From Encephalitozoon hellem ATCC 50504 (lineage: Eukaryota; Microsporidia; Unikaryonidae): a stretch of DNA of 64,000 bases. The translations under genes and the position numbers were made by a program. Shown piece by piece: positions 1 to 64,000 of this stretch. The notes beneath the pieces are model-generated. The model did not search any database. It was not told where the DNA came from and worked only from the letters and a program-made list of their open reading frames with translations. Numbering within the stretch: position 1 is the first letter of the stretch; the number at the start of each line of letters is the position of its first letter. Location of the stretch: positions 62,001 to 126,000 of the forward strand of contig NC_018480.1 of the NCBI RefSeq assembly GCF_000277815.2, in the 5' to 3' direction.

Positions 1-369
1 AGATTTGGAAGGATCACCAATTTCAAGAGACTCAACCCTGAGAAGTACCTTGTTGTTTTTGAAGACCCTGAGTCTGCTAGTGAGCTGGTGAAGTCGTCGG
101 AGCCCGTATTGGAGGATCCTGGAATCAAGAAGTTTTATAACGTTATAGACAATCTTGTCAAGGTCGAGCTTAAAAAGCTGTTTGAGGAGCAGGAGGCCAT
201 TATAGATAAGATGTCCACAGAGTTTTCTGCAGCATTGCTTGGACATCTCAGAAACATAAATATCAGGATAAGAAGCCTAGTCATGAAGGACAGGTCTAAG
301 GACAACGGAGGGGTAGACAACAAGAGAGGATTTGACCAAGAGAACAGCCTATACTATAACTGCTTTTGA
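1..369 (+). CDS. C-terminal part of an RRM-type RNA-binding protein (5' end outside window)
   Basis: The reading frame is open from base 1 and stops with TGA at 367-369, so the start is upstream of the window. The first residues (FGRI, then KYLVVFEDPESA) look like the second half of an RRM, with the RNP1-like beta-3 strand followed by the last helix. The spacing and the motif SSEPVL resemble the RRM of RBM26/27-type proteins, but that subfamily call is a hand comparison. A helical, lysine- and glutamate-rich segment follows, and then a short polar tail. Only 122 residues are visible, so the function stays general: RNA binding. Confidence 0.6.
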   Translation, partial: RFGRITNFKRLNPEKYLVVFEDPESASELVKSSEPVLEDPGIKKFYNVIDNLVKVELKKLFEEQEAIIDKMSTEFSAALLGHLRNINIRIRSLVMKDRSKDNGGVDNKRGFDQENSLYYNCF

Positions 370-462
370 GAGGCAGGAAGCAACTTTGGCGTTGTTTGTC
401 TTTTTGCTGGCAATAGGTGGGGAGGATATTTATTGAAGCTAATCTTATTATCCCAAGCCCTG

Positions 463-699
463 ATGAATAAGGACAAAATTAAGAAGACTCAGCTGCTCAG
501 TGACTTGGGCAGGTTTAAAGGAAAAAAGATAACAATAACTTTTATCGATGGGAAGTCTATTACAGGAAAGCTTACGTCATTCGATGATGTTGGCAACTGC
601 GTATTAAGAAGGTGTGGGGACTGGAATTATGGCAATACCGTAGTATGCTTGGGAAGGAGCATAGTTCTTGTCTGTATGAATACTCCATACATCCTATGA
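463..699 (+). CDS. LSM7: LSm7-like Sm-fold protein
   Basis: The product has 78 residues. The start is the ATG at 463; the frame is open upstream to a TTG at 433. The Sm1 half (KKITITFIDGKSITGKLTSFD, then N and VL) and the Sm2 half (LGRSIVLVC) are both present. The lead-in KKTQLLSDLGRFKGK matches the LSm7 N-terminus rather than other LSm proteins. LSm7 sits in the LSm1-7 ring, which works with PAT1 in mRNA decay, and in LSm2-8, which binds U6 snRNA. PAT1-like and DCP1 genes lie elsewhere in this window. The loop between the two Sm motifs is shorter than in human LSm7. Confidence 0.75.
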   Translation: MNKDKIKKTQLLSDLGRFKGKKITITFIDGKSITGKLTSFDDVGNCVLRRCGDWNYGNTVVCLGRSIVLVCMNTPYIL

Positions 700-809
700 C
701 AGGCTGGGGCTCCATGACAAGCAAATGCCTGTGAAATTTAATAACCGACCAAATAAAGCATATGTCTTGCATATTTATTTCTTCGCAACTACTTCTTTTC
801 CTTTCGAGC

Positions 810-1280
810 TCATTCAAAGAGTCTATAAAACAAATAAAAAGCATTGAAGAGGATATAAATATGGACAAAAAGCGCAATGGCACCTTTGCTTTCTGAGCAT
901 TCGATTGTTTCTTTAGTCGTCTTCTCCTCTTCCTCATATAATATTCCTATCCTAGATGTCCAGCATGGTTTGGGCAAAGAAGACCTGAGGTGCTGCTTGA
1001 AGTCGTTTAGGGACCTTCTCCAATCAAACTTGTATATTTCTATGAGAAACTTGTGGCTACTATCCGGAACTGTATTTTCAGCGAGAGTAACCTCAATCTC
1101 TGCCTGCTGCATTGGCACTATAAGCCCCATATTCGGCCTTACTATGTATTCCCGAGGCTTCGTTGTTTTAATCTTGTATCCGACACTTTCCATAGAGTTG
1201 TTCTGCACAACAAAGGTTGAAGACCTTTTATTCCTTTTGATTCTGATTGTTGTTTGTGGCACAACTTTGATGTCCAGCAT
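810..1280 (-). CDS. VAP/Scs2-like MSP-domain protein of the ER membrane
   Basis: This 156-residue protein starts at the ATG at 1280. Residues 1 to about 115 form an MSP (major sperm protein) domain, with the typical TFVVQNNS and YIVRPNMGLIVPMQQAEIEV strands. A hydrophilic linker leads to a C-terminal hydrophobic segment of about 20 residues, which predicts a tail-anchored ER protein. VAP/Scs2 proteins recruit FFAT-motif lipid-transfer and lipid-regulatory proteins to the ER. That role is family knowledge. The domain and the anchor are seen directly. Confidence 0.8.
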   Translation of the reverse strand: MLDIKVVPQTTIRIKRNKRSSTFVVQNNSMESVGYKIKTTKPREYIVRPNMGLIVPMQQAEIEVTLAENTVPDSSHKFLIEIYKFDWRRSLNDFKQHLRSSLPKPCWTSRIGILYEEEEKTTKETIECSESKGAIALFVHIYILFNAFYLFYRLFE

Positions 1281-1318
1281 TTAAAGGGGAGACTCTATTT
1301 CTCTTAACTATGCGGTCA

Positions 1319-1984
1319 TCATTGTTTATTATAAAACTTGGCAAGTTCAATGTATGAAGAGTTGAATATGGAAGATTTTGGCCTGCCAGAAGAAGTACAG
1401 TCATCAATAAAGTGCCTTTTGGATAGGCACATTGGACATGCCTTGTATATGGTATATCTCGATGTGCTGCCATTAAGTTTGTATCTTTTCCATGCCCTGG
1501 GACAGTCTTCTGTACTATGGCATCCTACAGGGCAGTCCTTGCACGTCTTCAGTATGTCTAGATCCTTAGGGCCAGGGCAGCTATCCATCAAATGCCCAAA
1601 TCCTTTACACCTCTGGCAGTATCTATAGGGACATCGCGCCCTCACATGCCCATCCCGACTACACAAATCACACGTGCTCTCCTTGAGCGTTTTGGTGCAC
1701 TCTCTGAACTCATGGCCTATCTCTCCACAGCGGAAGCATACAGTTGTGTCACAGAAATATCTCAATTTCCTATCAGTTGGGTTGCCCAAAGAACGAGTCT
1801 TACTCTCAGTCTCAACATCCTCGAAGTGGTAAACTAGTCCTAGGATGCTGTACAGAGTGTTTGCGTCAATCTTCTCCAAAGAAATGTGTGGATCGAGCAA
1901 ACAGATGTCCAGGTCCTCTAGCTCAACAGTTTTGATTCCTTCAGTATCCTTGGCATAGTCCAACAAGGTCAGGGGCTTTTTCAT
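1319..1984 (-). CDS. Zinc-knuckle protein, AIR1/AIR2 (TRAMP complex) type
   Basis: The product has 221 residues from the ATG at 1984. Five CCHC knuckles of the form CX2CX4HX4C can be read in order (CFRCGEIGHEFREC, CDLCSRDGHVRARC, CQRCKGFGHLMDSC, CKDCPVGCHSTEDC, CPMCLSKRHFIDDC). Five knuckles in a row with this spacing is the layout of yeast Air1/Air2, the RNA-binding subunit of the TRAMP polyadenylation complex that feeds RNA to the nuclear exosome. An RRP6-like exosome factor is also encoded in the window. The family call is strong. The assignment to TRAMP is inferred. Confidence 0.75.
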   Translation of the reverse strand: MKKPLTLLDYAKDTEGIKTVELEDLDICLLDPHISLEKIDANTLYSILGLVYHFEDVETESKTRSLGNPTDRKLRYFCDTTVCFRCGEIGHEFRECTKTLKESTCDLCSRDGHVRARCPYRYCQRCKGFGHLMDSCPGPKDLDILKTCKDCPVGCHSTEDCPRAWKRYKLNGSTSRYTIYKACPMCLSKRHFIDDCTSSGRPKSSIFNSSYIELAKFYNKQ

Positions 1985-2059
1985 CGCTATCCTCTGTGGT
2001 GGACATTTATTGCCCCAGAAATTTGAGAAAGGAAAATTTATTGAAATATTTGAATCTCT

Positions 2060-3013
2060 TTACTTTTTACGAGGCATCCCCATCTGCTTCTTCTTAGATT
2101 CTGTGTTTCCAATGAAATCAGTAGGCTTGAGAACCTGAAATGAACACACAAGATCCTTATCTACATCCATAATCGCCCCAGAGTTCTCAAACTCCCCGCA
2201 ATAGTTTGGTGCAGAAAACACCGTAACTAGAGATCGGTTGGCGAAAAACTCGTATCCGTCTTCTACCACCTGGTGTGCTCTACATATAAGGTCCAGATTG
2301 TGTGTCTCCAGAAATCTTTCCACAGTATCGGGCCCAAATGTCACGGAAACACCTCTATCGTTCTCTCCCCACCCCCTTACACTGGCATCAGGATCGCTCC
2401 ATAGAAGATCACAGAGAAGGCCTTCGTCAGGGACATCTGTGGGCCTCACAATTGCCTTTATCTGGTCCATACTTTTCAGGTCAGGCGAAATCCCTCCATG
2501 CATGCAGAGGATCCTACCATCAACAAGTGCAGAAATGGGAATCCAATTGAAACATTCCGTGAACATCTTCCACACAGTTGTGTCATATCTCCTCTTGCAT
2601 TCGTCGTAAAATCCGTATATCCTGTTGATGCTGGCACACTCATGGTTTCCTCTCAGAAGAAAGAAGTTGTTTGGAAACTTTATCTTGTATGCTAATAGCA
2701 AGCAGATCGTCTCCAGAGACTGCTTTCCTCTATCTACATAGTCTCCAAGAAACAGATAGTTGCTGGAAGGAGGAAATCCTCCGTGCTCAAATAGCTTCAG
2801 GAGATCATAGTACTGTCCATGCACATCTCCGCAGATCTTAACCGGGGCTTTTACCTCGACTAGAGTAGGCTGTTTCTTGAACACTTCAGTCGACTTCTCA
2901 CACAAGTATCTTATCTCTGCTTCAGCAAGATGGACCAGCCTTCCAAGTTTACTGTTCCGAACAGAAAGAAGTTTCTCTATTATTCTATCCAAGTCAACCT
3001 TTTCGTTACTCAT
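2060..3013 (-). CDS. GLC7: Serine/threonine protein phosphatase PP1, catalytic subunit
   Basis: The catalytic subunit has 317 residues from the ATG at 3013; a TTG 18 bases upstream is in frame but would add residues not found in PP1. The metallophosphatase motifs are intact: GDVHGQ near residue 62, GDYVDRG near 90, RGNHE near 121, plus the two conserved His motifs (HGG, and RAHQV before the beta12-13 loop SAPNYCGEF). Similarity to human PP1 is high along the whole length. The C-terminal tail is short and basic. PP1 works in mitosis, glycogen metabolism and mRNA processing through regulatory partners, none of which is recognisable here. Confidence 0.95.
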
Positions 3014-3037
3014 CCCCGTAACCCCTGCCAAAAATTT
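3014..3037 (-). promoter_or_regulatory. Start-proximal AAATTT plus GGG signal upstream of PP1
   Basis: Reading toward the PP1 start, the 24 bases before the ATG contain AAATTTT and then two GGGG runs, the last touching the start codon. AAATTT-like elements together with CCC or GGG runs just before the start codon are reported as transcription signals in Encephalitozoon. The same layout supports choosing the ATG at 3013 rather than the upstream TTG. Confidence 0.5.
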
Positions 3038-3135
3038 AAAAAAATCAATAGCTTTCTATGAAGCCCTTTCAATCTGGAGCCTTTCCTGAGAGAAGGTAGT
3101 AGCAAGCCACAAGATTTATTATTTAAGACTAAGGA

Positions 3136-4539
3136 TCACCCTCCAAGGCTCTTCAGATCGCTTTTTAGTTTTGACTCTCTCAGAATCAAGTTCAGCTCCT
3201 TCACAGATAGCTCTTCTCCATTTTTCATTCTGCCCTTTAGACCTTCAATCTCCTTAAGATCACTCAAAATCTCATCCTTGGTTCTTCCATTTGGCTTTTG
3301 CTGCCTTGCCCTCTCCTGTTTCTTGGCCACATTGCTCTCAAATGCAGCCTTCGGTATAAAGCTATGGATGGAGGGCGGAACGTACTTTTCCTGAATCTCG
3401 ATGTTCAGCTTTTCAGGCTTCTCTATCTCAATGAACTCTTCCGTCTCTCCATAGACACTGGAGGAAAACAAAGACTCAAATCTCCTTTCGTCTACCTTTC
3501 TCCCATAGTAGTCATAGAGTGTTATCTTGTTATCTTCTTGGAAGTAACTTGTTGTTGAAATATAAAAGTATGACCCGTTTTCTTTCCAGTTAACCAGAGA
3601 TGCTCCAAGTACATTGAACTTTGCTATGAGCTTTCTTGAAGGAGCATGAAACACTTCTATATCCCCAGAGAGGTTATCAAATCCTGCAAATACAGCAACA
3701 TTCTCGTGCTGGTTGAAGAATACCCTATTTCTGGTACCTTCTGGAAAGTTGTGCTTCAGTTTGCCATCCAGCTCGTGAACCGAGACATCGCTAGGCTGTG
3801 GCCCGTGGCATACCACAAATCCACTAGAGAGAAAGGCGTACGAGTGAACAGGCGAGTATCCAAGGCTTTTGAAAGACCGTCTATCAATGTCATGCAAATA
3901 TAGGTCGGACTCCGGGAAATAGCTGTTGTTCACATAGGACGTCATCAGAAGAAGCAATACGTATCTTCCAGACTCATGTGCTTTCAAGGTAAATCCTTGC
4001 AGTTCTTTCAGGCTATGGAGGACTTCTACCGAGCTTTTACTTATACGCAGAAGCCTGTGCATTCCATCCTTCTCGAGCCTTCTTGTCGCAAGAAAAACAA
4101 ATTCTCCAGAAATAAAGAACTCTAATATGGAGACCTTTGATGTGTGGAACGGGCACTCTTCTATTTTATCCTCTTTGATCTGATGAATGAAAAATGATGA
4201 ATTCGAGACATATCCAACCAAGGTGTTGGAAATTCTAAACTTGGATACATTCTCTACCTTTAGCATAACCCCGTCTTTCCCAAAAACCACCATTTCCCCC
4301 TTGCCATTAGCCACTCCTACATTCTTGCCATCATCGGACATCTCAATCTCTCTGGGCCTTTCCATCTCCGTCTCCAGAATCATTTTCTTATCTTTTAGAT
4401 CGTAATACTTCACCTGATTGCCTTTGATCCACGCAGCCTTGCCAGACTTCAAAGCATAGTAATCACATCCAACCCAAGATGCATTCTCAGCAAACACATC
4501 AAATGTAAGTCCATTTTCACAATGAGCTACAACAGGCAT
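3136..4539 (-). CDS. Eukaryotic translation initiation factor 2A (eIF2A)
   Basis: The protein has 467 residues from the ATG at 4539. The first 390 or so form a WD-like beta-propeller. The signature segment VFFNQHENVAVFAGFDNLSGDIEVFHAPS matches the eIF2A family consensus in position and spacing; it is followed by a YVPPS motif and a C-terminal charged helical tail. eIF2A (distinct from eIF2-alpha) can deliver initiator tRNA under special conditions. It is shorter than the roughly 585-residue human protein. Identification by family signature is firm. Confidence 0.85.
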   Translation of the reverse strand: MPVVAHCENGLTFDVFAENASWVGCDYYALKSGKAAWIKGNQVKYYDLKDKKMILETEMERPREIEMSDDGKNVGVANGKGEMVVFGKDGVMLKVENVSKFRISNTLVGYVSNSSFFIHQIKEDKIEECPFHTSKVSILEFFISGEFVFLATRRLEKDGMHRLLRISKSSVEVLHSLKELQGFTLKAHESGRYVLLLLMTSYVNNSYFPESDLYLHDIDRRSFKSLGYSPVHSYAFLSSGFVVCHGPQPSDVSVHELDGKLKHNFPEGTRNRVFFNQHENVAVFAGFDNLSGDIEVFHAPSRKLIAKFNVLGASLVNWKENGSYFYISTTSYFQEDNKITLYDYYGRKVDERRFESLFSSSVYGETEEFIEIEKPEKLNIEIQEKYVPPSIHSFIPKAAFESNVAKKQERARQQKPNGRTKDEILSDLKEIEGLKGRMKNGEELSVKELNLILRESKLKSDLKSLGG

Positions 4540-4641
4540 TAGGGGTTCAAAACTGAAAGCTGATCATTCCAGTCAACAGGTGTTCTGGTAGTCCAGCATT
4601 AAGCGAAAGACTCTGTTTGCACAATGACAAAGCGAGATATT

Positions 4642-5649
4642 TTAATTCATTATGTCTTTTGATAGCCTGATGTAGAACTCTTTGGAGAGACTGGCCATTG
4701 GGTCGAAAACACATAGATAACTCTTGGCAGGCGACTCAGGCCACTCTTTAGCCTTTCTCAGTAATCTTTGCGAAGGGAAGCTCCCGCTCTTACACAGGGT
4801 AAGGATGCGAAGAAGTACCATCTTTGGAGAAAGCAGGGGAATTTTCTCGGCTTGGATGCTGAAGTTGCTGCTATATACTCTTTCAATCCACAAGGATACG
4901 TTTCCTCTAGTGATGCTTTCGGAATTGCCTAGTCCTTGGAAGTTCTGCTGGAAGTGCAATGGATTTGAAAACTTGTCTATAGCACCCCTGTTGAATTCAA
5001 AGGTTTCTCTTTGGTTCCTCAGAAGCAGGTCGGGATTTACTTCTTCTCCCTTGATGTTCTTTAGCTGCTCTTCTACAATTGTCCCACTCATTTCTGGTTT
5101 TTCTAGCTGACGATAAAGGAAGTTTACAAACTCCTCCTCGTTAGCAAGGCTTTCAAACGACAGGTTGAATATGAAATCCACACGCCCTTCAGTGTGCTTA
5201 ATATCGTGCCTTGACAGATCCTCAAACTGCGCAAGCTCATCCCTCTTTCTCAGCTGGAACTTATTCCCAAACGCATACTGGTTTTTATCTGCAAGCATCG
5301 CTAATCCCTTCATGGCCTGCAGATTCACAACTATGTCGTCATCTTTCTTGACCTCTGAAAGTATTTTATAGGCCGTGTTGTAGTATCCCAGGTAATACAA
5401 ACACTGGGAGGCAAGGACCTTGCTTCCTTCAGTGTCTATGCGTTTCAGAATCCTGAGTGCCTTCTTATACTTTTTCAGCTTGTATAGTGCATAAGCCCTT
5501 TCAAAGGAATCTTTCTCTGCATATCTTAAAGCCTCTTCAAACTTTCCCAGGTTGATGTATGCAACCACCCGGAATTGGTTGAATTCCGGATGTTCTAAAC
5601 GAGATATTTCTTCATGGCAGTCGTTTTTGACCAGATCGTGTAGATTCAT
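4642..5649 (-). CDS. SRP72: SRP72-like signal recognition particle subunit (TPR protein)
   Basis: The 335-residue product starts at the ATG at 5649. The N-terminal half is a run of TPR-like helices (FNQFRVVAYINLGKFEEALRY, FERAYALYKLKKYKKALRIL, LYYLGYYNTAYKIL) with the pattern seen in SRP72. The usual C-terminal RNA-binding motif of SRP72 is not visible, and the length is half that of yeast SRP72. SRP72 pairs with SRP68 to complete the SRP S domain, which targets secretory proteins to the ER. The TPR fold is clear; the SRP72 name is a good but not certain match. Confidence 0.65.
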   Translation of the reverse strand: MNLHDLVKNDCHEEISRLEHPEFNQFRVVAYINLGKFEEALRYAEKDSFERAYALYKLKKYKKALRILKRIDTEGSKVLASQCLYYLGYYNTAYKILSEVKKDDDIVVNLQAMKGLAMLADKNQYAFGNKFQLRKRDELAQFEDLSRHDIKHTEGRVDFIFNLSFESLANEEEFVNFLYRQLEKPEMSGTIVEEQLKNIKGEEVNPDLLLRNQRETFEFNRGAIDKFSNPLHFQQNFQGLGNSESITRGNVSLWIERVYSSNFSIQAEKIPLLSPKMVLLRILTLCKSGSFPSQRLLRKAKEWPESPAKSYLCVFDPMASLSKEFYIRLSKDIMN

Positions 5650-5681
5650 TAGGGTGGCATGTTCATCGAATTTTACCTGCC

Positions 5682-5719
5682 AGGGATTTCACAGGGCACG
5701 GGCTGCAAGCCTATTCCCT
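5682..5719. other. Nested hairpin in the SRP72/PSA1 divergent intergenic region
   Basis: AGGGA at 5682-5686 can pair with TCCCT at 5715-5719. Inside, GGGCT at 5700-5704 pairs with AGCCT at 5708-5712 with one G-U. A TATTTAAA sequence follows at about 5723 and may serve as the TATA-like element of the downstream gene. It may be chance structure; no RNA family is recognised. Confidence 0.25.
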
Positions 5720-5798
5720 ATGTATTTAAAAAAGTAGCCTTGCGCTCTGTGTCCAATTTATTTAATCCTCTTTATCAATTGTTTACAAAATAAGGGAA

Positions 5799-6836
5799 AT
5801 GCATGCTAAGGAGCAGGTTAAGGCTGTCATTCTTGTGGGAGGATATGGGACGAGGCTAAGGCCGCTGACATACACCGTTCCAAAGCCCCTTGTGCCTTTT
5901 GCCAACAAGCCCATCCTAAGACATCAGATAGAGGCACTAGTCGGTGCTGGAATCAAGGAGATCATCCTGGCACTCAACTATTATTCAGAGCTTATAATAA
6001 GAGAGGTTAGGGATTACTCAAACGAGTTTGGGATTAACATCATCTATTCTAAGGAGCAAGAGCCTCTTGGAACAGCAGGCCCATTGGCACTTGCTAGAAA
6101 GTATCTTGAGGGCCACACCTTCTTTGTACTTAATTCAGATATAACATGTAGATTTCCCCTGAGGGAAATGCTTGCCTTTCATCTCTCTCACGGAAAGGAG
6201 GGAACCATTCTGTCCACCGGGGTGAAGGATCCAAGCAGATACGGACTCATTATCACAGAGGAAAACACAAACCTCATTCGAACATTTCTTGAGAAGCCCA
6301 AGAATGCAACATCGAACAGGATAAATGCAGGGATATACATACTTAATCCCTCTGTGCTGGACAGAGTGGAGCTCAGAGAGTGCTCCATAGAGAGGGAGAT
6401 CTTTCCGAAAATGGCGGAAGAGCGCCAGCTTCAGGTATTTGATCTCGAGGGATTCTGGATGGACATAGGGCAGCCAGCGGATTACATAAGAGGCCAAGGA
6501 ATGTATCTGGAGTACTATAAAGAGGCAGCCATGTGCAGCTATTTGCCCGACAGGAAGATGTTTTCAGTTGAGAGCAATGTTGTCATAGGGAAGAATGTGA
6601 AGATAGGAAAGAACGTCACAATCTCAAACAGTGCCATCTTTGATAATGTGGAGATAGGGGACAATGTGACAATAAAGGACAGCATAGTGGGCTGGAACGC
6701 GAAGATAGAAGACAATGTAACCATAAATTCTTGCTGTGTTCTGGGATATGCCACAACGGTTGAAAAGTTCTCTATCTTAACTTCAGTCAAGACGTTGCCT
6801 GACAAGACACCATTTAAGCTTCTCGAAGACATTTAG
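5799..6836 (+). CDS. PSA1: Mannose-1-phosphate guanylyltransferase (GDP-mannose pyrophosphorylase)
   Basis: The enzyme has 345 residues from the ATG at 5799. It makes GDP-mannose from mannose-1-phosphate and GTP in the cytosol, the donor for N- and O-mannosylation and GPI anchors. The nucleotidyltransferase signature LVGGYGTRLRPLT is at residues 12-24 and KPLVPF follows. About 90 C-terminal residues form a left-handed beta-helix of hexapeptide repeats (VVIGKNVKIGKNVTISNSAIFDNVEIGDNV). The length is close to the 361-residue yeast enzyme. It lies divergently from SRP72 with about 150 bases between starts. Confidence 0.92.
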   Translation: MHAKEQVKAVILVGGYGTRLRPLTYTVPKPLVPFANKPILRHQIEALVGAGIKEIILALNYYSELIIREVRDYSNEFGINIIYSKEQEPLGTAGPLALARKYLEGHTFFVLNSDITCRFPLREMLAFHLSHGKEGTILSTGVKDPSRYGLIITEENTNLIRTFLEKPKNATSNRINAGIYILNPSVLDRVELRECSIEREIFPKMAEERQLQVFDLEGFWMDIGQPADYIRGQGMYLEYYKEAAMCSYLPDRKMFSVESNVVIGKNVKIGKNVTISNSAIFDNVEIGDNVTIKDSIVGWNAKIEDNVTINSCCVLGYATTVEKFSILTSVKTLPDKTPFKLLEDI

Positions 6837-6870
6837 GCTTGTCTTCTGCCTCCTGCTTGTGTGAATAAAA

Positions 6871-7239
6871 TCAAAGCCGAACTCTTTTATTTTTTGTGTG
6901 AAGAGCTTTCTCAGTGTTTCTCTGGCAGATTCTTCTATTAGCCTCCAAGAAATCCACAGACTTCGGACTGGCGCCGGAAAGAACAGTATATGCGCCAAGG
7001 ATTTTCGATTGTATATATGGAGATCCCCCGTTCTCCTTGGCGTTAGCACAATACATCTCAAAAAATGTGTCTTTCATCCTGTCCCTGCTTACACTCGGTG
7101 ATATATCCAGGATCATTTCAGCCTCTGCCTTCGACATCCTGTCTCTGAGCATGGCCTCGGAAATAGTGCTTGCCATTGCTTTGAAAAGCACCTTGCCACC
7201 CTCCTTGAAAAACACTACTAGATCCTTTCCAACCCCCAT
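6871..7239 (-). CDS. PAM16: PAM16/TIM16-like subunit of the mitosomal import motor
   Basis: The product has 122 residues. I choose the ATG at 7239 because the upstream TTG at 7272 would overlap the preceding gene and add residues foreign to the family. The N-terminal stretch GGKVLFKAMASTISEA resembles the membrane-associated start of Pam16 (TQVFGKAFAEAYRQA). The J-like domain follows, with MSKAEAEMILDIS, the segment NAKENGGSPYIQSKILGAY and no HPD motif. A degenerate J domain ending in GGS-YxQSK is the Pam16 hallmark, whereas Pam18 would carry HPD. Pam16 restrains the Pam18-Hsp70 motor on the matrix side, so here it would act in the mitosome. Confidence 0.75.
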   Translation of the reverse strand: MGVGKDLVVFFKEGGKVLFKAMASTISEAMLRDRMSKAEAEMILDISPSVSRDRMKDTFFEMYCANAKENGGSPYIQSKILGAYTVLSGASPKSVDFLEANRRICQRNTEKALHTKNKRVRL

Positions 7240-7261
7240 GGGCCTAATTCTCCATTCTCCC

Positions 7262-8242
7262 TTATATTTCAATGCAGTCCGTTATCTCCTTATATGTCTT
7301 TCCGTCAAAGAGATATTCAAAGCATATCTCTTCTACCCATTCCCCTCTGAGAGGCTCAGAACCCTGGGGCACTTCCGAAGCCCATCTGAAATTGGGAATA
7401 CTCAGTGGCTCCCTTAGATCTATGTATCTCCTGAGTATGCTTTCAACTCCACTCTTATTGCCAGCGGAAATAAGCTCCAGGAGTTTCTCTTTCTCGAGCA
7501 TGAAGTCTGTGAAATGAATTAGGAAGTTTGTCGGGCTTTCAACCTCAAGACGCATCTCCAGAGAAATCCAGGTCCTTTCATAATCCCACCATACACTGAA
7601 CATACCTTCCTTGTGTAGGAGAACCGGGGCTTCTTGTCTTTCTGATGCATTTTCTCTTTCTCTCCTTACAAATCCCTCTACAAAAAGCTTGAATGTTTCA
7701 AAGGCTAGAAACGATAGACTTCTATCCTTGTGACCAAAGAATGTTACAAAGTAGTCCATGCTGTGGAAGATCTCTGTATGAATCATAAGCATCATTTGCT
7801 TTCTGGCAAAACGTCTCTCTCTCAGGCTTAGGAACTCCATTACCCAACTCTTCTTGGACTTCATCAGGCTGAAGAAGTTCTTGCATTCATAGTGAGGATT
7901 CCGTAATAGCTTCAGCAAAGCAGAGTCAAACAATCCGGGGGATACTCTATCCAGTAATGGGAACATATGCTCTCTCAAATATGAATTCCTGAAGTGTTTT
8001 TTAAGAGTGGACTCGGGTATTTCGAGCTCGATGCCAATGCAATAAAGAAGTCGATACGATATGGAAATCAGTTGCACGTTTTTAAATACATCCAGCGCCT
8101 TTACAAGGAGCTTCGACACTTTGTGATGAGAAGAGGGGTGTCTTGCTAGATAGTCCCTGAAGCAGGTGAAGAACTTCTCATAATCAGACGGATCCGTGTG
8201 GTCTTGTTTGATTTTAAGAAAGTTCTTTATCCAAACGTCCAT
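7262..8242 (-). CDS. Helical-repeat protein with weak Mo25/CAB39 resemblance
   Basis: The 326-residue protein starts at the ATG at 8242 and appears all-helical, without membrane segments or a signal peptide. Residues about 140-190 (ERRFARKQMMLMI, then FFGHKDRSLSFLAFETFKLFVEG) align by eye with the Mo25/CAB39 segment KRQSLKLLGELLL followed by [20 protein letters not shown]. In Mo25 this segment lies near the C-terminus, whereas here about 130 residues follow. I therefore hold the assignment loosely. Mo25 is a scaffold for STE20/LKB1-type kinases. Its stop lies 22 bases before the PAM16 start on the same strand. Confidence 0.55.
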   Translation of the reverse strand: MDVWIKNFLKIKQDHTDPSDYEKFFTCFRDYLARHPSSHHKVSKLLVKALDVFKNVQLISISYRLLYCIGIELEIPESTLKKHFRNSYLREHMFPLLDRVSPGLFDSALLKLLRNPHYECKNFFSLMKSKKSWVMEFLSLRERRFARKQMMLMIHTEIFHSMDYFVTFFGHKDRSLSFLAFETFKLFVEGFVRRERENASERQEAPVLLHKEGMFSVWWDYERTWISLEMRLEVESPTNFLIHFTDFMLEKEKLLELISAGNKSGVESILRRYIDLREPLSIPNFRWASEVPQGSEPLRGEWVEEICFEYLFDGKTYKEITDCIEI

Positions 8243-8336
8243 TAATGCACTTTCTGGGGTGGGAAGGAGCCAAAATCTCTAGAGCACTGTCTCAAAATCG
8301 CTATTTATTAGGACAGGCACTGCAGTGGATCTACTG

Positions 8337-8365
8337 AAAAAATTTTCTGGAAGGGGTCCCTCGAA
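8337..8365 (+). promoter_or_regulatory. AAATTT and GGGG/CCC start-proximal signal of the uS10 gene
   Basis: AAAAAATTTT at 8337-8346 is followed by GGGG at 8353-8356 and CCC at 8358-8360, ending five bases before the ATG. This is the compact promoter and start signal expected before a highly expressed microsporidian gene. Confidence 0.5.
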
Positions 8366-8728
8366 ATGGACGCCGAAATGAAAAAGCAAGACATAGACGT
8401 GGCAAGCAACATGGAGACTATGAAGGTCTGCATAGACATGGCAAGCCTTGAAGAGAAAAGGATCAACAAGGTGTGTAGGGAGTTCTACGAGTACGGGAAG
8501 ACATTCATCGATAATCTGCAGAGAGAAGTAGTCTTGCCCAAAAAGATTGAGAGCATCACAACGCTCAGGAACCCATCTGGACAGGGAACAAAGAAGTGGA
8601 GCAGATATAAGATGATTGTTCATCTCAGGAACTTTTATCTTGAAGCCACGCACCAGCAGTTGGAAAAAGTTGTCCAGTTTCTCAGGAACTTCCCCCATGT
8701 TGAAATTAACCTAAGCATTCAAAATTAA
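8366..8728 (+). CDS. RPS20: Small ribosomal subunit protein uS10 (RPS20)
   Basis: The product has 120 residues from the ATG at 8366. The core LPKKIESITTLRNPSGQGTKKWSRYKMIVHLRNF aligns with the eukaryotic uS10 core ([32 protein letters not shown]), and the C-terminus VEINLSI matches the last beta strand. The N-terminal 20 residues are a divergent extension. uS10 sits in the head of the 40S subunit. There is no intron signal near the start, unlike some other ribosomal protein genes of the genus. An open frame on the opposite strand at 8279-8698 is a shadow. Confidence 0.9.
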   Translation: MDAEMKKQDIDVASNMETMKVCIDMASLEEKRINKVCREFYEYGKTFIDNLQREVVLPKKIESITTLRNPSGQGTKKWSRYKMIVHLRNFYLEATHQQLEKVVQFLRNFPHVEINLSIQN

Positions 8729-8803
8729 AGTTCGTTGAGTTATGTTCTTAAGATTTTATTGGTGGCAGAGTTGCATCTAAGAACCTCCAGTCTTGTAGCA
8801 TCC

Positions 8804-9241
8804 TCACCCTTCATTATCGCAATAGTAGTCATCTTCGAAGGACCTTTCAAACTGAAGCTTTGCATTTTGAAAAAGCTTGATTTGCTGGTTGTGAAGTTCC
8901 TCCATGGACAGACCTGAATCCTTGAATTTGTCAATTTTTGATGGCTTCTGCTTGATGTAATTCTCATAGTTTCCGTGCTCCTTCACACAATCATCGATAT
9001 AGTTTTCAAATCCAAGGTTCTTCAATGCCTTGTAGACATGCTCATAGCTTATTGTCTTTTTCTTCTCCTCCTCACAGGCTTTGTTTGCCTCCAGCGTTAA
9101 CATGTTTAGGAAATAAATGCATGCATTCTGGAAAATTTCTTTGGATTCCTTTGGAACAACGGAGTTCTTTGGGAGCATAGACGATACCATCTTGTCGACA
9201 GTGGCCTTTGGCAATGTATTTTCATCATCATTTCTTTCCAT
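8804..9241 (-). CDS. Negative cofactor 2 beta (DR1), histone-fold transcription repressor
   Basis: The product has 145 residues from the ATG at 9241, not the TTG 12 bases upstream. A histone fold begins with LPKATVDKMVSSMLP and continues through ACIYFLNMLTLEANKACEEEKKKTISYEHVYKALKNLGFENYI, which matches DR1/NC2-beta closely, including the KKTI-EHV-KAL-LGF string. A polar C-terminal tail follows. NC2 beta pairs with DRAP1 (NC2 alpha) to bind TBP on promoters. CBF-A and Dpb3 proteins share the fold but match this string less well. Confidence 0.82.
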   Translation of the reverse strand: MERNDDENTLPKATVDKMVSSMLPKNSVVPKESKEIFQNACIYFLNMLTLEANKACEEEKKKTISYEHVYKALKNLGFENYIDDCVKEHGNYENYIKQKPSKIDKFKDSGLSMEELHNQQIKLFQNAKLQFERSFEDDYYCDNEG

Positions 9242-9357
9242 ATTTACGTTCAATTCTTGCTAGGATGATATTTATGGATTTTGAATAAGTTTGTTTTTGT
9301 GTGAAATAAATGTGATTATGCAAAGCGGGATAACCTCTTAGCACTTTCCATGTCTTT

Positions 9358-9783
9358 ATGCTCTACATGGATGCCGAATTCATAAGTGGCGTTGTTGTCT
9401 CGTACTCCAAGCTCCTCAGGGAAATAAGCGGAATGAAGAAGGAGATCAAAGAGATCTTGGCAACTGTTCGTAGTGCCCTATCCCGGATGAGCACAATCTG
9501 CAGTGCGGGTCAAGCACACCCTGTACCACTTAGATGTGAATGTCTAGGCAATACCCGGATGTCCTCTTTGGATGATAAAGCAGCCTTAATACTTCCAAAA
9601 AAGTCTCTGGATCGTTGTGAAGTATCGCCGAGGAAGAAGAAGGATTATCACAGAGTCCCTTCAGCTTCCAAAGGTAAGGGCAAAAGATGCATGCAGAATG
9701 CCTGCGATGTAAATCCTTGCTTCTTCAAGGAGGTCGAGAGAGAAGTATGCCACGCACAATGCTCGGATGATGTGTCTTATTGA
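9358..9783 (+). CDS. Hypothetical basic, cysteine-containing protein
   Basis: The 141-residue open frame starts at the ATG at 9358 (a second Met is three codons on) and ends 13 bases before PNO1. It has a helical N-terminal part (SKLLREISGMKKEIKEILATV), a basic middle (SPRKKKDYHRV, KGKGKRC) and nine cysteines, the last five close to the C-terminus (C-X4-C-X4-C-X8-C-X3-C). I recognise no family, membrane segment or zinc motif with standard spacing. The frame fills a gap in a genome with almost no spare DNA, which argues that it is real and perhaps lineage-specific. Confidence 0.55.
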   Translation: MLYMDAEFISGVVVSYSKLLREISGMKKEIKEILATVRSALSRMSTICSAGQAHPVPLRCECLGNTRMSSLDDKAALILPKKSLDRCEVSPRKKKDYHRVPSASKGKGKRCMQNACDVNPCFFKEVEREVCHAQCSDDVSY

Positions 9784-9796
9784 AGCAATGTTCTAA

Positions 9797-10432
9797 ATGT
9801 GTGAGATGCGGAGGCCTAAATTCCTTGGATTATCTTGCCCCATGATCGAAATCCAGACTAGGTCGATTCCTATCCATCCTAAGAAGATGAGAATGATGAA
9901 AGAAGAATGGATGAAGATATACACGCCAATAGTCGAAATATGCAAGATCCAGATACGCATGAACATCAAGGGAAGATGTGTGGAGATGAGGACGTGCGAA
10001 CATACTGAGGATCCCTCCTACTTGGAAAGATCTGCTCAGTACATTGAGGCTGTAAGCATTGGATTTCCTATTGATGATGCAATTGCAATACTCAAGTTCA
10101 GTGATGTGTTTTTGGACCGTTTTGAAATATCCGAGGTTAAAACGCTGAGGGGGCACCATGTTGAGAGGGCCGTTGGAAGAATCATAGGAAGGGAAGGAAA
10201 GACAAAAGATGCCATAGAAGAGTTTAGCAGGTCGAAGATCATTGTGCAAGAACAAATGATACATTTTCTTGGGACGATTGAAAACATAAGAATAGCAAAG
10301 GATGCGGTGTGCAGGCTTATAATGGGGTCCCAGCCAGGAAGTATCTTCAATAGACTACGGATCATCAACTCGAGGCTCAAGGAAAAGTATGGAGGGATTC
10401 AGACAATATATAACGAGTTTGAGAAGAGATAG
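9797..10432 (+). CDS. PNO1: PNO1/Dim2-like KH-domain 40S ribosome assembly factor
   Basis: The protein has 211 residues from the ATG at 9797, with another Met at codon 4. The sequence follows PNO1 through both KH modules: EEWMKIYTPIVEICKIQIRMNIKGRCVEMRTC, then AVGRIIGREGKTKDAIEEFSRSKI with the GREGKT loop. PNO1 binds pre-18S rRNA near its 3' end and is needed for 20S pre-rRNA cleavage. It is close to the length of the conserved core of yeast Pno1 (274). The intergenic space to the gene before is only 13 bases. Confidence 0.88.
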   Translation: MCEMRRPKFLGLSCPMIEIQTRSIPIHPKKMRMMKEEWMKIYTPIVEICKIQIRMNIKGRCVEMRTCEHTEDPSYLERSAQYIEAVSIGFPIDDAIAILKFSDVFLDRFEISEVKTLRGHHVERAVGRIIGREGKTKDAIEEFSRSKIIVQEQMIHFLGTIENIRIAKDAVCRLIMGSQPGSIFNRLRIINSRLKEKYGGIQTIYNEFEKR

Positions 10433-10492
10433 GCACAACTACATAATAAATGTTTTGGATGCTCTATTATTCTTGAGGAAAGTGAACCCCGA

Positions 10493-11593
10493 ATGGGGAT
10501 TTCTGGGCTCTTGCCCATTGTGGCTCCTAAACTAGTGAAAAGACATATATCAAGCTACAAGCACCAGAGGATAGGGATTGACGGGCATGCATGGCTGTAT
10601 CAAATTCTCTCCTTTGTGTCTGAGGAGATATTTTTCAAGGTTCCTACAAAGAAGCACATAGCCATGTTTGAAGAGAAAGTGAGGGTGCTAGAAAATTATG
10701 GCATCACGCCTGTTGTTGTCTTGGACGGAGACACACTCCCAAGCAAAGAGGAGACAAACAGAAAGAGGCAAGTCAAGAAGGAAAGGAATAGAAAGGAGGC
10801 CGAGCATTGGCTAATGAAGAACGACCCAGAAAAGGCCAAGGGATTTATGCGGCAATGTATAACTGTCACAAGGGAGATTGTGTCTGACATTGTGAAGATG
10901 CTGGAAAGAATAAACGTCGAGTATATTATCTCGCCCTATGAATCCGATGCTCAGCTTTGCTATCTCCAGAGAATAGGCTACATAGACTGCATCCTTACAG
11001 AAGACAGCGATCTCATTCCATATGGATCTAATAGAATACTCTACAAATTTGACTGCACATTTGTACAAGAGTTTACCAGAGACTGCCTTACGGAGGCAAG
11101 GGGCAAGGATTTCGAAGAGAACATTCTTGATATCTCCATATTGAGCGGATGTGATTATTTGGCTTCTATACAGGGCATTGGGGTTGTGACTGCTCATAAG
11201 CTCCTCTCCAGAGAGAAGACTGTTGAGGGGGTGATTGAGTATCTACGGCATAGAAAACCCGTCCCGAGCGGCTACTTAGATGACTTCCTTAAGGCAAAAA
11301 AGACATTTCTGCACCAGGTTGTGTATGATCCCATACAACAGAAGAGAAGATATCTCCGGGACCTAAGAGAGAAGCTGGACTTTCTGGGCACACTAAAGGA
11401 GGAGGAATATAGAATTGAAGACGGGCCCTTGGAGTCATTCTTCAAAGCACCAAGGAAGATAAGAGCAATCAAAAGACACTTCATACCGGCCATAAAGAAA
11501 AGAAGATCTGAAGCATCTGAAATTAAGAGAGGAAAAAAAGAAAGGCATGAGGCGAAAGTGGACATTCATATACACTCTCCATACTTTAACTAA
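10493..11593 (+). CDS. EXO1: Exonuclease 1 (XPG/Rad2 family 5' nuclease)
   Basis: The product has 366 residues from the ATG at 10493. The N-terminal XPG domain (MGISGLLPIV, IGIDGHAWLY, VVLDGD) and internal XPG domain (YESDAQLCYL, ILTEDSDLIPYGS, SGCDYLASIQGIG with the helix-hairpin-helix) are all present, with the metal-binding acidic residues in place. The order and spacing fit EXO1 better than FEN1 or XPG: there is no PCNA box next to the nuclease and no long spacer. The C-terminal mismatch-repair interaction tail of yeast Exo1 (702 residues) is nearly gone. It acts in end resection and mismatch repair. Confidence 0.85.
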   Translation: MGISGLLPIVAPKLVKRHISSYKHQRIGIDGHAWLYQILSFVSEEIFFKVPTKKHIAMFEEKVRVLENYGITPVVVLDGDTLPSKEETNRKRQVKKERNRKEAEHWLMKNDPEKAKGFMRQCITVTREIVSDIVKMLERINVEYIISPYESDAQLCYLQRIGYIDCILTEDSDLIPYGSNRILYKFDCTFVQEFTRDCLTEARGKDFEENILDISILSGCDYLASIQGIGVVTAHKLLSREKTVEGVIEYLRHRKPVPSGYLDDFLKAKKTFLHQVVYDPIQQKRRYLRDLREKLDFLGTLKEEEYRIEDGPLESFFKAPRKIRAIKRHFIPAIKKRRSEASEIKRGKKERHEAKVDIHIHSPYFN

Positions 11594-11757
11594 TAAAAAT
11601 GAAGAATCAGAAGAAAGTTTTCATCAGCATTCAGCCAGGGATAACTTTATCATCATCACTTTCTTGGGGGACCCTTTTTTTTGTTTTTTATAGGAACTTG
11701 AAAATGAGGCAAACTCAGGAGTTACTTCCTGCACAACCCGTAAATACAAAAATCTGT
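11594..11757. other. Convergent intergenic spacer with long T run
   Basis: This 164-base space between the ends of EXO1 and CCR4 holds an AATAAA-like sequence right after the EXO1 stop and a GGGGGACCC followed by eight T residues near 11669-11679. I see no convincing RNA gene or ORF. The T run could end a Pol III transcript, but no promoter or fold supports one. Confidence 0.4.
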
Positions 11758-13317
11758 TTATTGCCGAGGATTTCTGCCAAATACATTTTGAGTAGTGTTT
11801 CTGTTGGGGAGTGCAAACTTTGCGCCTAGGAAGATATGGTCCGAAGGAAAATGCATGTTTGGAAGGCCTGCAACATTTTCAGTGTACTCGTCCTCTATTG
11901 GAGACAACACCGATGTCAGCATTATTCTGCTGTCGTAAAATATGTAGTCAATAACGTTTTTGAATATGGGTGTGAAGTTGGTGAACCCAAGGTCTTGATT
12001 TATGTAGGAGTCATTAAGCCTCAAGCCATCTCCAAACTCCTGGGTAGAAAAGTGACGCGCAATATCCCCAAAGTCTGCTAAATCTACTGTCCTGGTAGTT
12101 ATTGACTTGTAGACTGATGAGGACCTGAGGGAATTGAAGTCTCCCTGCAGAAACAGATATGCATTTGGATGTCTTGAAACTATCTTTCTGATTTCCTCAA
12201 TAAGTAGAATCACTTGAAGCAGCTTGACATCTGGGTAATCAGGATCCCAGAAGATGTGGGTGTTTACAACCAATATCTGTTGCCCATTGGGCCTCTCGAG
12301 AAGTGCCCCAATTGCCACGTTATCCTTCTTTCCGTATCTTTCAAGCAGCTCTTGATTGGTATTGAATCTTGCATCCTGAGATACCTTCTGATAGAAGTCA
12401 ATAGGAAACTGTGCAATCAGCCTAAACTTGTTTCTCCTCCAGAAGATTGCACATCCGTCGACTATCTTCTTGTCTGGAACACTCTTTACCCTTCCCCGTG
12501 GATAGATGATTGAATCGTAGCTGCACCTCATTTCAAGCTGCTCTTTGTAGAAATCAAAAAAGCTGTAGAGCTCGATCTCCTGAAGGCATAGTATATCCAC
12601 ATTGTACAGAACTATTTCCTGTAAGATTCCCTCTCTTCGGAACTCCGGGTTAATGACCCATGACGGTGCATATGTCAGCCTTGCTGCCCAAAGATTCGAT
12701 AGGATGTTGAAGGTTCCAACACTTATTGTGTCGCTATAGAAAACATTCTTGTTCAGGTTTTCTATCCACGGCCTATCATTCGGAGGAGGATACCCCGTGT
12801 TATGCTCCCTACAGAACTGAAGAAGCTTCTTATCCCTTACAAGAGTGTTAAACGGGACTATCAGTGGATTGTTAGCTATCTCAAGATTCTCGAGATTATA
12901 GAGCGTTCCTATCTCCATCGGAATGTTTGAGATCAAGTTGTCACTCAAGTTCAACTCCTTCAGACTGGCAACCTTCCCAATTTCTGGAGGAATGCTTCTG
13001 ATCTTGTTTTTGCTGAGATTGAGCACCTCAAGGCACCTTAGCTTGCATATCTCCTTTGGAATGATCTCTATCTCATTATTTGAAAGATTCAATACTCTAA
13101 TGAACCTCATATCAAACAGAGACCTGGAGATGTTTCTTATTCCTTGAGAACAAAGATCAAGACCTGTCCACGGCTCCTCACAAGCCTCGGCAGTCCTTCC
13201 AAGGGACTTTCTTCTTGATGCCAAACACTCTTCTCCCATGCCCAAGGGTCCTTGTCCAGAAAATCTTTCACAATCACCATAAAAATTTGTAGGCTCAAAA
13301 CAGGCCTTAAGAACCAT
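11758..13317 (-). CDS. CCR4: CCR4 deadenylase (LRR plus EEP nuclease)
   Basis: The enzyme has 519 residues from the ATG at 13317. Residues about 70-165 are five leucine-rich repeats (IRVLNLSNNEIEIIPKEI and the like). The endonuclease/exonuclease/phosphatase domain follows from about residue 195, with the catalytic series SVGTFNILS, CLQEIE, VNTHIFW, GDFNS and HFPSDH. This LRR-EEP order defines CCR4, the main poly(A) nuclease of the CCR4-NOT complex. The Gln-rich N-terminus of yeast Ccr4 is missing. With PAT1, DCP1, LSM7 and PBP1 it forms a decay set encoded in the same window. Confidence 0.93.
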   Translation of the reverse strand: MVLKACFEPTNFYGDCERFSGQGPLGMGEECLASRRKSLGRTAEACEEPWTGLDLCSQGIRNISRSLFDMRFIRVLNLSNNEIEIIPKEICKLRCLEVLNLSKNKIRSIPPEIGKVASLKELNLSDNLISNIPMEIGTLYNLENLEIANNPLIVPFNTLVRDKKLLQFCREHNTGYPPPNDRPWIENLNKNVFYSDTISVGTFNILSNLWAARLTYAPSWVINPEFRREGILQEIVLYNVDILCLQEIELYSFFDFYKEQLEMRCSYDSIIYPRGRVKSVPDKKIVDGCAIFWRRNKFRLIAQFPIDFYQKVSQDARFNTNQELLERYGKKDNVAIGALLERPNGQQILVVNTHIFWDPDYPDVKLLQVILLIEEIRKIVSRHPNAYLFLQGDFNSLRSSSVYKSITTRTVDLADFGDIARHFSTQEFGDGLRLNDSYINQDLGFTNFTPIFKNVIDYIFYDSRIMLTSVLSPIEDEYTENVAGLPNMHFPSDHIFLGAKFALPNRNTTQNVFGRNPRQ

Positions 13318-13346
13318 TCAATAAGTTTAAGATTCCTAAGCGTCTT

Positions 13347-13856
13347 TTAATTCTTGGTATGATGGTTGACATCAACAATGTAGTTCTTCCCGAGCAGTCC
13401 ATTAAGCCCTGCCCCTATTGCGTCCATCTCAGATCTACTGAAGGATGTCCTTCTTTCAAGAAGAACGTTCACAACCATGTCATTAACTCCACGCACGTCT
13501 GTCCTTGTTCCTGTAAGTAGAAATGGAAAGCAGGCATTTGCTAGCCATGTCTTTTCAATCGTGGACCTGGATGCAGGCCTTCCGTCTTCGTGGGATTCAA
13601 TTTCAAAGTTTCTAATGAAAATTATATAATAGTCATGGAACTGCTGCTTAGCTGCCTTCATAATATTGGTGTAATTCATCTGCACCCCAGGCAGAATGCT
13701 CTTTGGAACCTTAACAGCCATAACTTTCTCTCCGTTGTCGCATATTATTATCTGAATGGCTATCTTGCCGAACATCTCAGATGGGGCAGAGATATCCTTT
13801 GCATGCTTCCTGATTATCTCCGAAATATTCACTTCAGCCTCAGTTTGCGTGCTCAT
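13347..13856 (-). CDS. RPS7: Small ribosomal subunit protein eS7 (RPS7)
   Basis: The product has 169 residues from the ATG at 13856; a GTG eight codons upstream is in frame but unlikely. The strand pattern KVMAVKVPKSILPGVQ, the HDYYIIFIRNFEIE strand and the C-terminal GLNGLLGKNYIVDVN fit eS7 (human: VPVPQLKSFQ, KHVVFIAQRRILP, KLTGKDVNFE). Sequence identity is modest, as is usual in microsporidia. eS7 sits on the 40S body. It is encoded head to tail with CCR4, 29 bases apart. Confidence 0.78.
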   Translation of the reverse strand: MSTQTEAEVNISEIIRKHAKDISAPSEMFGKIAIQIIICDNGEKVMAVKVPKSILPGVQMNYTNIMKAAKQQFHDYYIIFIRNFEIESHEDGRPASRSTIEKTWLANACFPFLLTGTRTDVRGVNDMVVNVLLERRTSFSRSEMDAIGAGLNGLLGKNYIVDVNHHTKN

Positions 13857-13949
13857 AGACAAAGGGTCAAATTTTTTCACTTTTTTGAGGAGAGCCTAAC
13901 GGCCCTTCTTGAAGGATATCGATGAAAACTTATAAACAAACAGTCTCCT

Positions 13950-16073
13950 TTATTCATTGTTGAAAACAACAACTCTGCGCAACGCCTCTTCAAACTTCTC
14001 GTAGTTGATGTTCTCAGTGATTATAGAGCCTCCTCCACTGGGATTGACATAGTGGTGCAGGATTCTTTGCTGCGACTTGTTCTGCTCAGTAATACAGAAT
14101 TGCGGCGTTGGGAGCCTTTCCTCACATAGTGTCCTAGCCATCTCTTCGCTATCCCTTAGTATGCTCTTGAGGAACTCATACTCAGGCTGTTCGTGATACC
14201 CTTCTCTGACCCACTGTGCAAAATACTCTCCTTTCCATACTACAACATTGTGGAACGTGTCCAGCACAAGGATTACATCCGGCTCCAAAGACTTGCTGTC
14301 CACCTCAACTGCCTTAACCCCGCCTTGGTAGTGGTACGAAACAAGAGTGGGCTTGATGAGCTTCAATGCATCTGACACCTTCTGGTTGTACAGAAGCGTC
14401 AAGTAATATGCAGTCTCGTCAGGTGAATTGTTTCCTGTTTGGACCAGAAGGCTTCTTCGGAAAAAGAACATATAGTTTGGATAGTATGCCATGGAGTCGG
14501 GAAGAACTAGTGACGAAGGCTCTCCTTTATCATATCTAGCAAACGCCTTAGTAAATCTTATGAGATTCTTATCGATCATCCTTTCGCAATCCTTTATCTC
14601 CTCATACTTCTTTAGAAGAAGGAACCTTGCCTGGAAAACTGCAACAGCTTCCTGGTCAAACCCACATATCACGTCTTCTCTCGAGTCCGTAAATAGCCTG
14701 GCAAAGGTCGTCACCCTCACCAGAAGTTTCTTGTCACTCCTTTGGTACTGTGTAATCAACTGAACATATCCAAAATCACCATGCTTTGCCTCGGGCTTTT
14801 TGTCAAAGAGAATCGAGATGTTGGTCGACGGAAACACAGACCCCATCCTCCAGCATCCACCAGAAGACTTTCCCTGCCCAATAATCCCTTTGTACTCAAG
14901 GTTCTTGCTTGTTTTCACCTGCATCTTTACATTGAATCCTTGTGCCAGATGCCCTTCTTTGCTTCTATTAAGTATCTTGTTACAGGACGAAATGTAAATA
15001 TCTCTATCAAAGTCCTGCGCCATTATTAGCATTCCTCCAGTCATTGCAGTTAGCCTCTCCATGTGACATATCCCTACATCAACTATAGTCGCCGCAAGAA
15101 TGTCAAGGCTGTGCCCAACACTATTCATCCTCTCGCCTAGGCTCGTATAGAACTTCCTTGCAGGGCCTGCATACATCGGGTCGTTCTCTTCAAGATGGTC
15201 GTTTCTCCCTTTTTCCTTAAACTTTATTGGTGTCGTCGTTCCAGGCCCAAATGTGCAAGGTCCTTGAGTAAATAGAAGATACTTCACAGCTGTGTCAGGA
15301 AAGTTTGTTTCCAGTAAAGCAAAGGCTAGAGATACTGCGGAGCCCGTACACCTTACAGGCTTGTATGCTGTGAGAACAGGAAAGGGATCCTTCTCAAGAT
15401 TCTCAGCCACATCATACAAAAAATCATAGCATTCGCTCTTCTTCTTCAAAAACCTGCCTACAATCTGTGACTCAGACTTCGCAGTTGTATTCAGAGACTT
15501 CAGAACCTCCGCATTATACTCCTTCTTCCCAGAAAACAAATGTGTTTTCCGCGGTAATGTTGTGCTAAGCTCCAGAAGCTCAATGTTTGTCCCATACTTA
15601 ATAAACCCGACTAATGCATCGTCAGGAATCCCTTCTAACACCGCCTTGAGCGCATCCTTCAGAAGAATGTGTCTCTGATCATCAAACGTACATATGTCAA
15701 CAATAAGGAAAAACACAGTAGGAAAAACGCTCTCCCTGCTCAGCACATACTCGACTGTCGAGCTCTGCGGAAGTAATTCCGGCAGAAGGTTGTCAGGTGT
15801 GATCCCTCGCGCATGGCTTGGCAAGGTTGTGTTGCTATTACATATCACACAGTTCCAGGTTTGCCTCCCAAAGTCGATGTTGCAGTGAGGATTCAGGACT
15901 CCATTGCAGCTCATACAATATATAGGCTCGCATTCGAGAATGTTTGTTTCCTGATGGATGTTGTACAAACATGCCAGGGGGACCTTTGCGGTGGCATCAC
16001 CTTTGGAAGGCCACACATTCCAGGTGAGACGAACACCATCACTCTCCTCTATGTTTCTGATCTCCTCCTCCAT
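13950..16073 (-). CDS. SEC23: COPII coat subunit SEC23
   Basis: The protein has 707 residues. I take the ATG at 16073, which gives MEEEIRNIEESDGVRLTWNVWPS, the normal Sec23 beginning; a TTG upstream is in frame. The zinc finger CMSCNGVLNPHCNIDFGRQTWNCVIC is intact, followed by the trunk (vWA-like) domain, beta-sandwich, helical domain and a C-terminal gelsolin-like domain (VILVLDTFHNVVVWKGEYFA). Sec23 is the GTPase-activating subunit for Sar1, and its conserved arginine should lie in the gelsolin-proximal region. The length is near the yeast 768. Confidence 0.93.
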   Translation of the reverse strand: MEEEIRNIEESDGVRLTWNVWPSKGDATAKVPLACLYNIHQETNILECEPIYCMSCNGVLNPHCNIDFGRQTWNCVICNSNTTLPSHARGITPDNLLPELLPQSSTVEYVLSRESVFPTVFFLIVDICTFDDQRHILLKDALKAVLEGIPDDALVGFIKYGTNIELLELSTTLPRKTHLFSGKKEYNAEVLKSLNTTAKSESQIVGRFLKKKSECYDFLYDVAENLEKDPFPVLTAYKPVRCTGSAVSLAFALLETNFPDTAVKYLLFTQGPCTFGPGTTTPIKFKEKGRNDHLEENDPMYAGPARKFYTSLGERMNSVGHSLDILAATIVDVGICHMERLTAMTGGMLIMAQDFDRDIYISSCNKILNRSKEGHLAQGFNVKMQVKTSKNLEYKGIIGQGKSSGGCWRMGSVFPSTNISILFDKKPEAKHGDFGYVQLITQYQRSDKKLLVRVTTFARLFTDSREDVICGFDQEAVAVFQARFLLLKKYEEIKDCERMIDKNLIRFTKAFARYDKGEPSSLVLPDSMAYYPNYMFFFRRSLLVQTGNNSPDETAYYLTLLYNQKVSDALKLIKPTLVSYHYQGGVKAVEVDSKSLEPDVILVLDTFHNVVVWKGEYFAQWVREGYHEQPEYEFLKSILRDSEEMARTLCEERLPTPQFCITEQNKSQQRILHHYVNPSGGGSIITENINYEKFEEALRRVVVFNNE

Positions 16074-16202
16074 AAGGGCTAATAAAAATTTCCGTAAACA
16101 ACCAAAACTCAATATCTAGGCATGGATTTATCATAGCTTCGAAATCCTTAAGGTAAGCATAGATGAACATTAAGAAACCCGTCTCTTCACCATTCAAACC
16201 CC
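16074..16202. other. Spacer between MCM8 stop and SEC23 start
   Basis: This 129-base region lies upstream of SEC23 and downstream of MCM8 on the same strand. It contains AATAAAAATTT next to the SEC23 start, the usual start-proximal AAATTT element. I see no tRNA-like arm or ORF. Confidence 0.4.
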
Positions 16203-18251
16203 TCATCGGATTATCTTGTACATGTTCGCCCCCTTTTTGATAATCAATCCATTGTGGTTGAGTGCATCCACAAACTCATTGACAGGCTTGCTTGAATCAA
16301 AGGATGCTACTAGTTTACACAGCTCCTCTCTGCTGATCAGGTATTCCCCCCTCCCATTGGCATACTCTCTAAGCACCTGAGAAAAGTCTCGGCTCTTCTT
16401 GCTTCTGGGCATCTTTTCTCCGGGAATAAACGTCCTCTTGTACAGCTCAATACAGAAGTCTGCATCTGCCTTTGTTGCTATGCTTCGGAGATCAACCTTT
16501 GCCTTTGCTTCAGTCAACCTAACCAAAGACTCCAGATCCCTTGTCGAAACCCCTCGCCTCTTTCTCATAGACATGTACCATTCTCTTATGGTCTCCTTTG
16601 CCGACCTGTTCAGAACAGGAAACACATTTGCTCGGGCATATGAAATGTACTTTCTTATTATCTCCACGGGATATGTGCACCCAGAACACCTTATATTCTC
16701 AATAAATTCGTCCCTCCTAATGGCCTCTATGACATCATTAAATCCATTCCTTATCCCTGGAGATGATGTCTGCCTTTTCTTCAGAACCTGCCCAGATATC
16801 ATGTAGCTTTCCTTCTCAGACAGATCGTCTAAAAGAAGGAAAACAAGATCGAATCTTGACAGAAGCCCTGGATCAAACCTTATGTTCTCTTCCATCGTCT
16901 TGGTCTTGTCAAAGTGCCCGCTCCTTGGGTTGGTTGCCGCTATCACAGTGGATCTTGTTGGGACATTGCAAATAACCCCTCCCTTCGCTATGCTTACCCT
17001 TTGGTCCTCCATAGCTTCAAACAAGGCTGCATGATCATCTATCTTATCAAACTCATCCAAGCAGCATATCCCATTGTCTGCCACCACAAGTGCCCCCGCA
17101 TCAGCCATATATTCTCCAGAAACAGGATCGTGTGTTAAGGACACAGTCAATCCTGCCGTGGTGGTGAAGTTCCCACTCACATAACTACTCTTCGGAAGAA
17201 TCCCACATGTGCTGAGAAGAAGCCTGCTCTTTCCAAGCCCCGGGTCCCCAACAATCAGAACATGTGTCTCAGATCTAATCCCATGTTGTCCAGCACTTTT
17301 CCTTGTTCCTCCAAACAAGGAGAGTACTAGTCCTATCTTTATTAGCTCATTTCCGTACACAGAGGAATAAAGTGAATGGACAAGCGAAGCCAGTGTGTTT
17401 TCTGATTTCGCTATCCTTCTAAACTCATCAAAGTCCTTGCTCTGATATTCAAGGTTTTCTACAAAGAAGTTCTTGTTCTTGATGATCTTCAGATTATTTA
17501 TATGAACCGTCAGCCTGTAGAGATTGTCGCTTTCCAGCTCAACCCCGAGTACCCCGACAATCTGCACAATGTCTCCAGGGGCCAATGTCCCTACAAACTC
17601 GTCGTAAAGAATACAGTCTACAGATCTTGGAATCCCGCTTCCATCCTCTCCAGTTCCCCCATAGAGCTCCTGTATCTTTATTTCTTGGATGTCCTTACAC
17701 TCCATTTCATGATGATTTCGTATGAGGACAAAGCTTCTTGAGCTGCAAGATCCTTTGCATACCCCTGGAGGCCTGTACACATTGTTCTTAACATCCACAC
17801 ACGCCACATCTCCACATTTCGTGCATTCAAAGAACATTTTGGTGCTGACAACCCTTCTGAATCCTACTCTACAGACAGTTCCCGTCATAAAGACAAGCTT
17901 CCCTAGATTGGCTCTGTCAACGTCCCCAAAGTTTCCTTCGTTGTGCTGCGTCTTAACCCTAGTGCTTATCCTTATCGATAGGTGCCCGTTGTCATACAGA
18001 TGCTCGGAAATGGCGCATGACACACACAGGAGCAAGTTTCCTGCATTTGTGTCCAGCAACTTCTTCTCAACAAGGTTTTCGAGGTGCTCCTTCGATATAT
18101 GGTAGGTTCTGGACTCCAGAATGCTATCCAGACTATCTCCATCCAATTCATTTTTTAGCCGCTTCTTTATTTCAAGTATTGCCTGCACAAGCTCGTTGAA
18201 TGCAGTAAACTCCTCCTCTGGAAAGTACATGCTCCATGTTTCTATATGCAT
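16203..18251 (-). CDS. MCM8: MCM8-like DNA helicase
   Basis: The protein has 682 residues from the ATG at 18251. It has an N-terminal OB and zinc-binding part (CTKCGDVACVD, GVCKGSCSS), then the MCM AAA core with Walker A GDPGLGKS, Walker B CCLDEFDK and arginine finger SRFD, and a C-terminal winged helix. Core strings YVSGNFTTTAGLTVSL, EYMADAGALVVADNGICC and GHFDKTKTMEENIRFD match MCM8 rather than MCM2-7, where a different string follows the Walker A. MCM8 acts in homologous recombination. Budding yeast lacks it, so its presence here is of note. RAD51 is encoded about 1 kb away. Confidence 0.8.
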   Translation of the reverse strand: MHIETWSMYFPEEEFTAFNELVQAILEIKKRLKNELDGDSLDSILESRTYHISKEHLENLVEKKLLDTNAGNLLLCVSCAISEHLYDNGHLSIRISTRVKTQHNEGNFGDVDRANLGKLVFMTGTVCRVGFRRVVSTKMFFECTKCGDVACVDVKNNVYRPPGVCKGSCSSRSFVLIRNHHEMECKDIQEIKIQELYGGTGEDGSGIPRSVDCILYDEFVGTLAPGDIVQIVGVLGVELESDNLYRLTVHINNLKIIKNKNFFVENLEYQSKDFDEFRRIAKSENTLASLVHSLYSSVYGNELIKIGLVLSLFGGTRKSAGQHGIRSETHVLIVGDPGLGKSRLLLSTCGILPKSSYVSGNFTTTAGLTVSLTHDPVSGEYMADAGALVVADNGICCLDEFDKIDDHAALFEAMEDQRVSIAKGGVICNVPTRSTVIAATNPRSGHFDKTKTMEENIRFDPGLLSRFDLVFLLLDDLSEKESYMISGQVLKKRQTSSPGIRNGFNDVIEAIRRDEFIENIRCSGCTYPVEIIRKYISYARANVFPVLNRSAKETIREWYMSMRKRRGVSTRDLESLVRLTEAKAKVDLRSIATKADADFCIELYKRTFIPGEKMPRSKKSRDFSQVLREYANGRGEYLISREELCKLVASFDSSKPVNEFVDALNHNGLIIKKGANMYKIIR

Positions 18252-18323
18252 CCCTTCTGTTCCAGGTCCTATTTAAATATCCCCAGACGAGAAGAATGAA
18301 AAGGACGTCTTTTTGTGATATCT

Positions 18324-18389
18324 AGGGCATGAGGAGTAACTGCCCTTCTATGTGTAGGACAAAATCACCAATTTTTTCTCCCCTGCAAA
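18324..18389 (+). promoter_or_regulatory. MCM8/NSA2 divergent region with hairpin and AAATTT/CCCC start signal
   Basis: AGGGCA at 18324-18329 pairs with TGCCCT at 18341-18346 across an 11-base loop. Downstream, AATTTTTTC at about 18370 and CCCC at 18380-18383 precede the NSA2 ATG at 18390 by a few bases. The latter pair is the usual start-proximal signal. The hairpin is unexplained. Confidence 0.4.
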
Positions 18390-19166
18390 ATGCCTCAAAA
18401 CGACTTTGTGGAAAGGCATATAAAGAAGTATGGGAGGCGTCTGGACTACGAGATAAAGAAGTATAAGAAGGAAAGAAGAGAGGAGAAACTGGTGTCAAAG
18501 AAGGCAAGCAAGCTCTTTGGAATAAAGGCAAAGCTGTTTGCTAAGAAACAGCGCGCTGCAAAGATCCAACTGAAGAGGGACATGAAGGTGAAGGAATCTA
18601 GCAAAAAGAATATAGAGGTTAATGTTGAAAGCAACCCACTTCCGCACTTCTTGCTTGACAGAGAGATGGAGGAAAAGGCCAGAGACATCAACAACAAGAT
18701 CAAGCAACAAAGGCAGGAGAAGGGATCGAAGTACTCTGTCCCCTTGCCTAAGATCCACCCTCTTCCGGAGAAAGAGGTGTTTGGGGTTGTTGTGAGTGGA
18801 AAGCGCAAATCTAAGCACTGGAAGAGAATGGTTACCAAGCCTTGCTTTGTTGGAAGCGACTTTACTAGGAAACCTCCAAAGTACGAGAGGTTCATAAGGC
18901 CTATGGCAATGAGGTTCAAGACTGCACATGTAAGCCATCCGGAATTGAGTTCGACATTCAACCTCAAGATAATAGGGCTGAAGAAGAATCCCCACTCGGA
19001 GGTCTACACCGGCCTTGGGATATTAAGCAAAGGAACTATTATAGAAGTGGATGTTAGTCCCCTTGGGCTTGTCAACGGGTCTGGCAAGATCATATGGGGA
19101 AAGTATGCCCAAATAACAAACAACCCGGAAAACGATGGGTGTGTGAATGCCGTTCTTCTGGTATAA
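18390..19166 (+). CDS. NSA2: NSA2, 60S ribosome biogenesis factor
   Basis: The product has 258 residues from the ATG at 18390, almost the 261 of yeast Nsa2. The N-terminus MPQNDFVERHIKKYGRRLDYEIKKYKKERR, the middle SKHWKRMVTKPCFVGSDFTRKPPKYERFIRP and the S8e-like end (EVDVSPLGLVNGSGKIIWGKYAQITNNPENDGCVNAVLLV) follow the family nearly without gaps. Nsa2 joins late nuclear pre-60S particles and is needed for 27SB processing. Conservation this high in a microsporidian marks a strongly constrained factor. Confidence 0.95.
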   Translation: MPQNDFVERHIKKYGRRLDYEIKKYKKERREEKLVSKKASKLFGIKAKLFAKKQRAAKIQLKRDMKVKESSKKNIEVNVESNPLPHFLLDREMEEKARDINNKIKQQRQEKGSKYSVPLPKIHPLPEKEVFGVVVSGKRKSKHWKRMVTKPCFVGSDFTRKPPKYERFIRPMAMRFKTAHVSHPELSSTFNLKIIGLKKNPHSEVYTGLGILSKGTIIEVDVSPLGLVNGSGKIIWGKYAQITNNPENDGCVNAVLLV

Positions 19167-19298
19167 ATGAGAGACAGATTTGCTTAAATAAACCATGTTT
19201 TGCAGGTCTGCCATATTGGGAATCAGGAAGACAGAAACATCCTAACATACTACTAGATTAACTAAACCAATTTAGCTTTTTATTCTTCGTGATTCTTT

Positions 19299-20303
19299 TC
19301 ATTCATCAGGATCGTTGATGCCCTGTTCCGTAATTGCAAACACTGCTTCCGACTCCGGGAGACAGGGAGAATCATATATTTTGCATATTCTTGTTTCTCC
19401 CCTTCCTTTCCTTAGGTAAAGCCTTGTTGTGCTTGCATGTGCCATGATATTCCCTCCTATTGGCTTCTTGATATCTCCAGCAAACATCCCAACAGCCCCA
19501 TCCACATTAGAAACAACCTGGTTGGTGATAATAACAGCAACACGGAATGTTTCTGCAAGGTTTACAAGGCTACGGAGATATTTCGCCAAATGCAGCTGCC
19601 TAGCTCCAAGCTCTCCCCTTCCGCTAAAGTCCGTCCTGTATAAGGCTGTTGCAGAATCAATTATAAGAACTGAGTACTTTGACTCAGACATCATTGCAGA
19701 TGCCTTGATCAGAAGTTGTGACTGGTGGTCTGAATTGTACGCACGAGCATATGATATGTTATCCATAACCTCATTCGGGTCTAGCCCAAACCTCTCTGCT
19801 ATTGGGACCAATCTTTCAGATCGGAATGTTCCCTCAGTGTCTATGTACATGGCCTTTCCTCCTCCCCCACCTTGCTCAGGAGGCAGCTGGCATGTCACCG
19901 CAACCGTATGGCATAGCTGTGTCTTTCCCGTTCGGAACTCTCCAAATATCTCTGTTATGCTTCCTGATTCAAACCCACCATTCAGCAGCTTATCCACCTC
20001 CGAAGATCCAGTAGTTAGATAGACAAGCTCTGACCTTCTCTGGTGGTATGCAGACGCGGTTGTAAATCCCATTGGAACCAGCTTGGCTGCCTCCTTGATA
20101 AGCTTGTCCACCTTGATGTCCGAAAATCCTTTTATCGAAAGAAGCTGCCTCTTCGGTGCAAATGCCAAAGACTCAACCGTTGTAAACCCAGCTTCTATCA
20201 ACTTTGCTATATCCACAGCCAATATCCCACCATTCTTCAGCTCAGATATCGAAATACTCTCTGAATGATACTCTGTGTCTTGATACTGATATTCCTCACT
20301 CAT
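19299..20303 (-). CDS. RAD51: RAD51 recombinase
   Basis: The protein has 334 residues from the ATG at 20303, matching the human 339. Two further in-frame starts (ATG 20357, GTG 20369) would add a basic leader; the sequence before 20303 (AAATTT-like then GGG) favours the short form. An N-terminal helix-hairpin-helix domain is followed by the recombinase core, with Walker A GEFRTGKT near residue 110, Walker [15 protein letters not shown], the L1/L2 loops and the GGNIMAHAS segment. The oligomerisation linker FTTA is present. It catalyses strand exchange in homologous recombination. Confidence 0.95.
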
Positions 20304-20404
20304 GGGCAAATTTTTTCTCTTTGCTTTATGCCTCTCTCCTCTATTTTCTTTGTGCATTTCTGTCTTCACCTGTGAGATGTAAAAACATCTATTGCACAGG
20401 CCCC

Positions 20405-20731
20405 ATGAAGGAAGAAGAGTTCAATGAGCTCAAGCAGAATCTAGATAACTATACCCCACTTCTTCCAGAGTCGGTGACAGATTACTTCATGGAAAAGGCC
20501 GGTGTGGCCACTTCCGATCAGAATGTTAAGAAGCTTGTTTCCCTGTTAGCTCATAAGTTTGTGACAGACATCGCCGTGTCTTCTTTTCAGTATCATAGAA
20601 TAAACCAGAAGGCCGCGCAGAAAGACAAAAGGTTTGCAAAGGAGAAGAAGCCCACATTCCAGCTCGTAGACCTTGAAAAAGCTCTTGAGGAGGTGGGCAT
20701 AAGCATATCAAGGCCTCACTACTACATGTAA
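20405..20731 (+). CDS. TAF10: TFIID/SAGA subunit TAF10
   Basis: The 108-residue product starts at the ATG at 20405; longer upstream frames overlap RAD51 and are not supported. The TAF10 histone fold reads [22 protein letters not shown], then [24 protein letters not shown], ending [16 protein letters not shown], which matches human TAF10 (YTPTIPDAVTGYYL, LISLAAQKFISDIANDA, LSEYGINVKKPHYFT). The unstructured N-terminus of larger orthologues is gone. It is a partner of TAF3, TAF8 or SPT7-like subunits. It is transcribed divergently from RAD51, 101 bases apart. Confidence 0.9.
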
Positions 20732-20759
20732 GGCACCAGAAACATAAACATCTTGAAGA

Positions 20760-22124
20760 TTAGTCTTTATTGTTCGCTAGTATTTCAACATTTTTGTTCC
20801 TTGGCCTTGGCTCCAAGAAGTAGAACTTCTTCAGAGACTTCACTACCTCAACATCACTTCCGTCCGTTCCTTTCTTTTTAGGGTCTCCGTCTTCAAAAGC
20901 CCTTCTTAAATCCTTCCAAGAAATTTCATCCACGTTTCCGTCATTTATAAATGATATCTTTTTCAAAATATCTACAATTCTAGACTGTGCCATTCCATTA
21001 GTCATCCTGACTAGATCACCTATCCTATTTGTTATCTCCCTATTACAGTCCCCGAGATACTCCTCCAGGATCTCCAGCCTTTCCTCATCACTCGGTAATG
21101 AAAACTCATAAACACCAGAAAACCTACGCTTGAAAGCATCATCAAGGACATCATACAGATTGGTAGCTCCAAAGAGAAACACATTGCTGCTTATCTTGTC
21201 GCATGCCCCGCCAATCGTATTGAGGAACTCCGTCTGCGCCTTTAGTGTATAGTCTTGAGACTTGTCCGATCTTTTGGAAAAGAATACATCTACCTCATCA
21301 ATAAATACAAATGTGGCCCAGTATCTTCCGTCGTTCGCACTTTGAAATAGCTCCCGGATGTTCTTCTCAGTCTCTCCAACGTACTTGTTGTTCAACGACG
21401 ATGGCGTTACAAACGTTATTCTGGTGAGCGAATCCATCTGCCTTGCTCTGATGAGCTTTTCGTTGTGGTCCATCCTTTCAAACTCCTCCTCTCCCATCTC
21501 GTTCCTCATCTTCAAGAATTTGATATTCAAATCAACAAGATATATTAGCTTTTTCATGAAGAGAGTTTTACCAGTCCCAGGAGGCCCGTGGAACAGGAAG
21601 TTTCTCTGCGTCGTCTCTATGTTCTTGTGGAGGTCCTTTTCCGGCACAGTCTTCAAAAGATTAACTATCTTAGTCACCTGTGAAATCACTTGTATCATCA
21701 GGTCCTCCTTTCCAAAATAGGAAACATTCTCAAATTCAGATCCATCTCTGAAGGATGGCTTGTCTCTATCTTCAGACTTCTGCTCTCCTCCCTTTGGAAC
21801 TTGAGAGTGTCTACCGTCAGTGGCAAATATCATTTTGTACATCACATATGCAATTATAAGAACAACTATTATAAGATAGAAAACATCTCTTAGCTTCGGC
21901 GTATTGGGTTGTGTCTTCGATGCTTTGGTCTTTTTCTGCTTCATCCCGTAGTCTTTCAAGATCCTCCTGTATATCAGTGCACCAAGAATGTCGTTGTTGA
22001 TGTTTCTTCTGTTTCCCTCCGGATTATTTCCCTTTGTTCTTTTCTGTACCTCCTCGTATTCTTCTTCGTCGCTTTCGGTCTTCTTTTCCACTTTGTAACA
22101 CTTAGATGCTTCTATATCCCTCAT
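20760..22124 (-). CDS. Membrane-anchored AAA ATPase
   Basis: The protein has 454 residues from the ATG at 22124. An acidic and basic N-terminal region of about 80 residues is followed by one hydrophobic segment (about 81-99, VFYLIIVVLIIAYVMYKMIF), a polar linker, and a single AAA domain with Walker A GPPGTGKT (about 180-187), Walker B FVFIDEVD, sensor 1 GATN and arginines in DDAFKRRF. The layout resembles Msp1/ATAD1-like and other bitopic AAA extractors, but the long charged N-terminus and the insert EMGEEEFERMDHNEKLI after Walker A fit none that I know. Function is left open: membrane-protein extraction or remodelling is possible. Confidence 0.65.
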   Translation of the reverse strand: MRDIEASKCYKVEKKTESDEEEYEEVQKRTKGNNPEGNRRNINNDILGALIYRRILKDYGMKQKKTKASKTQPNTPKLRDVFYLIIVVLIIAYVMYKMIFATDGRHSQVPKGGEQKSEDRDKPSFRDGSEFENVSYFGKEDLMIQVISQVTKIVNLLKTVPEKDLHKNIETTQRNFLFHGPPGTGKTLFMKKLIYLVDLNIKFLKMRNEMGEEEFERMDHNEKLIRARQMDSLTRITFVTPSSLNNKYVGETEKNIRELFQSANDGRYWATFVFIDEVDVFFSKRSDKSQDYTLKAQTEFLNTIGGACDKISSNVFLFGATNLYDVLDDAFKRRFSGVYEFSLPSDEERLEILEEYLGDCNREITNRIGDLVRMTNGMAQSRIVDILKKISFINDGNVDEISWKDLRRAFEDGDPKKKGTDGSDVEVVKSLKKFYFLEPRPRNKNVEILANNKD

Positions 22125-22130
22125 AGGCTT

Positions 22131-22211
22131 CTGATTCTATGGGTGTCCCAAAAAGATTTCAAGAATCAGTGTCTAGGGGAAATATCTTGATTCCCGTGGA
22201 TATTGCTTTTT
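22131..22211 (+). other. Two tandem perfect hairpins followed by T5 (possible small RNA)
   Basis: In the 208-base divergent region before PGS1, CTGATTCT (22131-22138) pairs perfectly with AGAATCAG (22162-22169). AATATC (22181-22186) pairs with GATATT (22199-22204). TTTTT follows at 22207-22211. This hairpin-hinge-hairpin-T run is what a short Pol III transcript could look like, but I find no H, ACA, C or D boxes in the right places. It could equally be chance or a promoter element. Confidence 0.3.
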
Positions 22212-22332
22212 CCGGTTTCTGATAGGCCATCCACCTTTCAACATATCAAGCTTTCAGATAGGATATAGAGCAACAGGCTTCTCCTTTCCCACTCCTTTGG
22301 AAGCCTTTTTAACACGAGCCAAAGGAGTAAGG

Positions 22333-23496
22333 ATGAATTATCTCGGCAAAAAATCCAGGGAGTTGGATTCTGTATGTGTGCCTACCTTCAAGGTGTTGGG
22401 GGAATGCACCGAATTCTATCAAAGAATCAAGTTTCTCTTGCAGAGCTCAGAATCTGTATACATGGCATCATTATTTTTTGGACAGGGCGATGAGATGGAG
22501 GATATTCTTGACATCCTTGAGGAAAGAAAAAGAAGAGGACTCACAACAGTTATATTCATCGATAAGAACAGGGGCGCTGCGGGCCACGGGCTTGAATTCA
22601 TAAGGAAAAGGAACCTTGAGTCAATCTTCCACCTTGTTGATCTTTCCACCTCAAGCCTGCTTCCTGCTAAGCTTAACGAGCTACTCAGGGTCTTTCATAC
22701 AAAGGCACTGGTCTTTGATGATCTGACCATACTATCTGGGGCAAACATGGACACATCATATATGGTGAGCAGAGTAGATAGGTAAGTGAAGTATTTTAAT
22801 TTTAAGATATCTCGAAATCCAGAGCAAGGAACTGACAGACATGATTAAAGCAAAGGTCTTTGGCATCAAGCCCCCCTCAGATGCTAGGCATACTCCGTCC
22901 AAAGACCTTCCTGTGTATGTGGGGATGTTTAAGGAGCAGGAGGAACCATCTGTAGTTCAATCATTTTTACAAGACTTTGGCGAGATACATATTTCTACAG
23001 GGTATTTGAACTTCCCAAAAAACTACTTGAGGATGTTTAGGAACAGGAGTATATCTTTGTATGCAGCATGTCCAGATGAAAACTGCTTCAACTCGTTTGG
23101 AGTCATGGATAGATTCATAGGCCCAATCTACTCATATAGCTTCTACAGGACTCTTGAATGTATCCCGACTCTCTCCATTCATGAGTTTAGAAGGAACGGA
23201 TACTCATTCCATCTGAAAGGTAAGTGTAGATATTAATTTTAGGGCTTTGGGGATTCAAAGATGGAATGGCTGCAACGATCGTGGGCTCGTCTAACTTCAA
23301 CAGGAGAAGTACAGAAAGAGATGACGAAACAAATTATTTGATAATTACATCAGACCCAGGGCATATCCAGAAGCTAAGAAAGGAGGTGGAGTATCTTAGG
23401 GCCAGTTCAGTTCCGAGATCTCTCAAGGAACTTAGATGGAAGACATACAGATTGATTGTGGTTCTGTTTTTTTTCATCTTCAACAGGTTTCTCTGA
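22333..23496 (+). CDS. PGS1: Phosphatidylglycerophosphate synthase (PLD superfamily), two introns
   Basis: The coding sequence is exons 22333-22781, 22807-23219 and 23243-23496, giving 371 residues in one frame. The enzyme condenses CDP-diacylglycerol with glycerol-3-phosphate. The first HKD motif is FHTKALVFDD (His about 122) followed by LSGANMDTSY. Splicing intron 1 creates SRVDRYLEIQ, the expected PGS1 string. Splicing intron 2 completes FHLKGLW and joins it to TIVGSSNFNRRS, the second catalytic motif. A hydrophobic C-terminus (RLIVVLFFFIFNRF) may anchor it to a membrane. Without splicing, all three pieces end in stops. The start is the ATG at 22333, not the TTG upstream. Confidence 0.85.
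22782..22806 (+). other. Spliceosomal intron 1 of PGS1, 25 nt
   Basis: It begins GTAAGT and ends TTAATTTTAAG, with the branch-like TTTTAAT sequence pressed against the 3' AG. Removal restores the frame with AG|A forming the arginine codon of the conserved DRYLE motif. Confidence 0.85.
23220..23242 (+). other. Spliceosomal intron 2 of PGS1, 23 nt
   Basis: It begins GTAAGT and ends TTAATTTTAG. It interrupts the glycine codon right after the catalytic HLK of the second HKD motif. Unspliced, the frame ends after four residues; spliced, GLWGFKDGMAATIVGSSN follows as the family requires. Confidence 0.88.
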
Positions 23497-23527
23497 ATGG
23501 CATGTTGCATATCTAATAAAGCAAGAT

Positions 23528-25558
23528 CTACTTTTCAGGCTTCTGTTGTCTACTAAACACATGGTTTGCCCCTTTAAGCAGATCTTCCTGTGTCACCTCC
23601 ACGCAGTATCTTGCATACTCCTTCTCAGTCTTACACAAGCTATGGTAGAGAATATACTTTGGATGCTGTCTCGAAATGCAGCTGGTATTGTGAATAAAGC
23701 ACTTTGTGTCATTGAATATAGATGTGTATGATCCCCCGGAAAGCTTTGCAACATTCATAAAGTATCCTGCACAGAACGACAGCACAACCTTGCTCTCATC
23801 AGATCGGCATGGCCCCTTGAACATTGAGCACAGCTGTTTCTTTATCTTCACAACCTGAAGCATGTTCCTGACGTTCAGAAACCACTTCTTCAAGTACCAC
23901 ACCTTAAACCCTGTCTTCTCCCATCTTCTATATATTCCAAGAAACGAAAAGTGATCTCCCCTCTTATCAGAATGAATGGTCTTCGCATAAAGGAACGCTT
24001 TGTACAACTGGCTATGCCGAGGAATGTCCTGCCACACATTGCCCACGCTCAGCATTGCTGATATGATCGAAACATCGTCAAGACAACCAAGCTCCTCAGA
24101 CACAATCAATGAGATGGCCATCTCGGGTTCCAAGGGAATCTTGGATGCCCTCACCCCAATCGGTGTTATCCTTCCATTTCCCTCTATAGCTCGAAGATAA
24201 TATAGTAGCTCCAATGCTTTCTTCAGATTCGAGACTGCAGGCCTGTCTATAAAATCGAAGTTCATAATATCATCTAGCCCAATCGACTTCAGTTCCAGCA
24301 CAGCCTTTGCAAGGTTACAGCAGAATATCTCAGGCACTGTGTTGTCGTTCATCTTTTGATACTCTTCTTTCGAGTATATTCGGAACACCTTTCCCTTCTG
24401 CGTCCTCCCTGCTCTTCCAGCCCTCTGCTTGGCTTGTGACTTCGATATCCACCCAACCTCCAATATGTCCATCCCAAAAGATGCAGAGTATCTCATCTGT
24501 TTCGACCTCCCGCAATCCACCACATACTTTATTCCCTCAATTGTTATCGAGGTCTCTGCAATGTTTGTTGCAAGAACAATCTTCCTCTTCTCCGTCTTCT
24601 TGAATACAGCCTCCTGCTCCTCAGGAGAAAGAGTGCTGTACAAGCAGCACACTTCAACATCCCTTCCCAGCTCCTCTGTAAGGAGTGCATGCCCTCCATT
24701 TATTTCCTCTTTTCCAGTTAGAAACACCAGTATGTCTCCACTCTCCTCCGTCCGGTGTATCTGAATAGCAGTCTTCACAGCTTCACCCAAGTAGTCCACA
24801 ACTTCAGACTTCTTCAAGAAAAATATCTCCAATGGGAACATCTTGTGCTGGATCTCAACCGTTTGGCACTTGAAGAACGAAATAAACTTCTCGGAGTTTA
24901 GCGTTGCACTCATTATGATCACACGGACATCATTTCTCTTCACTAGAATCTGCTTCAGATATCCCAGAAGAATATCTATGTTGATGCTTCTTTCATGTGC
25001 TTCGTCCACAATTATAACATCATACTTATTAAGATACTTGTCTCCATTTATCTCTCTTATCAGAATCCCATCAGTGGCATACTTGAGCCTGGTCCTCCCA
25101 CTCGATCTATCATCAAACCTCACAGAATATCCAACCACCTCCCCCAGCCTCACATTCATGTCTCGAGCAACTTTCTTTGCGATGCTCATAGCCGCGATCC
25201 TTCTGGGCTGTGTGCAGACTATCCTTTTGTATCTCTTGAGCAGATACTTTGGGATCTTCGTCGTCTTCCCACACCCAGTGTTCCCCTCAATCAGTAGAAC
25301 TTGGCTCTTCTCAAGCTTGTCAAAGATCTCGCTCATCTTGTCCTCGACAGTCTCCTCTTCCGAGATGCACTTCTCTCCCTCCATATCTTCCAGCAGACCA
25401 GCTATTTCTTCCCTCGCTAGAAACTCATCTTTCTCTCTAGCATCTCCAAAGAGCTCAGAAGGAATCTTACGGTTGATGAGGATATCCATTTCAGTCCCTT
25501 CAGACTCAGTCTTTCTTTTCATAAGGAAGGGGTCCTCACTCATTCTATTGTGGCCCAT
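23528..25558 (-). CDS. DEAH-box RNA helicase (Prp22/Prp43/DHX type)
   Basis: The protein has 676 residues from the ATG at 25558 (Met 6 is an alternative). Helicase motifs appear in order: I GNTGCGKTT, Ia TQPRRIAA, II DEAH, III SATLN, IV ILVFLTGKEEI, V ATNIAETSITI and VI QRAGRAGR. The ratchet (HA2) domain and an OB fold follow. This is the spliceosomal and ribosomal DEAH architecture. Motif I has Asn-Thr and Cys where Glu-Thr and Ser are usual. The N-terminal extension is only about 75 residues and lacks an S1 or RS domain, so Prp22 is less likely. I cannot choose among Prp43, Prp2, Prp16, Dhr2 and DHX35-like enzymes. Confidence 0.85.
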   Translation of the reverse strand: MGHNRMSEDPFLMKRKTESEGTEMDILINRKIPSELFGDAREKDEFLAREEIAGLLEDMEGEKCISEEETVEDKMSEIFDKLEKSQVLLIEGNTGCGKTTKIPKYLLKRYKRIVCTQPRRIAAMSIAKKVARDMNVRLGEVVGYSVRFDDRSSGRTRLKYATDGILIREINGDKYLNKYDVIIVDEAHERSINIDILLGYLKQILVKRNDVRVIIMSATLNSEKFISFFKCQTVEIQHKMFPLEIFFLKKSEVVDYLGEAVKTAIQIHRTEESGDILVFLTGKEEINGGHALLTEELGRDVEVCCLYSTLSPEEQEAVFKKTEKRKIVLATNIAETSITIEGIKYVVDCGRSKQMRYSASFGMDILEVGWISKSQAKQRAGRAGRTQKGKVFRIYSKEEYQKMNDNTVPEIFCCNLAKAVLELKSIGLDDIMNFDFIDRPAVSNLKKALELLYYLRAIEGNGRITPIGVRASKIPLEPEMAISLIVSEELGCLDDVSIISAMLSVGNVWQDIPRHSQLYKAFLYAKTIHSDKRGDHFSFLGIYRRWEKTGFKVWYLKKWFLNVRNMLQVVKIKKQLCSMFKGPCRSDESKVVLSFCAGYFMNVAKLSGGSYTSIFNDTKCFIHNTSCISRQHPKYILYHSLCKTEKEYARYCVEVTQEDLLKGANHVFSRQQKPEK

Positions 25559-25584
25559 ATAATTTTTTTGAAAAACACCCCCCG

Positions 25585-25689
25585 CTTGCCTAGCTGATAG
25601 TACGAGTCTTTTGCCTTTTACTGAAGACTCCCATGGCTAGGCATAACAGCCCACAGCAATTTTTGGAATGCTGATCACTTCAGCGTTAT
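25585..25689 (+). ncRNA. U5 spliceosomal snRNA
   Basis: In the 183-base gap between two leftward genes, an 8-bp outer stem (25587-25594 with 25636-25643, TGCCTAGC/GCTAGGCA) encloses a 7-bp inner stem GAGTCTT/AAGACTC (25604-25610 with 25624-25630). That stem closes a 13-base loop containing GCCTTTTAC, the nine-base invariant U5 loop I. An Sm site AATTTTTGG lies at 25658-25666, and then an 8-bp hairpin AATGCTGA/TCAGCGTT (25667-25674, 25680-25687) with a five-base loop. This order of loop I, Sm site and 3' hairpin defines U5. Both ends of the RNA are estimates. Confidence 0.88.
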
Positions 25690-25741
25690 TGTCATAAAAT
25701 CTGCATCCATCCCCTAGCATAAGTAAAAAAAGAACTTCCTT

Positions 25742-26710
25742 TTAATTCTTCATTCTTTTCTTTTGCCTGTTTGCATAGTCTTGGTAGTTGGATATTATCC
25801 TGTTAACTATGTGCTCTGCAGAGAGATAGTTGAACCTGTTTTCAGCATAGCTATGCTCCACCATCTCTTTGATTTTGTCGTATCTCGACAAGTCCTTTGT
25901 ATCAAAAGAGGGCCCTACGACATTGATTCCATGCTTTTCGACAAACTCACCCCCAACCAAATAGGGCGAAACCACAACCTCATCCACATACCTGCATGAC
26001 ATCAGTGTAAGCATCCTCTCCTTAGTGCTCAGAACCGGATAGTTCCTGGTGTACTCCTTCGTAGTCTCATCATCATGTATCCCAACAATCAGGTAGTCCC
26101 CCATCTCTCTTGCTATTCTCAAGGACACAACATGGCCCGCATGGAACAAATCGAAGTTTCCGTCCACAAACACAATCCTTCCTTTCTTCTCCCTCTTCAT
26201 CGAACTCATAAATAGGTTAATCAATTCGTCATGGTACTTAGAGTTTTTGTTGCACTCTCCATTTTCTACATCTATGCAAGATCCTCTACTTTTTAGCATC
26301 ATCCTTCCAACAGTTTCTGTCGTTGAAATCCCAATAGTCCTTTCAACCTCCCTGAACATCCCCGTCTTTCTAACCTGGAAGTAAGAGTCTTGCCCATTAG
26401 AGTCAAGTATTATGTCATTTCCGTGTGCTACTACATTCACCCCATACTCCTTAATCATATCCATCTGCGTGACAAACGGCGCGTCCCTCACAATCTCGTC
26501 CACATATCTGCATCCTTGGACAACCTCATACCTCTCATCGTCCTCCATCACAGGCAATCCCTTTTCTTGGTTTATGCTGAGAGATGAATGGACCCCTGCT
26601 ATGAGATAATCTCCCAGTGCCTTTGACTGTCTTAAGGCATTTGCATGTCCGTAATGAAACATGTCAAAGCATCCGTCTGCCCAAACCTTTCGGATCTCGT
26701 GGGATGCCAT
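25742..26710 (-). CDS. ECT1: Ethanolamine-phosphate cytidylyltransferase (CDP-ethanolamine pathway)
   Basis: The enzyme has 322 residues from the ATG at 26710. It makes CDP-ethanolamine from CTP and phosphoethanolamine. Two tandem cytidylyltransferase domains are visible: the first with WADGCFDMFHYGHANALRQ and GVHSS, the second from about residue 178 with FVDGNFDLFHAGHV, GIHDDE and YPVLSTKERMLTLMSCRYVDEVV. Two domains distinguish ECT1/PCYT2 from choline-phosphate cytidylyltransferase. The HxGH motif is intact in both. CTP synthase is encoded next door on the same strand, beyond a small RNA gene. Confidence 0.92.
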   Translation of the reverse strand: MASHEIRKVWADGCFDMFHYGHANALRQSKALGDYLIAGVHSSLSINQEKGLPVMEDDERYEVVQGCRYVDEIVRDAPFVTQMDMIKEYGVNVVAHGNDIILDSNGQDSYFQVRKTGMFREVERTIGISTTETVGRMMLKSRGSCIDVENGECNKNSKYHDELINLFMSSMKREKKGRIVFVDGNFDLFHAGHVVSLRIAREMGDYLIVGIHDDETTKEYTRNYPVLSTKERMLTLMSCRYVDEVVVSPYLVGGEFVEKHGINVVGPSFDTKDLSRYDKIKEMVEHSYAENRFNYLSAEHIVNRIISNYQDYANRQKKRMKN

Positions 26711-26762
26711 TTGTTTGGGAGAGAACCTACTTAATTATAAAGAAATTAAAATGTTTTAAATT

Positions 26763-26768
26763 AAAAAA
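26763..26768 (-). terminator. Pol III-type T6 terminator of the MRP/P RNA
   Basis: Read on the minus strand, six T residues follow the 3' strand of helix P1 by four bases, which is the usual stop for RNA polymerase III. Confidence 0.6.
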
Positions 26769-26937
26769 CAGGATGAGTGCCTGAGAGTAAGCCTCATTCA
26801 GTTGGGTAGAACCATACCTAACAGCATTATTCTATCTCAATGATGAAAGATGTCACTTAAGACCGCCCTTTCGGCATCATCCGAGGACTTTCCATAGAGC
26901 CCACTAGGTGCTCCAACGCTGTTCTTCAGACACCCAT
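26769..26937 (-). ncRNA. RNase MRP RNA (or RNase P RNA)
   Basis: This lies in the 307-base space between ECT1 and CTP synthase. A 12-bp helix P1 closes the RNA: 26937-26926 with 26784-26773 (ATGGGTGTCTGA/TCAGGCACTCAT, two G-U pairs). Conserved region I, GGAAAGTCC, is at 26893-26885. Its AAGTCCTC (26890-26883) pairs with GAGGCTT (26795-26789) in helix P4, leaving the universal bulged U. A GCC/GGC hairpin with loop GAAAG (26875-26865) fits the GARAR loop of MRP helix P8. A GATGATG/CATCATT helix and an ATAGAATAA CR-IV-like string follow. The GAAAG loop favours MRP over P. It is about 169 nt. Confidence 0.75.
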
Positions 26938-27017
26938 GGGCATTCCAAAATTCTTTTAAAAATAAAAAGTTTTTCCACTTGGGGAGTAATCCCAAAAAGT
27001 ACGATTGGAAGATTGGT
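26938..27017 (-). promoter_or_regulatory. Upstream region of the MRP/P RNA, with TATA-like sequence and hairpin
   Basis: Read toward the RNA gene, an A/T-rich TTTTTATTTTTAAAAG lies about 20 bases before the 5' end and could be a Pol III type 3 TATA element. Further up, TTGGG and CCCAA arms around 26979-26995 form a short hairpin just after the CTP synthase stop. Confidence 0.35.
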
Positions 27018-28625
27018 TTATTTTGACCTTTGGCAAGATGCAGATACCAGTCCTGTTATCAGTGGATGGGGCTGGTTGGGCCTTGCAATAAACTCAGGGT
27101 GGAACTGCACTCCAACAAAGAACTTGTGTGTCGAAAGCTCAAAGATCTTCGTGGCCTTTCCCCCGTTGCTGAACCCAACAAACTTCAGCCCGTGCGCCCT
27201 CAGATCCTTCACCTTCTCCCACACAACCTCAAACCGGTGTCTATGCCTCTCCCGGATAGTCTCCTTCCCTCCATACAGACTCTTCACAAGCCCGTCACTG
27301 AGCTCAATCATGCTTCCGCCAACACGCAGCTTCTTATCAACCACCCCGTTCTCGTCGCTGATAAACCTCACAACAAGATCCTTCCCGTTAGCCTCAAACT
27401 CCTCGGAAAACGCATCCTTCATCCCAAGCACATTCCTGCACATCTCAATCACACACAGCTGGTATCCAAGACAGATCCCAAGAAGTGGAATATCCCGCTC
27501 CCTTGCATACCGTATCGCCTTGATCTTCCCCTCAATCCCACGTGCACCAAACCCTCCAGGTATGATGATCCCGTCGCACCGAGACAGGCCAGACTCGTCG
27601 TACTCCTCGGCATTCACCCACTCTATCTCAACATCAACCCCCACACGGGCACCAGAAAACTTCAGTCCATGCACAAGAGACGTGTAGCTATCAAACTGCG
27701 GCCCATACTTCCCAACTATCCCAATCCTTACACTCCTCCCGTGCTTCACACAGAGACGCCCAAACATCTCAAGAACTCCCCGGTCGATCTTCTTATCGCA
27801 GAGCCCGAGAACCCTGTACAGAGAGTCCACAATCCCACGGGACTCAAGAAAAGAAGGCACAGCATACACAGAGTCCAGGTTCGGAAGCCCTATCACATTC
27901 GAAAGCGCAACCCAGCAGTTCTTCGATATCTTCCGGCGCGTCTCCTCAGACGCCTCCCTCACTCCTCTGCACACAATGATGTCGTGGCTCAGCCCAAACA
28001 TCCTGAAGTTCCTGCACCCCATCTGGATGCTCTTTGTCTTCTGCTCCCCACTTTCCAGCTCGGTGAGGTAGTCCACAGACACAAATGCACAGTTGTCCCG
28101 CCCGACGTCATGCTGGAACTTTGCAAGTGCATCCGTGTATATCGAGGACTCGTACTCGCCCACCGTTCCCCCGAGCTCGATGATCACGACGTCTGGGACT
28201 GCAGTGTGGCCATCCTCGAAGGACTCCACGGGTGTCTCACCAACAACTTTGATTCTTCGGATCACATCATCTATCACATGAGGATTGATCTGTAGGGTCT
28301 TTCCAAAAAAGTTTCCTTCTTTTTCACTTTTTATTATATCATGTAACAGCCTTCCTCCAGATACACTGTTAATAACAGAAAGCTTTACCATACTGAATCT
28401 TTCGTAATTTCCAAAGTCCATGTCGCATTCGTGTCCGTCATCAAGAACATAGACCTCCCCATGCTCAGAAGGCGCAAGCATTCTTGCATTGTAGTTGAGA
28501 TATGGATCTATCTTTATATGGGTCACAGTGTGCCCCCTTGACTTGAGCAGTGCCCCGATACTGCTACTGACCACACCCTTCCCAGCACCGGAAATAACGC
28601 CTCCAGAGATAAAAACATACTTCAT
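27018..28625 (-). CDS. URA7: CTP synthase
   Basis: The enzyme has 535 residues from the ATG at 28625. It makes CTP from UTP, ATP and glutamine. The synthetase domain has the P-loop SGGVISGAGKGVVSSSIG, YLNYNARMLAP and IIELGGTVGEYES. The glutaminase domain has PGGFGARG, the nucleophile in LLGICLGYQLCVIE and the C-terminal VQFHPEF His-Glu pair. It is slightly shorter than yeast Ura7 (579). The part below about base 28,260 is much richer in G and C (53-62% in sampled lines) than the gene's first 360 bases (about 30-42%), which leaves a 421-codon open shadow frame opposite. Confidence 0.95.
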   Translation of the reverse strand: MKYVFISGGVISGAGKGVVSSSIGALLKSRGHTVTHIKIDPYLNYNARMLAPSEHGEVYVLDDGHECDMDFGNYERFSMVKLSVINSVSGGRLLHDIIKSEKEGNFFGKTLQINPHVIDDVIRRIKVVGETPVESFEDGHTAVPDVVIIELGGTVGEYESSIYTDALAKFQHDVGRDNCAFVSVDYLTELESGEQKTKSIQMGCRNFRMFGLSHDIIVCRGVREASEETRRKISKNCWVALSNVIGLPNLDSVYAVPSFLESRGIVDSLYRVLGLCDKKIDRGVLEMFGRLCVKHGRSVRIGIVGKYGPQFDSYTSLVHGLKFSGARVGVDVEIEWVNAEEYDESGLSRCDGIIIPGGFGARGIEGKIKAIRYARERDIPLLGICLGYQLCVIEMCRNVLGMKDAFSEEFEANGKDLVVRFISDENGVVDKKLRVGGSMIELSDGLVKSLYGGKETIRERHRHRFEVVWEKVKDLRAHGLKFVGFSNGGKATKIFELSTHKFFVGVQFHPEFIARPNQPHPLITGLVSASCQRSK

Positions 28626-28795
28626 TTTAGGGTGCTGATTTTATCTCTTAAATATTTTTCTGTTATTCATCGTTTATATTAATATTGTCAAAGATAAACG
28701 TTTTAACGGCATCGGTATATTGCCACCTGTCATCCCAAAGTAGATTCTTACTGAATTTAAATATTAAATATTAAATTCAATGAAACCCTCCCACA
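28626..28795. promoter_or_regulatory. AT-rich divergent promoter region of CTP synthase and MetRS
   Basis: The 170 bases between the two start codons hold an inverted repeat CGTTTAT/ATAAACG (28671-28677 and 28694-28700, 16-base spacer). A second has 8-base arms GAATTTAA/TTAAATTC (28753-28760 and 28771-28778) ending 17 bases before the MetRS ATG. The region is far more A/T-rich than its flanks. No RNA gene was recognised. Confidence 0.4.
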
Positions 28796-30433
28796 ATGAA
28801 GAAGTTAATAACAAGTGCCTTGCCGTATGTGAACAACCAGCCACACCTTGGGAATGTCATAGGAAGTGTCCTCAGTGGGGATGTGTATAGCAGGTATTGC
28901 AAGAAGAAAGGAGAGACGGTGGTGTACATATCTGGGACAGACGAGTACGGGACTGCCATCGAGATGGAGGCTATTTCACGGGGCAAGACTCCTGCTGAGG
29001 TTTGCGAGGAGAATAGGAAGCTTCACAAGCAGATTTACGACTGGTTCAACATCGATTTTGATTATTTTGGATTTACATCTATACCTGGACACACGGAGGT
29101 TGTGCAAGATCTTTTTATGAAGATGTACAACAACGGGCATTTTACCGAGCAAGAAGTTGAGCAGCTTTACTGCAAATCTTGCGAGATATTCCTTGCAGAC
29201 AGGTATGTTGTTGGAAAGTGCAGGTTTTGTGGGGATCTAAAGGCAAGAGGAGATCAGTGTGATGCTTGTGGACACACGTACAACTCTCTCGAGCTTCTAT
29301 CTCCGGAGTGCTCTGTATGCAAGTCCATGCCGATTGTGAAATCAACCACCCACCTGTTTTTTGATCTGGAGGCATTTAGGCCGGAGCTGGAGAAGCTGTA
29401 CAAGACGAATGGACATCTGTGGAGTCAGAATGCACAGAACATATTCAACCAGTGGATTTCGATGGAGTTTCATCCAAGATGCATGACAAGGGATCTGAAG
29501 TTCAAATGGGGGGTTTCTGTTCCGCTGAAGAAGTTTGAGGAAAAGGTCTTTTATGTCTGGTTTGATGCACCGATAGGATATCTGACCTTTTTAAAGGCGC
29601 TTGTGGGAGAAGACTTCGATGAATGGTGCAGGGAGTCTGAGCTTGTACAGTTTATGGGAAAGGACAATGTGCCATTCCACACTGTGATATTCCCGGCGAT
29701 GCTTTGTGCAACTGGAGAGAAGTACCCACTGATCAAAAGGTTATCTGCCACCGAGTACCTCATGTTTGAGAACCAGAAGTTCTCAAAGAGCAGAAGGCAC
29801 GGGATATTTGGGCTGGATCTTGTTGATGGGAGTCTTGGGAGGTCATGCATATGGAGGTATTACCTGCTGAAGATACGCCCTGAGTCAACCAAGGATTCAA
29901 ACTTCACTTTCCACGACTTCCAGCAGTCTGTAACGGCGGATCTTATTAACAACCTTGGGAACTTTGTGAATCGAGTGCTGAAGTACATAAAGTCTAGGTG
30001 TAACTCAAGGATATCGCTGCTTGAGCTTAATGACAAGGATAAGAAGTGTGTTGAAGAGGTAAATGAGCTATATTGCAAGTATATAAAGAAGATGGACGAG
30101 ATAAAGCTCAGGGAGGGGCTCCAGGTAGCAATGGATATTTCCAGGCGTGGAAACGAGTATATTCAAGAAGGGATCCGAAGCGAGGACAGGAAAGGCCATT
30201 TCTTCTGCCTTGGATTCAGCATTGTTGGGCTCCTTGGCACTCTTCTATACCCCTTTATGCCTCTTGCCTCGTTGGAAATACTGAAGATGTGTAATCTTGA
30301 GGAGACAAGGCTTCCAGACCATATGAATATAATTGACGGGCACACTATAGGAAATGAGATCTATCCTCTGTTTAAGAACTTTACGGCCGAACAGCTTGAG
30401 GAGATGAGGAAATACGAAGCCCCCAGCGTATAG
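28796..30433 (+). CDS. MES1: Methionyl-tRNA synthetase
   Basis: The enzyme has 545 residues from the ATG at 28796. The class I HIGH-type motif reads PHLGN within YVNNQPHLGNVIGS and the KMSKS-type motif is KFSKSR. The connective peptide carries two knuckles (CKSCEIFL with CRFC; CDAC with CSVC), the two-zinc type of MetRS. An anticodon-binding helical domain completes it. There is no N-terminal GST-like or C-terminal EMAP-like appendix, so it is close to the minimal catalytic form (yeast Mes1 has 751). Expected location is cytosolic. Confidence 0.94.
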   Translation: MKKLITSALPYVNNQPHLGNVIGSVLSGDVYSRYCKKKGETVVYISGTDEYGTAIEMEAISRGKTPAEVCEENRKLHKQIYDWFNIDFDYFGFTSIPGHTEVVQDLFMKMYNNGHFTEQEVEQLYCKSCEIFLADRYVVGKCRFCGDLKARGDQCDACGHTYNSLELLSPECSVCKSMPIVKSTTHLFFDLEAFRPELEKLYKTNGHLWSQNAQNIFNQWISMEFHPRCMTRDLKFKWGVSVPLKKFEEKVFYVWFDAPIGYLTFLKALVGEDFDEWCRESELVQFMGKDNVPFHTVIFPAMLCATGEKYPLIKRLSATEYLMFENQKFSKSRRHGIFGLDLVDGSLGRSCIWRYYLLKIRPESTKDSNFTFHDFQQSVTADLINNLGNFVNRVLKYIKSRCNSRISLLELNDKDKKCVEEVNELYCKYIKKMDEIKLREGLQVAMDISRRGNEYIQEGIRSEDRKGHFFCLGFSIVGLLGTLLYPFMPLASLEILKMCNLEETRLPDHMNIIDGHTIGNEIYPLFKNFTAEQLEEMRKYEAPSV

Positions 30434-30488
30434 GTAGATTCTGAATAAATATTTGTTGGTATTTGTCATTAGTCTTTGTATCCTTGTG

Positions 30489-33197
30489 ATGGAGGAAAAA
30501 AGCTCAAGGAGATCTGTAAGGAGGAAGATGTCTGTATGGGATGAGGACGATGCTGTGGATAGGAGGAATGTGAGCAAATGGGAGATAACTCCGAGGACAG
30601 CAACGCAGTCAAAAAGGTTGAAGTGGGATCAGACGCCTCTAGGATATATCAGAGTGGAGGATGATTTGTGGAGCGGGACCAGAATGAGCTCTGGATCGGT
30701 CTGGGACAAGGAGGCGCTGGAAGGAGAGGGGGGTGCTGAGTATTCTGAGATGACGTTGAGGGAAATAAATATGTGCTTGCCGGCGAAAGGATATAAAAGG
30801 TATGATCTTCGTTATGCTTCTGGAGGTGAGGAGCTGAATGTGAAGGATTTGCCTGAGATTTCTGCCGAGGAGAAGGACTTCTTTATGCCATTGCTTGAGG
30901 CCAAAGATGGAGACGAGGCCGATGTATACAAAGGGATATTGCTGATAAAGAACGGAAATAAGAAGATGAGCATGCACGGGTTTAAGATCCTCAAGAAGAA
31001 GGATGTGAACGCTGTACTGGAAAAGGTACTTCTCATGGCGATGAGCTTAGAGCTTAGCGATAAAGACAAAGAAAAGGTAATTGGCCTGCTCCGGTTTCTC
31101 CTGAGCGATGCTGATATGAGTGAGGTGAAGTACATGAAGGAGGTACTGCTTGTGGTGGGGTCATATTCTTACTTTCCTTCTCTCAGAAGGATGTGCATGC
31201 CTGTGCTTGCTCTGATTTACAGATGTGGGTTTGAGCATTCTATCCAGGCCATTGAAGAGTGCTTTACAAGCAAGGAGCCTTATGTGAGAGAAGTGAGTGG
31301 AAATGTTGTGGGAACATTTATATGCCATTTTGATACGCCGAGAATCCATGGTCTTTTGTCATCCTTAGCTAGAAGTAAGAGCGACGAGGCACGAAAGACT
31401 TGCATAAGGTGCATTATAGGGATTTGCGAGTTTGCAGGTGGAGACATTGCATCTTATCTGGAGCCTGTGCTAGACATACTCAGTAGGCTCGTTACGGACA
31501 GAAACAGGTTTATAAGGATGGATGCAGCCAATGCAATGTCTTACATATTCAAGCTCATCAGTCCGCTCAAGACACTGCAAATGGATGGGATTTTCGATAT
31601 TCTCAGGAAGGAGGTATCAAGGTCCGGGGGCATCGAGTTTAGCTCTCTACTGAAGGCGATGTCTTGCCTGTGCCATGGAAGGAAAGAGCATTCTGAGGAG
31701 GTTTTTAATCTGCTAAAAGAATCGAACGAAAGAGGAACATCATCACTCAAGGTGTTTGAAAGGGTCTGTGATACGATTAGCATCGAAGATTCCTGGAAGT
31801 ATTTTGACCAAATGTCTGGCATCTTCTTTTCCTCAAAAGGAAGAGAGAATGCAAGCCTGGTTGTTAGTATTTGCACAAAGATAGGCGGTGACGCCAGAGT
31901 TGCTAAAAGGATCCTGGAGCACTACACCGATCCTTTGAACGCAGGATTGATCTCAAGAATATTCAGTAGAATTCCGAAGATGAGATTTGGGAAGGAAGAG
32001 GTGGAGATGTATTATCGAAGCATATGTAACGCCATTCCCCATGATGGGGCGACAGCCAGCCTTGTGCTTCTGCTTGTTTCCAAGGAGTTTTTACAGCAGA
32101 GGCATGTGTCTATGGTTGCATCGGAGTCGTTCAAGCTTCTAAAGGACCCTTCACTGGATACCAGGATCAGGGGACTTAAAGCAATAGGAGGCCTTGCAAA
32201 GATCCTAAATGCGAAGGAGCTGTCATACTATGGAAACCTTCTTATGGAGAACATAACAGGAAGCGATCAGGAGACGCTGCCGTTTGTCCTTAAAGCGATA
32301 TGTAGTGTATACAACAGCCACCAGTTTAGGCCGGCATACGAGATTGTCCCAAGCATCCTCCCGATCCTGAAGTCTAAAGAGCAGAAGGCTGTTGCATCTG
32401 GAGTGATGCTTCTCCATACGATATGCATGAATTCCCCTGAGGAGTGCCAAAAGATTAGTATGAAGGAATGGATGAGAATATCTTATGAGTTGGTTGATTC
32501 TCTAGCATCCTGGAATAAAGAGATTAGAAAGAATGCCACTGAGTCTTTAGGGTGTATCTCCCGGATAGTTGGCCCCCAGGAAATACTAGATATCCTGATA
32601 GATAACCTTGAGTCAGAAGACAAGAACCAAAGAGCAGGATCCTCACTTGGCATTTCTATTGTGGGAGAGTACAACGGGCTATTCTCTATTCTCCCAACCC
32701 TTGTGACTGACTACAAGACTCCTAGTCCTCTTGTGCAGCAAGGGATACTCAAGACCATGTGCCACTTTTTCCAAAGAGAGTACCAAGTGCCCTCGACGTA
32801 TGTATACTCGATGCTCCCTATGATTGAAGATGCGATGATGGACGAAGACCCGCTGTACCGGAACCTTGGTATAAGCCTTGTCAGACACATAGTTCTAAAC
32901 CATCCTCCATCAACCACAGACATCGAGCTAGTCATCCATTTGCTCAATTTGGTCTGGGCAAATATCCTTGACCCTGTTCCGGTGATACTGCAATCCTTCG
33001 ATGAATGCATGGAATCCTTTGCCACCATCCTCTCATCTCAAGTTATGTATGGATATGTGCAGCAAGGCCTTTTTCACCCCTCAAGAAGAGTTAGAGAAAG
33101 GTATTCCACTGTTTTAGAGATAATGGAGCACTTCGACAGCACCACTCTTTCACAGTGTTTTCTTGTAGAGGAAGAATTCCTCAATATTCCAAAATAA
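30489..33197 (+). CDS. HSH155: SF3B1/Hsh155, U2 snRNP HEAT-repeat splicing factor
   Basis: The protein has 902 residues from the ATG at 30489; a TTG 36 bases upstream is in frame. The N-terminal KRLKWDQTP resembles the RWDETP motif that binds UHM proteins. From about residue 125 the protein is a continuous HEAT array (RKNATESLGCISRIVGPQEILDIL and similar), ending FHPSRRVRERYSTVLEIMEHFDS, which matches the SF3B1 C-terminus. SF3B1 clamps the branch-site helix. Its near-complete length (yeast 971) beside a U5 gene fits a working spliceosome for the few introns left. Confidence 0.92.
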   Translation: MEEKSSRRSVRRKMSVWDEDDAVDRRNVSKWEITPRTATQSKRLKWDQTPLGYIRVEDDLWSGTRMSSGSVWDKEALEGEGGAEYSEMTLREINMCLPAKGYKRYDLRYASGGEELNVKDLPEISAEEKDFFMPLLEAKDGDEADVYKGILLIKNGNKKMSMHGFKILKKKDVNAVLEKVLLMAMSLELSDKDKEKVIGLLRFLLSDADMSEVKYMKEVLLVVGSYSYFPSLRRMCMPVLALIYRCGFEHSIQAIEECFTSKEPYVREVSGNVVGTFICHFDTPRIHGLLSSLARSKSDEARKTCIRCIIGICEFAGGDIASYLEPVLDILSRLVTDRNRFIRMDAANAMSYIFKLISPLKTLQMDGIFDILRKEVSRSGGIEFSSLLKAMSCLCHGRKEHSEEVFNLLKESNERGTSSLKVFERVCDTISIEDSWKYFDQMSGIFFSSKGRENASLVVSICTKIGGDARVAKRILEHYTDPLNAGLISRIFSRIPKMRFGKEEVEMYYRSICNAIPHDGATASLVLLLVSKEFLQQRHVSMVASESFKLLKDPSLDTRIRGLKAIGGLAKILNAKELSYYGNLLMENITGSDQETLPFVLKAICSVYNSHQFRPAYEIVPSILPILKSKEQKAVASGVMLLHTICMNSPEECQKISMKEWMRISYELVDSLASWNKEIRKNATESLGCISRIVGPQEILDILIDNLESEDKNQRAGSSLGISIVGEYNGLFSILPTLVTDYKTPSPLVQQGILKTMCHFFQREYQVPSTYVYSMLPMIEDAMMDEDPLYRNLGISLVRHIVLNHPPSTTDIELVIHLLNLVWANILDPVPVILQSFDECMESFATILSSQVMYGYVQQGLFHPSRRVRERYSTVLEIMEHFDSTTLSQCFLVEEEFLNIPK

Positions 33198-33225
33198 ACC
33201 TTAACAAACGATTTCTTCATTGTCT

Positions 33226-34200
33226 TTATTCAGGGCTGTAATGGAACGGCTCGATCGCCTTACTATTCACATGGCATGCCTTTGAGCGAACAAGCTTCCT
33301 AAATATCCGAAGTGTATTTCTTTCTCTAGAAATGGAGGTGCCAATCTTCTCGTTGTACTCGTTTTCAGTATATCCGAAAGGCAGCTCTGCCAGAAACCTC
33401 TTATCTACCTCCAGTGCCTTTTCGTTGATAATGATGTGTGATCTATTGAAGTCCTTTCTGTTAGAGTACTTTATTCCCTCCACAATGTTTCTTATGGTAT
33501 TACTCTTTGTCTTGACCACCTCCAGCCCCGGGCCAGCCCACTCTCCCCATCCAGGAAGAACAACCTCCTCAACTCTTGGTGCTTCCTCATTCACAACCTC
33601 CTCTTTTTCTTTTGCAAAAGCCTTTTCTTGCTCCTCAATGTCATCTTTGAATGCAAGCCTAACCAGTCTCTCCTGCTCATTCTCTCCTCTGTTCTCATCT
33701 CCCCCAAAACTAAGTATAGGCGTGTCTTCCTCTACCTCCTCTACCTCTTTCAGAAGCACATCTGGGATAAGTGGTCGAGCCCTGTCTTGCTGCACCCCTT
33801 GGTTTTCTTGCATATTCTCCTCCAGCACCTCCTTGTTCTTAAGCTTGTTCTGTCTTCGTATCCTCCTGTATGTCTTGCTTTTTATTCTCTTTATTCTTCT
33901 CATCTTCTTGTCAAACTCGTACTTGAAGTTTTTCTCGAAAAGCACAGCTCCAGTCTCCTTTGCCTTCTCCCTCTGAAGAATCTTGTCCATCATCTTCTCC
34001 AGACTCGTAGACGGAACAACCTCATAGAAGTCCTCTACCACCTTCTTGCTTTTCTTCTTAGTTTGCTTGGCCGCATCGAAGACCTCTTCTCTTATAGCTG
34101 CATACACAGAGTCCTTGTTCTCCTCAAGCTCTGTAAGATCTATTTTATCTCCCTCCTCAAACTTGACAAGATCTGCAACAGAAATCTTGTTAACTGCCAT
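33226..34200 (-). CDS. UTP14: UTP14-like small-subunit processome protein
   Basis: The product has 324 residues from the ATG at 34200 (a TTG at 34245 is in frame). Family marks are the lysine/arginine-rich KKMRRIKRIKSKTYRRI segment, the LPGWGEWAGPGL motif near residue 230, and HIIINEKALEVDKRFLAELPFGYTENEYNEKIGTSI. These are the DHR1-activating and C-terminal modules of Utp14. Yeast Utp14 has 899 residues, so most linker sequence is gone. It activates the DEAH helicase Dhr1 to release U3 from pre-40S particles. It is divergent from PSF3 with 58 bases between starts. Confidence 0.85.
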   Translation of the reverse strand: MAVNKISVADLVKFEEGDKIDLTELEENKDSVYAAIREEVFDAAKQTKKKSKKVVEDFYEVVPSTSLEKMMDKILQREKAKETGAVLFEKNFKYEFDKKMRRIKRIKSKTYRRIRRQNKLKNKEVLEENMQENQGVQQDRARPLIPDVLLKEVEEVEEDTPILSFGGDENRGENEQERLVRLAFKDDIEEQEKAFAKEKEEVVNEEAPRVEEVVLPGWGEWAGPGLEVVKTKSNTIRNIVEGIKYSNRKDFNRSHIIINEKALEVDKRFLAELPFGYTENEYNEKIGTSISRERNTLRIFRKLVRSKACHVNSKAIEPFHYSPE

Positions 34201-34258
34201 GGGCTTCCAAGCCAGTGTCCAGATCAATTTTCGGTGAGAATCCAATCCCAGGCATTTA

Positions 34259-34750
34259 ATGGAATACTACAGCTTAGACGACATCCTGCTCGATGAGCAG
34301 AGGATACCGGTCATATTCAAGCACAGAATACAGAACTTTGGATTTCTTGGGTCTAGAACAAAGGTTGTTCCAGAAAACAAAAAGGTAGATGCTCCATACT
34401 TTCTGGTTGGCTTTCTCTTGAGAAACGGCCACTGCGAGCTGGACAAGGAGTTCCCAGATGAGGCTCTACTGTATGACATCAGGGCAAAGCCCTCTGCAGT
34501 TGACCTGAGGTCTGTGTGTCCCTACTTCTTCTATTTGTATTCCATCCTGCTTCGAGAGAAGGCCTTCTTGTCTGAGTTCTTCTACGAAAGAGTGGGAGAC
34601 TACTCCTCTCTAGTTCTCAAGAGAGAATTCTCTGAAGACGATGTGTGGAAGCTTGACATGATAGAAAGAGGCCTTATAGTGTGCAGCAGAAGAATGTTCC
34701 AGAGATTTTACTCCTTTTTTGTCACTGGGAATGGCAAGATGGTTAGGTGA
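34259..34750 (+). CDS. PSF3: GINS complex subunit PSF3
   Basis: The product has 163 residues from the ATG at 34259. The N-terminus YYSLDDILLDEQRIPVIFKHRIQNFGFL is the Psf3 B-domain signature (D-DD-L-E-E-V-FK), followed by KKVDAPYFLVGFLLRNGHCEL, and then the helical A domain. GINS joins CDC45 and MCM2-7 to form the replicative helicase. The length is near the 194 of yeast Psf3. The only replication-linked helicase in the window, MCM8, is a different complex. Confidence 0.75.
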   Translation: MEYYSLDDILLDEQRIPVIFKHRIQNFGFLGSRTKVVPENKKVDAPYFLVGFLLRNGHCELDKEFPDEALLYDIRAKPSAVDLRSVCPYFFYLYSILLREKAFLSEFFYERVGDYSSLVLKREFSEDDVWKLDMIERGLIVCSRRMFQRFYSFFVTGNGKMVR

Positions 34751-34801
34751 ACTGCGCCCACTCGCCTTCCTTGCAATAAAATATTTTGAAAATATTTGGC
34801 C

Positions 34802-35653
34802 ATGATGAAATACGAGTGCAGGCTTCACTTCAGAAAGTATCCTAGGGAAGGAGAGATCGTCATGGGGAGGGTTGTGTCTATAGGGGGAGATGGGCTAACA
34901 CTGAACCTACTGGAGTATGGGGACCTTGAGGGGCTTGTGCTCCTTGGCGAGCTGTCTAAGAGGAGGGTGAAGAGCATACAGCAGGTGACAAAAGTTGGGA
35001 ACATCGAGATATGCAATGTTCTGAAGGTTGACGAGGAGAGGGGGTACATAGATCTAAGTATGTCCAAAGTTACTGAGAATGAGAAGGCCGAGTGTAGGGA
35101 GACCAGTGCAAAGAACAAGCTTGCGTACCATATTATGCTTAAGGCTGCGAAAAGACTGAAAATGGAGGTATCGGATCTGTATGAAAAGATGGGATATGAT
35201 AAGGAGGAGGAGTTTGGATCTTTGTACTACTTCTTTGCAAGGGTTAAGGACAACGGGGATATAATGGACGATGATGAGATTGGATTGACGATCAAGAACC
35301 TGATAAGAGAGCAATTCCAGGCATCCACATACAAAGTCCGTGCAGACATTGATGTGATGTGCTCATCAAAAGGAGGGATAGACTCTATAAAGAAAGCCTT
35401 TGCTGAGGCTTTGAAGCTTGATCCAAGACTCGAGTTCTGCTTGATTAAGACACCCACATACTCTGTGACACGTGTATCTGGCAACAAGGATAAGGCTTAC
35501 GAGGTCGTACGGGAGGCGTGCAACATCCTGATCTCAAATATTCAGAAGGAGGGAGGGACTGCCACTGTAATAAGCCAGCCGAAGCTGTATGGGGAGAAGT
35601 CGAGATACAACCTATTGAACTTTGAGGAGAATGAAGTGTCTTCTTCCGAATAA
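34802..35653 (+). CDS. SUI2: Translation initiation factor eIF2 alpha
   Basis: The product has 283 residues from the ATG at 34802 (a second ATG is the next codon). An S1 RNA-binding domain (EGEIVMGRVVSIGGDGLTLNLLEYGDLEGLVLLGELSKRRVKSI) contains the serine equivalent to Ser51 of human eIF2 alpha in GELSKRR, so control by an eIF2 kinase remains possible. The helical and C-terminal alpha-beta domains follow, then a short acidic tail. This is the initiator-tRNA carrier subunit that eIF2B regulates. Confidence 0.93.
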   Translation: MMKYECRLHFRKYPREGEIVMGRVVSIGGDGLTLNLLEYGDLEGLVLLGELSKRRVKSIQQVTKVGNIEICNVLKVDEERGYIDLSMSKVTENEKAECRETSAKNKLAYHIMLKAAKRLKMEVSDLYEKMGYDKEEEFGSLYYFFARVKDNGDIMDDDEIGLTIKNLIREQFQASTYKVRADIDVMCSSKGGIDSIKKAFAEALKLDPRLEFCLIKTPTYSVTRVSGNKDKAYEVVREACNILISNIQKEGGTATVISQPKLYGEKSRYNLLNFEENEVSSSE

Positions 35654-35703
35654 AGTTTTATCCTTATGGGCTATTGCATAAAGGGCCTTCTGGCCACCCC
35701 TCT

Positions 35704-35913
35704 ATGGACAGGAAGTTCATGGCGAGTGGAGTATTTCAGTTCCTGGACGAGGTGTGCGAGCAGCGAGGGCCCTTGTTTAGATATGGAAATCTTGTAGGTA
35801 AGGGAGAACTAGCTTTCAACGAAGCATTGATAGAAAATGAGGCTGACGTTCGTAATGCCCTCAATAAGGTTAGGAAGGGAGACCATTCGCGGAGCAGTCT
35901 GATGGATTGGTAA
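35704..35913 (+). CDS. Small hypothetical protein
   Basis: The 69-residue frame starts at the ATG at 35704 and ends with TAA at 35911-35913. It contains VFQFLDEVCEQRGPLFRYGNLVGKG and a charged helical end. I recognise no family. It fills most of the space between eIF2 alpha and NHP2. A GTAAGA sequence overlaps its stop, but joining to a downstream AG makes an immediate stop, so I do not extend it. Confidence 0.4.
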   Translation: MDRKFMASGVFQFLDEVCEQRGPLFRYGNLVGKGELAFNEALIENEADVRNALNKVRKGDHSRSSLMDW

Positions 35914-35951
35914 GAGTACTTAGTTTACTAGAAATGATATCTATACTTGGA

Positions 35952-36281
35952 TTACATAAGCGCTTCCCTGATTTTGTTCAATGTATCACCTCCATCCATT
36001 TCAAGGAAAACACAAGTGAACCGGCCTGGAATGGAAGACTTCCTTCTAACAAAAATGTACTTGACACCTCTGTCTTCGCAGAGTGCGGGTAGGTGTGTGA
36101 TTAAATCCATAGGTGTTGTATCTGCTGTCAAGACCAGCAGGCCTTTTGATCCCTCCAGAATGCGCTTCTGGCATTTCTTAATTCCTGTGGACAGCGTGCT
36201 TCTTTCTGCCTGCTCAGATATTAGCTTGGCTATCACCTCTTCGGCGGGCTCTGAGGCCAGTGGACTTGCTATTGGGATCAT
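35952..36281 (-). CDS. NHP2: NHP2-like H/ACA snoRNP protein (L7Ae family)
   Basis: The product has 109 residues from the ATG at 36281; a longer in-frame start at 36368 would overlap the divergent gene and add residues absent from the family. The start IPIASPLAS matches the yeast NHP2 string PFAKPLAS. The RNA-binding core KGLLVLTADTTPMDLITHLPALCEDRGVKYIFV is clear L7Ae/NHP2. SNU13 is the alternative but lacks the PLAS start. NHP2 binds H/ACA snoRNAs that guide pseudouridylation. Confidence 0.8.
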   Translation of the reverse strand: MIPIASPLASEPAEEVIAKLISEQAERSTLSTGIKKCQKRILEGSKGLLVLTADTTPMDLITHLPALCEDRGVKYIFVRRKSSIPGRFTCVFLEMDGGDTLNKIREALM

Positions 36282-36306
36282 CTTGGGCAAAATTTTGTTA
36301 CAAAAT

Positions 36307-37257
36307 ATGAATGCAGGACATGATATATGGTGGCGGCCAAAGCCCTTAATGGGGGCAAAGAACTTCATGACTGCTAAGGAGAAGGACTATGTTGCCGAAA
36401 GCCTTAGAAGAAACATGAGGTACTTCCGGTCGGACATTGACTATGCAGCCCTTTTTAGGCAGGGGCAGGAGAAGATTGAAGTGAGGTGTGATGATGAGGA
36501 GCCAAAAAGGAACATCAACCTGGTTTTTGGGAAGGAAAACAAAAAGTCCTCAAGAAGGCCAAGGCCGTACTGCGGGATAGATGCGCAAGACGCCACGCAG
36601 AAGGTCAGGAATATGCTTCTTTTGGAAGAGCTCATCGACCTGTACACTGTCAGGAGGTATTGTAAACTTTCCGAAGATGATTTGAGAGAAAATACAAGGA
36701 TGCTCAGGTCGGGCCTTCTCTCCAAGTTTGGCACGCTCGTCTCTATCGCAAAGTTCCTTAGGTTTTTAGGAGATTACTTTTCTTACATTGAAGAGGACGA
36801 GAGGAGAGAGATTGTGCATCTACTTCAGAAAACATTTCATTTAATCGAAGACATGCCCGAGTTCTATGACATGATGGGGTCTCTGTTGAACTCGATTCCC
36901 CTGATTTCCGAGGCAGATCTGGAAGATGGGTTTGTCTCCACATTTCTCTTTTTCCCTAGCGGCCTGATTCTAGCAACCTCGCTACTTATACAGAATGAGG
37001 CTCTATGTGACATATTCTACGAGGCAGCCATCAGTGAACCCTCCTGGCCCTTCACAAAGAACAGATATGGATGGCAATTCCTTTCTGTCATGATTTCCTT
37101 GGTGAGCGAGGAGAAGCAAAAATCTGTTGTAAAGAAGGCCCGGCCCTATCTGCTGGAGATTGCCAGGGGGCCTGATGATGAGAGGATGGATGGTGCCATG
37201 CTGTTTTTGAAAGCAATAGGTGCGGACATGGACGAGCTCAAATGTTATAGCGAGTGA
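36307..37257 (+). CDS. PAT1-like mRNA decapping activator
   Basis: I take the ATG at 36307 (316 residues), which leaves 25 bases to the divergent NHP2 start; ATG 36349 and 36367 are later options. NFMTAKEKDYVAES followed by an acidic DIDYAALFRQGQEK resembles the PAT1 string LMTPREKDWV...LDDYYYQEY. PYCGIDAQDATQKVRNMLLLEELIDLY resembles PRRAIDA...LRVLYRIEKM. The C-terminal half is a helical repeat array like PAT1-C. I judge PAT1 likely but divergent. PAT1 links the LSm1-7 ring (LSM7 in this window) to decapping; DCP1 lies 1 kb downstream. Confidence 0.6.
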   Translation: MNAGHDIWWRPKPLMGAKNFMTAKEKDYVAESLRRNMRYFRSDIDYAALFRQGQEKIEVRCDDEEPKRNINLVFGKENKKSSRRPRPYCGIDAQDATQKVRNMLLLEELIDLYTVRRYCKLSEDDLRENTRMLRSGLLSKFGTLVSIAKFLRFLGDYFSYIEEDERREIVHLLQKTFHLIEDMPEFYDMMGSLLNSIPLISEADLEDGFVSTFLFFPSGLILATSLLIQNEALCDIFYEAAISEPSWPFTKNRYGWQFLSVMISLVSEEKQKSVVKKARPYLLEIARGPDDERMDGAMLFLKAIGADMDELKCYSE

Positions 37258-37308
37258 TGAAGCAGGCTCATGCACTATACTTAGAGATAAATTCTTACAG
37301 GCGTTTAT

Positions 37309-38295
37309 TTAATCAACATTCTTTCTTTTACAAGGACTAGGCTTATTTCTTCCATGGCAGCCGCCTTGGTGCCTTGTCCCTTCGGCCTTGAAAACTTTAT
37401 GATCGAAATATTTATCTTCTATAATCTGGCCGACAGTTATTCTTTTTTCGGGGTCAATGCAGAGCATCCTGCTCACCAGCTTTACTGCAGACTCGTCATG
37501 CTTTGCAATGATTCCTTCTATTCTTCGAGGAGACTGGGGGAGCTTGAAGCTACGGAACCCAGGAAGGTTCAAGACACCGGGATAGGTGTTTTCGTTGATG
37601 GACCCACAGGCATGGATGATCATTTCCAGCTGCAGGATCTCTGTACTTCCCTGGAATATCATGTGTCCCAGATACATTTCTGTCAATATGCATCCAAGTG
37701 ACCAGACATCTGCAGAGAAGGTATAGTTCGAGGATCCAAGCAGTATTTCTGGAGGTCTGTACCATAGGGTGACCACACCCGGAGTATACATGGCTGTCTT
37801 TGTCGCCTGCCTTGCCATTCCGAAGTCTGCAATACTAGCATTCAGATTGTGGTCCAAAAGGATGTTTGCACTCTTCAGATCCCTGTGCATGATTCCCTTA
37901 CTATGGATGTAGTGCACGCCTTTAACGATTTGGTAAAATATATGCTTGACTTCATCAGATGTTATCCTATTACTTCTTATAAACTTATTTAGATCATATG
38001 GGAAGTATGGAAACACCATGTAAACATCTCCATCCGTCTCTACAACCACCTCTATCAGTTTTATTATGTTTGGATGGCTTATTTTCCGCAAGGCCTGGAT
38101 TTCTCTGATCGTTGTTACAGACAGTCCTTCCCTCTCCTTGTTCACCTTCTTTAATGCATATCTAGCCCTTCCCTTCCTTGCAAGGATGACCTGGCCAAAG
38201 GTGCCTTCCCCCACGACTCTTATCTTTTCATACTCCATTTTTGTTGCTGTGAAGTGTCGACGCACGAAAATCTCTCCCTCTTCGGCAGGCTCCAT
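37309..38295 (-). CDS. Cyclin-dependent kinase, CDK9/CTK1/BUR1-like
   Basis: The kinase has 328 residues from the ATG at 38295; Met 20 (MEYEKIRVVGEGTFGQV) is a later option. Kinase motifs are complete: GEGTFGQV, the lysine in YALKK, HRDLKSANILL, DFGMAR and a T-loop with YTPGVVTLWYRPPEILLG. The cyclin-binding helix reads SVTTIRE, a variant of PITALRE/PITAIRE of CDK9 and CDK12/13 (CTK1), and EREGLSVTTIREIQAL resembles EKEGFPITALREIKIL. It therefore most likely phosphorylates the RNA polymerase II tail, not the cell cycle machinery. Its cyclin is not visible in this window. Confidence 0.82.
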   Translation of the reverse strand: MEPAEEGEIFVRRHFTATKMEYEKIRVVGEGTFGQVILARKGRARYALKKVNKEREGLSVTTIREIQALRKISHPNIIKLIEVVVETDGDVYMVFPYFPYDLNKFIRSNRITSDEVKHIFYQIVKGVHYIHSKGIMHRDLKSANILLDHNLNASIADFGMARQATKTAMYTPGVVTLWYRPPEILLGSSNYTFSADVWSLGCILTEMYLGHMIFQGSTEILQLEMIIHACGSINENTYPGVLNLPGFRSFKLPQSPRRIEGIIAKHDESAVKLVSRMLCIDPEKRITVGQIIEDKYFDHKVFKAEGTRHQGGCHGRNKPSPCKRKNVD

Positions 38296-38344
38296 CGTTT
38301 GGGTGGAGACCGAATAAGTTTTATTGTTGGGATCGCCCCAAACG

Positions 38345-38713
38345 ATGGGGGAAAGAGAGGAGCAAATCCTGACGAGGGAGATCAGAAAGGAGGACCCGTC
38401 ACTCAAGGGCCTTCTCTATATATCCAACTTTGCTTCTGTGTATCACTATGGTGATGGGGAGTGGGACAAGCTGAACATTGAAGGGACGTTTGTAATGTAC
38501 AGCAGAGAATGCTATCCCTTTGTTGGTATCTACGTGTTCAACAGAAAGAGCCTGAAGGACTTTTACCTCCACTTGACAAAGGAAACCTCCTTTGGTATAA
38601 AGAAGAACTTCATGACCATAAATAGGCGAGAAAAGGATGGGATTCATGGCCTCTGGTTCCATGACAACACCCATCCCCAGGAAGTGCTGAGGTGCTTAGA
38701 AGAGTTTCTGTAG
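38345..38713 (+). CDS. DCP1: DCP1-like decapping complex subunit (EVH1 fold)
   Basis: The product has 122 residues from the ATG at 38345. The pattern ISNFASVYHYGDGEWDKLNIEGTFVMYSR, then FVGIYVFNRKSLKDFYLHLT and IHGLWFHDN, follows the DCP1 EVH1 domain (W-R-IEGTLFVYSR, GF-ILNRLS, IYGIWFYD). It is near minimal length; yeast Dcp1 has 231. DCP1 activates the DCP2 cap hydrolase. It shares a 49-base divergent promoter with the CDK gene and lies close to the PAT1-like gene. Confidence 0.78.
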   Translation: MGEREEQILTREIRKEDPSLKGLLYISNFASVYHYGDGEWDKLNIEGTFVMYSRECYPFVGIYVFNRKSLKDFYLHLTKETSFGIKKNFMTINRREKDGIHGLWFHDNTHPQEVLRCLEEFL

Positions 38714-38759
38714 CCACCCGGGATCTTTCCCACCGATCTCTCCCAGCCAAATAATTAAA

Positions 38760-39413
38760 ATGAAAAGCCGTAGCCCTGCAATGGCAATTCTCTACACACA
38801 GATAATAAAGCTTCCCGACTATAGGATACTGTCTGGAGAGTACTCTCCACAAAGCAACTCTCTTAAGCCTGGAAATGAGATAGTCAAGGAGCTAAGGGAT
38901 GCCGTCAAGTCGATTCCAAGCAGCGGGACGACGTTCTATACATTCAATTCTTCTGACACGAGGTTTGTGTTCTACTTCAAGATAAGCCCCGGGCTTGTTT
39001 TTGCTGTGATAAGCGACAAGTACACATCGTCAAAGATAGCCTCGGGATACATGGACCGGGTTATGGAAGCCTTTGGCAAAATATATGTTGAAGACCCAAA
39101 GACAACATACTATACCTTTGACCCTACGATCAAGGCGATTTCTGACAGGTTCAACAGAGACTCGAACTATGCACAGGGAATGGCTGTTGTCGAAGAAACA
39201 AAGGGGCTGCTTGCAGAGTCTCTTAACATGATAATAAAGAGGGACGAGAACATAAATAACCTGAAGGGTCTTGCCAGCAGGATGACTGCCGAGGCGCAGA
39301 TAATGCAAAAGAACGTCCAGAGGATGCACTTAAAGAGCATGATGAATGACTACTGGATATACGTGGTGTTTGCTGTCTTGATTGTTCTTTTCCTGTACTA
39401 TATAACTCATTAA
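38760..39413 (+). CDS. SEC22: Longin-domain SNARE, SEC22-like
   Basis: The product has 217 residues from the ATG at 38760; the ATG at 38781 (MAILYTQI) resembles the usual longin start and would give 210. An N-terminal longin fold (FVFYFKISPGLVFAVISDKY) leads to a SNARE coiled coil (about residues 140-190) and a C-terminal membrane anchor (YWIYVVFAVLIVLFLYYIT). The anchor rules out YKT6, so SEC22 or a VAMP7-type SNARE remains. In my hand alignment the residue at the zero layer is Leu, not Arg. It would act in ER-Golgi traffic. Confidence 0.75.
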   Translation: MKSRSPAMAILYTQIIKLPDYRILSGEYSPQSNSLKPGNEIVKELRDAVKSIPSSGTTFYTFNSSDTRFVFYFKISPGLVFAVISDKYTSSKIASGYMDRVMEAFGKIYVEDPKTTYYTFDPTIKAISDRFNRDSNYAQGMAVVEETKGLLAESLNMIIKRDENINNLKGLASRMTAEAQIMQKNVQRMHLKSMMNDYWIYVVFAVLIVLFLYYITH

Positions 39414-39481
39414 ACATCTTTCGAAAGCTTGCCTGTTTGTATTTCCCGATGAGAAATCCCTTTCGATCTTTCCCTTGAACA

Positions 39482-39976
39482 ATGGAGGATGAGAGCCCGA
39501 GGGCAGGAGAAGAGTCGGTATCCAGGGAGAATTTGAATGTGGAGTCTAACGGAAGGGAAAAAGAGGATGCGTGTTCGAGAAAGGTTAGAAGCACGGATGT
39601 TCCACAGGTGCTGGTGTCTCAGTCATGTGCTGCCAGGGAGTGTGCAAAAGATGAAATAAGAAAGTTTGTGAAGGTTCTCGTGGAGGTGGACACTGTTGGT
39701 GGAAGACCTCTTGTGTTTATGATGTGGGCATCTGAGGAGAAGCCAATCCATAAAAGGAGGCAACCTACTGAGGTATCTAGAGACACCTTCGGATGTGAAT
39801 CCTGTGAAGAGGTATTTGACACTTTTAAGAAACTTCAGCTTCACAAAGCTCTTCACAAGAACGTCTCTGGAGAGATCAATCCTCTCTTTTGCCCCGTTTG
39901 CAACAAAACATTTGACGAGAAGCGCAAGCTAATGCTTCACTCCAGATACCACAAGATAACCAAGGACGACAAATAA
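39482..39976 (+). CDS. Small C2H2 zinc-finger protein
   Basis: The protein has 164 residues from the ATG at 39482. Two C2H2 fingers occupy the C-terminal third: FGCESCEEVFDTFKKLQLHKALH and FCPVCNKTFDEKRKLMLHSRYH, each CX2CX12HX3H. The N-terminal half is acidic and low-complexity, with a predicted beta strand region KFVKVLVEVDTVGGRPLVFMMW. Function could be DNA or RNA binding; no target can be named. Confidence 0.7.
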   Translation: MEDESPRAGEESVSRENLNVESNGREKEDACSRKVRSTDVPQVLVSQSCAARECAKDEIRKFVKVLVEVDTVGGRPLVFMMWASEEKPIHKRRQPTEVSRDTFGCESCEEVFDTFKKLQLHKALHKNVSGEINPLFCPVCNKTFDEKRKLMLHSRYHKITKDDK

Positions 39977-40023
39977 ACTGTGGAATAAGAATGCTTTGAT
40001 ACTTGATATCTCGTTCAGATATT

Positions 40024-40305
40024 ATGCTTACGATGTTTGATTGTGATTCTTCGAAAGAAGTCGAAGCCATTGTCAAAAAACTCTTCAATGTCGGAGAATG
40101 CAAGGACGTCGAGTTTCTATCTGCGTTTCTAGACGAGGCGGCGGCAAACAGCGAGGTTGAGAAGGAAAAGTGTTGCATATGCCTTGAGGATGTCGAGGAG
40201 TCCAGGGCCCTACTCGGGTGTGGCCATACCTTCCATTTGGACTGTATTTACGCATGGCTGGATATGAAAGGGATATGCCCGAGTTGTAGAAAAGCAGTAA
40301 GGTAA
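40024..40305 (+). CDS. RING-H2 finger protein
   Basis: The 93-residue product starts at the ATG at 40024 (a TTG upstream is in frame). The C-terminal half is a RING-H2 finger: CCICLEDVEESRALLGCGHTFHLDCIYAWLDMKGICPSCRK, with the CX2C, CXHX2H, and CX2C ligand pairs. No membrane segment is seen. It is likely a small E3 ubiquitin ligase of the type with no other domain. Confidence 0.8.
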   Translation: MLTMFDCDSSKEVEAIVKKLFNVGECKDVEFLSAFLDEAAANSEVEKEKCCICLEDVEESRALLGCGHTFHLDCIYAWLDMKGICPSCRKAVR

Positions 40306-40322
40306 GATGCCTTGTTAGTAGA

Positions 40323-40718
40323 ATGCCAAAGAACAGATACAACATCTTGGTTGAGAAGTCAGATGCAAGAGACTCTCCGGTAAATCAAGAGGATCTGAGC
40401 CTGACACTTGAGTCATCTCTAGTTCTTTCAGGAACAAAGTATCCGGAGCCTAGGACAAGAATTTCCTTCAGCTTCGTATCTGCATCTGAACTTGGAGTTA
40501 TCAAGCTTTTCTTTGTCACGATAACTCATTCCAGATCAAGTGGTGAGTACTATGGCTTTGACTCGTCAGAAAGCTGTGTGGTGATCTTTCCAAACAAACT
40601 GAATGTAGGGAGGAGGTATGAGATTTACGGGAGGCTTGAACATAAAAGTCGTAAAGTGCTGTACTGTATAAGTGCCAAGGAGATATGCTATAGAAGACTG
40701 TGCTATGAAATATTCTAA
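40323..40718 (+). CDS. Hypothetical protein, perhaps an OB-fold
   Basis: The 131-residue product starts at the ATG at 40323. It has alternating beta strands (RISFSFVSASELGVIKLFFVTITH, CVVIFP, RRYEIYGRLEHKSRKVLYCISAKEI) that would suit a single OB-fold, but I recognise no family signature. It ends just before the convergent PBP1 gene. Low-confidence idea only. Confidence 0.55.
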   Translation: MPKNRYNILVEKSDARDSPVNQEDLSLTLESSLVLSGTKYPEPRTRISFSFVSASELGVIKLFFVTITHSRSSGEYYGFDSSESCVVIFPNKLNVGRRYEIYGRLEHKSRKVLYCISAKEICYRRLCYEIF

Positions 40719-40759
40719 TCATTTAATTTACTTCTTCAATAAATATATCCCCAGAGCCG

Positions 40760-41839
40760 TTATTTAGAAGTAGGACTTTTCTTAGGCATCCTTCTTACAG
40801 ACGAAGCCTTTCCACTCTTAGTCTTCTTGGCTATATTCTTCGCGACTATTTCCCAAGTGAGCCCTGATCCCCACTTCAGATCGCTTCCATTTATGTCAAA
40901 AGTGTCCCTGAACTTCGATTTAATCATCCCAAGGAGGCTCTTGGAGGAGTCAAACTTTGTGTGCATCCATCCATACCTTACACTTTTCTTGGGCCTTGTG
41001 TCTTTTCTTTCTTCATGAGTATTTGACGATTCCTCATTTCTACTACTCTCCGTGCTCAAAGGCCCCTCGTCCTTGTTCTCGGATAGAGACAAACCCTCAA
41101 TCTCTATTATCATCTTCCTTCTACCCCCGTCGTCTCGGTCCTTCCTGGGCTCGGCAACCGCATGGGCTTCTTTGCTTTGATTCTCCACTTGCGATACACC
41201 CTTGTTCCTTGCTTTGGATTCTTCTCTGACAACAGTTGAATACACATCCTCATTCTCAGGAGATCCTACAAGTCCCCGCTCTTCAAGCCGGTGGAGATCC
41301 GTGGTTGTCGACGACATTATTTCCCTCTCAATCCTTTTTGCCATCAGAAGCTTGCTCTTGTACCACTCAGAATTTTTGTCAAGGACATCCATGTATTCCT
41401 CCTCATCAAACTTGTTGTCTATATTGAAAAGTTTTGAGTTCGCCTCAAACTGGTTCCAGTCCTTGCTTTCCTCTCCTGGAAGAATCTCAGTGCTTACACC
41501 CTCAGCTGAAACCTCTTTTGCCCCTACCTCGCCTGGCGTTCCAGAAATCTGGGCGTCTGTTTTGAATGTGCCCACCTCAGAATCATTAGCCTCTGCACTA
41601 TCTCTCTCTACTTCTCCAGAATGCATTCCTTCGTTTTCCTTTCCCTCAAGCCTCTTTTCCATCCTTTTCACTATGATTATGTCACTTTCGGAAATGGAGA
41701 TCGTGGGAAACACGATCCCCGGATTGTTTTCAAAGAATGCATTCTCCAGCTTCACCATCTCGCCCTCGTTAGAAAGAAAGGTCCCTATCATCTTGCTCGG
41801 GTTGTTCTTGAAGTGTATAGCAATCGTGTAATTATCCAT
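40760..41839 (-). CDS. PBP1: PBP1/ataxin-2-like RNA-binding protein
   Basis: The protein has 359 residues from the ATG at 41839. An N-terminal Lsm-like region is followed by the LsmAD domain (DWNQFEANSKLFNIDNKFDEEEYMDVLDKNSEWYKSKLLMAKRIEREI), matching the family consensus in the W-QF-N-LF-FDE-Y-LDK-Y series. The remainder is acidic and disordered, and its tail is basic. Yeast Pbp1 has 722 residues. It regulates polyadenylation, translation and stress granules. Confidence 0.8.
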   Translation of the reverse strand: MDNYTIAIHFKNNPSKMIGTFLSNEGEMVKLENAFFENNPGIVFPTISISESDIIIVKRMEKRLEGKENEGMHSGEVERDSAEANDSEVGTFKTDAQISGTPGEVGAKEVSAEGVSTEILPGEESKDWNQFEANSKLFNIDNKFDEEEYMDVLDKNSEWYKSKLLMAKRIEREIMSSTTTDLHRLEERGLVGSPENEDVYSTVVREESKARNKGVSQVENQSKEAHAVAEPRKDRDDGGRRKMIIEIEGLSLSENKDEGPLSTESSRNEESSNTHEERKDTRPKKSVRYGWMHTKFDSSKSLLGMIKSKFRDTFDINGSDLKWGSGLTWEIVAKNIAKKTKSGKASSVRRMPKKSPTSK

Positions 41840-41919
41840 CTGCCCCTAAGGGCTTTCCCACTAAGGTTTATTTTACATCCGAGCCTCGCGAATAAACATA
41901 CACTCCTTGCCCACGCCAC

Positions 41920-43197
41920 ATGGAAGATAACTTTTATGGACTGCAGGAGATCCTCGAGAAAAAAGGTCTCCCAGAGTTTCCATCTCTCCTGCCATATGAG
42001 CTGAGAGATCCCGAAGCAACTTGCTGCTTAGAAAAGCTGTATGAGGAGATGATCTGCGAGGTCTCGAGAAACAATGGCCTAATCCCTATTCTTTCATCTG
42101 TAACCGGGCTTCCTGTTGAGACAGATATAAAAGAGATCGAACGGCTTTTGGCAGGAAACAAGCCGGTAAAGGGAGAGTTCTTCCGAGTTGGGCATGTCTC
42201 ACGCCCCCTGCCCCCGGAAAAGGACGAGTATCCAGGGTTCGTGACTGGTAGTGGAAGCAAGATTACTAAGAGGGAGCAGAAAGACAAGAACGAGGTGGAT
42301 GGAGAATGTAATGTAGAAAGCTACATAGTGGACAGAATCAGAAATGAGATTCTGGAAAAGGCTGTGGATGTCAAGTGGGATGACATAATTGGGCTGAGAG
42401 ATGTTAAGAAGGCCATCAATGAGATTGTTCTTTGGCCTATGCTGAGGCCGGATCTATTTACAGGGCTTCGTGGGCCTCCAAAGGGCCTTCTTCTGTTTGG
42501 GCCTCCTGGAACAGGAAAGACCATGATAGGTAAGTGTATTGCAAGCCAGTGCAAGGCGACGTTTTTCTCTATAAGTGCATCATCACTAACGTCCAAGTGG
42601 GTTGGAGAGGGAGAAAAGATGGTTAGGGCGTTGTTCCACCTAGCAAGATCAATGCAGCCATCGGTTGTGTTTATTGACGAGATTGACTCTCTTCTTTCGC
42701 AGAGGAGCGAGAACGAGAACGAGGGAAGCAGAAGGATCAAAACGGAGTTTCTGGTTCAATTTGATGGGGCAGCAACGTCTGATAGAGACAGGATACTGGT
42801 GATTGGTGCAACAAACAGGCCTCATGAGATTGATGAGGCTGCAAGACGCAGGCTAGTGAAGAGGATCTATGTTCCCTTGCCAGAGTACCTTGGCAGGAGG
42901 CAAATGGTCGAGCATCTAATAAAAGAATACAGGAACACCCTTGAATCTGCAGGGCTGGACGAAGTGGCGAAAATGACAGAAGGATATTCGGGATCAGATA
43001 TCTTTAATCTATGCAGAGAGGCATCCCTGGAGCCGCTGAGGGAGATTGATGACATCAAGGACTTTAAGAACGAAGACACAAGGCCGATCTCCCTTGAAGA
43101 CTTCAGGAAGGCCACGAGGCAGATAAGAAAGAGTGTTTCGGAGAGAGACCTTGAGATTTATTCAGACTGGAACTCCAAGTTTGGGTCCGTTTCGTAG
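41920..43197 (+). CDS. FIGNL1: Fidgetin-like 1 AAA ATPase (FIGNL1)
   Basis: The ATPase has 425 residues from the ATG at 41920. The N-terminal 135 residues are divergent. The AAA core starts at VKWDDIIGL, with Walker A GPPGTGKT, Walker [10 protein letters not shown], and [28 protein letters not shown], a string specific to the FIGNL1/meiotic-clade ATPases. The Vps4-type C-terminal helix follows. FIGNL1 acts in RAD51 filament removal and microtubule severing in other eukaryotes. RAD51 is encoded 22 kb away. Confidence 0.88.
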
Positions 43198-43213
43198 GGA
43201 GCCTGTGTGCTAA

Positions 43214-43621
43214 TCAAGAAAGACCGAAGTCAAGCCTTACGAGGTGATAACTCTCCTTTCCAAATGCACACTCCTTTTGTGTCCCGGAAAACAGGAAGAT
43301 GGACTTTCTATTTGCCATAGAGGCCTGTCTCAGGAACTCATGTTCAAAATTATTAAACTCATACTCTAGCAATACAAAGGTACTGAAGTTGTTCAAATGG
43401 TCAAGAACTGCCTGGAAGGGTTCTTCTTCTATCAAAATCTTCACCCTATTCCGGCATTTTCTCAGAAGCCTAAACGAAGGAATGGTTTCAAGTCTTCGGT
43501 GTATGACTAATGCATCTGGAACATACTCGAGAAATGCATATATCCTGGAAATGCTGTCTTGCGATGGGGTGTACTGAAACCTCACATACTCATAAGAAAA
43601 TCGCCCCAGAAAGTCCTTCAT
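43214..43621 (-). CDS. Hypothetical protein
   Basis: The product has 135 residues from the ATG at 43621. It contains an alternating strand-helix pattern (IHRRLETIPSFRLLRKCRNRVKILIEEE, FSTFVLLEYEF, KSIFLFSGTQKECAFGK), soluble in character. No family is recognised. It lies convergent with FIGNL1, 16 bases apart. Confidence 0.6.
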   Translation of the reverse strand: MKDFLGRFSYEYVRFQYTPSQDSISRIYAFLEYVPDALVIHRRLETIPSFRLLRKCRNRVKILIEEEPFQAVLDHLNNFSTFVLLEYEFNNFEHEFLRQASMANRKSIFLFSGTQKECAFGKESYHLVRLDFGLS

Positions 43622-43721
43622 TCAGCCTATCTCGAGGTCAGGGCTTTCCATTCAATGTATTGCAAAAAATCCAAAACCGGTTTCAGAAAAAGGATAAAGT
43701 GAGATTACTCGCACAACAACA

Positions 43722-45128
43722 ATGAATAGAAGAACAACACTTTTCCTCATAATATGCAACGAATTCTGTGAGAGGTTCTGCTACTACGGGCTGAGGTCTC
43801 TTCTGTTTTCTTTTTCCAGGGAGGAGTACAACTTCACTACAAAGGAGTCTACCATGACCCTTCATTTCTTTGTTTCTATGAGCTATCTATTCACGCTTCT
43901 CGGGGGGCTTCTGTCGGACATGTTCCTGGGAAGATACAACACCATCGTGGCACTGAGTTCCCTATACCTTACAGGAACATCTCTTCTCACCTATTGCTCT
44001 GTTGTGTCCGCCTCTCCAAGGCTTCTGATGGCGAGCTTGCTCATGATAGCCGTTGGGACAGGAGGAATCAAGCCTTGCGTTGCTGCATTTGGGGGAGACC
44101 AGTTTGGCGTGGACGAGACACAGGATCTAAGGAAATTCTTCAACTTCTTCTATTTTGCCATAAACATCGGAAGCATGGTTTCCACAGTGCTAACACCTGT
44201 CATGTCTGATACCACTTGCTTTGGGAAGAACTCTTGCTACCCACTGGCATTTGGGGCATCGAGCACACTGCTTGGCGCCTCTATTATTCTGTTTGTAATT
44301 GGAACGAATCTCTATGTGATTAAGCCGGCAAAGAAAGAGCAGTTTTCAAGGTCCTTTCGCTCCTTGGCCCAGAACGTAAAGAAGCTGCTTTGGAGACAGG
44401 ATGGGCATGACGAGAAGACTAGCACTTTACAGACTGCGTCAGAGGCCGTCTCGGAAGCCTGTGAAGAAGACGACAAAAAGAAGACCCTGAAGATACTGAG
44501 GATCCTGGGGCCCGCAGTTCTCTTCTGGGCTCTTTATGACCAGCAGTCCTCTTCATGGATAGAGCAGGGATCGAAAATGGATTCACGCCAGAGAATACTC
44601 GGGCATGATATAGATATCTTGCCATCGCAGATGCAGGCATTCAACTCTGTGTTTATCCTTCTATTCATTCCTATGTTTTCAAAGCTGGTCTATCCATTGC
44701 TGGGACGGATTGGCATCCTCTCTTCTCCAGAAGAGAAAATGGGGGCCGGGATCGTTCTTGCATCCCTCAGCTTCTTCTGCTCTGGATACATAGAGTACAA
44801 GATAACTCTGGCCGAGTCTGTAGGGCAGAAGCTGTCAATATTATGGCAAGTGCCTCAATATGTTATAGTAACGGCGGGGGAGATAATGCTGAATGTAACC
44901 GGGATGGAATATATGTATGCTGAAGCGCCAGAAACCATGAAGTCGCTAGTTCTGTCGATGTGGCTGTTGACTGTGACTGCAGGAAATCTTCTGGTGATGG
45001 GGATTACGCTATTGGATCCAATAGCCTTGGTTTCTTCCCGCACCCATGATATGTGGAGCTTTATCATGTACGGGATTGCGGGGCTTGCGGCATCTAGATA
45101 CATGTTCCAGGCCTCAAGACCTATCTAG
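43722..45128 (+). CDS. Proton-dependent oligopeptide transporter (POT/PTR family)
   Basis: The transporter has 468 residues from the ATG at 43722. It has multiple hydrophobic segments. The signatures ERFCYYGLRSLL (the ExxER region), GGLLSDMFLGRYNTI and GTGGIKPCVAAFGGDQF followed by FFNFFYFAINIGS are the POT/PTR2 motifs. A long loop between the two six-helix halves is charged (RQDGHDEKTS...EEDDKKKT). The function is import of di- and tripeptides, useful to an intracellular parasite. It is shorter than fungal PTR2 (about 600). Confidence 0.92.
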   Translation: MNRRTTLFLIICNEFCERFCYYGLRSLLFSFSREEYNFTTKESTMTLHFFVSMSYLFTLLGGLLSDMFLGRYNTIVALSSLYLTGTSLLTYCSVVSASPRLLMASLLMIAVGTGGIKPCVAAFGGDQFGVDETQDLRKFFNFFYFAINIGSMVSTVLTPVMSDTTCFGKNSCYPLAFGASSTLLGASIILFVIGTNLYVIKPAKKEQFSRSFRSLAQNVKKLLWRQDGHDEKTSTLQTASEAVSEACEEDDKKKTLKILRILGPAVLFWALYDQQSSSWIEQGSKMDSRQRILGHDIDILPSQMQAFNSVFILLFIPMFSKLVYPLLGRIGILSSPEEKMGAGIVLASLSFFCSGYIEYKITLAESVGQKLSILWQVPQYVIVTAGEIMLNVTGMEYMYAEAPETMKSLVLSMWLLTVTAGNLLVMGITLLDPIALVSSRTHDMWSFIMYGIAGLAASRYMFQASRPI

Positions 45129-45252
45129 AAAGCAACTCTGCATTAAGCATAAGGTAAAGGAGGACAGATAAGTGCTATTGCCATCCGGCAAATGCAATTG
45201 AACAGCAAGCAAAGGGATTCTAAGAGGATTTAGAAATTCGTGCACCCATAGA
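45129..45252. other. Intergenic spacer before the intron-bearing membrane gene
   Basis: This 124-base space contains a short hairpin TTGCC/GGCAA with a four-base loop near 45178. I see no RNA family or ORF; it serves at least as the promoter of the gene that starts at 45253. Confidence 0.35.
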
Positions 45253-45794
45253 ATGATAAGAACAACATTCAAGACTCTGTGTCTCCTTCTTAATAACATA
45301 CTGCTGCTACTTGCAAGCTGCATTCTTGGAGCACTGATATCCTCTGTACCGGACTCCAAGAGCATATACAAGAATGTAAACAAGCAGATAACTTACATGC
45401 TGCTCCTCGCAAATGCAGGCCTTGCTATCTTTACTCTCGTGATAGTCCAGAATCTTAACGATGTGTTCCTACACAGGGCGAGGTCTCCAAGAGGAGTTGA
45501 AACAAAAATGAAGATCCAGTGGATAATACTCTCTATAGTGACATTTTTCTACGGTACTTTTCACTTCCCACTAATTACATCAAACATGGACAGACTTTTC
45601 AAAATGGACATGATGGCCTTAATTACTGTCTTGATATTCACCTTACAGGTAAGTGGAAAAACTAATTTTAGATAGTCATGCTCTTTATCATATACTCAAT
45701 GCATCCAGACTTGTTTGGAACCAAGTACAACCGAGAGGTTCGGAGCTACATCGAGAGGCTTGAAGCAGAGAATTACGATCAAACCGAGATTTGA
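45253..45794 (+). CDS. Four-segment membrane protein, one 23-nt intron
   Basis: The coding sequence is exons 45253-45648 and 45672-45794, 172 residues, in frame. Four hydrophobic segments are visible: about residues 8-28, 46-66, 88-108 and 118-143. The intron lies in the middle of the fourth (FTLQ|IVMLFIIYS), so unspliced RNA would give a protein truncated in its last segment. The C-terminus is polar and acidic (NREVRSYIERLEAENYDQTEI). No family recognised. It may be specific to microsporidia. Confidence 0.7.
45649..45671 (+). other. Spliceosomal intron, 23 nt, phase 0
   Basis: It begins GTAAGT and ends ACTAATTTTAG, the same size and 3' layout as the second PGS1 intron. Removal joins two parts of one hydrophobic helix in frame and lengthens the protein from a stop six codons past the junction to a longer reading frame. 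Confidence 0.82.
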
Positions 45795-45907
45795 CGGGAC
45801 ACATCCAAAGACGACGATATCTCTAGGAATAAATTCCATTTATTTTATAACTTACAGGAATGTCCGAAATGGGAGGCTCCAGAGGCTTTATTATGTAAAG
45901 ATGTCCA

Positions 45908-46138
45908 CTAGGCGCCGTGCCTCTCGTCTATCTTCCTCTTTATCCTTGATAGGAAGTTACGGCATTTCATCTGGTCGCATATGGACCACTTCGAAGAGCT
46001 GTTGTTCATCTCCCTCACCATGGTGCGTATCTTCTTGCCCATGTTCATTCGGTACCTCTCCTCCCTTACACCAAAGTCCTCTGTGCGGTTGCTCACCAGA
46101 GCCATCTGAAAGTCCAGTGCTGCAAATTCGTAGCTCAT
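45908..46138 (-). CDS. Small hypothetical protein
   Basis: The product has 76 residues from the ATG at 46138 (a TTG at 46207 is in frame). It is helical, basic and polar (MNMGKKIRTMVREMNN, RNFLSRIKRKIDERHGA). No family recognised. It is the only gene-like frame between the convergent membrane gene and the divergent SDR, so I list it with low confidence. Confidence 0.4.
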   Translation of the reverse strand: MSYEFAALDFQMALVSNRTEDFGVREERYRMNMGKKIRTMVREMNNSSSKWSICDQMKCRNFLSRIKRKIDERHGA

Positions 46139-46413
46139 CAGGTTAACCTCCAAATAAAACTTTTTATTTATATTTTGTGTCTCAGAGATTGCAGTCGTTT
46201 TTAGCAAATAAATCAGTATTTATTTCGGGCCAAATTAGACATCTTCTTGCAGTGCAAAAATATTTCAAAATTAAATCTCCAATCTCCCGCCATCGCCGTG
46301 CTATACAGGCCCCTTAATTAAACGGTTTTGACTTTCATTAACCCAAACAGCCACTGCCAAAAGTCATCTTTCATGTTCAGAGACAAATGTGATGCTTCCT
46401 GCCAAAACAAAAG
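46139..46413. promoter_or_regulatory. AT-rich divergent region with a perfect 8-bp palindromic hairpin
   Basis: The 275 bases hold AAATAAAT-CAGT-ATTTATTT at 46206-46225, an exact inverted repeat with a four-base spacer. Several A/T-rich stretches lie around it. No RNA gene or snoRNA box pair was found. It is one of the largest gene-free stretches of the window. Confidence 0.4.
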
Positions 46414-47310
46414 ATGAGTGCCATCCTGTTAGTTCTTGGCGTCCTCGTCATCATCTATTTCCTATTAGGGCGCAGCGCAGAACATGAAATAAGGGAAAAG
46501 AAAGTTCTTGTGGTTGGTGGAAGCAGTGGACTGGGCCTTGCCTTTGCGCAGATACTGAAGAAGGCTGGAAACGATGTCACAATAACATCCAGGTCTGCGA
46601 AAAGGCTGAAGCTTCTGAAAAGGGAGTGGGGATTTGGAACGAAAGTGCTAGACGTGAGTACAATGGATGCCCAGGAGCCATCAGACTTCGATTATATATT
46701 CTGTTGTGCAGGCATTTCCTATCCCTCATACTTTACTGACCAGTCGCTTGAGCTTTTTAAGGAAACAATGGCTACAAACTACCTTGGGACTGTTGCAGTA
46801 TTAAAGCACTATGTGGCTGCTAACAAAAAGCCCATGGGGTTTGTCATGGTAGGATCTACTTTGTCGTTGCTTACATTCCCGGGGTTCTCTTCTTACTCCC
46901 CTACGAAGGCAGCTCTTCTCTCACTGTTCTACACACTTCGTGATGAGATGGCCAAGTTGGATGTGAAGCTGTATTTCTACAACACAGCATCCATCCAGAC
47001 ACCGGGACTCGAAAGGGAGAACCAGACAAAGCCTGCATACACAAGGGCCATAGAGGAGATGGTACCTCCGTCCTCTGCCCAGGAGAGAGCCCTTGTATTT
47101 CTGAATGGAATGAAGAAAAGGAGCATAGTGGCATCTGATATCTTCACGTACCTATGCCAGATAAGGCTTGAGTGCGAATGCCTTTCTGACTATCTCCTTT
47201 TTCCTATGTCCGTCGTTGTTGTGTTTATACTGCGGATCTATGTGAGATGGAAGTTCAAGGCTCAGGAGAAGATAAATAGTAGGGAGAACACCTACATTAA
47301 GAATAAATAA
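46414..47310 (+). CDS. TSC10: Short-chain dehydrogenase, 3-ketodihydrosphingosine reductase-like
   Basis: The product has 298 residues from the ATG at 46414. An N-terminal membrane segment (ILLVLGVLVIIYFLLG) precedes the NAD(P)-binding Rossmann fold (VLVVGGSSGLGLAFA), an FCCAGIS motif, active-site tyrosine and lysine in YSPTKAA, and TPGLERENQTKP, the string characteristic of KDSR/TSC10. A second hydrophobic segment lies near the C-terminus. It would reduce 3-ketosphinganine to dihydrosphingosine at the ER face. An ORM protein in the window fits an active sphingolipid pathway. Confidence 0.78.
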   Translation: MSAILLVLGVLVIIYFLLGRSAEHEIREKKVLVVGGSSGLGLAFAQILKKAGNDVTITSRSAKRLKLLKREWGFGTKVLDVSTMDAQEPSDFDYIFCCAGISYPSYFTDQSLELFKETMATNYLGTVAVLKHYVAANKKPMGFVMVGSTLSLLTFPGFSSYSPTKAALLSLFYTLRDEMAKLDVKLYFYNTASIQTPGLERENQTKPAYTRAIEEMVPPSSAQERALVFLNGMKKRSIVASDIFTYLCQIRLECECLSDYLLFPMSVVVVFILRIYVRWKFKAQEKINSRENTYIKNK

Positions 47311-47316
47311 CCAGCC

Positions 47317-47997
47317 TCAATCGAATTTAATGGATCCATCGGACGTAACATGGAGCTTCTTGTTTTCAAGAGCTACTTCCTCAAATATCTTGCTGACTGT
47401 TCCCCAGTTTACAACCTTCCACCAGTTTGCTATGTATTCAGCCCTTGCACTCTTGTACTTAAGGTAGTATGCATGCTCCCACACATCCAGCCCAAGAATT
47501 GGAATTGTGCTCGAGGTCTTCATGCATATGGCATCTTGGTTATGGGTCTTTCTTATTACAAGAATCCCTTCGCTCTGTCTGTAGCACAGCCATACCCATC
47601 CAGATCCAAACAGAGACGTTGCCGCATCATTGAACTCCTCAATCATCTTTTCCTGCGACCCGAAGGACTTCTCAATATACTCGGACAGCTTTGGACTTAT
47701 AGGCTCGCTGGTTCCTGGGGGGCACATCATCTTCCAGAACAGGCTGTGGTTGTAATGTCCTCCAGAGAAATTGGCTATGTCCCTTTTCACGCTGCTTTTG
47801 ATTCCGCCGATTCTTCGTCCCTTTGTCACACAGAAGGTAAGGTTTTTGTCCTTGATTCCGTTGTTCCTGAGTGTCCTTTCAAGGTTGTTGATGTATCCCT
47901 GGTGGTGCTTGGTGTGATGAGTCCTCATTGTCTCCTCGTCAATAAAAGGCTCAAGCGCGTCGTACGGATAGTCGAGGTTTGGGAGAGTAAATTCCAT
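47317..47997 (-). CDS. Iron/manganese superoxide dismutase
   Basis: The enzyme has 226 residues from the ATG at 47997. Metal ligands are in the usual places: His in HHTKHH (residue 27), His in GGHYNHSLFW, and Asp and His in LDVWEHAYY. NQDA before the second motif resembles the Mn-type NQDP. No N-terminal extension is present, so cytosolic location is more likely than mitosomal. Its stop lies 6 bases from the end of the convergent SDR. Confidence 0.93.
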   Translation of the reverse strand: MEFTLPNLDYPYDALEPFIDEETMRTHHTKHHQGYINNLERTLRNNGIKDKNLTFCVTKGRRIGGIKSSVKRDIANFSGGHYNHSLFWKMMCPPGTSEPISPKLSEYIEKSFGSQEKMIEEFNDAATSLFGSGWVWLCYRQSEGILVIRKTHNQDAICMKTSSTIPILGLDVWEHAYYLKYKSARAEYIANWWKVVNWGTVSKIFEEVALENKKLHVTSDGSIKFD

Positions 47998-48074
47998 GGG
48001 TATTGCATTTCGGATGGTTTAAGCTCTTGGCTTACTAAACATTCTATGTGGAAGGCCTTCTGCATAAAGGGATT

Positions 48075-48431
48075 ATGACAAGAAAGACGATGTGTATACA
48101 AATACCTAGAGACCCGAGAGTAGACGGAATTTCGTTTATAACAGCGATGCCAGAGGCAATGGCCGAGAAGATAGAGGGGCAGAAGTGGAAGGAAATAATG
48201 TCTGGCCTGAACGGTATCTTCCACGAGTTTGAGTCTCCGTCCATAGCATCTTTTATCAAGACGGTGTCCATTGTTCCACTCCTTGTGGGCACGCCTCGAA
48301 ATGTCTATACGAGGGTTGAAGAATACCTATCTGAGGCAAACAAACGCCTGGAGAGGCATGGAATCCGTATAATTCATCCTGGGAACCACCAGTATGTCGA
48401 GCTTGAGGTTGAGATATGCAGGGACGAATGA
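48075..48431 (+). CDS. ERF4/GOLGA7-like palmitoyltransferase cofactor
   Basis: The product has 118 residues from the ATG at 48075 (a GTG upstream is in frame). The sequence IPRDPRVDGISFITAMPEAMAEKIEGQKWKEIMSGLN, then YTRVEEYLSEANKRLERHGIRIIHP and ELEVEICRDE, follows the Erf4/GCP16 domain (F-P-EL-RI-R-F-ETV-LN and N--IY-P-GL---DP----I-I-I). Erf4 binds the Erf2 DHHC acyltransferase to palmitoylate Ras-type proteins. The ERF2 partner is not in the window. Confidence 0.7.
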   Translation: MTRKTMCIQIPRDPRVDGISFITAMPEAMAEKIEGQKWKEIMSGLNGIFHEFESPSIASFIKTVSIVPLLVGTPRNVYTRVEEYLSEANKRLERHGIRIIHPGNHQYVELEVEICRDE

Positions 48432-48504
48432 TGTGGATGGCACCCGACTGGAGTTATTCGAGCATGCCAAGATCTATAATTGCAATTTTTTCTGATCCTC
48501 AAGA

Positions 48505-51500
48505 ATGTATAGGAAAAATGCCAACTTTGTTGAATGCGAAGAAGAGGTGCTAGAATACTGGAGAAACAGCAGATGCTTTGAGAAGGCCTGTGAGATGAGC
48601 AAGGGGCGGAAGAAGTTTACTTTCTATGACGGGCCGCCGTTTGCAACAGGGCTGCCACACTACGGCCACATTCTCAGCGGCACTGTTAAAGACACTGTCA
48701 CAAGGTTCTTTTATCAGCAAGGATACGATGTCGACAGAAGATTTGGATGGGACTGCCACGGGCTTCCTGTTGAGTATGAGATTGACAAGAAGCTAGGAAT
48801 AAGTAGCAGGGACGAGGTTCTGAAGATGGGGATTGGCAAATACAATGAGGAATGCAGAAGTATTGTTATGAAGTATAGTGGGGAGTGGGAAAAGACTGTG
48901 GAGAGGCTTGGACGGTGGGTAAGCTTTAAGAATGGGTACAAGACTATGGATAAGGCATACATGGAAAGCGTGTGGAATATTTTCAAGGAGCTCTTCAATA
49001 GAAATCTGATATACAGAGGGTTTCGGGTGATGCCATTTTCCACGGCATGCTCGACTCCGCTGAGCAATTTTGAGTCGAACCAGAACTACAAGGATGTCAG
49101 CGACCCGTCTGTGCTTATTTCCTTTCCCCTTCTTGAGGCTCTTGAGGGGTACAAAGTGTCGCTGGTTGCATGGACAACCACCCCCTGGACCTTACCGTCC
49201 AACTGTGCACTTGTAGTGAATTCTGAGTTTGAGTATGGGATTTTTGAGCACAAGCAGAGGTTTTATCTGATGCATGTTGGCAGGATTGGAGAGTACTTCA
49301 AGGATGCCAAGGTTCTCCGGAGGATTTCTGGCCAGAGGCTTGAAGGGCTTGAATACGAACAGCCATTTCCGTACTTCGAAGAGTACAGGAAGAAAGGATT
49401 CTTCAGAGTCTACACCTCAGGATTTGTTACGGATACGGATGGCACTGGGGTGGTCCACTCTGCACCTGGGTTTGGGGAAAGCGACTATAATGTGTTTGTT
49501 GAGAAGGGGCTGATACGTGAGAATGACCTTGTTCCCTGTCCTGTCGATGAGAATGGGAGGTATACTAGCGAAGTGAAGGACTATGCTGGAAGGTATGTGA
49601 AGGACTGCGACAAGGTCATTCTTTCTGACATCAAGGACAGAGTTCTCATGAACCAAAGGATAGTGCATAAGTATCCATTCTGCTGGAGATCTGATACGCC
49701 CCTGCTGTATAAGCTTGTTCCAAACTGGTTTGTGAAGGTCAGGGATCATGTGGACTCTCTTCTGAGGAACAATGAGAAGATAAACTGGGTTCCCAAGGAT
49801 ATAAAATACAAGAGATTCCACAACTGGCTAGAAAATGCAAGGGATTGGTCTATCTCAAGAAACAGGTTCTGGGGAACACCGATTCCTTTATGGACCACTG
49901 AGGACTATAGTGACATGATATGCGTGGGATCGATAGGTGAGCTTGAGAGACTGAGCGGAAGAAAGATTTCCGACATTCACAGGGAGTTTATTGATGACAT
50001 TGTCATACACAAGGATGGAAAGGAGTACAGAAGGGTTGAGGAGGTTCTTGACTGCTGGTTTGAAAGCGGGAGTATGCCGTATGCACAAGACCACTGGCCG
50101 TTCTGTAGGGACGTTAGCACAGACCTCAAGCACCTTTCTGTGGCAGGCGAAGGGGAGAAGCATGCAAAGCTTGTGAAAGAAAACTTCCCAGCCAATTTCA
50201 TAGGAGAGGGGCTTGATCAGACAAGAGGATGGTTCTATACTCTCCATGTGATATCCTCGCTTCTATTTGATCAGCCTGCATTTCTCAATGTGGTTGTCAA
50301 TGGGATAGTACTTGCAGAGGATGGGCGAAAGATGAGTAAGAGGCTAAAGAACTACCCAGATCCCTCTCTTATACTCAACACCTATGGTGCAGACTCTCTC
50401 AGGATGTATTTAATATCGAGTCCTGTTGTTGAAGCAGAGAATCTGAGGTTCAATGAGAGCGGGGTCAAAGAGGTTCTGAAGACACTGATAATCCCGTGGT
50501 ACAATTCGCTAGGATTCTACTTAGAGAATAAGGGTGTTAAACCTGACGACGAATGTCTACCTATGGATGGATGGATAAGGGCATCCTTCAACAACTTCAC
50601 AACATCTTTGACAGAAAAGATGAAAGGATACGAGCTTTCTTCTGTGCTGACTTTAGCACTAAGGTTCATTGACGACCTATCGAATTGGTATATCAGGATG
50701 TATAGAAAGGAGATAAGGTCAGGACACCATGCTGTTCTCGGAGAGATTCTTCAGAAGTTCTCGATTGTAATGGCACCGTTCACCCCTTTCTTCAGTGAGT
50801 ATTCCTATCAATCCCTTAGTCCCGGAGAGAGTGTCCACTTCCAGGAGTATCCTGTGTGCAATAGCGAGACACATCCATTTGAGATGGCAAAGAGCGTGAT
50901 AACTGCAGTAAGACGGCTCAGAGAAATGAACTCAATATCTCTAAAGACGCCTCTGAGGAGTGCCACACTAGTGAGTAGTAATAGTCTTTACGAGGAGATT
51001 AGGGATTACACAGATGCAATCAAAACAGAATGCAATGTCCTGGAGCTTCTCCATAAGGAGGAAGGCAAGTCTATGTTTGACATCACCGTGAAGCCAAACT
51101 TCCTGAGCCTGAAAAGAGACAAGGCCACTATGAAGAAAAAGATGGAGATAATCAAAAACCTCTCGAGTGACCAGATGTACTCACTTCTAGGCTCTTCATT
51201 GAATGTGGGGGATCTTGAGATTCTTCAGGACGATGTATTAATTGTGAAGAAAATCAAGTGCGATAAGGGAATAAGCCAGGAGTTCGGAGACTTTAGCATA
51301 ATCATTGATGATACTCAGGATGAAAATATTGTTGAAATGAAAGTTGCAAGGGAGTTCCATAGTTATGTCCAAAAGCTGAGGAAGTCTGTGGGCCTAAGCA
51401 TTAATGATGATGTGGTGGTGGACATTGAATGCCCAGATTTGAAGAGAATTGTGAATAAGTATTTCGACATTTCCTTTGGAAACCTGGGGACTCTATGTGG

Positions 51501-51567
51501 AAAAGGCTCATATGAGTTCAATGGTGGCTCGCATCCTGTTTCCCTCTACAAGAAGGCCCAGTCCTGA
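48505..51567 (+). CDS. ILS1: Isoleucyl-tRNA synthetase
   Basis: The enzyme has 1020 residues from the ATG at 48505. The class I HIGH motif is PHYGHILSG (in GPPFATGLPHYGHI) and the second signature is KMSKRLKNY. The editing (CP1) domain carries TTPWTLPSNCAL. A C-terminal anticodon-binding region ends VGLSINDDVVVDIEC. The length is close to the 1072 of the yeast enzyme, unusual in a window full of shortened proteins. It charges tRNA-Ile in the cytosol. Confidence 0.96.
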   Translation: MYRKNANFVECEEEVLEYWRNSRCFEKACEMSKGRKKFTFYDGPPFATGLPHYGHILSGTVKDTVTRFFYQQGYDVDRRFGWDCHGLPVEYEIDKKLGISSRDEVLKMGIGKYNEECRSIVMKYSGEWEKTVERLGRWVSFKNGYKTMDKAYMESVWNIFKELFNRNLIYRGFRVMPFSTACSTPLSNFESNQNYKDVSDPSVLISFPLLEALEGYKVSLVAWTTTPWTLPSNCALVVNSEFEYGIFEHKQRFYLMHVGRIGEYFKDAKVLRRISGQRLEGLEYEQPFPYFEEYRKKGFFRVYTSGFVTDTDGTGVVHSAPGFGESDYNVFVEKGLIRENDLVPCPVDENGRYTSEVKDYAGRYVKDCDKVILSDIKDRVLMNQRIVHKYPFCWRSDTPLLYKLVPNWFVKVRDHVDSLLRNNEKINWVPKDIKYKRFHNWLENARDWSISRNRFWGTPIPLWTTEDYSDMICVGSIGELERLSGRKISDIHREFIDDIVIHKDGKEYRRVEEVLDCWFESGSMPYAQDHWPFCRDVSTDLKHLSVAGEGEKHAKLVKENFPANFIGEGLDQTRGWFYTLHVISSLLFDQPAFLNVVVNGIVLAEDGRKMSKRLKNYPDPSLILNTYGADSLRMYLISSPVVEAENLRFNESGVKEVLKTLIIPWYNSLGFYLENKGVKPDDECLPMDGWIRASFNNFTTSLTEKMKGYELSSVLTLALRFIDDLSNWYIRMYRKEIRSGHHAVLGEILQKFSIVMAPFTPFFSEYSYQSLSPGESVHFQEYPVCNSETHPFEMAKSVITAVRRLREMNSISLKTPLRSATLVSSNSLYEEIRDYTDAIKTECNVLELLHKEEGKSMFDITVKPNFLSLKRDKATMKKKMEIIKNLSSDQMYSLLGSSLNVGDLEILQDDVLIVKKIKCDKGISQEFGDFSIIIDDTQDENIVEMKVAREFHSYVQKLRKSVGLSINDDVVVDIECPDLKRIVNKYFDISFGNLGTLCGKGSYEFNGGSHPVSLYKKAQS

Positions 51568-51603
51568 TCTTATTAAACACCCTATCTACTCAATCCTGTT
51601 TAT

Positions 51604-52875
51604 TTACCCTGTTTTGTTCAGAAGAGACAGGAAATCAGACATTCTTCTTTCATAGTCGGCCATCTCTTCTTCCAGCCTTCTCTTTGTGCCCATATCGAGC
51701 TCTGCATCGACTCTTCTTCTTATTTCGTCAATCTTCGACTGCAGTTCGTTCACAGGAAGTATACATTCGTCTCCAATCCTACTCTGAAGAACGTCAATAA
51801 TCTTCTTCTGTCTGTCTATTGTGACACTCTTCTTCTTATTAGACTCGACTGCCTTCTTCAATGCCTCCCTTGCAGCGTCATAATCTTTCTTTATCCTTGT
51901 ATTCTTGGTACTAAGCCTCGATACAGCTTCCGAAAAACTGGCATTCTCATTTGCAATTCTGTCCATCTTGCCTTTGAGCTCTGCATAGTCCTTCAGAACA
52001 TTCTCATACTCCCTTTCCTTCAATTGTGCCTCCTGGCTCATCAGTTCCATGGTCTTGATTCTCTTCAAAACGCTCTTAAATACATTCTTCAGAGCCTTTG
52101 AGACATCGTGAAGACCATCCCCCTCCATGCCCACATCAATTCCGAAGTCCTCAATGGCTCCTGCAACATCCTTAGCAATCGCCCCTCCTATCCTCCTCAG
52201 GTCCTCCAGCTCTCTTGAGCATTTGTCAAGTTGTTTTACAACCTCACCACTCGACCTAGCATATCCAAGCTCAGCCTCAAAGCTCTTGCTCCTCATGTCA
52301 AAAAACATCCTGCGAAGCTTATGGCTTATCTCCTCGACATCCCTCAGATCCCCCAGTAGCCCGTCTATCTTCCGAGACACACTTCCCGTAGAACATGCCC
52401 CCTCTTCGGCGCAGTATGTCTCTACAGAAAAGAGGGGATCTCTGTCCTTAAGCTCCCTGCATATAACCCTTTTGGCCCTTTCCAGATCCCCTTTGCATAT
52501 CTCCGCAAGAACATGCTTTATAAATCCCTCGTCAAAGTACTCCTTCCTGATAAGCTTGTCAATCTTCTCATTCACCTTCATATAAGTCTTGTATATGCTT
52601 GATAGGTATACGCAGTCCTCATTCCCGTTGCTTTCTGCCGATATGGTGCCAAAAGCAGATAAGGTGTCCGAGCGATCGTCAGAGATGCTGTCGCCAAAGG
52701 CACCGCCCTTTCCGTCCACCACAACCTTGATATCGGACAGAGAAAGCATCTCCAGCCCATTCACAATGTACTTCCCCAGCTGCTGCGATGTGTCTGGCGA
52801 TTTCAAGGTTGCATCCTGAATGCTTTCGAATGCCGGCAAAGGCTTCTTCTCATTCTCGTCTGCAAAGAGCCCCAT
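51604..52875 (-). CDS. Coiled-coil hypothetical protein
   Basis: The protein has 423 residues from the ATG at 52875. The first 95 residues are low in order, followed by helices. From about residue 265 to the end a long charged coiled coil is evident (KEREYENVLKDYAELKGKMDRIANENASFSEAVSRL, then KSKIDEIRRRVDAELDMGTKRRLEEEM). No catalytic domain, membrane segment or family signature is seen. Kinetochore, spindle-pole or vesicle-tether proteins look like this, but no assignment is justified. Confidence 0.6.
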   Translation of the reverse strand: MGLFADENEKKPLPAFESIQDATLKSPDTSQQLGKYIVNGLEMLSLSDIKVVVDGKGGAFGDSISDDRSDTLSAFGTISAESNGNEDCVYLSSIYKTYMKVNEKIDKLIRKEYFDEGFIKHVLAEICKGDLERAKRVICRELKDRDPLFSVETYCAEEGACSTGSVSRKIDGLLGDLRDVEEISHKLRRMFFDMRSKSFEAELGYARSSGEVVKQLDKCSRELEDLRRIGGAIAKDVAGAIEDFGIDVGMEGDGLHDVSKALKNVFKSVLKRIKTMELMSQEAQLKEREYENVLKDYAELKGKMDRIANENASFSEAVSRLSTKNTRIKKDYDAAREALKKAVESNKKKSVTIDRQKKIIDVLQSRIGDECILPVNELQSKIDEIRRRVDAELDMGTKRRLEEEMADYERRMSDFLSLLNKTG

Positions 52876-52943
52876 AGGTCTAGGGATCAGTGCAAAAATT
52901 CAAGCCATCAGAAGATGTATTAAAACGAGGCAGGACCCCTAGG

Positions 52944-54980
52944 ATGGAAGACATGAGGACAGTAATAGCAAGTGTGGTGGCACACATAGACCATGGAAAA
53001 ACCTCTTTGATAGACAGCCTTGTTGCATCGCAGGGACGGATATCAAGAACATTAGCCGGATCTGTTAGGTTTCTCGATACAAGAGAGGACGAGCAAACCA
53101 GAGGAATAACGCTGAAGCTGAGTGCAATCTCCTTGAGGCACGATGGGGGCAGCTATGTGTTCATTGACACACCAGGGCACGTAGACTTTGAGTCTCTGAT
53201 CCAGTCAAGCTCTATATTCTCAGACAACTTCCTCATCCTCGTGGACGTTAACGAGGGGATAACGCCAAGAACTTATTCGCTTGTGAAGTATACGAAAGGG
53301 AAGAGATGTGTTCTTGCGGTAAACAAGATAGACAAGGTATGCTCTCCTGAGGAGCTTCTGCAGAAGGTACTCTCGGTTGTGTCATCAATAAACGGGCTTG
53401 CAGGAGAAGATCTTTTTGAGTGGGAGGCCAACAACATCATACTGTGCTGCGCAACGCTTTGCTATGGAATTAACAGAAAGATGTTCAGGAAGATTGTTGG
53501 CAAAGACGGAACCTTGAAGAAAGCCATAGATCTCCTGTTCCACATATACAAGAAGATAGAAGAGAAGGACGTCGATAAGATATGCGAAAGATTTAGGGTG
53601 GCAAGCAGAAACCGAAAGAACATTCTTTCGTCTATGTTCCCTCTCTCTGACTGTGTGTTTGATTCTGTGTCCTCGGACACTAGAGATCACTTGAAGGTGT
53701 TTTTTGGATCTGATCTAATAAGGCTGAATCCAGTGCCATCTAGCAGGAAGCCTGCCCTTGTAGGGGTTACTGCCTACGGCATTCTGAAGACACCTCGGGT
53801 ATATGCTAGGGCCTCAGTGCTCTTTGTCACAAGATTATTCTGCGGGACTGTGAGGGTAGGGGACGTTGTGTACTCTGCAGACGGCGAAAGCGTCACGGAA
53901 TGCACTGTGGAAAGCCTATATCTGTTTGGGATAAACGAGCTAGTTGAGAAGAGCGAGGTTTCTGGATCAAATCTTGTCTGCATTGGAGGCAACTTCCTGA
54001 AGAACTCGCTGATAACTGATGTTCCTGTGTATAAGATGAGTGTCAGGAGCAAGGTGACACCCTTCTACAAGTTCAAGCTTGTTCTAAACGACCTTGAGAG
54101 GCTTGATGAGCTAAAGGAGGTGTTTAGGGTGATGTCCTGTACAGAGCAGTTCCTGAAAGTAAGGCTCAACAAGTACAAGGAGATAGAGGTTTCATGCACT
54201 GGGAAGGTCCAGTCAGAAAAAATAATCACTGATCTCATAGACTCTGGCTTTGAGTTTACTGTTGCAGATCTTGAGGAGAAGTTCTGCGAATATGCCACAA
54301 AGCCCATAAGCCAGGCCTTTTCTCTGGAAGGCCTTAATTTGAAGGTTTCTGTCTGCAGGGCGCATGAAAGCGGAGAAGGCACCGATACTTGCTTTAGAAG
54401 GTGGGAAGACATGAACAGAAACCAATTTGTTCTTGCATCAGACCTGTGCTTTGAGATGGCTGCTAATGTTCTGGAGATGTTTGTTTCGAGCGGGCCGCTG
54501 ATAAGAGAAAAGATATATGAAACAAGGTTTGCTCTGGATTTAGAGGGAGACGCCGACGGAATGGATTCTGACACCTTGTATTCCTTTCTAAAGAACTCTC
54601 TTGCTTCTGTGTATCTCTTGTCCGCGCCGACTGTTGCGCCGATGTTCTATGAATGCAACATCTCGATCCAGGAGGAGTTTATAGGGGAAGCATACAAAAG
54701 CCTGTCCAAGCACAACTATGCGGTGGCCCAGGAGAGCTACGAAGAAAAGACAGGGTTCTATGTCCTCACAGTGCTGATTCCGCAGTTTCTGTACTCAAGC
54801 TTTCTTGAGGACATAAGAGTGAGGACAAAAGGAACGGCATATCTTCTAGTGAAGGACGTAGGATACAGGTTTTTGCTAGATTTCAGCAGGTACATAGAAG
54901 GTATAAGGAAGAAGAAAGGACTATTCGTCGAGGAGAAGATAGTTGAGAGCCCATCAAAGCAAAGAACATATAAAAAGTAG
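52944..54980 (+). CDS. RIA1: EFL1/Ria1-like GTPase (EF-2 family)
   Basis: The product has 678 residues from the ATG at 52944 (a GTG upstream is in frame). GTPase motifs are present: AHIDHGKTS, the RGITL switch I, DTPGHVDF and NKID. The N-terminal string DSLVASQGRISRTLAGSVRFLDTREDEQTRGITL matches EFL1 (ISQRLAGKIRFLDARPDEQLRGIT) rather than EF-2. EFL1 ejects eIF6 from nascent 60S subunits with SBDS. The usual large insertions of yeast Ria1 (1110 residues) are absent. Confidence 0.88.
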   Translation: MEDMRTVIASVVAHIDHGKTSLIDSLVASQGRISRTLAGSVRFLDTREDEQTRGITLKLSAISLRHDGGSYVFIDTPGHVDFESLIQSSSIFSDNFLILVDVNEGITPRTYSLVKYTKGKRCVLAVNKIDKVCSPEELLQKVLSVVSSINGLAGEDLFEWEANNIILCCATLCYGINRKMFRKIVGKDGTLKKAIDLLFHIYKKIEEKDVDKICERFRVASRNRKNILSSMFPLSDCVFDSVSSDTRDHLKVFFGSDLIRLNPVPSSRKPALVGVTAYGILKTPRVYARASVLFVTRLFCGTVRVGDVVYSADGESVTECTVESLYLFGINELVEKSEVSGSNLVCIGGNFLKNSLITDVPVYKMSVRSKVTPFYKFKLVLNDLERLDELKEVFRVMSCTEQFLKVRLNKYKEIEVSCTGKVQSEKIITDLIDSGFEFTVADLEEKFCEYATKPISQAFSLEGLNLKVSVCRAHESGEGTDTCFRRWEDMNRNQFVLASDLCFEMAANVLEMFVSSGPLIREKIYETRFALDLEGDADGMDSDTLYSFLKNSLASVYLLSAPTVAPMFYECNISIQEEFIGEAYKSLSKHNYAVAQESYEEKTGFYVLTVLIPQFLYSSFLEDIRVRTKGTAYLLVKDVGYRFLLDFSRYIEGIRKKKGLFVEEKIVESPSKQRTYKK

Positions 54981-55013
54981 AGCCATAATTTACTAATAAA
55001 GGTCTTATACTAG

Positions 55014-55553
55014 TTAAGCCTCAAAGCTATATGACCTCAGGGTTATGGAGATAAGTAAGCACATAAGCGTGAATAAGCCTATTGCTGTTCTGTATGAAAA
55101 TACATTTGCTTCTTCCTCTTGTAAAAGGCAGTTTCCAAATCTTGTGCCGCTGACTTTTATCCCTGGCGTTATCACCTTCACAAGCTTTCTGTTGTTTGCA
55201 GGCCTTGGAGGAAGCCCTCTGCTTTCTTTCTTCGAGTCCACAGCCAGCACAGATATGACCTCCTCAATCTCCATCCTACTTCTACATGTAGGGCAGAACT
55301 TGCATCCTCCCGTCGACTGTGACCATGCATATAGACACCCCCAGCAGAACAGATGCCCGCATGGCGTTATCACGGGGCCTTCTGGCCGTGAATAGCATAT
55401 ACTGCATGTGTAGTCTCCGCTCGGGTGTCTACTTTCCTTCTTTTCGTTGGCGTCTTCTATGCATGCCTTGGACTCCGCAGCTTCTTTGCTCCATTCGCCA
55501 GGCTCCGCCGTTTTCTTTTTGGTTTTCATGGGATGCTTGTCCCCCTTGCTCAT
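55014..55553 (-). CDS. RNF5/RMA1-like membrane RING E3 ligase
   Basis: The product has 179 residues from the ATG at 55553 (an ATG at 55568 and longer GTG/TTG starts are in frame, and the longest would swallow the divergent gene). The C3HC4 RING, CSICYSRPEGPVITPCGHLFCWGCLYAW then CKFCPTCRSR, is at about residues 50-95. A linker with GLPPRPA resembles RNF5, and a hydrophobic C-terminus (AIGLFTLMCLLISITL) anchors it in the ER. It would act in ER-associated degradation. The divergent RRP6 start is 13 bases away. Confidence 0.82.
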   Translation of the reverse strand: MSKGDKHPMKTKKKTAEPGEWSKEAAESKACIEDANEKKESRHPSGDYTCSICYSRPEGPVITPCGHLFCWGCLYAWSQSTGGCKFCPTCRSRMEIEEVISVLAVDSKKESRGLPPRPANNRKLVKVITPGIKVSGTRFGNCLLQEEEANVFSYRTAIGLFTLMCLLISITLRSYSFEA

Positions 55554-55566
55554 GAATCTATTGGAC

Positions 55567-56634
55567 ATGAGCGTCAAGTTTGTTGAGGAAATCAATTTAT
55601 TTCTACGCCAGGAGAATGATGAACTGGATGCCGTGGAGGTGGAAAGACTGATCCAAAGGATCGAAGAGGTGCAACTGCTTGTAAGGGATTCCGAGGAAAG
55701 CTTCAGGCAGATGCTCGAGGGCATTGAGGCTGAGGAGAGCTCTAAGGCAGATACCATTGTGGTCATAACAAAAAACAAGAAGCCAATTTGCATTTTAGGA
55801 AAAGAGGTGGTTAAGCCAAGAATAGAAAGTATTAATGCGGGAAGTGTCAGTTGTACTCATACTCCATCGTTCTGCAAATTCAAGGCATTTTCAAGCACCG
55901 TGCATGTGAAGACGCTTGCCCAGCTGTTGGACATAGACAAGCATATCACACAGGCTGCAATAGAAGTGTTCGACCACACATACAGGTCGTATGAAGGATT
56001 CACATGCCTTATCTCTGTTGGCGACACAAATGGAAACATCTACATAATAGATGCAATAAAGTTCAGGGCATTCATTCCAAGGCTTGCACTATTGAAGTGC
56101 AATGTCCCGAAGATAATACACTGTGGAGGCTGTGTTGAGAGGCTCCTCAGAGACTTTAAGCAACTTGGATGCTTTAGAAACTACGAGATCCCTTCGGATA
56201 TGATTTTTATTGATTGGAGAATCCGTCCTGTCCCAAGATTCCTTCTCGAAGTTTTGTACAGGGGAGTTCAGGAAATAAGAGAAATGGTTGCCAATGGCGT
56301 TGAAATGGAGGTCTATTGCAGCAAAAAAAATGACGAAACAAAGGAGATGGCCTTGAAGTATGGCATCTCTAATGACGGAGGGCTCCTTGAAGACCTTCTA
56401 AAGCTGAGAGAGTTTCTTGCAAAAAGTAACGACGAGTCTGTTCAATATGTCATGACCGATGACCAGGTCGTAAGACTCCTGAAGACAAAGCCAACTTCAC
56501 AAAGAAAGATGGCCGACGAACTCAGGAGGCTTTCTCCCATAGCAAGGCAGCACATAATGGACTTTCTGCTTCTGCTCAATGGCAAGAAAAAAAAATTCCT
56601 ATTAAAAGATCTCATGACGCCAAATCAAGGATGA
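55567..56634 (+). CDS. RRP6-like exosome factor lacking nuclease residues
   Basis: The product has 355 residues from the ATG at 55567 (an ATG at 55552 would overlap the RING gene start). The N-terminus is PMC2NT-like. Residues about 110-235 follow the Rrp6 DEDD exonuclease fold (HTYRSYEGFTCLISVGDTNGNIYIIDAIKFR, then DWRIRP), and a HRDC-like end (MTDDQVVRLLKTKPTS, LSPIARQHIMDFLLLL) completes the domain order. The DxE pair of the active site reads E-V-F here, and the YxxxD motif is lost near DWRIRPVPRFLLEVLYRGV. It may be a structural exosome partner without hydrolysis. Confidence 0.75.
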   Translation: MSVKFVEEINLFLRQENDELDAVEVERLIQRIEEVQLLVRDSEESFRQMLEGIEAEESSKADTIVVITKNKKPICILGKEVVKPRIESINAGSVSCTHTPSFCKFKAFSSTVHVKTLAQLLDIDKHITQAAIEVFDHTYRSYEGFTCLISVGDTNGNIYIIDAIKFRAFIPRLALLKCNVPKIIHCGGCVERLLRDFKQLGCFRNYEIPSDMIFIDWRIRPVPRFLLEVLYRGVQEIREMVANGVEMEVYCSKKNDETKEMALKYGISNDGGLLEDLLKLREFLAKSNDESVQYVMTDDQVVRLLKTKPTSQRKMADELRRLSPIARQHIMDFLLLLNGKKKKFLLKDLMTPNQG

Positions 56635-56713
56635 CAGGCCAACCACAGTGTGTGCCCTTTCCAATCTGAAACATGCAGAGCAGTCTATTTCAGGCAGCAA
56701 CAACACAGGCAGA

Positions 56714-57157
56714 ATGGGGATCAATAGAGAAAGAAAAGTCGATGTCTCCCAGAATGTGGCATGGACATTGCAGCGAGGGAGCTGGATAATCCATGTCCTG
56801 GTTGTATTTCTTCTCAAGATGACACTCTCGGTGGTATTTAACGATAATATAGGATGGCAGCTCTCACTAATCATCTACAACATCTCCACTTTCATCTTCT
56901 TTCACATGATTCCTGGAGATCCCTTCAACGACAGATATAGCCTCTATACATTCTGGGAGCAGCTTTCAGAGCAGCTAGAAGGCACTCCAGATCTTATTTT
57001 CATAGCACTGTTCCCACTGATAGCATTCACCGTCATAAACTTCATTGTGAAGTGGAACACTCTTCTTCTCTGGATGTGCATTACAAGCCTATTTATTGTG
57101 ACTGTCCCAAAGTTCGGCTTCATGCATCTCAGGAGAATCCTGATATTCAAGGAGTAG
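56714..57157 (+). CDS. ORM1: ORM/ORMDL family regulator of sphingolipid synthesis
   Basis: The product has 147 residues from the ATG at 56714 (a GTG at 56648 is in frame). It matches the family along its whole length: NVAWTLQRGSWIIHVLVVFLLK, SLIIYNISTFIFFHMIPGDPF, YTFWEQL and VPKFGFMHLRRI. Four hydrophobic segments are visible. Orm proteins inhibit serine palmitoyltransferase in the ER. A KDSR-like reductase lies 10 kb away, which fits a conserved pathway. Confidence 0.92.
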   Translation: MGINRERKVDVSQNVAWTLQRGSWIIHVLVVFLLKMTLSVVFNDNIGWQLSLIIYNISTFIFFHMIPGDPFNDRYSLYTFWEQLSEQLEGTPDLIFIALFPLIAFTVINFIVKWNTLLLWMCITSLFIVTVPKFGFMHLRRILIFKE

Positions 57158-57182
57158 GCCATGCATGCCAGTAAACCTTGCT

Positions 57183-58652
57183 TCATTCTATCCTATCCTG
57201 AAGAAGCTCTTTCTTTTTACTATAAGACTCCCCCCTATACTCCACACAGCTCAGGACATCTGCCGCAAGCTTGGACAAATTCTGGAGAACAAGAATCTCT
57301 ACAAACTCAAGGACTAAGAACTCTTCAACATTGCTGAAGCTTCCCTTTCTCGATATAATGCACTCAACAATCTTGTGAATGTCTGTGTACTTCATACAGA
57401 ACGCCTCCTTGAAGAGCCTTATCGACTGGTCGGTAAGCCCCTTCCTTGTGTAGAACTTCATTGCATGGACCTTGATTTGAAGGTTTCCTGGATTTGTCTC
57501 TATGGCCTTCTTCAGAAAATACTCTGCATTATCTAGCCTTTCTGTCTTGGTGTACACCAGTCCACATCCAAACATTGCTCTGTAGTTGTCTCCAAGCATC
57601 TTTAGTGACAGATTAAAGTACTTCATTGCTATGTCATATTCGTTCCTCTGGATTGATTCATACCCCAGAAGCGTATACGTGTATGAATCTTCTTCTATGT
57701 GCAGGCTTCTCTTGAAACACAGAACGCTCCTTTGGTAATCCCCTTGGTGGCTATAGAAGTTCCCTAATGCCTTCCATGTGTGAGGAGAGTCCTGTGCATG
57801 CTTGATCAGATTCTTGCACAGCATTCCGAGCTCATAAACATCCTTGCAGTGCCACAGGATGGTCGAGTAGTAGTCCACGTTGTGTAAAAACATGGGATCC
57901 TTTCTCCTTACAAGCTCAAAGCATGCCTTACTCTTATCATTCATTCCAAGATTGAAGTACCTCCTTGCTGCATTTGAAATGAAGTATGATCCAACTCCAG
58001 GGACATGCTCCAAATACTTCTTTATCAGAGACTGCCCAAGGCTCTCATGGAACTCAATGATGTCTGCCACATACTCCTCCTCTATCCCCCTCTTCCCCAT
58101 CTGCCGGATGTTCTCCTTGTCTCTCTTCAGAGGAATCTTGTTCTCAAGCAGAAGGTTTTCAACAGCAGAAAACAAAAAGCTCTTTGCAAAGGACTTTGTG
58201 TAGTGCCCAATCGCTTCTTCTCGATGCCCAGACAAAGTATACAGGTCTCCAAGAAGAGACTCAAAAAACTCATCATCGTCAGGATCAATAAACATCTCTT
58301 GTATCCTTGCATCTACCTCGGGGTCTCTTTCAACCTTTCCCTCGAGAATGTGCTCCAGGCTTTTGATCGCCTTCTTGTAGTCCTTTTTCTTTTTGTAGCA
58401 AAGAGACTCGTAGTATTTAGATGTGCATGTGTTGAGCCTGTGGAGATGAAAGAGCGCACGGGAGTACTCCCCGTTCAGATAAAGCACTATGGACATCAGC
58501 GTTCTGTACTCAGGCTTTTGCTGAGTCAGATATGCCGTTAGAAAAATTGCAGTCTCATAGTCCCTGTATCTTATCGACTTGCATATCTTTCCAATTAACC
58601 TTGCGTCCATTTGAGGGCAAGCTCTTGTTGTTTGAAGACCACTAGTAACCAT
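57183..58652 (-). CDS. CDC27: CDC27/APC3-like anaphase-promoting complex TPR subunit
   Basis: The product has 489 residues from the ATG at 58652; ATG 58610 (MDARLIGKICKSIRYRDYETAIFL) is the more natural start and gives 475. The N-terminal part fits the Apc3 domain, with IRYRDYETAIFLTAYLTQQKP. The C-terminal TPR array has STILWHCKDVYELG, SPHTWKALGNFYSHQGDYQRSVLCFKRSLHI and YTLLGYESIQRNEYDIAMKYF, strings close to human CDC27. APC/C ubiquitinates cyclins and securin. The low-complexity insert of larger orthologues is absent. Confidence 0.82.
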   Translation of the reverse strand: MVTSGLQTTRACPQMDARLIGKICKSIRYRDYETAIFLTAYLTQQKPEYRTLMSIVLYLNGEYSRALFHLHRLNTCTSKYYESLCYKKKKDYKKAIKSLEHILEGKVERDPEVDARIQEMFIDPDDDEFFESLLGDLYTLSGHREEAIGHYTKSFAKSFLFSAVENLLLENKIPLKRDKENIRQMGKRGIEEEYVADIIEFHESLGQSLIKKYLEHVPGVGSYFISNAARRYFNLGMNDKSKACFELVRRKDPMFLHNVDYYSTILWHCKDVYELGMLCKNLIKHAQDSPHTWKALGNFYSHQGDYQRSVLCFKRSLHIEEDSYTYTLLGYESIQRNEYDIAMKYFNLSLKMLGDNYRAMFGCGLVYTKTERLDNAEYFLKKAIETNPGNLQIKVHAMKFYTRKGLTDQSIRLFKEAFCMKYTDIHKIVECIISRKGSFSNVEEFLVLEFVEILVLQNLSKLAADVLSCVEYRGESYSKKKELLQDRIE

Positions 58653-58676
58653 ACCTAAAGATGTTTATTCTTCCAA

Positions 58677-60020
58677 CTAGCCTTGGAAACATTCGAGAAA
58701 TGCAATCGAGCGGAGATTCTCCTCTTGAAAATACATTTCATCATCAATGACAGACCCAAGCACCTCTATTTTTCTGCCAAGCGTGTCGTCGTCTTTTATG
58801 TCCCTCTCATACAGAAAAAGAATCGTCTCAATGCACTCAGTAAAAATAGGCACAAGCTCCTTCACCATAAAGAACTCAATTATCACATCAAGAACATCCT
58901 CAACCTCTCTTCTGCTTAGATCCTGGAGTGCATGCTCAAACTCCCCTCTCTCATGGATATAGCTCATCACTGCAAACAATTCCTGGATATCTCTCCTCTT
59001 CACAGCGTGGATCATCGACTTCTTGTATTCAAACGCATTCAGCCTCTTCTCCAAGAAATTGAATTTCTCAAGCCGGTTCGGAACCACCTTGATCTTCACC
59101 TCATCGTCCAGCTCTCCTTCTCTGCATCTAAGCTCCACCATATCCCTCTTCGCCTTTTCCTTGACCAGCTCAAGCACCCCTCCATCCTCCAATCCAAGGC
59201 ACACCACATCGTCAAAGATCCCGATACTCAGAATCCCTCCTCGAATTCCAATCTTCGATATCATCCTAAGATCCACTGTAAACACCCTTATGCTTGCATC
59301 CAGAGACACCGTATATAGCCTCCCTTCATAGAACATCATGGACGTCACCTCCTTTATGTGGAAGAACCTTCCCGTCTCCTTTCCCCCGTTCTCAACGTCA
59401 ATCACACACACCTCGCTCCCAGATGCAAAGGCCAATCGCCCCCCTCCTAAAGCACAGACCTTCGATACACGGCGCTTGGTATCATACTTAAACACTTTCT
59501 CAAATGTTGAAAGGCTGTATCCGTTGATAAACCCATCATACGACCCAGAAAACATTACTCCATCTCCGACATCAATGCTTTTGACGTAGTCCGTGTTCTC
59601 GGCTATGGTGACAACAGACTTGGGCTTCGAAAGCTCAAACACTTTCACCTTCATGTCATCGCTACAGCTCATAACCATCTCTCCACTGATTTTTATCTCA
59701 TTAACTCTGGCCTCGTGCTCGTAGTACTGTCTAACAATGCTTCTCATCCTCCCAATCACCTTGATGCCTCCTCCTTCGTCTCCACATGCCACTAACTCCT
59801 CACACACATCCATAGCACTGACATCTCTATCGAACTTCGCTATCTTCTTTCTCTTGCTCTCATCCTTCTTGACAACCAGCGCACGGTTCCCACACCCCAC
59901 AACTATCCCGTCTTTGCAGCAGCATAGATTAGAGACAGGTGCCTCCTGCTCATAGATCATCTTGAAGCTTTCCCTCGAGGAGTCGGCTATCCCAAAATTG
60001 TTGCTTCGGAAGTACACCAT
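58677..60020 (-). CDS. UTP15: UTP15-like WD40 protein of the t-UTP complex
   Basis: The product has 447 residues from the ATG at 60020. Weak WD repeats (VSAMDVCEELVACGDEGGGIKVIG, VNEIKISGEMVMSCSDDMKVKVFEL, YVKSIDVGDGVMFSGSYDGFING) make up the first 290 residues. The C-terminal helical domain LNAFEYKKSMIHAVKRRDIQELFAVMSYIHERGEFEHALQDLSRREVEDVLDVIIEF fits the UTP15 C-terminal domain. UTP15 is a t-UTP protein needed for rDNA transcription and pre-18S processing. Its start codon abuts the divergent start at 60021. Confidence 0.82.
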   Translation of the reverse strand: MVYFRSNNFGIADSSRESFKMIYEQEAPVSNLCCCKDGIVVGCGNRALVVKKDESKRKKIAKFDRDVSAMDVCEELVACGDEGGGIKVIGRMRSIVRQYYEHEARVNEIKISGEMVMSCSDDMKVKVFELSKPKSVVTIAENTDYVKSIDVGDGVMFSGSYDGFINGYSLSTFEKVFKYDTKRRVSKVCALGGGRLAFASGSEVCVIDVENGGKETGRFFHIKEVTSMMFYEGRLYTVSLDASIRVFTVDLRMISKIGIRGGILSIGIFDDVVCLGLEDGGVLELVKEKAKRDMVELRCREGELDDEVKIKVVPNRLEKFNFLEKRLNAFEYKKSMIHAVKRRDIQELFAVMSYIHERGEFEHALQDLSRREVEDVLDVIIEFFMVKELVPIFTECIETILFLYERDIKDDDTLGRKIEVLGSVIDDEMYFQEENLRSIAFLECFQG

Positions 60021-60272
60021 ATGGGTCTTGGCAAGGAGGAAAATAACTGCCAGAGACTATCCGATCTGGATATGGAGGACTTGGCAAGAAAGATAGACAC
60101 CTTCTTCAGTAACAGGAAGACAACAAATCTTATGGCCTCGTCGAAGAAGAAGGTCCTTCAATTTGCAAAAAGCAGAGGTGTGAACATGAACAAGTCTTTA
60201 ATCGAAGTGGAAGAGTTTCCAAGAAATGCATATGCAGATGAGCTGGAGCGGTTTCCTGTTCTGAAAGACTAA
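60021..60272 (+). CDS. Small hypothetical protein, start adjacent to UTP15 start
   Basis: The product has 83 residues if it begins at the ATG at 60021. The next in-frame ATG is 60072, giving 66 residues beginning MEDLARKIDTFFSNRKTTNL. It is soluble and charged, with a helical middle and an acidic end. No family is recognised. It overlaps the convergent phospholipase D stop by a few bases. Reality is likely given the tight packing, but the start is uncertain. Confidence 0.45.
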   Translation: MGLGKEENNCQRLSDLDMEDLARKIDTFFSNRKTTNLMASSKKKVLQFAKSRGVNMNKSLIEVEEFPRNAYADELERFPVLKD

Positions 60273-62788
60273 TAATAAACTACCGATGGAATAAATCCTT
60301 GAATGCTGAAAATGCTTCTTTCAAACTGTCTTTTGGCTAGGAAGTCATCCGTAAACAGAACCAAGTGCCCCTGTATTCCATTCAGTGCATCGCAGATGAG
60401 TCCGTCATCCAAAGAGCAAAGGTCAAAATGCCCCCCGCCACCTCCAAAAAGTCTTCGGAACATCTCTGTATTGTTTCTTGCTCTGCCAATAATCTTGTTG
60501 AAGACATCGTCACTCCCAAGATCAATCTCGTTATTGAGTAGGCTATGTTCCAAAAGGTCCTCAGGCCCATAGCCATCCTCCCTTGCTCTTCTGACTCCAA
60601 GATGCTCTTCTAACAGTCTCTTAAGCAGCTTGCGGACCGCCTCACTCTCCTCCTCCACAAGCAGTGCTATTTCTGTATCTCTGTTCCCCAACATACTTCT
60701 GTCATTGAGATTCGCGCTTCCTACTATAGCAGATGTCCCGTCCACAATAATGATTTTGGAATGGACATAGATTTGCTCCTGAACAATCTTCCTACCATCA
60801 AAGTAAGCCTTCCTCAAAGACACAAACACAAGGTACTTGTCTGGATCCACACCATTCTCCTTTAGCACTTGATACACAGACATCTCTCCTCTGAATATCG
60901 ATTGCTCTTGGATCCTTATGATTTCCATCGCCGGCGTCGGCCCCACAGTGAACCCAGTATCGAGTATAGGGAAGAGAGGAATCACAACATACACCTTAAA
61001 CTCCTCTCCGTCTCTGTTGGCCCTGACTATTCTTTCCACAAGAGCCTTTCCAATCGTGTTCTCAGGGAATCCAGGCGCAGAGCTGCACCTTGTGATGAAG
61101 AACTGATTCTCTATGTATATGAATCTCTTAGAGCTCAGGATCATCTCGGAATACCCTCTTGATATAGAATCCTCGTCATATCCAAGAGACCACTTCCCAG
61201 CAGATCTCAGAACCTGTGTCCTAATGGATGCCCTTCCATCTGGGCCGTGTCTAGAAACATACTCTTCCAGCATCTCTTCGTTTGGAACCAGCAGCTTTAT
61301 CTTCTCCACCTCACCGTACTTCGAAACAATGAAATTCCATCGCTCAATGAAGTGCTGTGATACATCAAATGCAGAATCCCCAACAATCTTGCATTGGACA
61401 TCATGCCATGGCATCCTGCGGACGCCGCCAGTGTCCCCTTCCCATCTGCCTCCTCCTGATACTTCAGGCCAGTACTCCGTGCTGAAAAGTGCATGCTCTT
61501 GTGTATCGTATCTACCAGGTGCAAGGTCCATCCCTCCAACATATGCTATCCTCTGGTCTATAGCAACTATCTTCTCATGATGGGTCCAGTAGATCGGGAT
61601 GTATCCTGCATTGTTCGGATGCATGAGAACCTCGATTCGCTTGTGTAAATTGGACAGAAGCTCACAAGTACGATTCGAATCTATATTCAGAGCACCCAGG
61701 GCCTCCTTGTACATGAGTATCTTTATCCTTATTCCCCCCTCAGCCAGCTTCTTCAGAACATGGTCAAGCCTGTATGTCTTGTCTAGTTCTCCATTATCTG
61801 GCTCCTTTCGAAGATACAATGTTGGATAGATCCACCATCCAGCAATGAAAACCTCTCTCCTTGCCAGACATAATGTTTCGTAGAGATTGTGGAAGTAGCT
61901 CTTTCCATCAATATAGAAGTTCACCACTCCTCCCCTCCTTACAGGACTAAAAGATAGAAACCTTTCTGGCCCTCTCCTCTCCAGCCCCCCTAGAATCTCC
62001 CCAAACAATCGCCGTACTGCATCATGTCTAAAAGACTTAATTACATATCTCCTCTCATTCCTGTCCACCGTGACCTTGCTGCAAAACATCTCTGATTTGT
62101 ACTTTGCATTCAATCTTTCTCTATAGAACAGAACGTCTATGTCCTTGTGGCCATTCTTGTAATCAACAAGCACTAGATGGGACTTCTTGCAGACAACGTA
62201 CATCTTCCCAGAGATCCCCGAGGTTTTGCAACAGGGCCATTTACATCTGTCTTTCTCAAGATCTAGCACGCTTACATGGAACTTATCTTCAAACATCTTT
62301 GTCCCGTTGAATGAGTGTCTGGATATCCTGAAGAAGTCGTAGACCTTTCCAATGTCAAGCAGCCGGGATCTGTGGAGGACAACCCTAAGAAACTCCTCAA
62401 CACCACTGTAATGCCCCTCTGCACACATGTCCGGCTTGTCTCTTCTTGAATCCATGACTTCTCTGTAATGAAGATAGGCGTTCAAGGAAAACATCTGTAC
62501 TATTCCTATATGTATTCTCCACCTCTGCTTCCCATACCTTAGACTCACTGTGTATCGAGCAGAAGACGAAGACGTTCTATCCACACTCACATCTACATAG
62601 TCCAACAAAACAGGGAACACAGGCTCTTGTGAAAGAAATCTAAGCTTCCTGAAGGGAACCATGAGGACAGACTCAAGTAAGTTTTTGTACATGCGATTGC
62701 TTTCAGACGCCGACAGAGTGCCTGCACACCCACCGTCAACCGAATCTTGAGGCATCCGACCCAGAAAGGTTTTGTCTGTGGTTTCCAT
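60269..62788 (-). CDS. SPO14: Phospholipase D (PX-PH-PLD type)
   Basis: The enzyme has 839 residues from the ATG at 62788. N-terminal PX-like (about 30-120) and PH-like parts (CKTSGISGKMYVVCKKSHLVLVDY) precede two HKD motifs: HHEKIVAIDQ near residue 405 and HSKIIIVDGTSAIVGSANLNDRS near 675. The motif IYIENQFFI and the GGWWIYPTLYL block are PLD1-family marks. It hydrolyses phosphatidylcholine to phosphatidic acid. Yeast Spo14 has 1683 residues, so this is a reduced form. Confidence 0.9.
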   Translation of the reverse strand: METTDKTFLGRMPQDSVDGGCAGTLSASESNRMYKNLLESVLMVPFRKLRFLSQEPVFPVLLDYVDVSVDRTSSSSARYTVSLRYGKQRWRIHIGIVQMFSLNAYLHYREVMDSRRDKPDMCAEGHYSGVEEFLRVVLHRSRLLDIGKVYDFFRISRHSFNGTKMFEDKFHVSVLDLEKDRCKWPCCKTSGISGKMYVVCKKSHLVLVDYKNGHKDIDVLFYRERLNAKYKSEMFCSKVTVDRNERRYVIKSFRHDAVRRLFGEILGGLERRGPERFLSFSPVRRGGVVNFYIDGKSYFHNLYETLCLARREVFIAGWWIYPTLYLRKEPDNGELDKTYRLDHVLKKLAEGGIRIKILMYKEALGALNIDSNRTCELLSNLHKRIEVLMHPNNAGYIPIYWTHHEKIVAIDQRIAYVGGMDLAPGRYDTQEHALFSTEYWPEVSGGGRWEGDTGGVRRMPWHDVQCKIVGDSAFDVSQHFIERWNFIVSKYGEVEKIKLLVPNEEMLEEYVSRHGPDGRASIRTQVLRSAGKWSLGYDEDSISRGYSEMILSSKRFIYIENQFFITRCSSAPGFPENTIGKALVERIVRANRDGEEFKVYVVIPLFPILDTGFTVGPTPAMEIIRIQEQSIFRGEMSVYQVLKENGVDPDKYLVFVSLRKAYFDGRKIVQEQIYVHSKIIIVDGTSAIVGSANLNDRSMLGNRDTEIALLVEEESEAVRKLLKRLLEEHLGVRRAREDGYGPEDLLEHSLLNNEIDLGSDDVFNKIIGRARNNTEMFRRLFGGGGGHFDLCSLDDGLICDALNGIQGHLVLFTDDFLAKRQFERSIFSIQGFIPSVVYY

Positions 62789-62833
62789 AATTGCAGGATC
62801 TCCTCAAAATGAAATATAGTTTAGGCCTGCAAG

Positions 62834-63721
62834 ATGGGAGAAAGCTGCCCAGGGGTATCAAGCAAGGATGCGGGGAAAGCCGAGGGATGCAGAGGATGCC
62901 CAAACGAGTCGTATTGCTCGCAGCCAATGCAGCAGGATCCAGACATCAAAACCATCCGGGAAAATCTCGGAGGCATAAGAACTATTGTTGCCATTATGAG
63001 TGGAAAGGGAGGTGTTGGAAAAAGTACGGTCACTAGAAACATAGCAGAGTGCATTTCCTCCAGAGGGACCACTGTATGCATCTTGGATCTTGATCTGTCG
63101 GGGCCAAGCATTCCAAGGCTTACTGGGACAGATGGAGAATCCATGTGCGAAACAAACGGAGTGATACAGCCAGTAGAAGTGAACGAGTTCTTAAAAGTTG
63201 TTTCTGTCGGATACACTCAGAGTTCGTATGGGGAAGGAACCGCGTTCAGCTCTAGGCTTAAGACAAATGTTTTGAAAAAGTTACTGAAGAATTGCAATTA
63301 CAAAGGGGTGGATGTGTTGCTTCTAGACACGCCTCCAAATGTGACTGATGAGCATCTTGGAATGGTGAACTTCATAAAGCCGAAGTTTGGAATTATTGTC
63401 ACAACGCCTCAGAAATTCTCGATGCAGGATGTGATAAGGCAGATCGACTTCTGTGGGAAAGCAAGGATAGATATCCTTGGAATCATAGAGAATATGAAAA
63501 GATTCGTCTGCCCAAGTTGCAGCCACGAGAAGAGCGTGTTCAGGAGTACTGGTGTTGAGCTGTATTGCAAGTCTAGTGGTGTCCCATATCTGGGCTCGAT
63601 TGACTTAAGGCAAGACATAGCCAAATCATCAGATATGGGGCATGCTATACAAGAAGATGCCTTCAACGGGATATGCAACCTTATCATGTCTCTGCACAAG
63701 GCCAGCGATGGGAGCCATTGA
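62834..63721 (+). CDS. NBP35: NBP35-like cytosolic Fe-S scaffold ATPase
   Basis: The protein has 295 residues from the ATG at 62834. The N-terminal cysteine cluster (CPGVSS, then CRGCPNESYC) binds a 4Fe-4S cluster and defines NBP35 against CFD1. Then come the deviant Walker A GKGGVGKST, LDLDLSGPSIPRLTG, Walker B VLLLDTPPNVTDEH, and the bridging CPSC pair near the C-terminus. NBP35 builds Fe-S clusters for cytosolic and nuclear proteins, and relies on the mitosomal ISC machinery for its sulfur source. Confidence 0.93.
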   Translation: MGESCPGVSSKDAGKAEGCRGCPNESYCSQPMQQDPDIKTIRENLGGIRTIVAIMSGKGGVGKSTVTRNIAECISSRGTTVCILDLDLSGPSIPRLTGTDGESMCETNGVIQPVEVNEFLKVVSVGYTQSSYGEGTAFSSRLKTNVLKKLLKNCNYKGVDVLLLDTPPNVTDEHLGMVNFIKPKFGIIVTTPQKFSMQDVIRQIDFCGKARIDILGIIENMKRFVCPSCSHEKSVFRSTGVELYCKSSGVPYLGSIDLRQDIAKSSDMGHAIQEDAFNGICNLIMSLHKASDGSH

Positions 63722-63766
63722 TTCTGTCCACCATTGGAAGTAAATCTATGAATGTGTTAAAAATAT

Positions 63767-64000
63767 TTATTTGCTCCCTAGCACACCATGGTTTCTTAGT
63801 CCTTCCACTATGGACTCTGAACCCTCGCTTATTTGGCTTATCATCCTGATTACGCCCTTGTCAACAAAGCAAACCTTATCAAATAGTGGAAGAAGATCGA
63901 GATTGTGCACTATCGCCATGACAGTCAGCGACCCCTCGAAATCTATGATGTTCTTTATGATGTCTATCTCTGCCTCCTTGTCAAGATTAGAGGTAGGCTC
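63767..64000 (-). CDS. C-terminal end of an ABC transporter ATPase domain (5' part outside window)
   Basis: The frame runs from the right edge of the window to a TAA at 63767-63769, giving 77 residues. It contains EPTSNLDKEAEIDII, which is the end of Walker B plus the D loop, and then VMAIVHNLDLLPLFDKVCFVDKGVI with the H-loop histidine. This is the C-terminal third of an ABC nucleotide-binding domain. The rest of the protein lies beyond base 64,000, so whether it is a half transporter cannot be decided. Confidence 0.85.
   Translation of the reverse strand, partial: EPTSNLDKEAEIDIIKNIIDFEGSLTVMAIVHNLDLLPLFDKVCFVDKGVIRMISQISEGSESIVEGLRNHGVLGSK

Follow-up and report, generated by a model that had tools for sequence, protein, structure and literature searches.

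The 307-nt gap between a CTP synthase and a cytidylyltransferase gene in Encephalitozoon hellem raises the question of whether it harbors a functional RNA gene and, if so, whether the product belongs to RNase MRP or to RNase P. The window analyzed is the whole stretch of 64,000 nucleotides (NC_018480.1, 62,001 to 126,000), to which all positions without a contig or region name refer. The species name is supported by two proteins of this genome, which agree at 100% with database entries labeled E. hellem. Both genes bordering the gap reside on the minus strand, CTP synthase upstream (27018-28625; Pfam CTP_synth_N and GATase) and a tandem-domain cytidylyltransferase downstream (25742-26710; Pfam CTP_transf_like in two stretches), the latter presumably of the ethanolamine-phosphate type. 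A preliminary description of this DNA placed an RNase MRP- or P-type RNA on the minus strand at 26769-26937, and this is borne out by Rfam. When the window was scanned against 4227 families, two matches exceeded the threshold, one to U5 snRNA and the other to RNase_MRP (RF00030), which was found on the minus strand at 26936-26775 with 61.6 bits (gathering score 50) and an E value of 9.3e-15. The alignment spans model positions 1-266 of 266 and is thus full length. In the complete 2.25-Mb genome, the single reported RNase_MRP match is this very locus (25 of 28 candidates scored). Positions 26769-26937 almost certainly represent the gene for the RNA subunit of RNase MRP, present once in the E. 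hellem genome and comprising between 162 nt (Rfam match) and 169 nt (up to the T run). The very small size of about 169 nt given earlier agrees with this, and the span stops immediately before a run of six T (26768-26763, minus strand), the stop that had also been pointed out. The RNA would have a transcription unit of its own, probably read by RNA polymerase III, with this T6 run as the probable terminator. The gap is not the largest gene-free stretch of the window, as had been stated, and ranks third in a mechanical tiling with ATG-initiated open reading frames of at least 90 aa. The two larger gaps, 45676-46413 (738 nt) and 35654-36030 (377 nt), both contain smaller reading frames, i.e. overlapping ones of 76 aa (minus strand) and 81 aa (plus strand) in the former, which is devoid of Rfam matches over threshold, and one of 69 aa (35704-35913, plus strand) in the latter.

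All structural elements described in the following are located on the minus strand. The molecule is closed by the 12-bp helix P1 that had been proposed, with 12 of 12 pairs, two of them G.U, between 26937-26926 and 26784-26773. P2 is formed by 26918-26923 and 26820-26825 (six of six pairs) and leaves room for as many as four additional pairs on its inner side. P3 consists of one short hairpin (26895-26915) with all six pairs of P3a formed and two possible pairs at the tip, and no P3b is seen at these positions. Conserved region I was correctly recognized beforehand: CR-I reads GGAAAGUCC at 26893-26885 and is part of a segment (26882-26893) that also provides the 5' strand of P4. The same holds true for P4 with its bulged U, as AAG and CCUCG on either side of U26887 form 3+5 pairs, eight of eight, between 26890-26882 and 26796-26789, the latter being CR-V (UGAGGCUU). 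A further stem starts directly after P4 (26876-26881 with 26839-26844) and corresponds to P5 in the nomenclature of PMC13184271. It amounts to up to 6-7 bp, not 3, because it can be written as GAUGAUG/CAUCAUU with seven of seven pairs, the innermost of which competes with P8. The P8 hairpin, GCC-GAAAG-GGC with a GARAR pentaloop and three of three pairs, resides at 26865-26875. As a candidate for P9 or P10 there is only a 3-bp GUC/GAC hairpin (26863-26852). The CR-IV region AGAAUAAU (26826-26833) immediately precedes the 3' strand of P2, and a 4-bp P19 hairpin at 26805-26818 emerges from both the model alignment and a pairing test. The RNA would fold as a catalytic pseudoknot, with P1 and P4 as the closing helices.

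How does this RNA compare with RNase MRP RNAs from other organisms? Via the Rfam consensus and published descriptions rather than their sequences, human RMRP and yeast NME1 were found to have P1, P2, P3a, P4, the P4-adjacent stem, a GARAR P8 and P19 in common with the E. hellem RNA, which differs from them in lacking P3b and in having a very small second domain. P1, P2, P3a, P8 and P10 are listed as universal MRP helices in a passage of PMC1796607, where microsporidian MRP RNAs are stated to be without P3b and P6, and the MRP RNAs of Encephalitozoon cuniculi and Nosema (Antonospora) locustae are called the shortest in a passage of PMC3228867. Judged by description only, the E. hellem RNA resembles the latter two in being very short and the microsporidian RNAs in general in the loss of P3b. 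As small size and P3b loss have been published for microsporidia, the E. hellem RNA is an expected orthologue and an ordinary, well-supported addition to the very small type of MRP RNA already known from microsporidia. A literature search yielded no publication naming the RNase MRP locus of E. hellem.

The RNase P and MRP families have a common core, and the earlier description had left it at "RNase MRP (or P)". Two features of the RNA even point toward RNase P, namely a CR-IV region that can be read in the 8-nt form of RNase P and a P8 hairpin that is identical in both RNAs of this organism. Still, it is very improbable that the locus in the window encodes RNase P RNA, an identity rejected in view of a better RNase P RNA elsewhere. 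A genome search with RF00009 (E up to 1; 15 of 178 candidates scored) reported one match only, the nuclear RNase P RNA on contig C7 (82069-82308, minus strand, corresponding to L002:1501-1740), with 92.6 bits, coverage of model positions 1-301 of 301 and confirmation by cmscan. At the MRP locus, RF00009 (gathering score 28 bits) is not listed in the window scan. The two covariance searches that had been suggested beforehand thus each led to a match above gathering, RF00030 at this locus and RF00009 on a different contig, and as MRP and P RNA are encoded at separate loci, the one in the window is that of MRP. RNase_MRP furthermore attains the best score of its clan at this locus. No dropped same-clan overlap is reported here in the gathering-level window scan, and in a permissive scan of 501 bases one lower-scoring same-clan overlap was dropped in favor of RNase_MRP, the family remaining unnamed in the output. 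Matches to RF01354 (CRISPR-DR45) and queA in the same 501 bases are below gathering (E 0.21 and 0.28) and were dismissed as chance.

Structure is informative as well. According to PMC13184271, MRP RNA is marked by a six-nt CR-IV, by a GARAR pentaloop in P8 and by a stem adjoining P4 without a gap, the latter two being described as exclusive to MRP; in RNase P RNA, P7 is displaced and CR-IV comprises eight nt. In the MRP RNA of E. hellem, 0 nt separate P4 from the next stem, whereas by our own reading about 3 nt precede the P7 region in its RNase P RNA, which also contains an 8-nt CR-IV, AGUCCAAC. The two RNAs share the pseudoknot core, the 11-nt P8 hairpin and a P3 reduced to a single short hairpin, and they differ in length (162 versus 240 nt for RNase P RNA), in the letters of P4 and in the second domain, which is larger in RNase P RNA. 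What discriminates MRP in this case is the score with the covariance model, the finding that RNase P RNA is encoded elsewhere and the stem starting directly after P4.

Independent of the assignment to one of the two families, the integrity of the fold was assessed. Among 29 counted pairs in P1 (10), P2 (6), P3a (6) and P4 (7), all 29 are standard pairs and none is broken; this count omits one gapped column of P3a as well as P8 and P19. In comparison with the Rfam consensus, 15 of the 29 pairs are unchanged, one differs in a single partner and 13 have both partners exchanged, the latter distributed over P1 (6/10), P2 (3/6), P3a (3/6) and P4 (1/7). The counted pairs stem from an alignment fitted to the RF00030 model and the reference is the family consensus and not a set of close relatives. 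The P4 pairing in this count is absent from the structure line printed with the model and was added as we presume it to be. By itself, a P4-type motif arose 6 times when the 307-nt gap was subjected to 5000 dinucleotide shuffles, and the window contains it once in its two strands combined. The folding energy is weak evidence on its own (z -1.82), since 8 of 200 shuffles fold equally well, and folding by energy alone does not yield P8, for which the pair probability is 0.17 in the isolated region. Pattern scans at the DNA level for relatives in viral and genome contig collections gave 0 stretches each, while a protein scan of viral contigs with the neighboring cytidylyltransferase gave nine pattern stretches and 0 confirmed relatives. 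That the locus is a pseudogene, or AT-rich intergenic DNA that resembles the family by chance, as a fold energy just 1.8 s.d. below that of shuffled sequences might indicate, is scarcely credible in view of the E value of 9.3e-15, core helices that are intact despite changes on both sides, with 0 of 29 pairs broken, and the absence of any other reported copy in the genome.

Two observations on the RNAs of E. hellem are less expected, and both come from this single genome. The first concerns the P8 hairpin GCCGAAAGGGC. The GAAAG hairpin described earlier as typical of MRP P8 is indeed present at 26875-26865, yet it is of no use for telling MRP from P in E. hellem, whose RNase P RNA contains the identical 11-nt hairpin (L002:1670-1680, minus strand). 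The best local alignment and the longest common word (11 nt) of the two RNAs both consist of GCCGAAAGGGC, model alignments place it at P8 in either case, and the isolated region of the P RNA folds into exactly the GAAAG pentaloop. Pairs of shuffled RNAs share a word of at least 11 nt in 43 of 5000 trials; the coincident position at P8 would make a chance origin less likely. The genome contains GCCGAAAGGGC three times, which shows that the 11-mer alone is not very rare. The third copy (C4:68016-68026, minus strand) lies in a piece with an open frame of 283 codons on its other strand and is taken as background. Literature passages on GARAR and RNase MRP report no GARAR loop in a eukaryotic P RNA. 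According to PMC1796607, some P RNAs of bacteria and archaea possess GNRA loops, and a P8 loop rich in purines could hence also be retained or convergent in P RNA.

The second observation concerns CR-IV, for which six nucleotides are called rigorous for MRP in a passage of PMC13184271. The last six nucleotides in the E. hellem MRP RNA, AAUAAU, lack the conserved G and do not fit the 6-nt form AGNNAN. The 8-nt form of P RNA, AGNNNAAN, is matched by the last eight nucleotides, AGAAUAAU, with the boundaries of P2 being uncertain. Shuffled linkers fit the 8-nt form in 3.7% of 100,000 shuffles. In the cmscan alignment, the conserved G of CR-IV is replaced, and it is restored in another register. 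Since an extension of P2 by up to four pairs would shift the boundary, the point is suggestive only, and in this one genome the CR-IV of MRP RNA may best be read as an 8-nt element of RNase P length.

It is conceivable, though on balance unlikely, that the signatures of P and MRP are mixed in E. hellem because both enzymes converged on a common RNA-protein interface. This reading combines the GARAR P8 in P RNA, the 8-nt CR-IV in MRP RNA, the P3 stubs of both RNAs, the lack of a detectable Rpp20/25 partner and a protein set that looks reduced, with a Pop1 of 405 aa and two tandem Rpp30 genes. In such a scenario, both enzymes would have a P8 loop that docks on P4 and holds the N-terminal motif of Pop1. 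Should relatives also show the shared P8 hairpin and the long CR-IV, two motifs currently used as signatures to distinguish MRP from P would not be absolute, and an exception would be needed both in annotation rules and in the proposed substrate-anchor mechanism. With the two RNA cores located exactly in a nuclear genome of 2.25 Mb, minimal RNase P and MRP become comparable within one organism.

The MRP RNA would assemble with the proteins Pop1, Pop4, Pop5 and Rpp30 shared by both enzymes. Pop1 contains POPLD and matches the POP1 profile above cut-off, as do two p30 (Rpp30) proteins, one of the Rpp14/Pop5 type and one of the Rpr2/Rpp21 type with their respective profiles, and Pop4 (p29) is represented by a sub-threshold match (E 1.1e-4). 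The profiles for Rpp20 and for Alba, which we take to be the Rpp25/Pop6 type, gave no match in the genome at E up to 1; the control genomes that did match them are prokaryotic, and sensitivity for divergent microsporidian proteins is thus unproven. RPP20-RPP25 binds P3 itself. In the human enzyme, the pair wraps the RNA in the large lobe, as described in a passage of PMC13184271, and a joint loss of P3b and of P3-binding proteins would therefore make sense. The two p30 genes are arranged in tandem on the plus strand of contig C8 (approximately 119010-120370; L006:1495-2211 and 2274-2921), and the encoded proteins are 37% identical to each other. The upstream copy has 13 database matches including itself and two from Ordospora, and the downstream copy has four including itself, the three named ones all stemming from Encephalitozoon. 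Human RNase MRP contains two Rpp30 subunits within one complex (PMC13184271, in the passage concerned), and the two E. hellem copies might accordingly be specialized.

A second RNA gene resides close by. The gene for U5 spliceosomal RNA (25582-25686, plus strand; Rfam 55.1 bits, gathering 40) lies in the gap on the far side of the cytidylyltransferase gene as seen from the MRP gene, which is encoded about 1.1 kb away on the other strand. The 11-mer TTTTGGAATGC is found at the Sm site of U5 (25661, plus strand) and just upstream of the MRP gene (26950, minus strand) and nowhere else in the window. Genome-wide, it has nine matches compared with one for a reversed control, more than the control suggests. 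At the other seven places, pieces of 801 bases were devoid of Rfam matches with E up to 0.5, and five of these places lie in stop-free frames of at least 138 codons. As the copy upstream of the MRP gene likewise lies in such a frame (259 codons, antisense), this property does not discriminate. We found no link of TTTTGGAATGC to RNA genes, and its occurrence as an upstream element common to U5 and MRP is probably, albeit not provenly, due to chance.

RNase MRP is an enzyme that cuts RNA and is known above all for its part in the making of ribosomes. The assembled enzyme would cut single-stranded RNA, which in other eukaryotes is ITS1 of the pre-rRNA, and by analogy ITS1 may be the target in E. 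hellem as well. According to passages of PMC1796607, microsporidia such as E. cuniculi are without ITS2 and the ITS1 of E. cuniculi is short; the same article cites a paper the title of which argues against full excision of ITS1. In the rDNA of E. hellem on contig C1, the SSU model ends at L010:1501 (minus strand) and LSU starts at 1466 with the archaeal and at 1366 with the eukaryotic model, a discrepancy meaning that the 5.8S-like start is not sharply placed. By our own reading, the spacer between SSU and LSU (region L010:1367-1500, minus strand) is on the order of 34-50 nt and U-rich. The presence of MRP RNA sharpens an old puzzle, the nature of the MRP target in a species whose ITS1 is very short and in which ITS2 is missing. 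In the rDNA scan, where same-clan overlaps are dropped, no 5.8S row is listed. Five of 38 SSU candidates were scored, all with 1113.6 bits, and four of these copies are located within 4.3 kb of a contig start.
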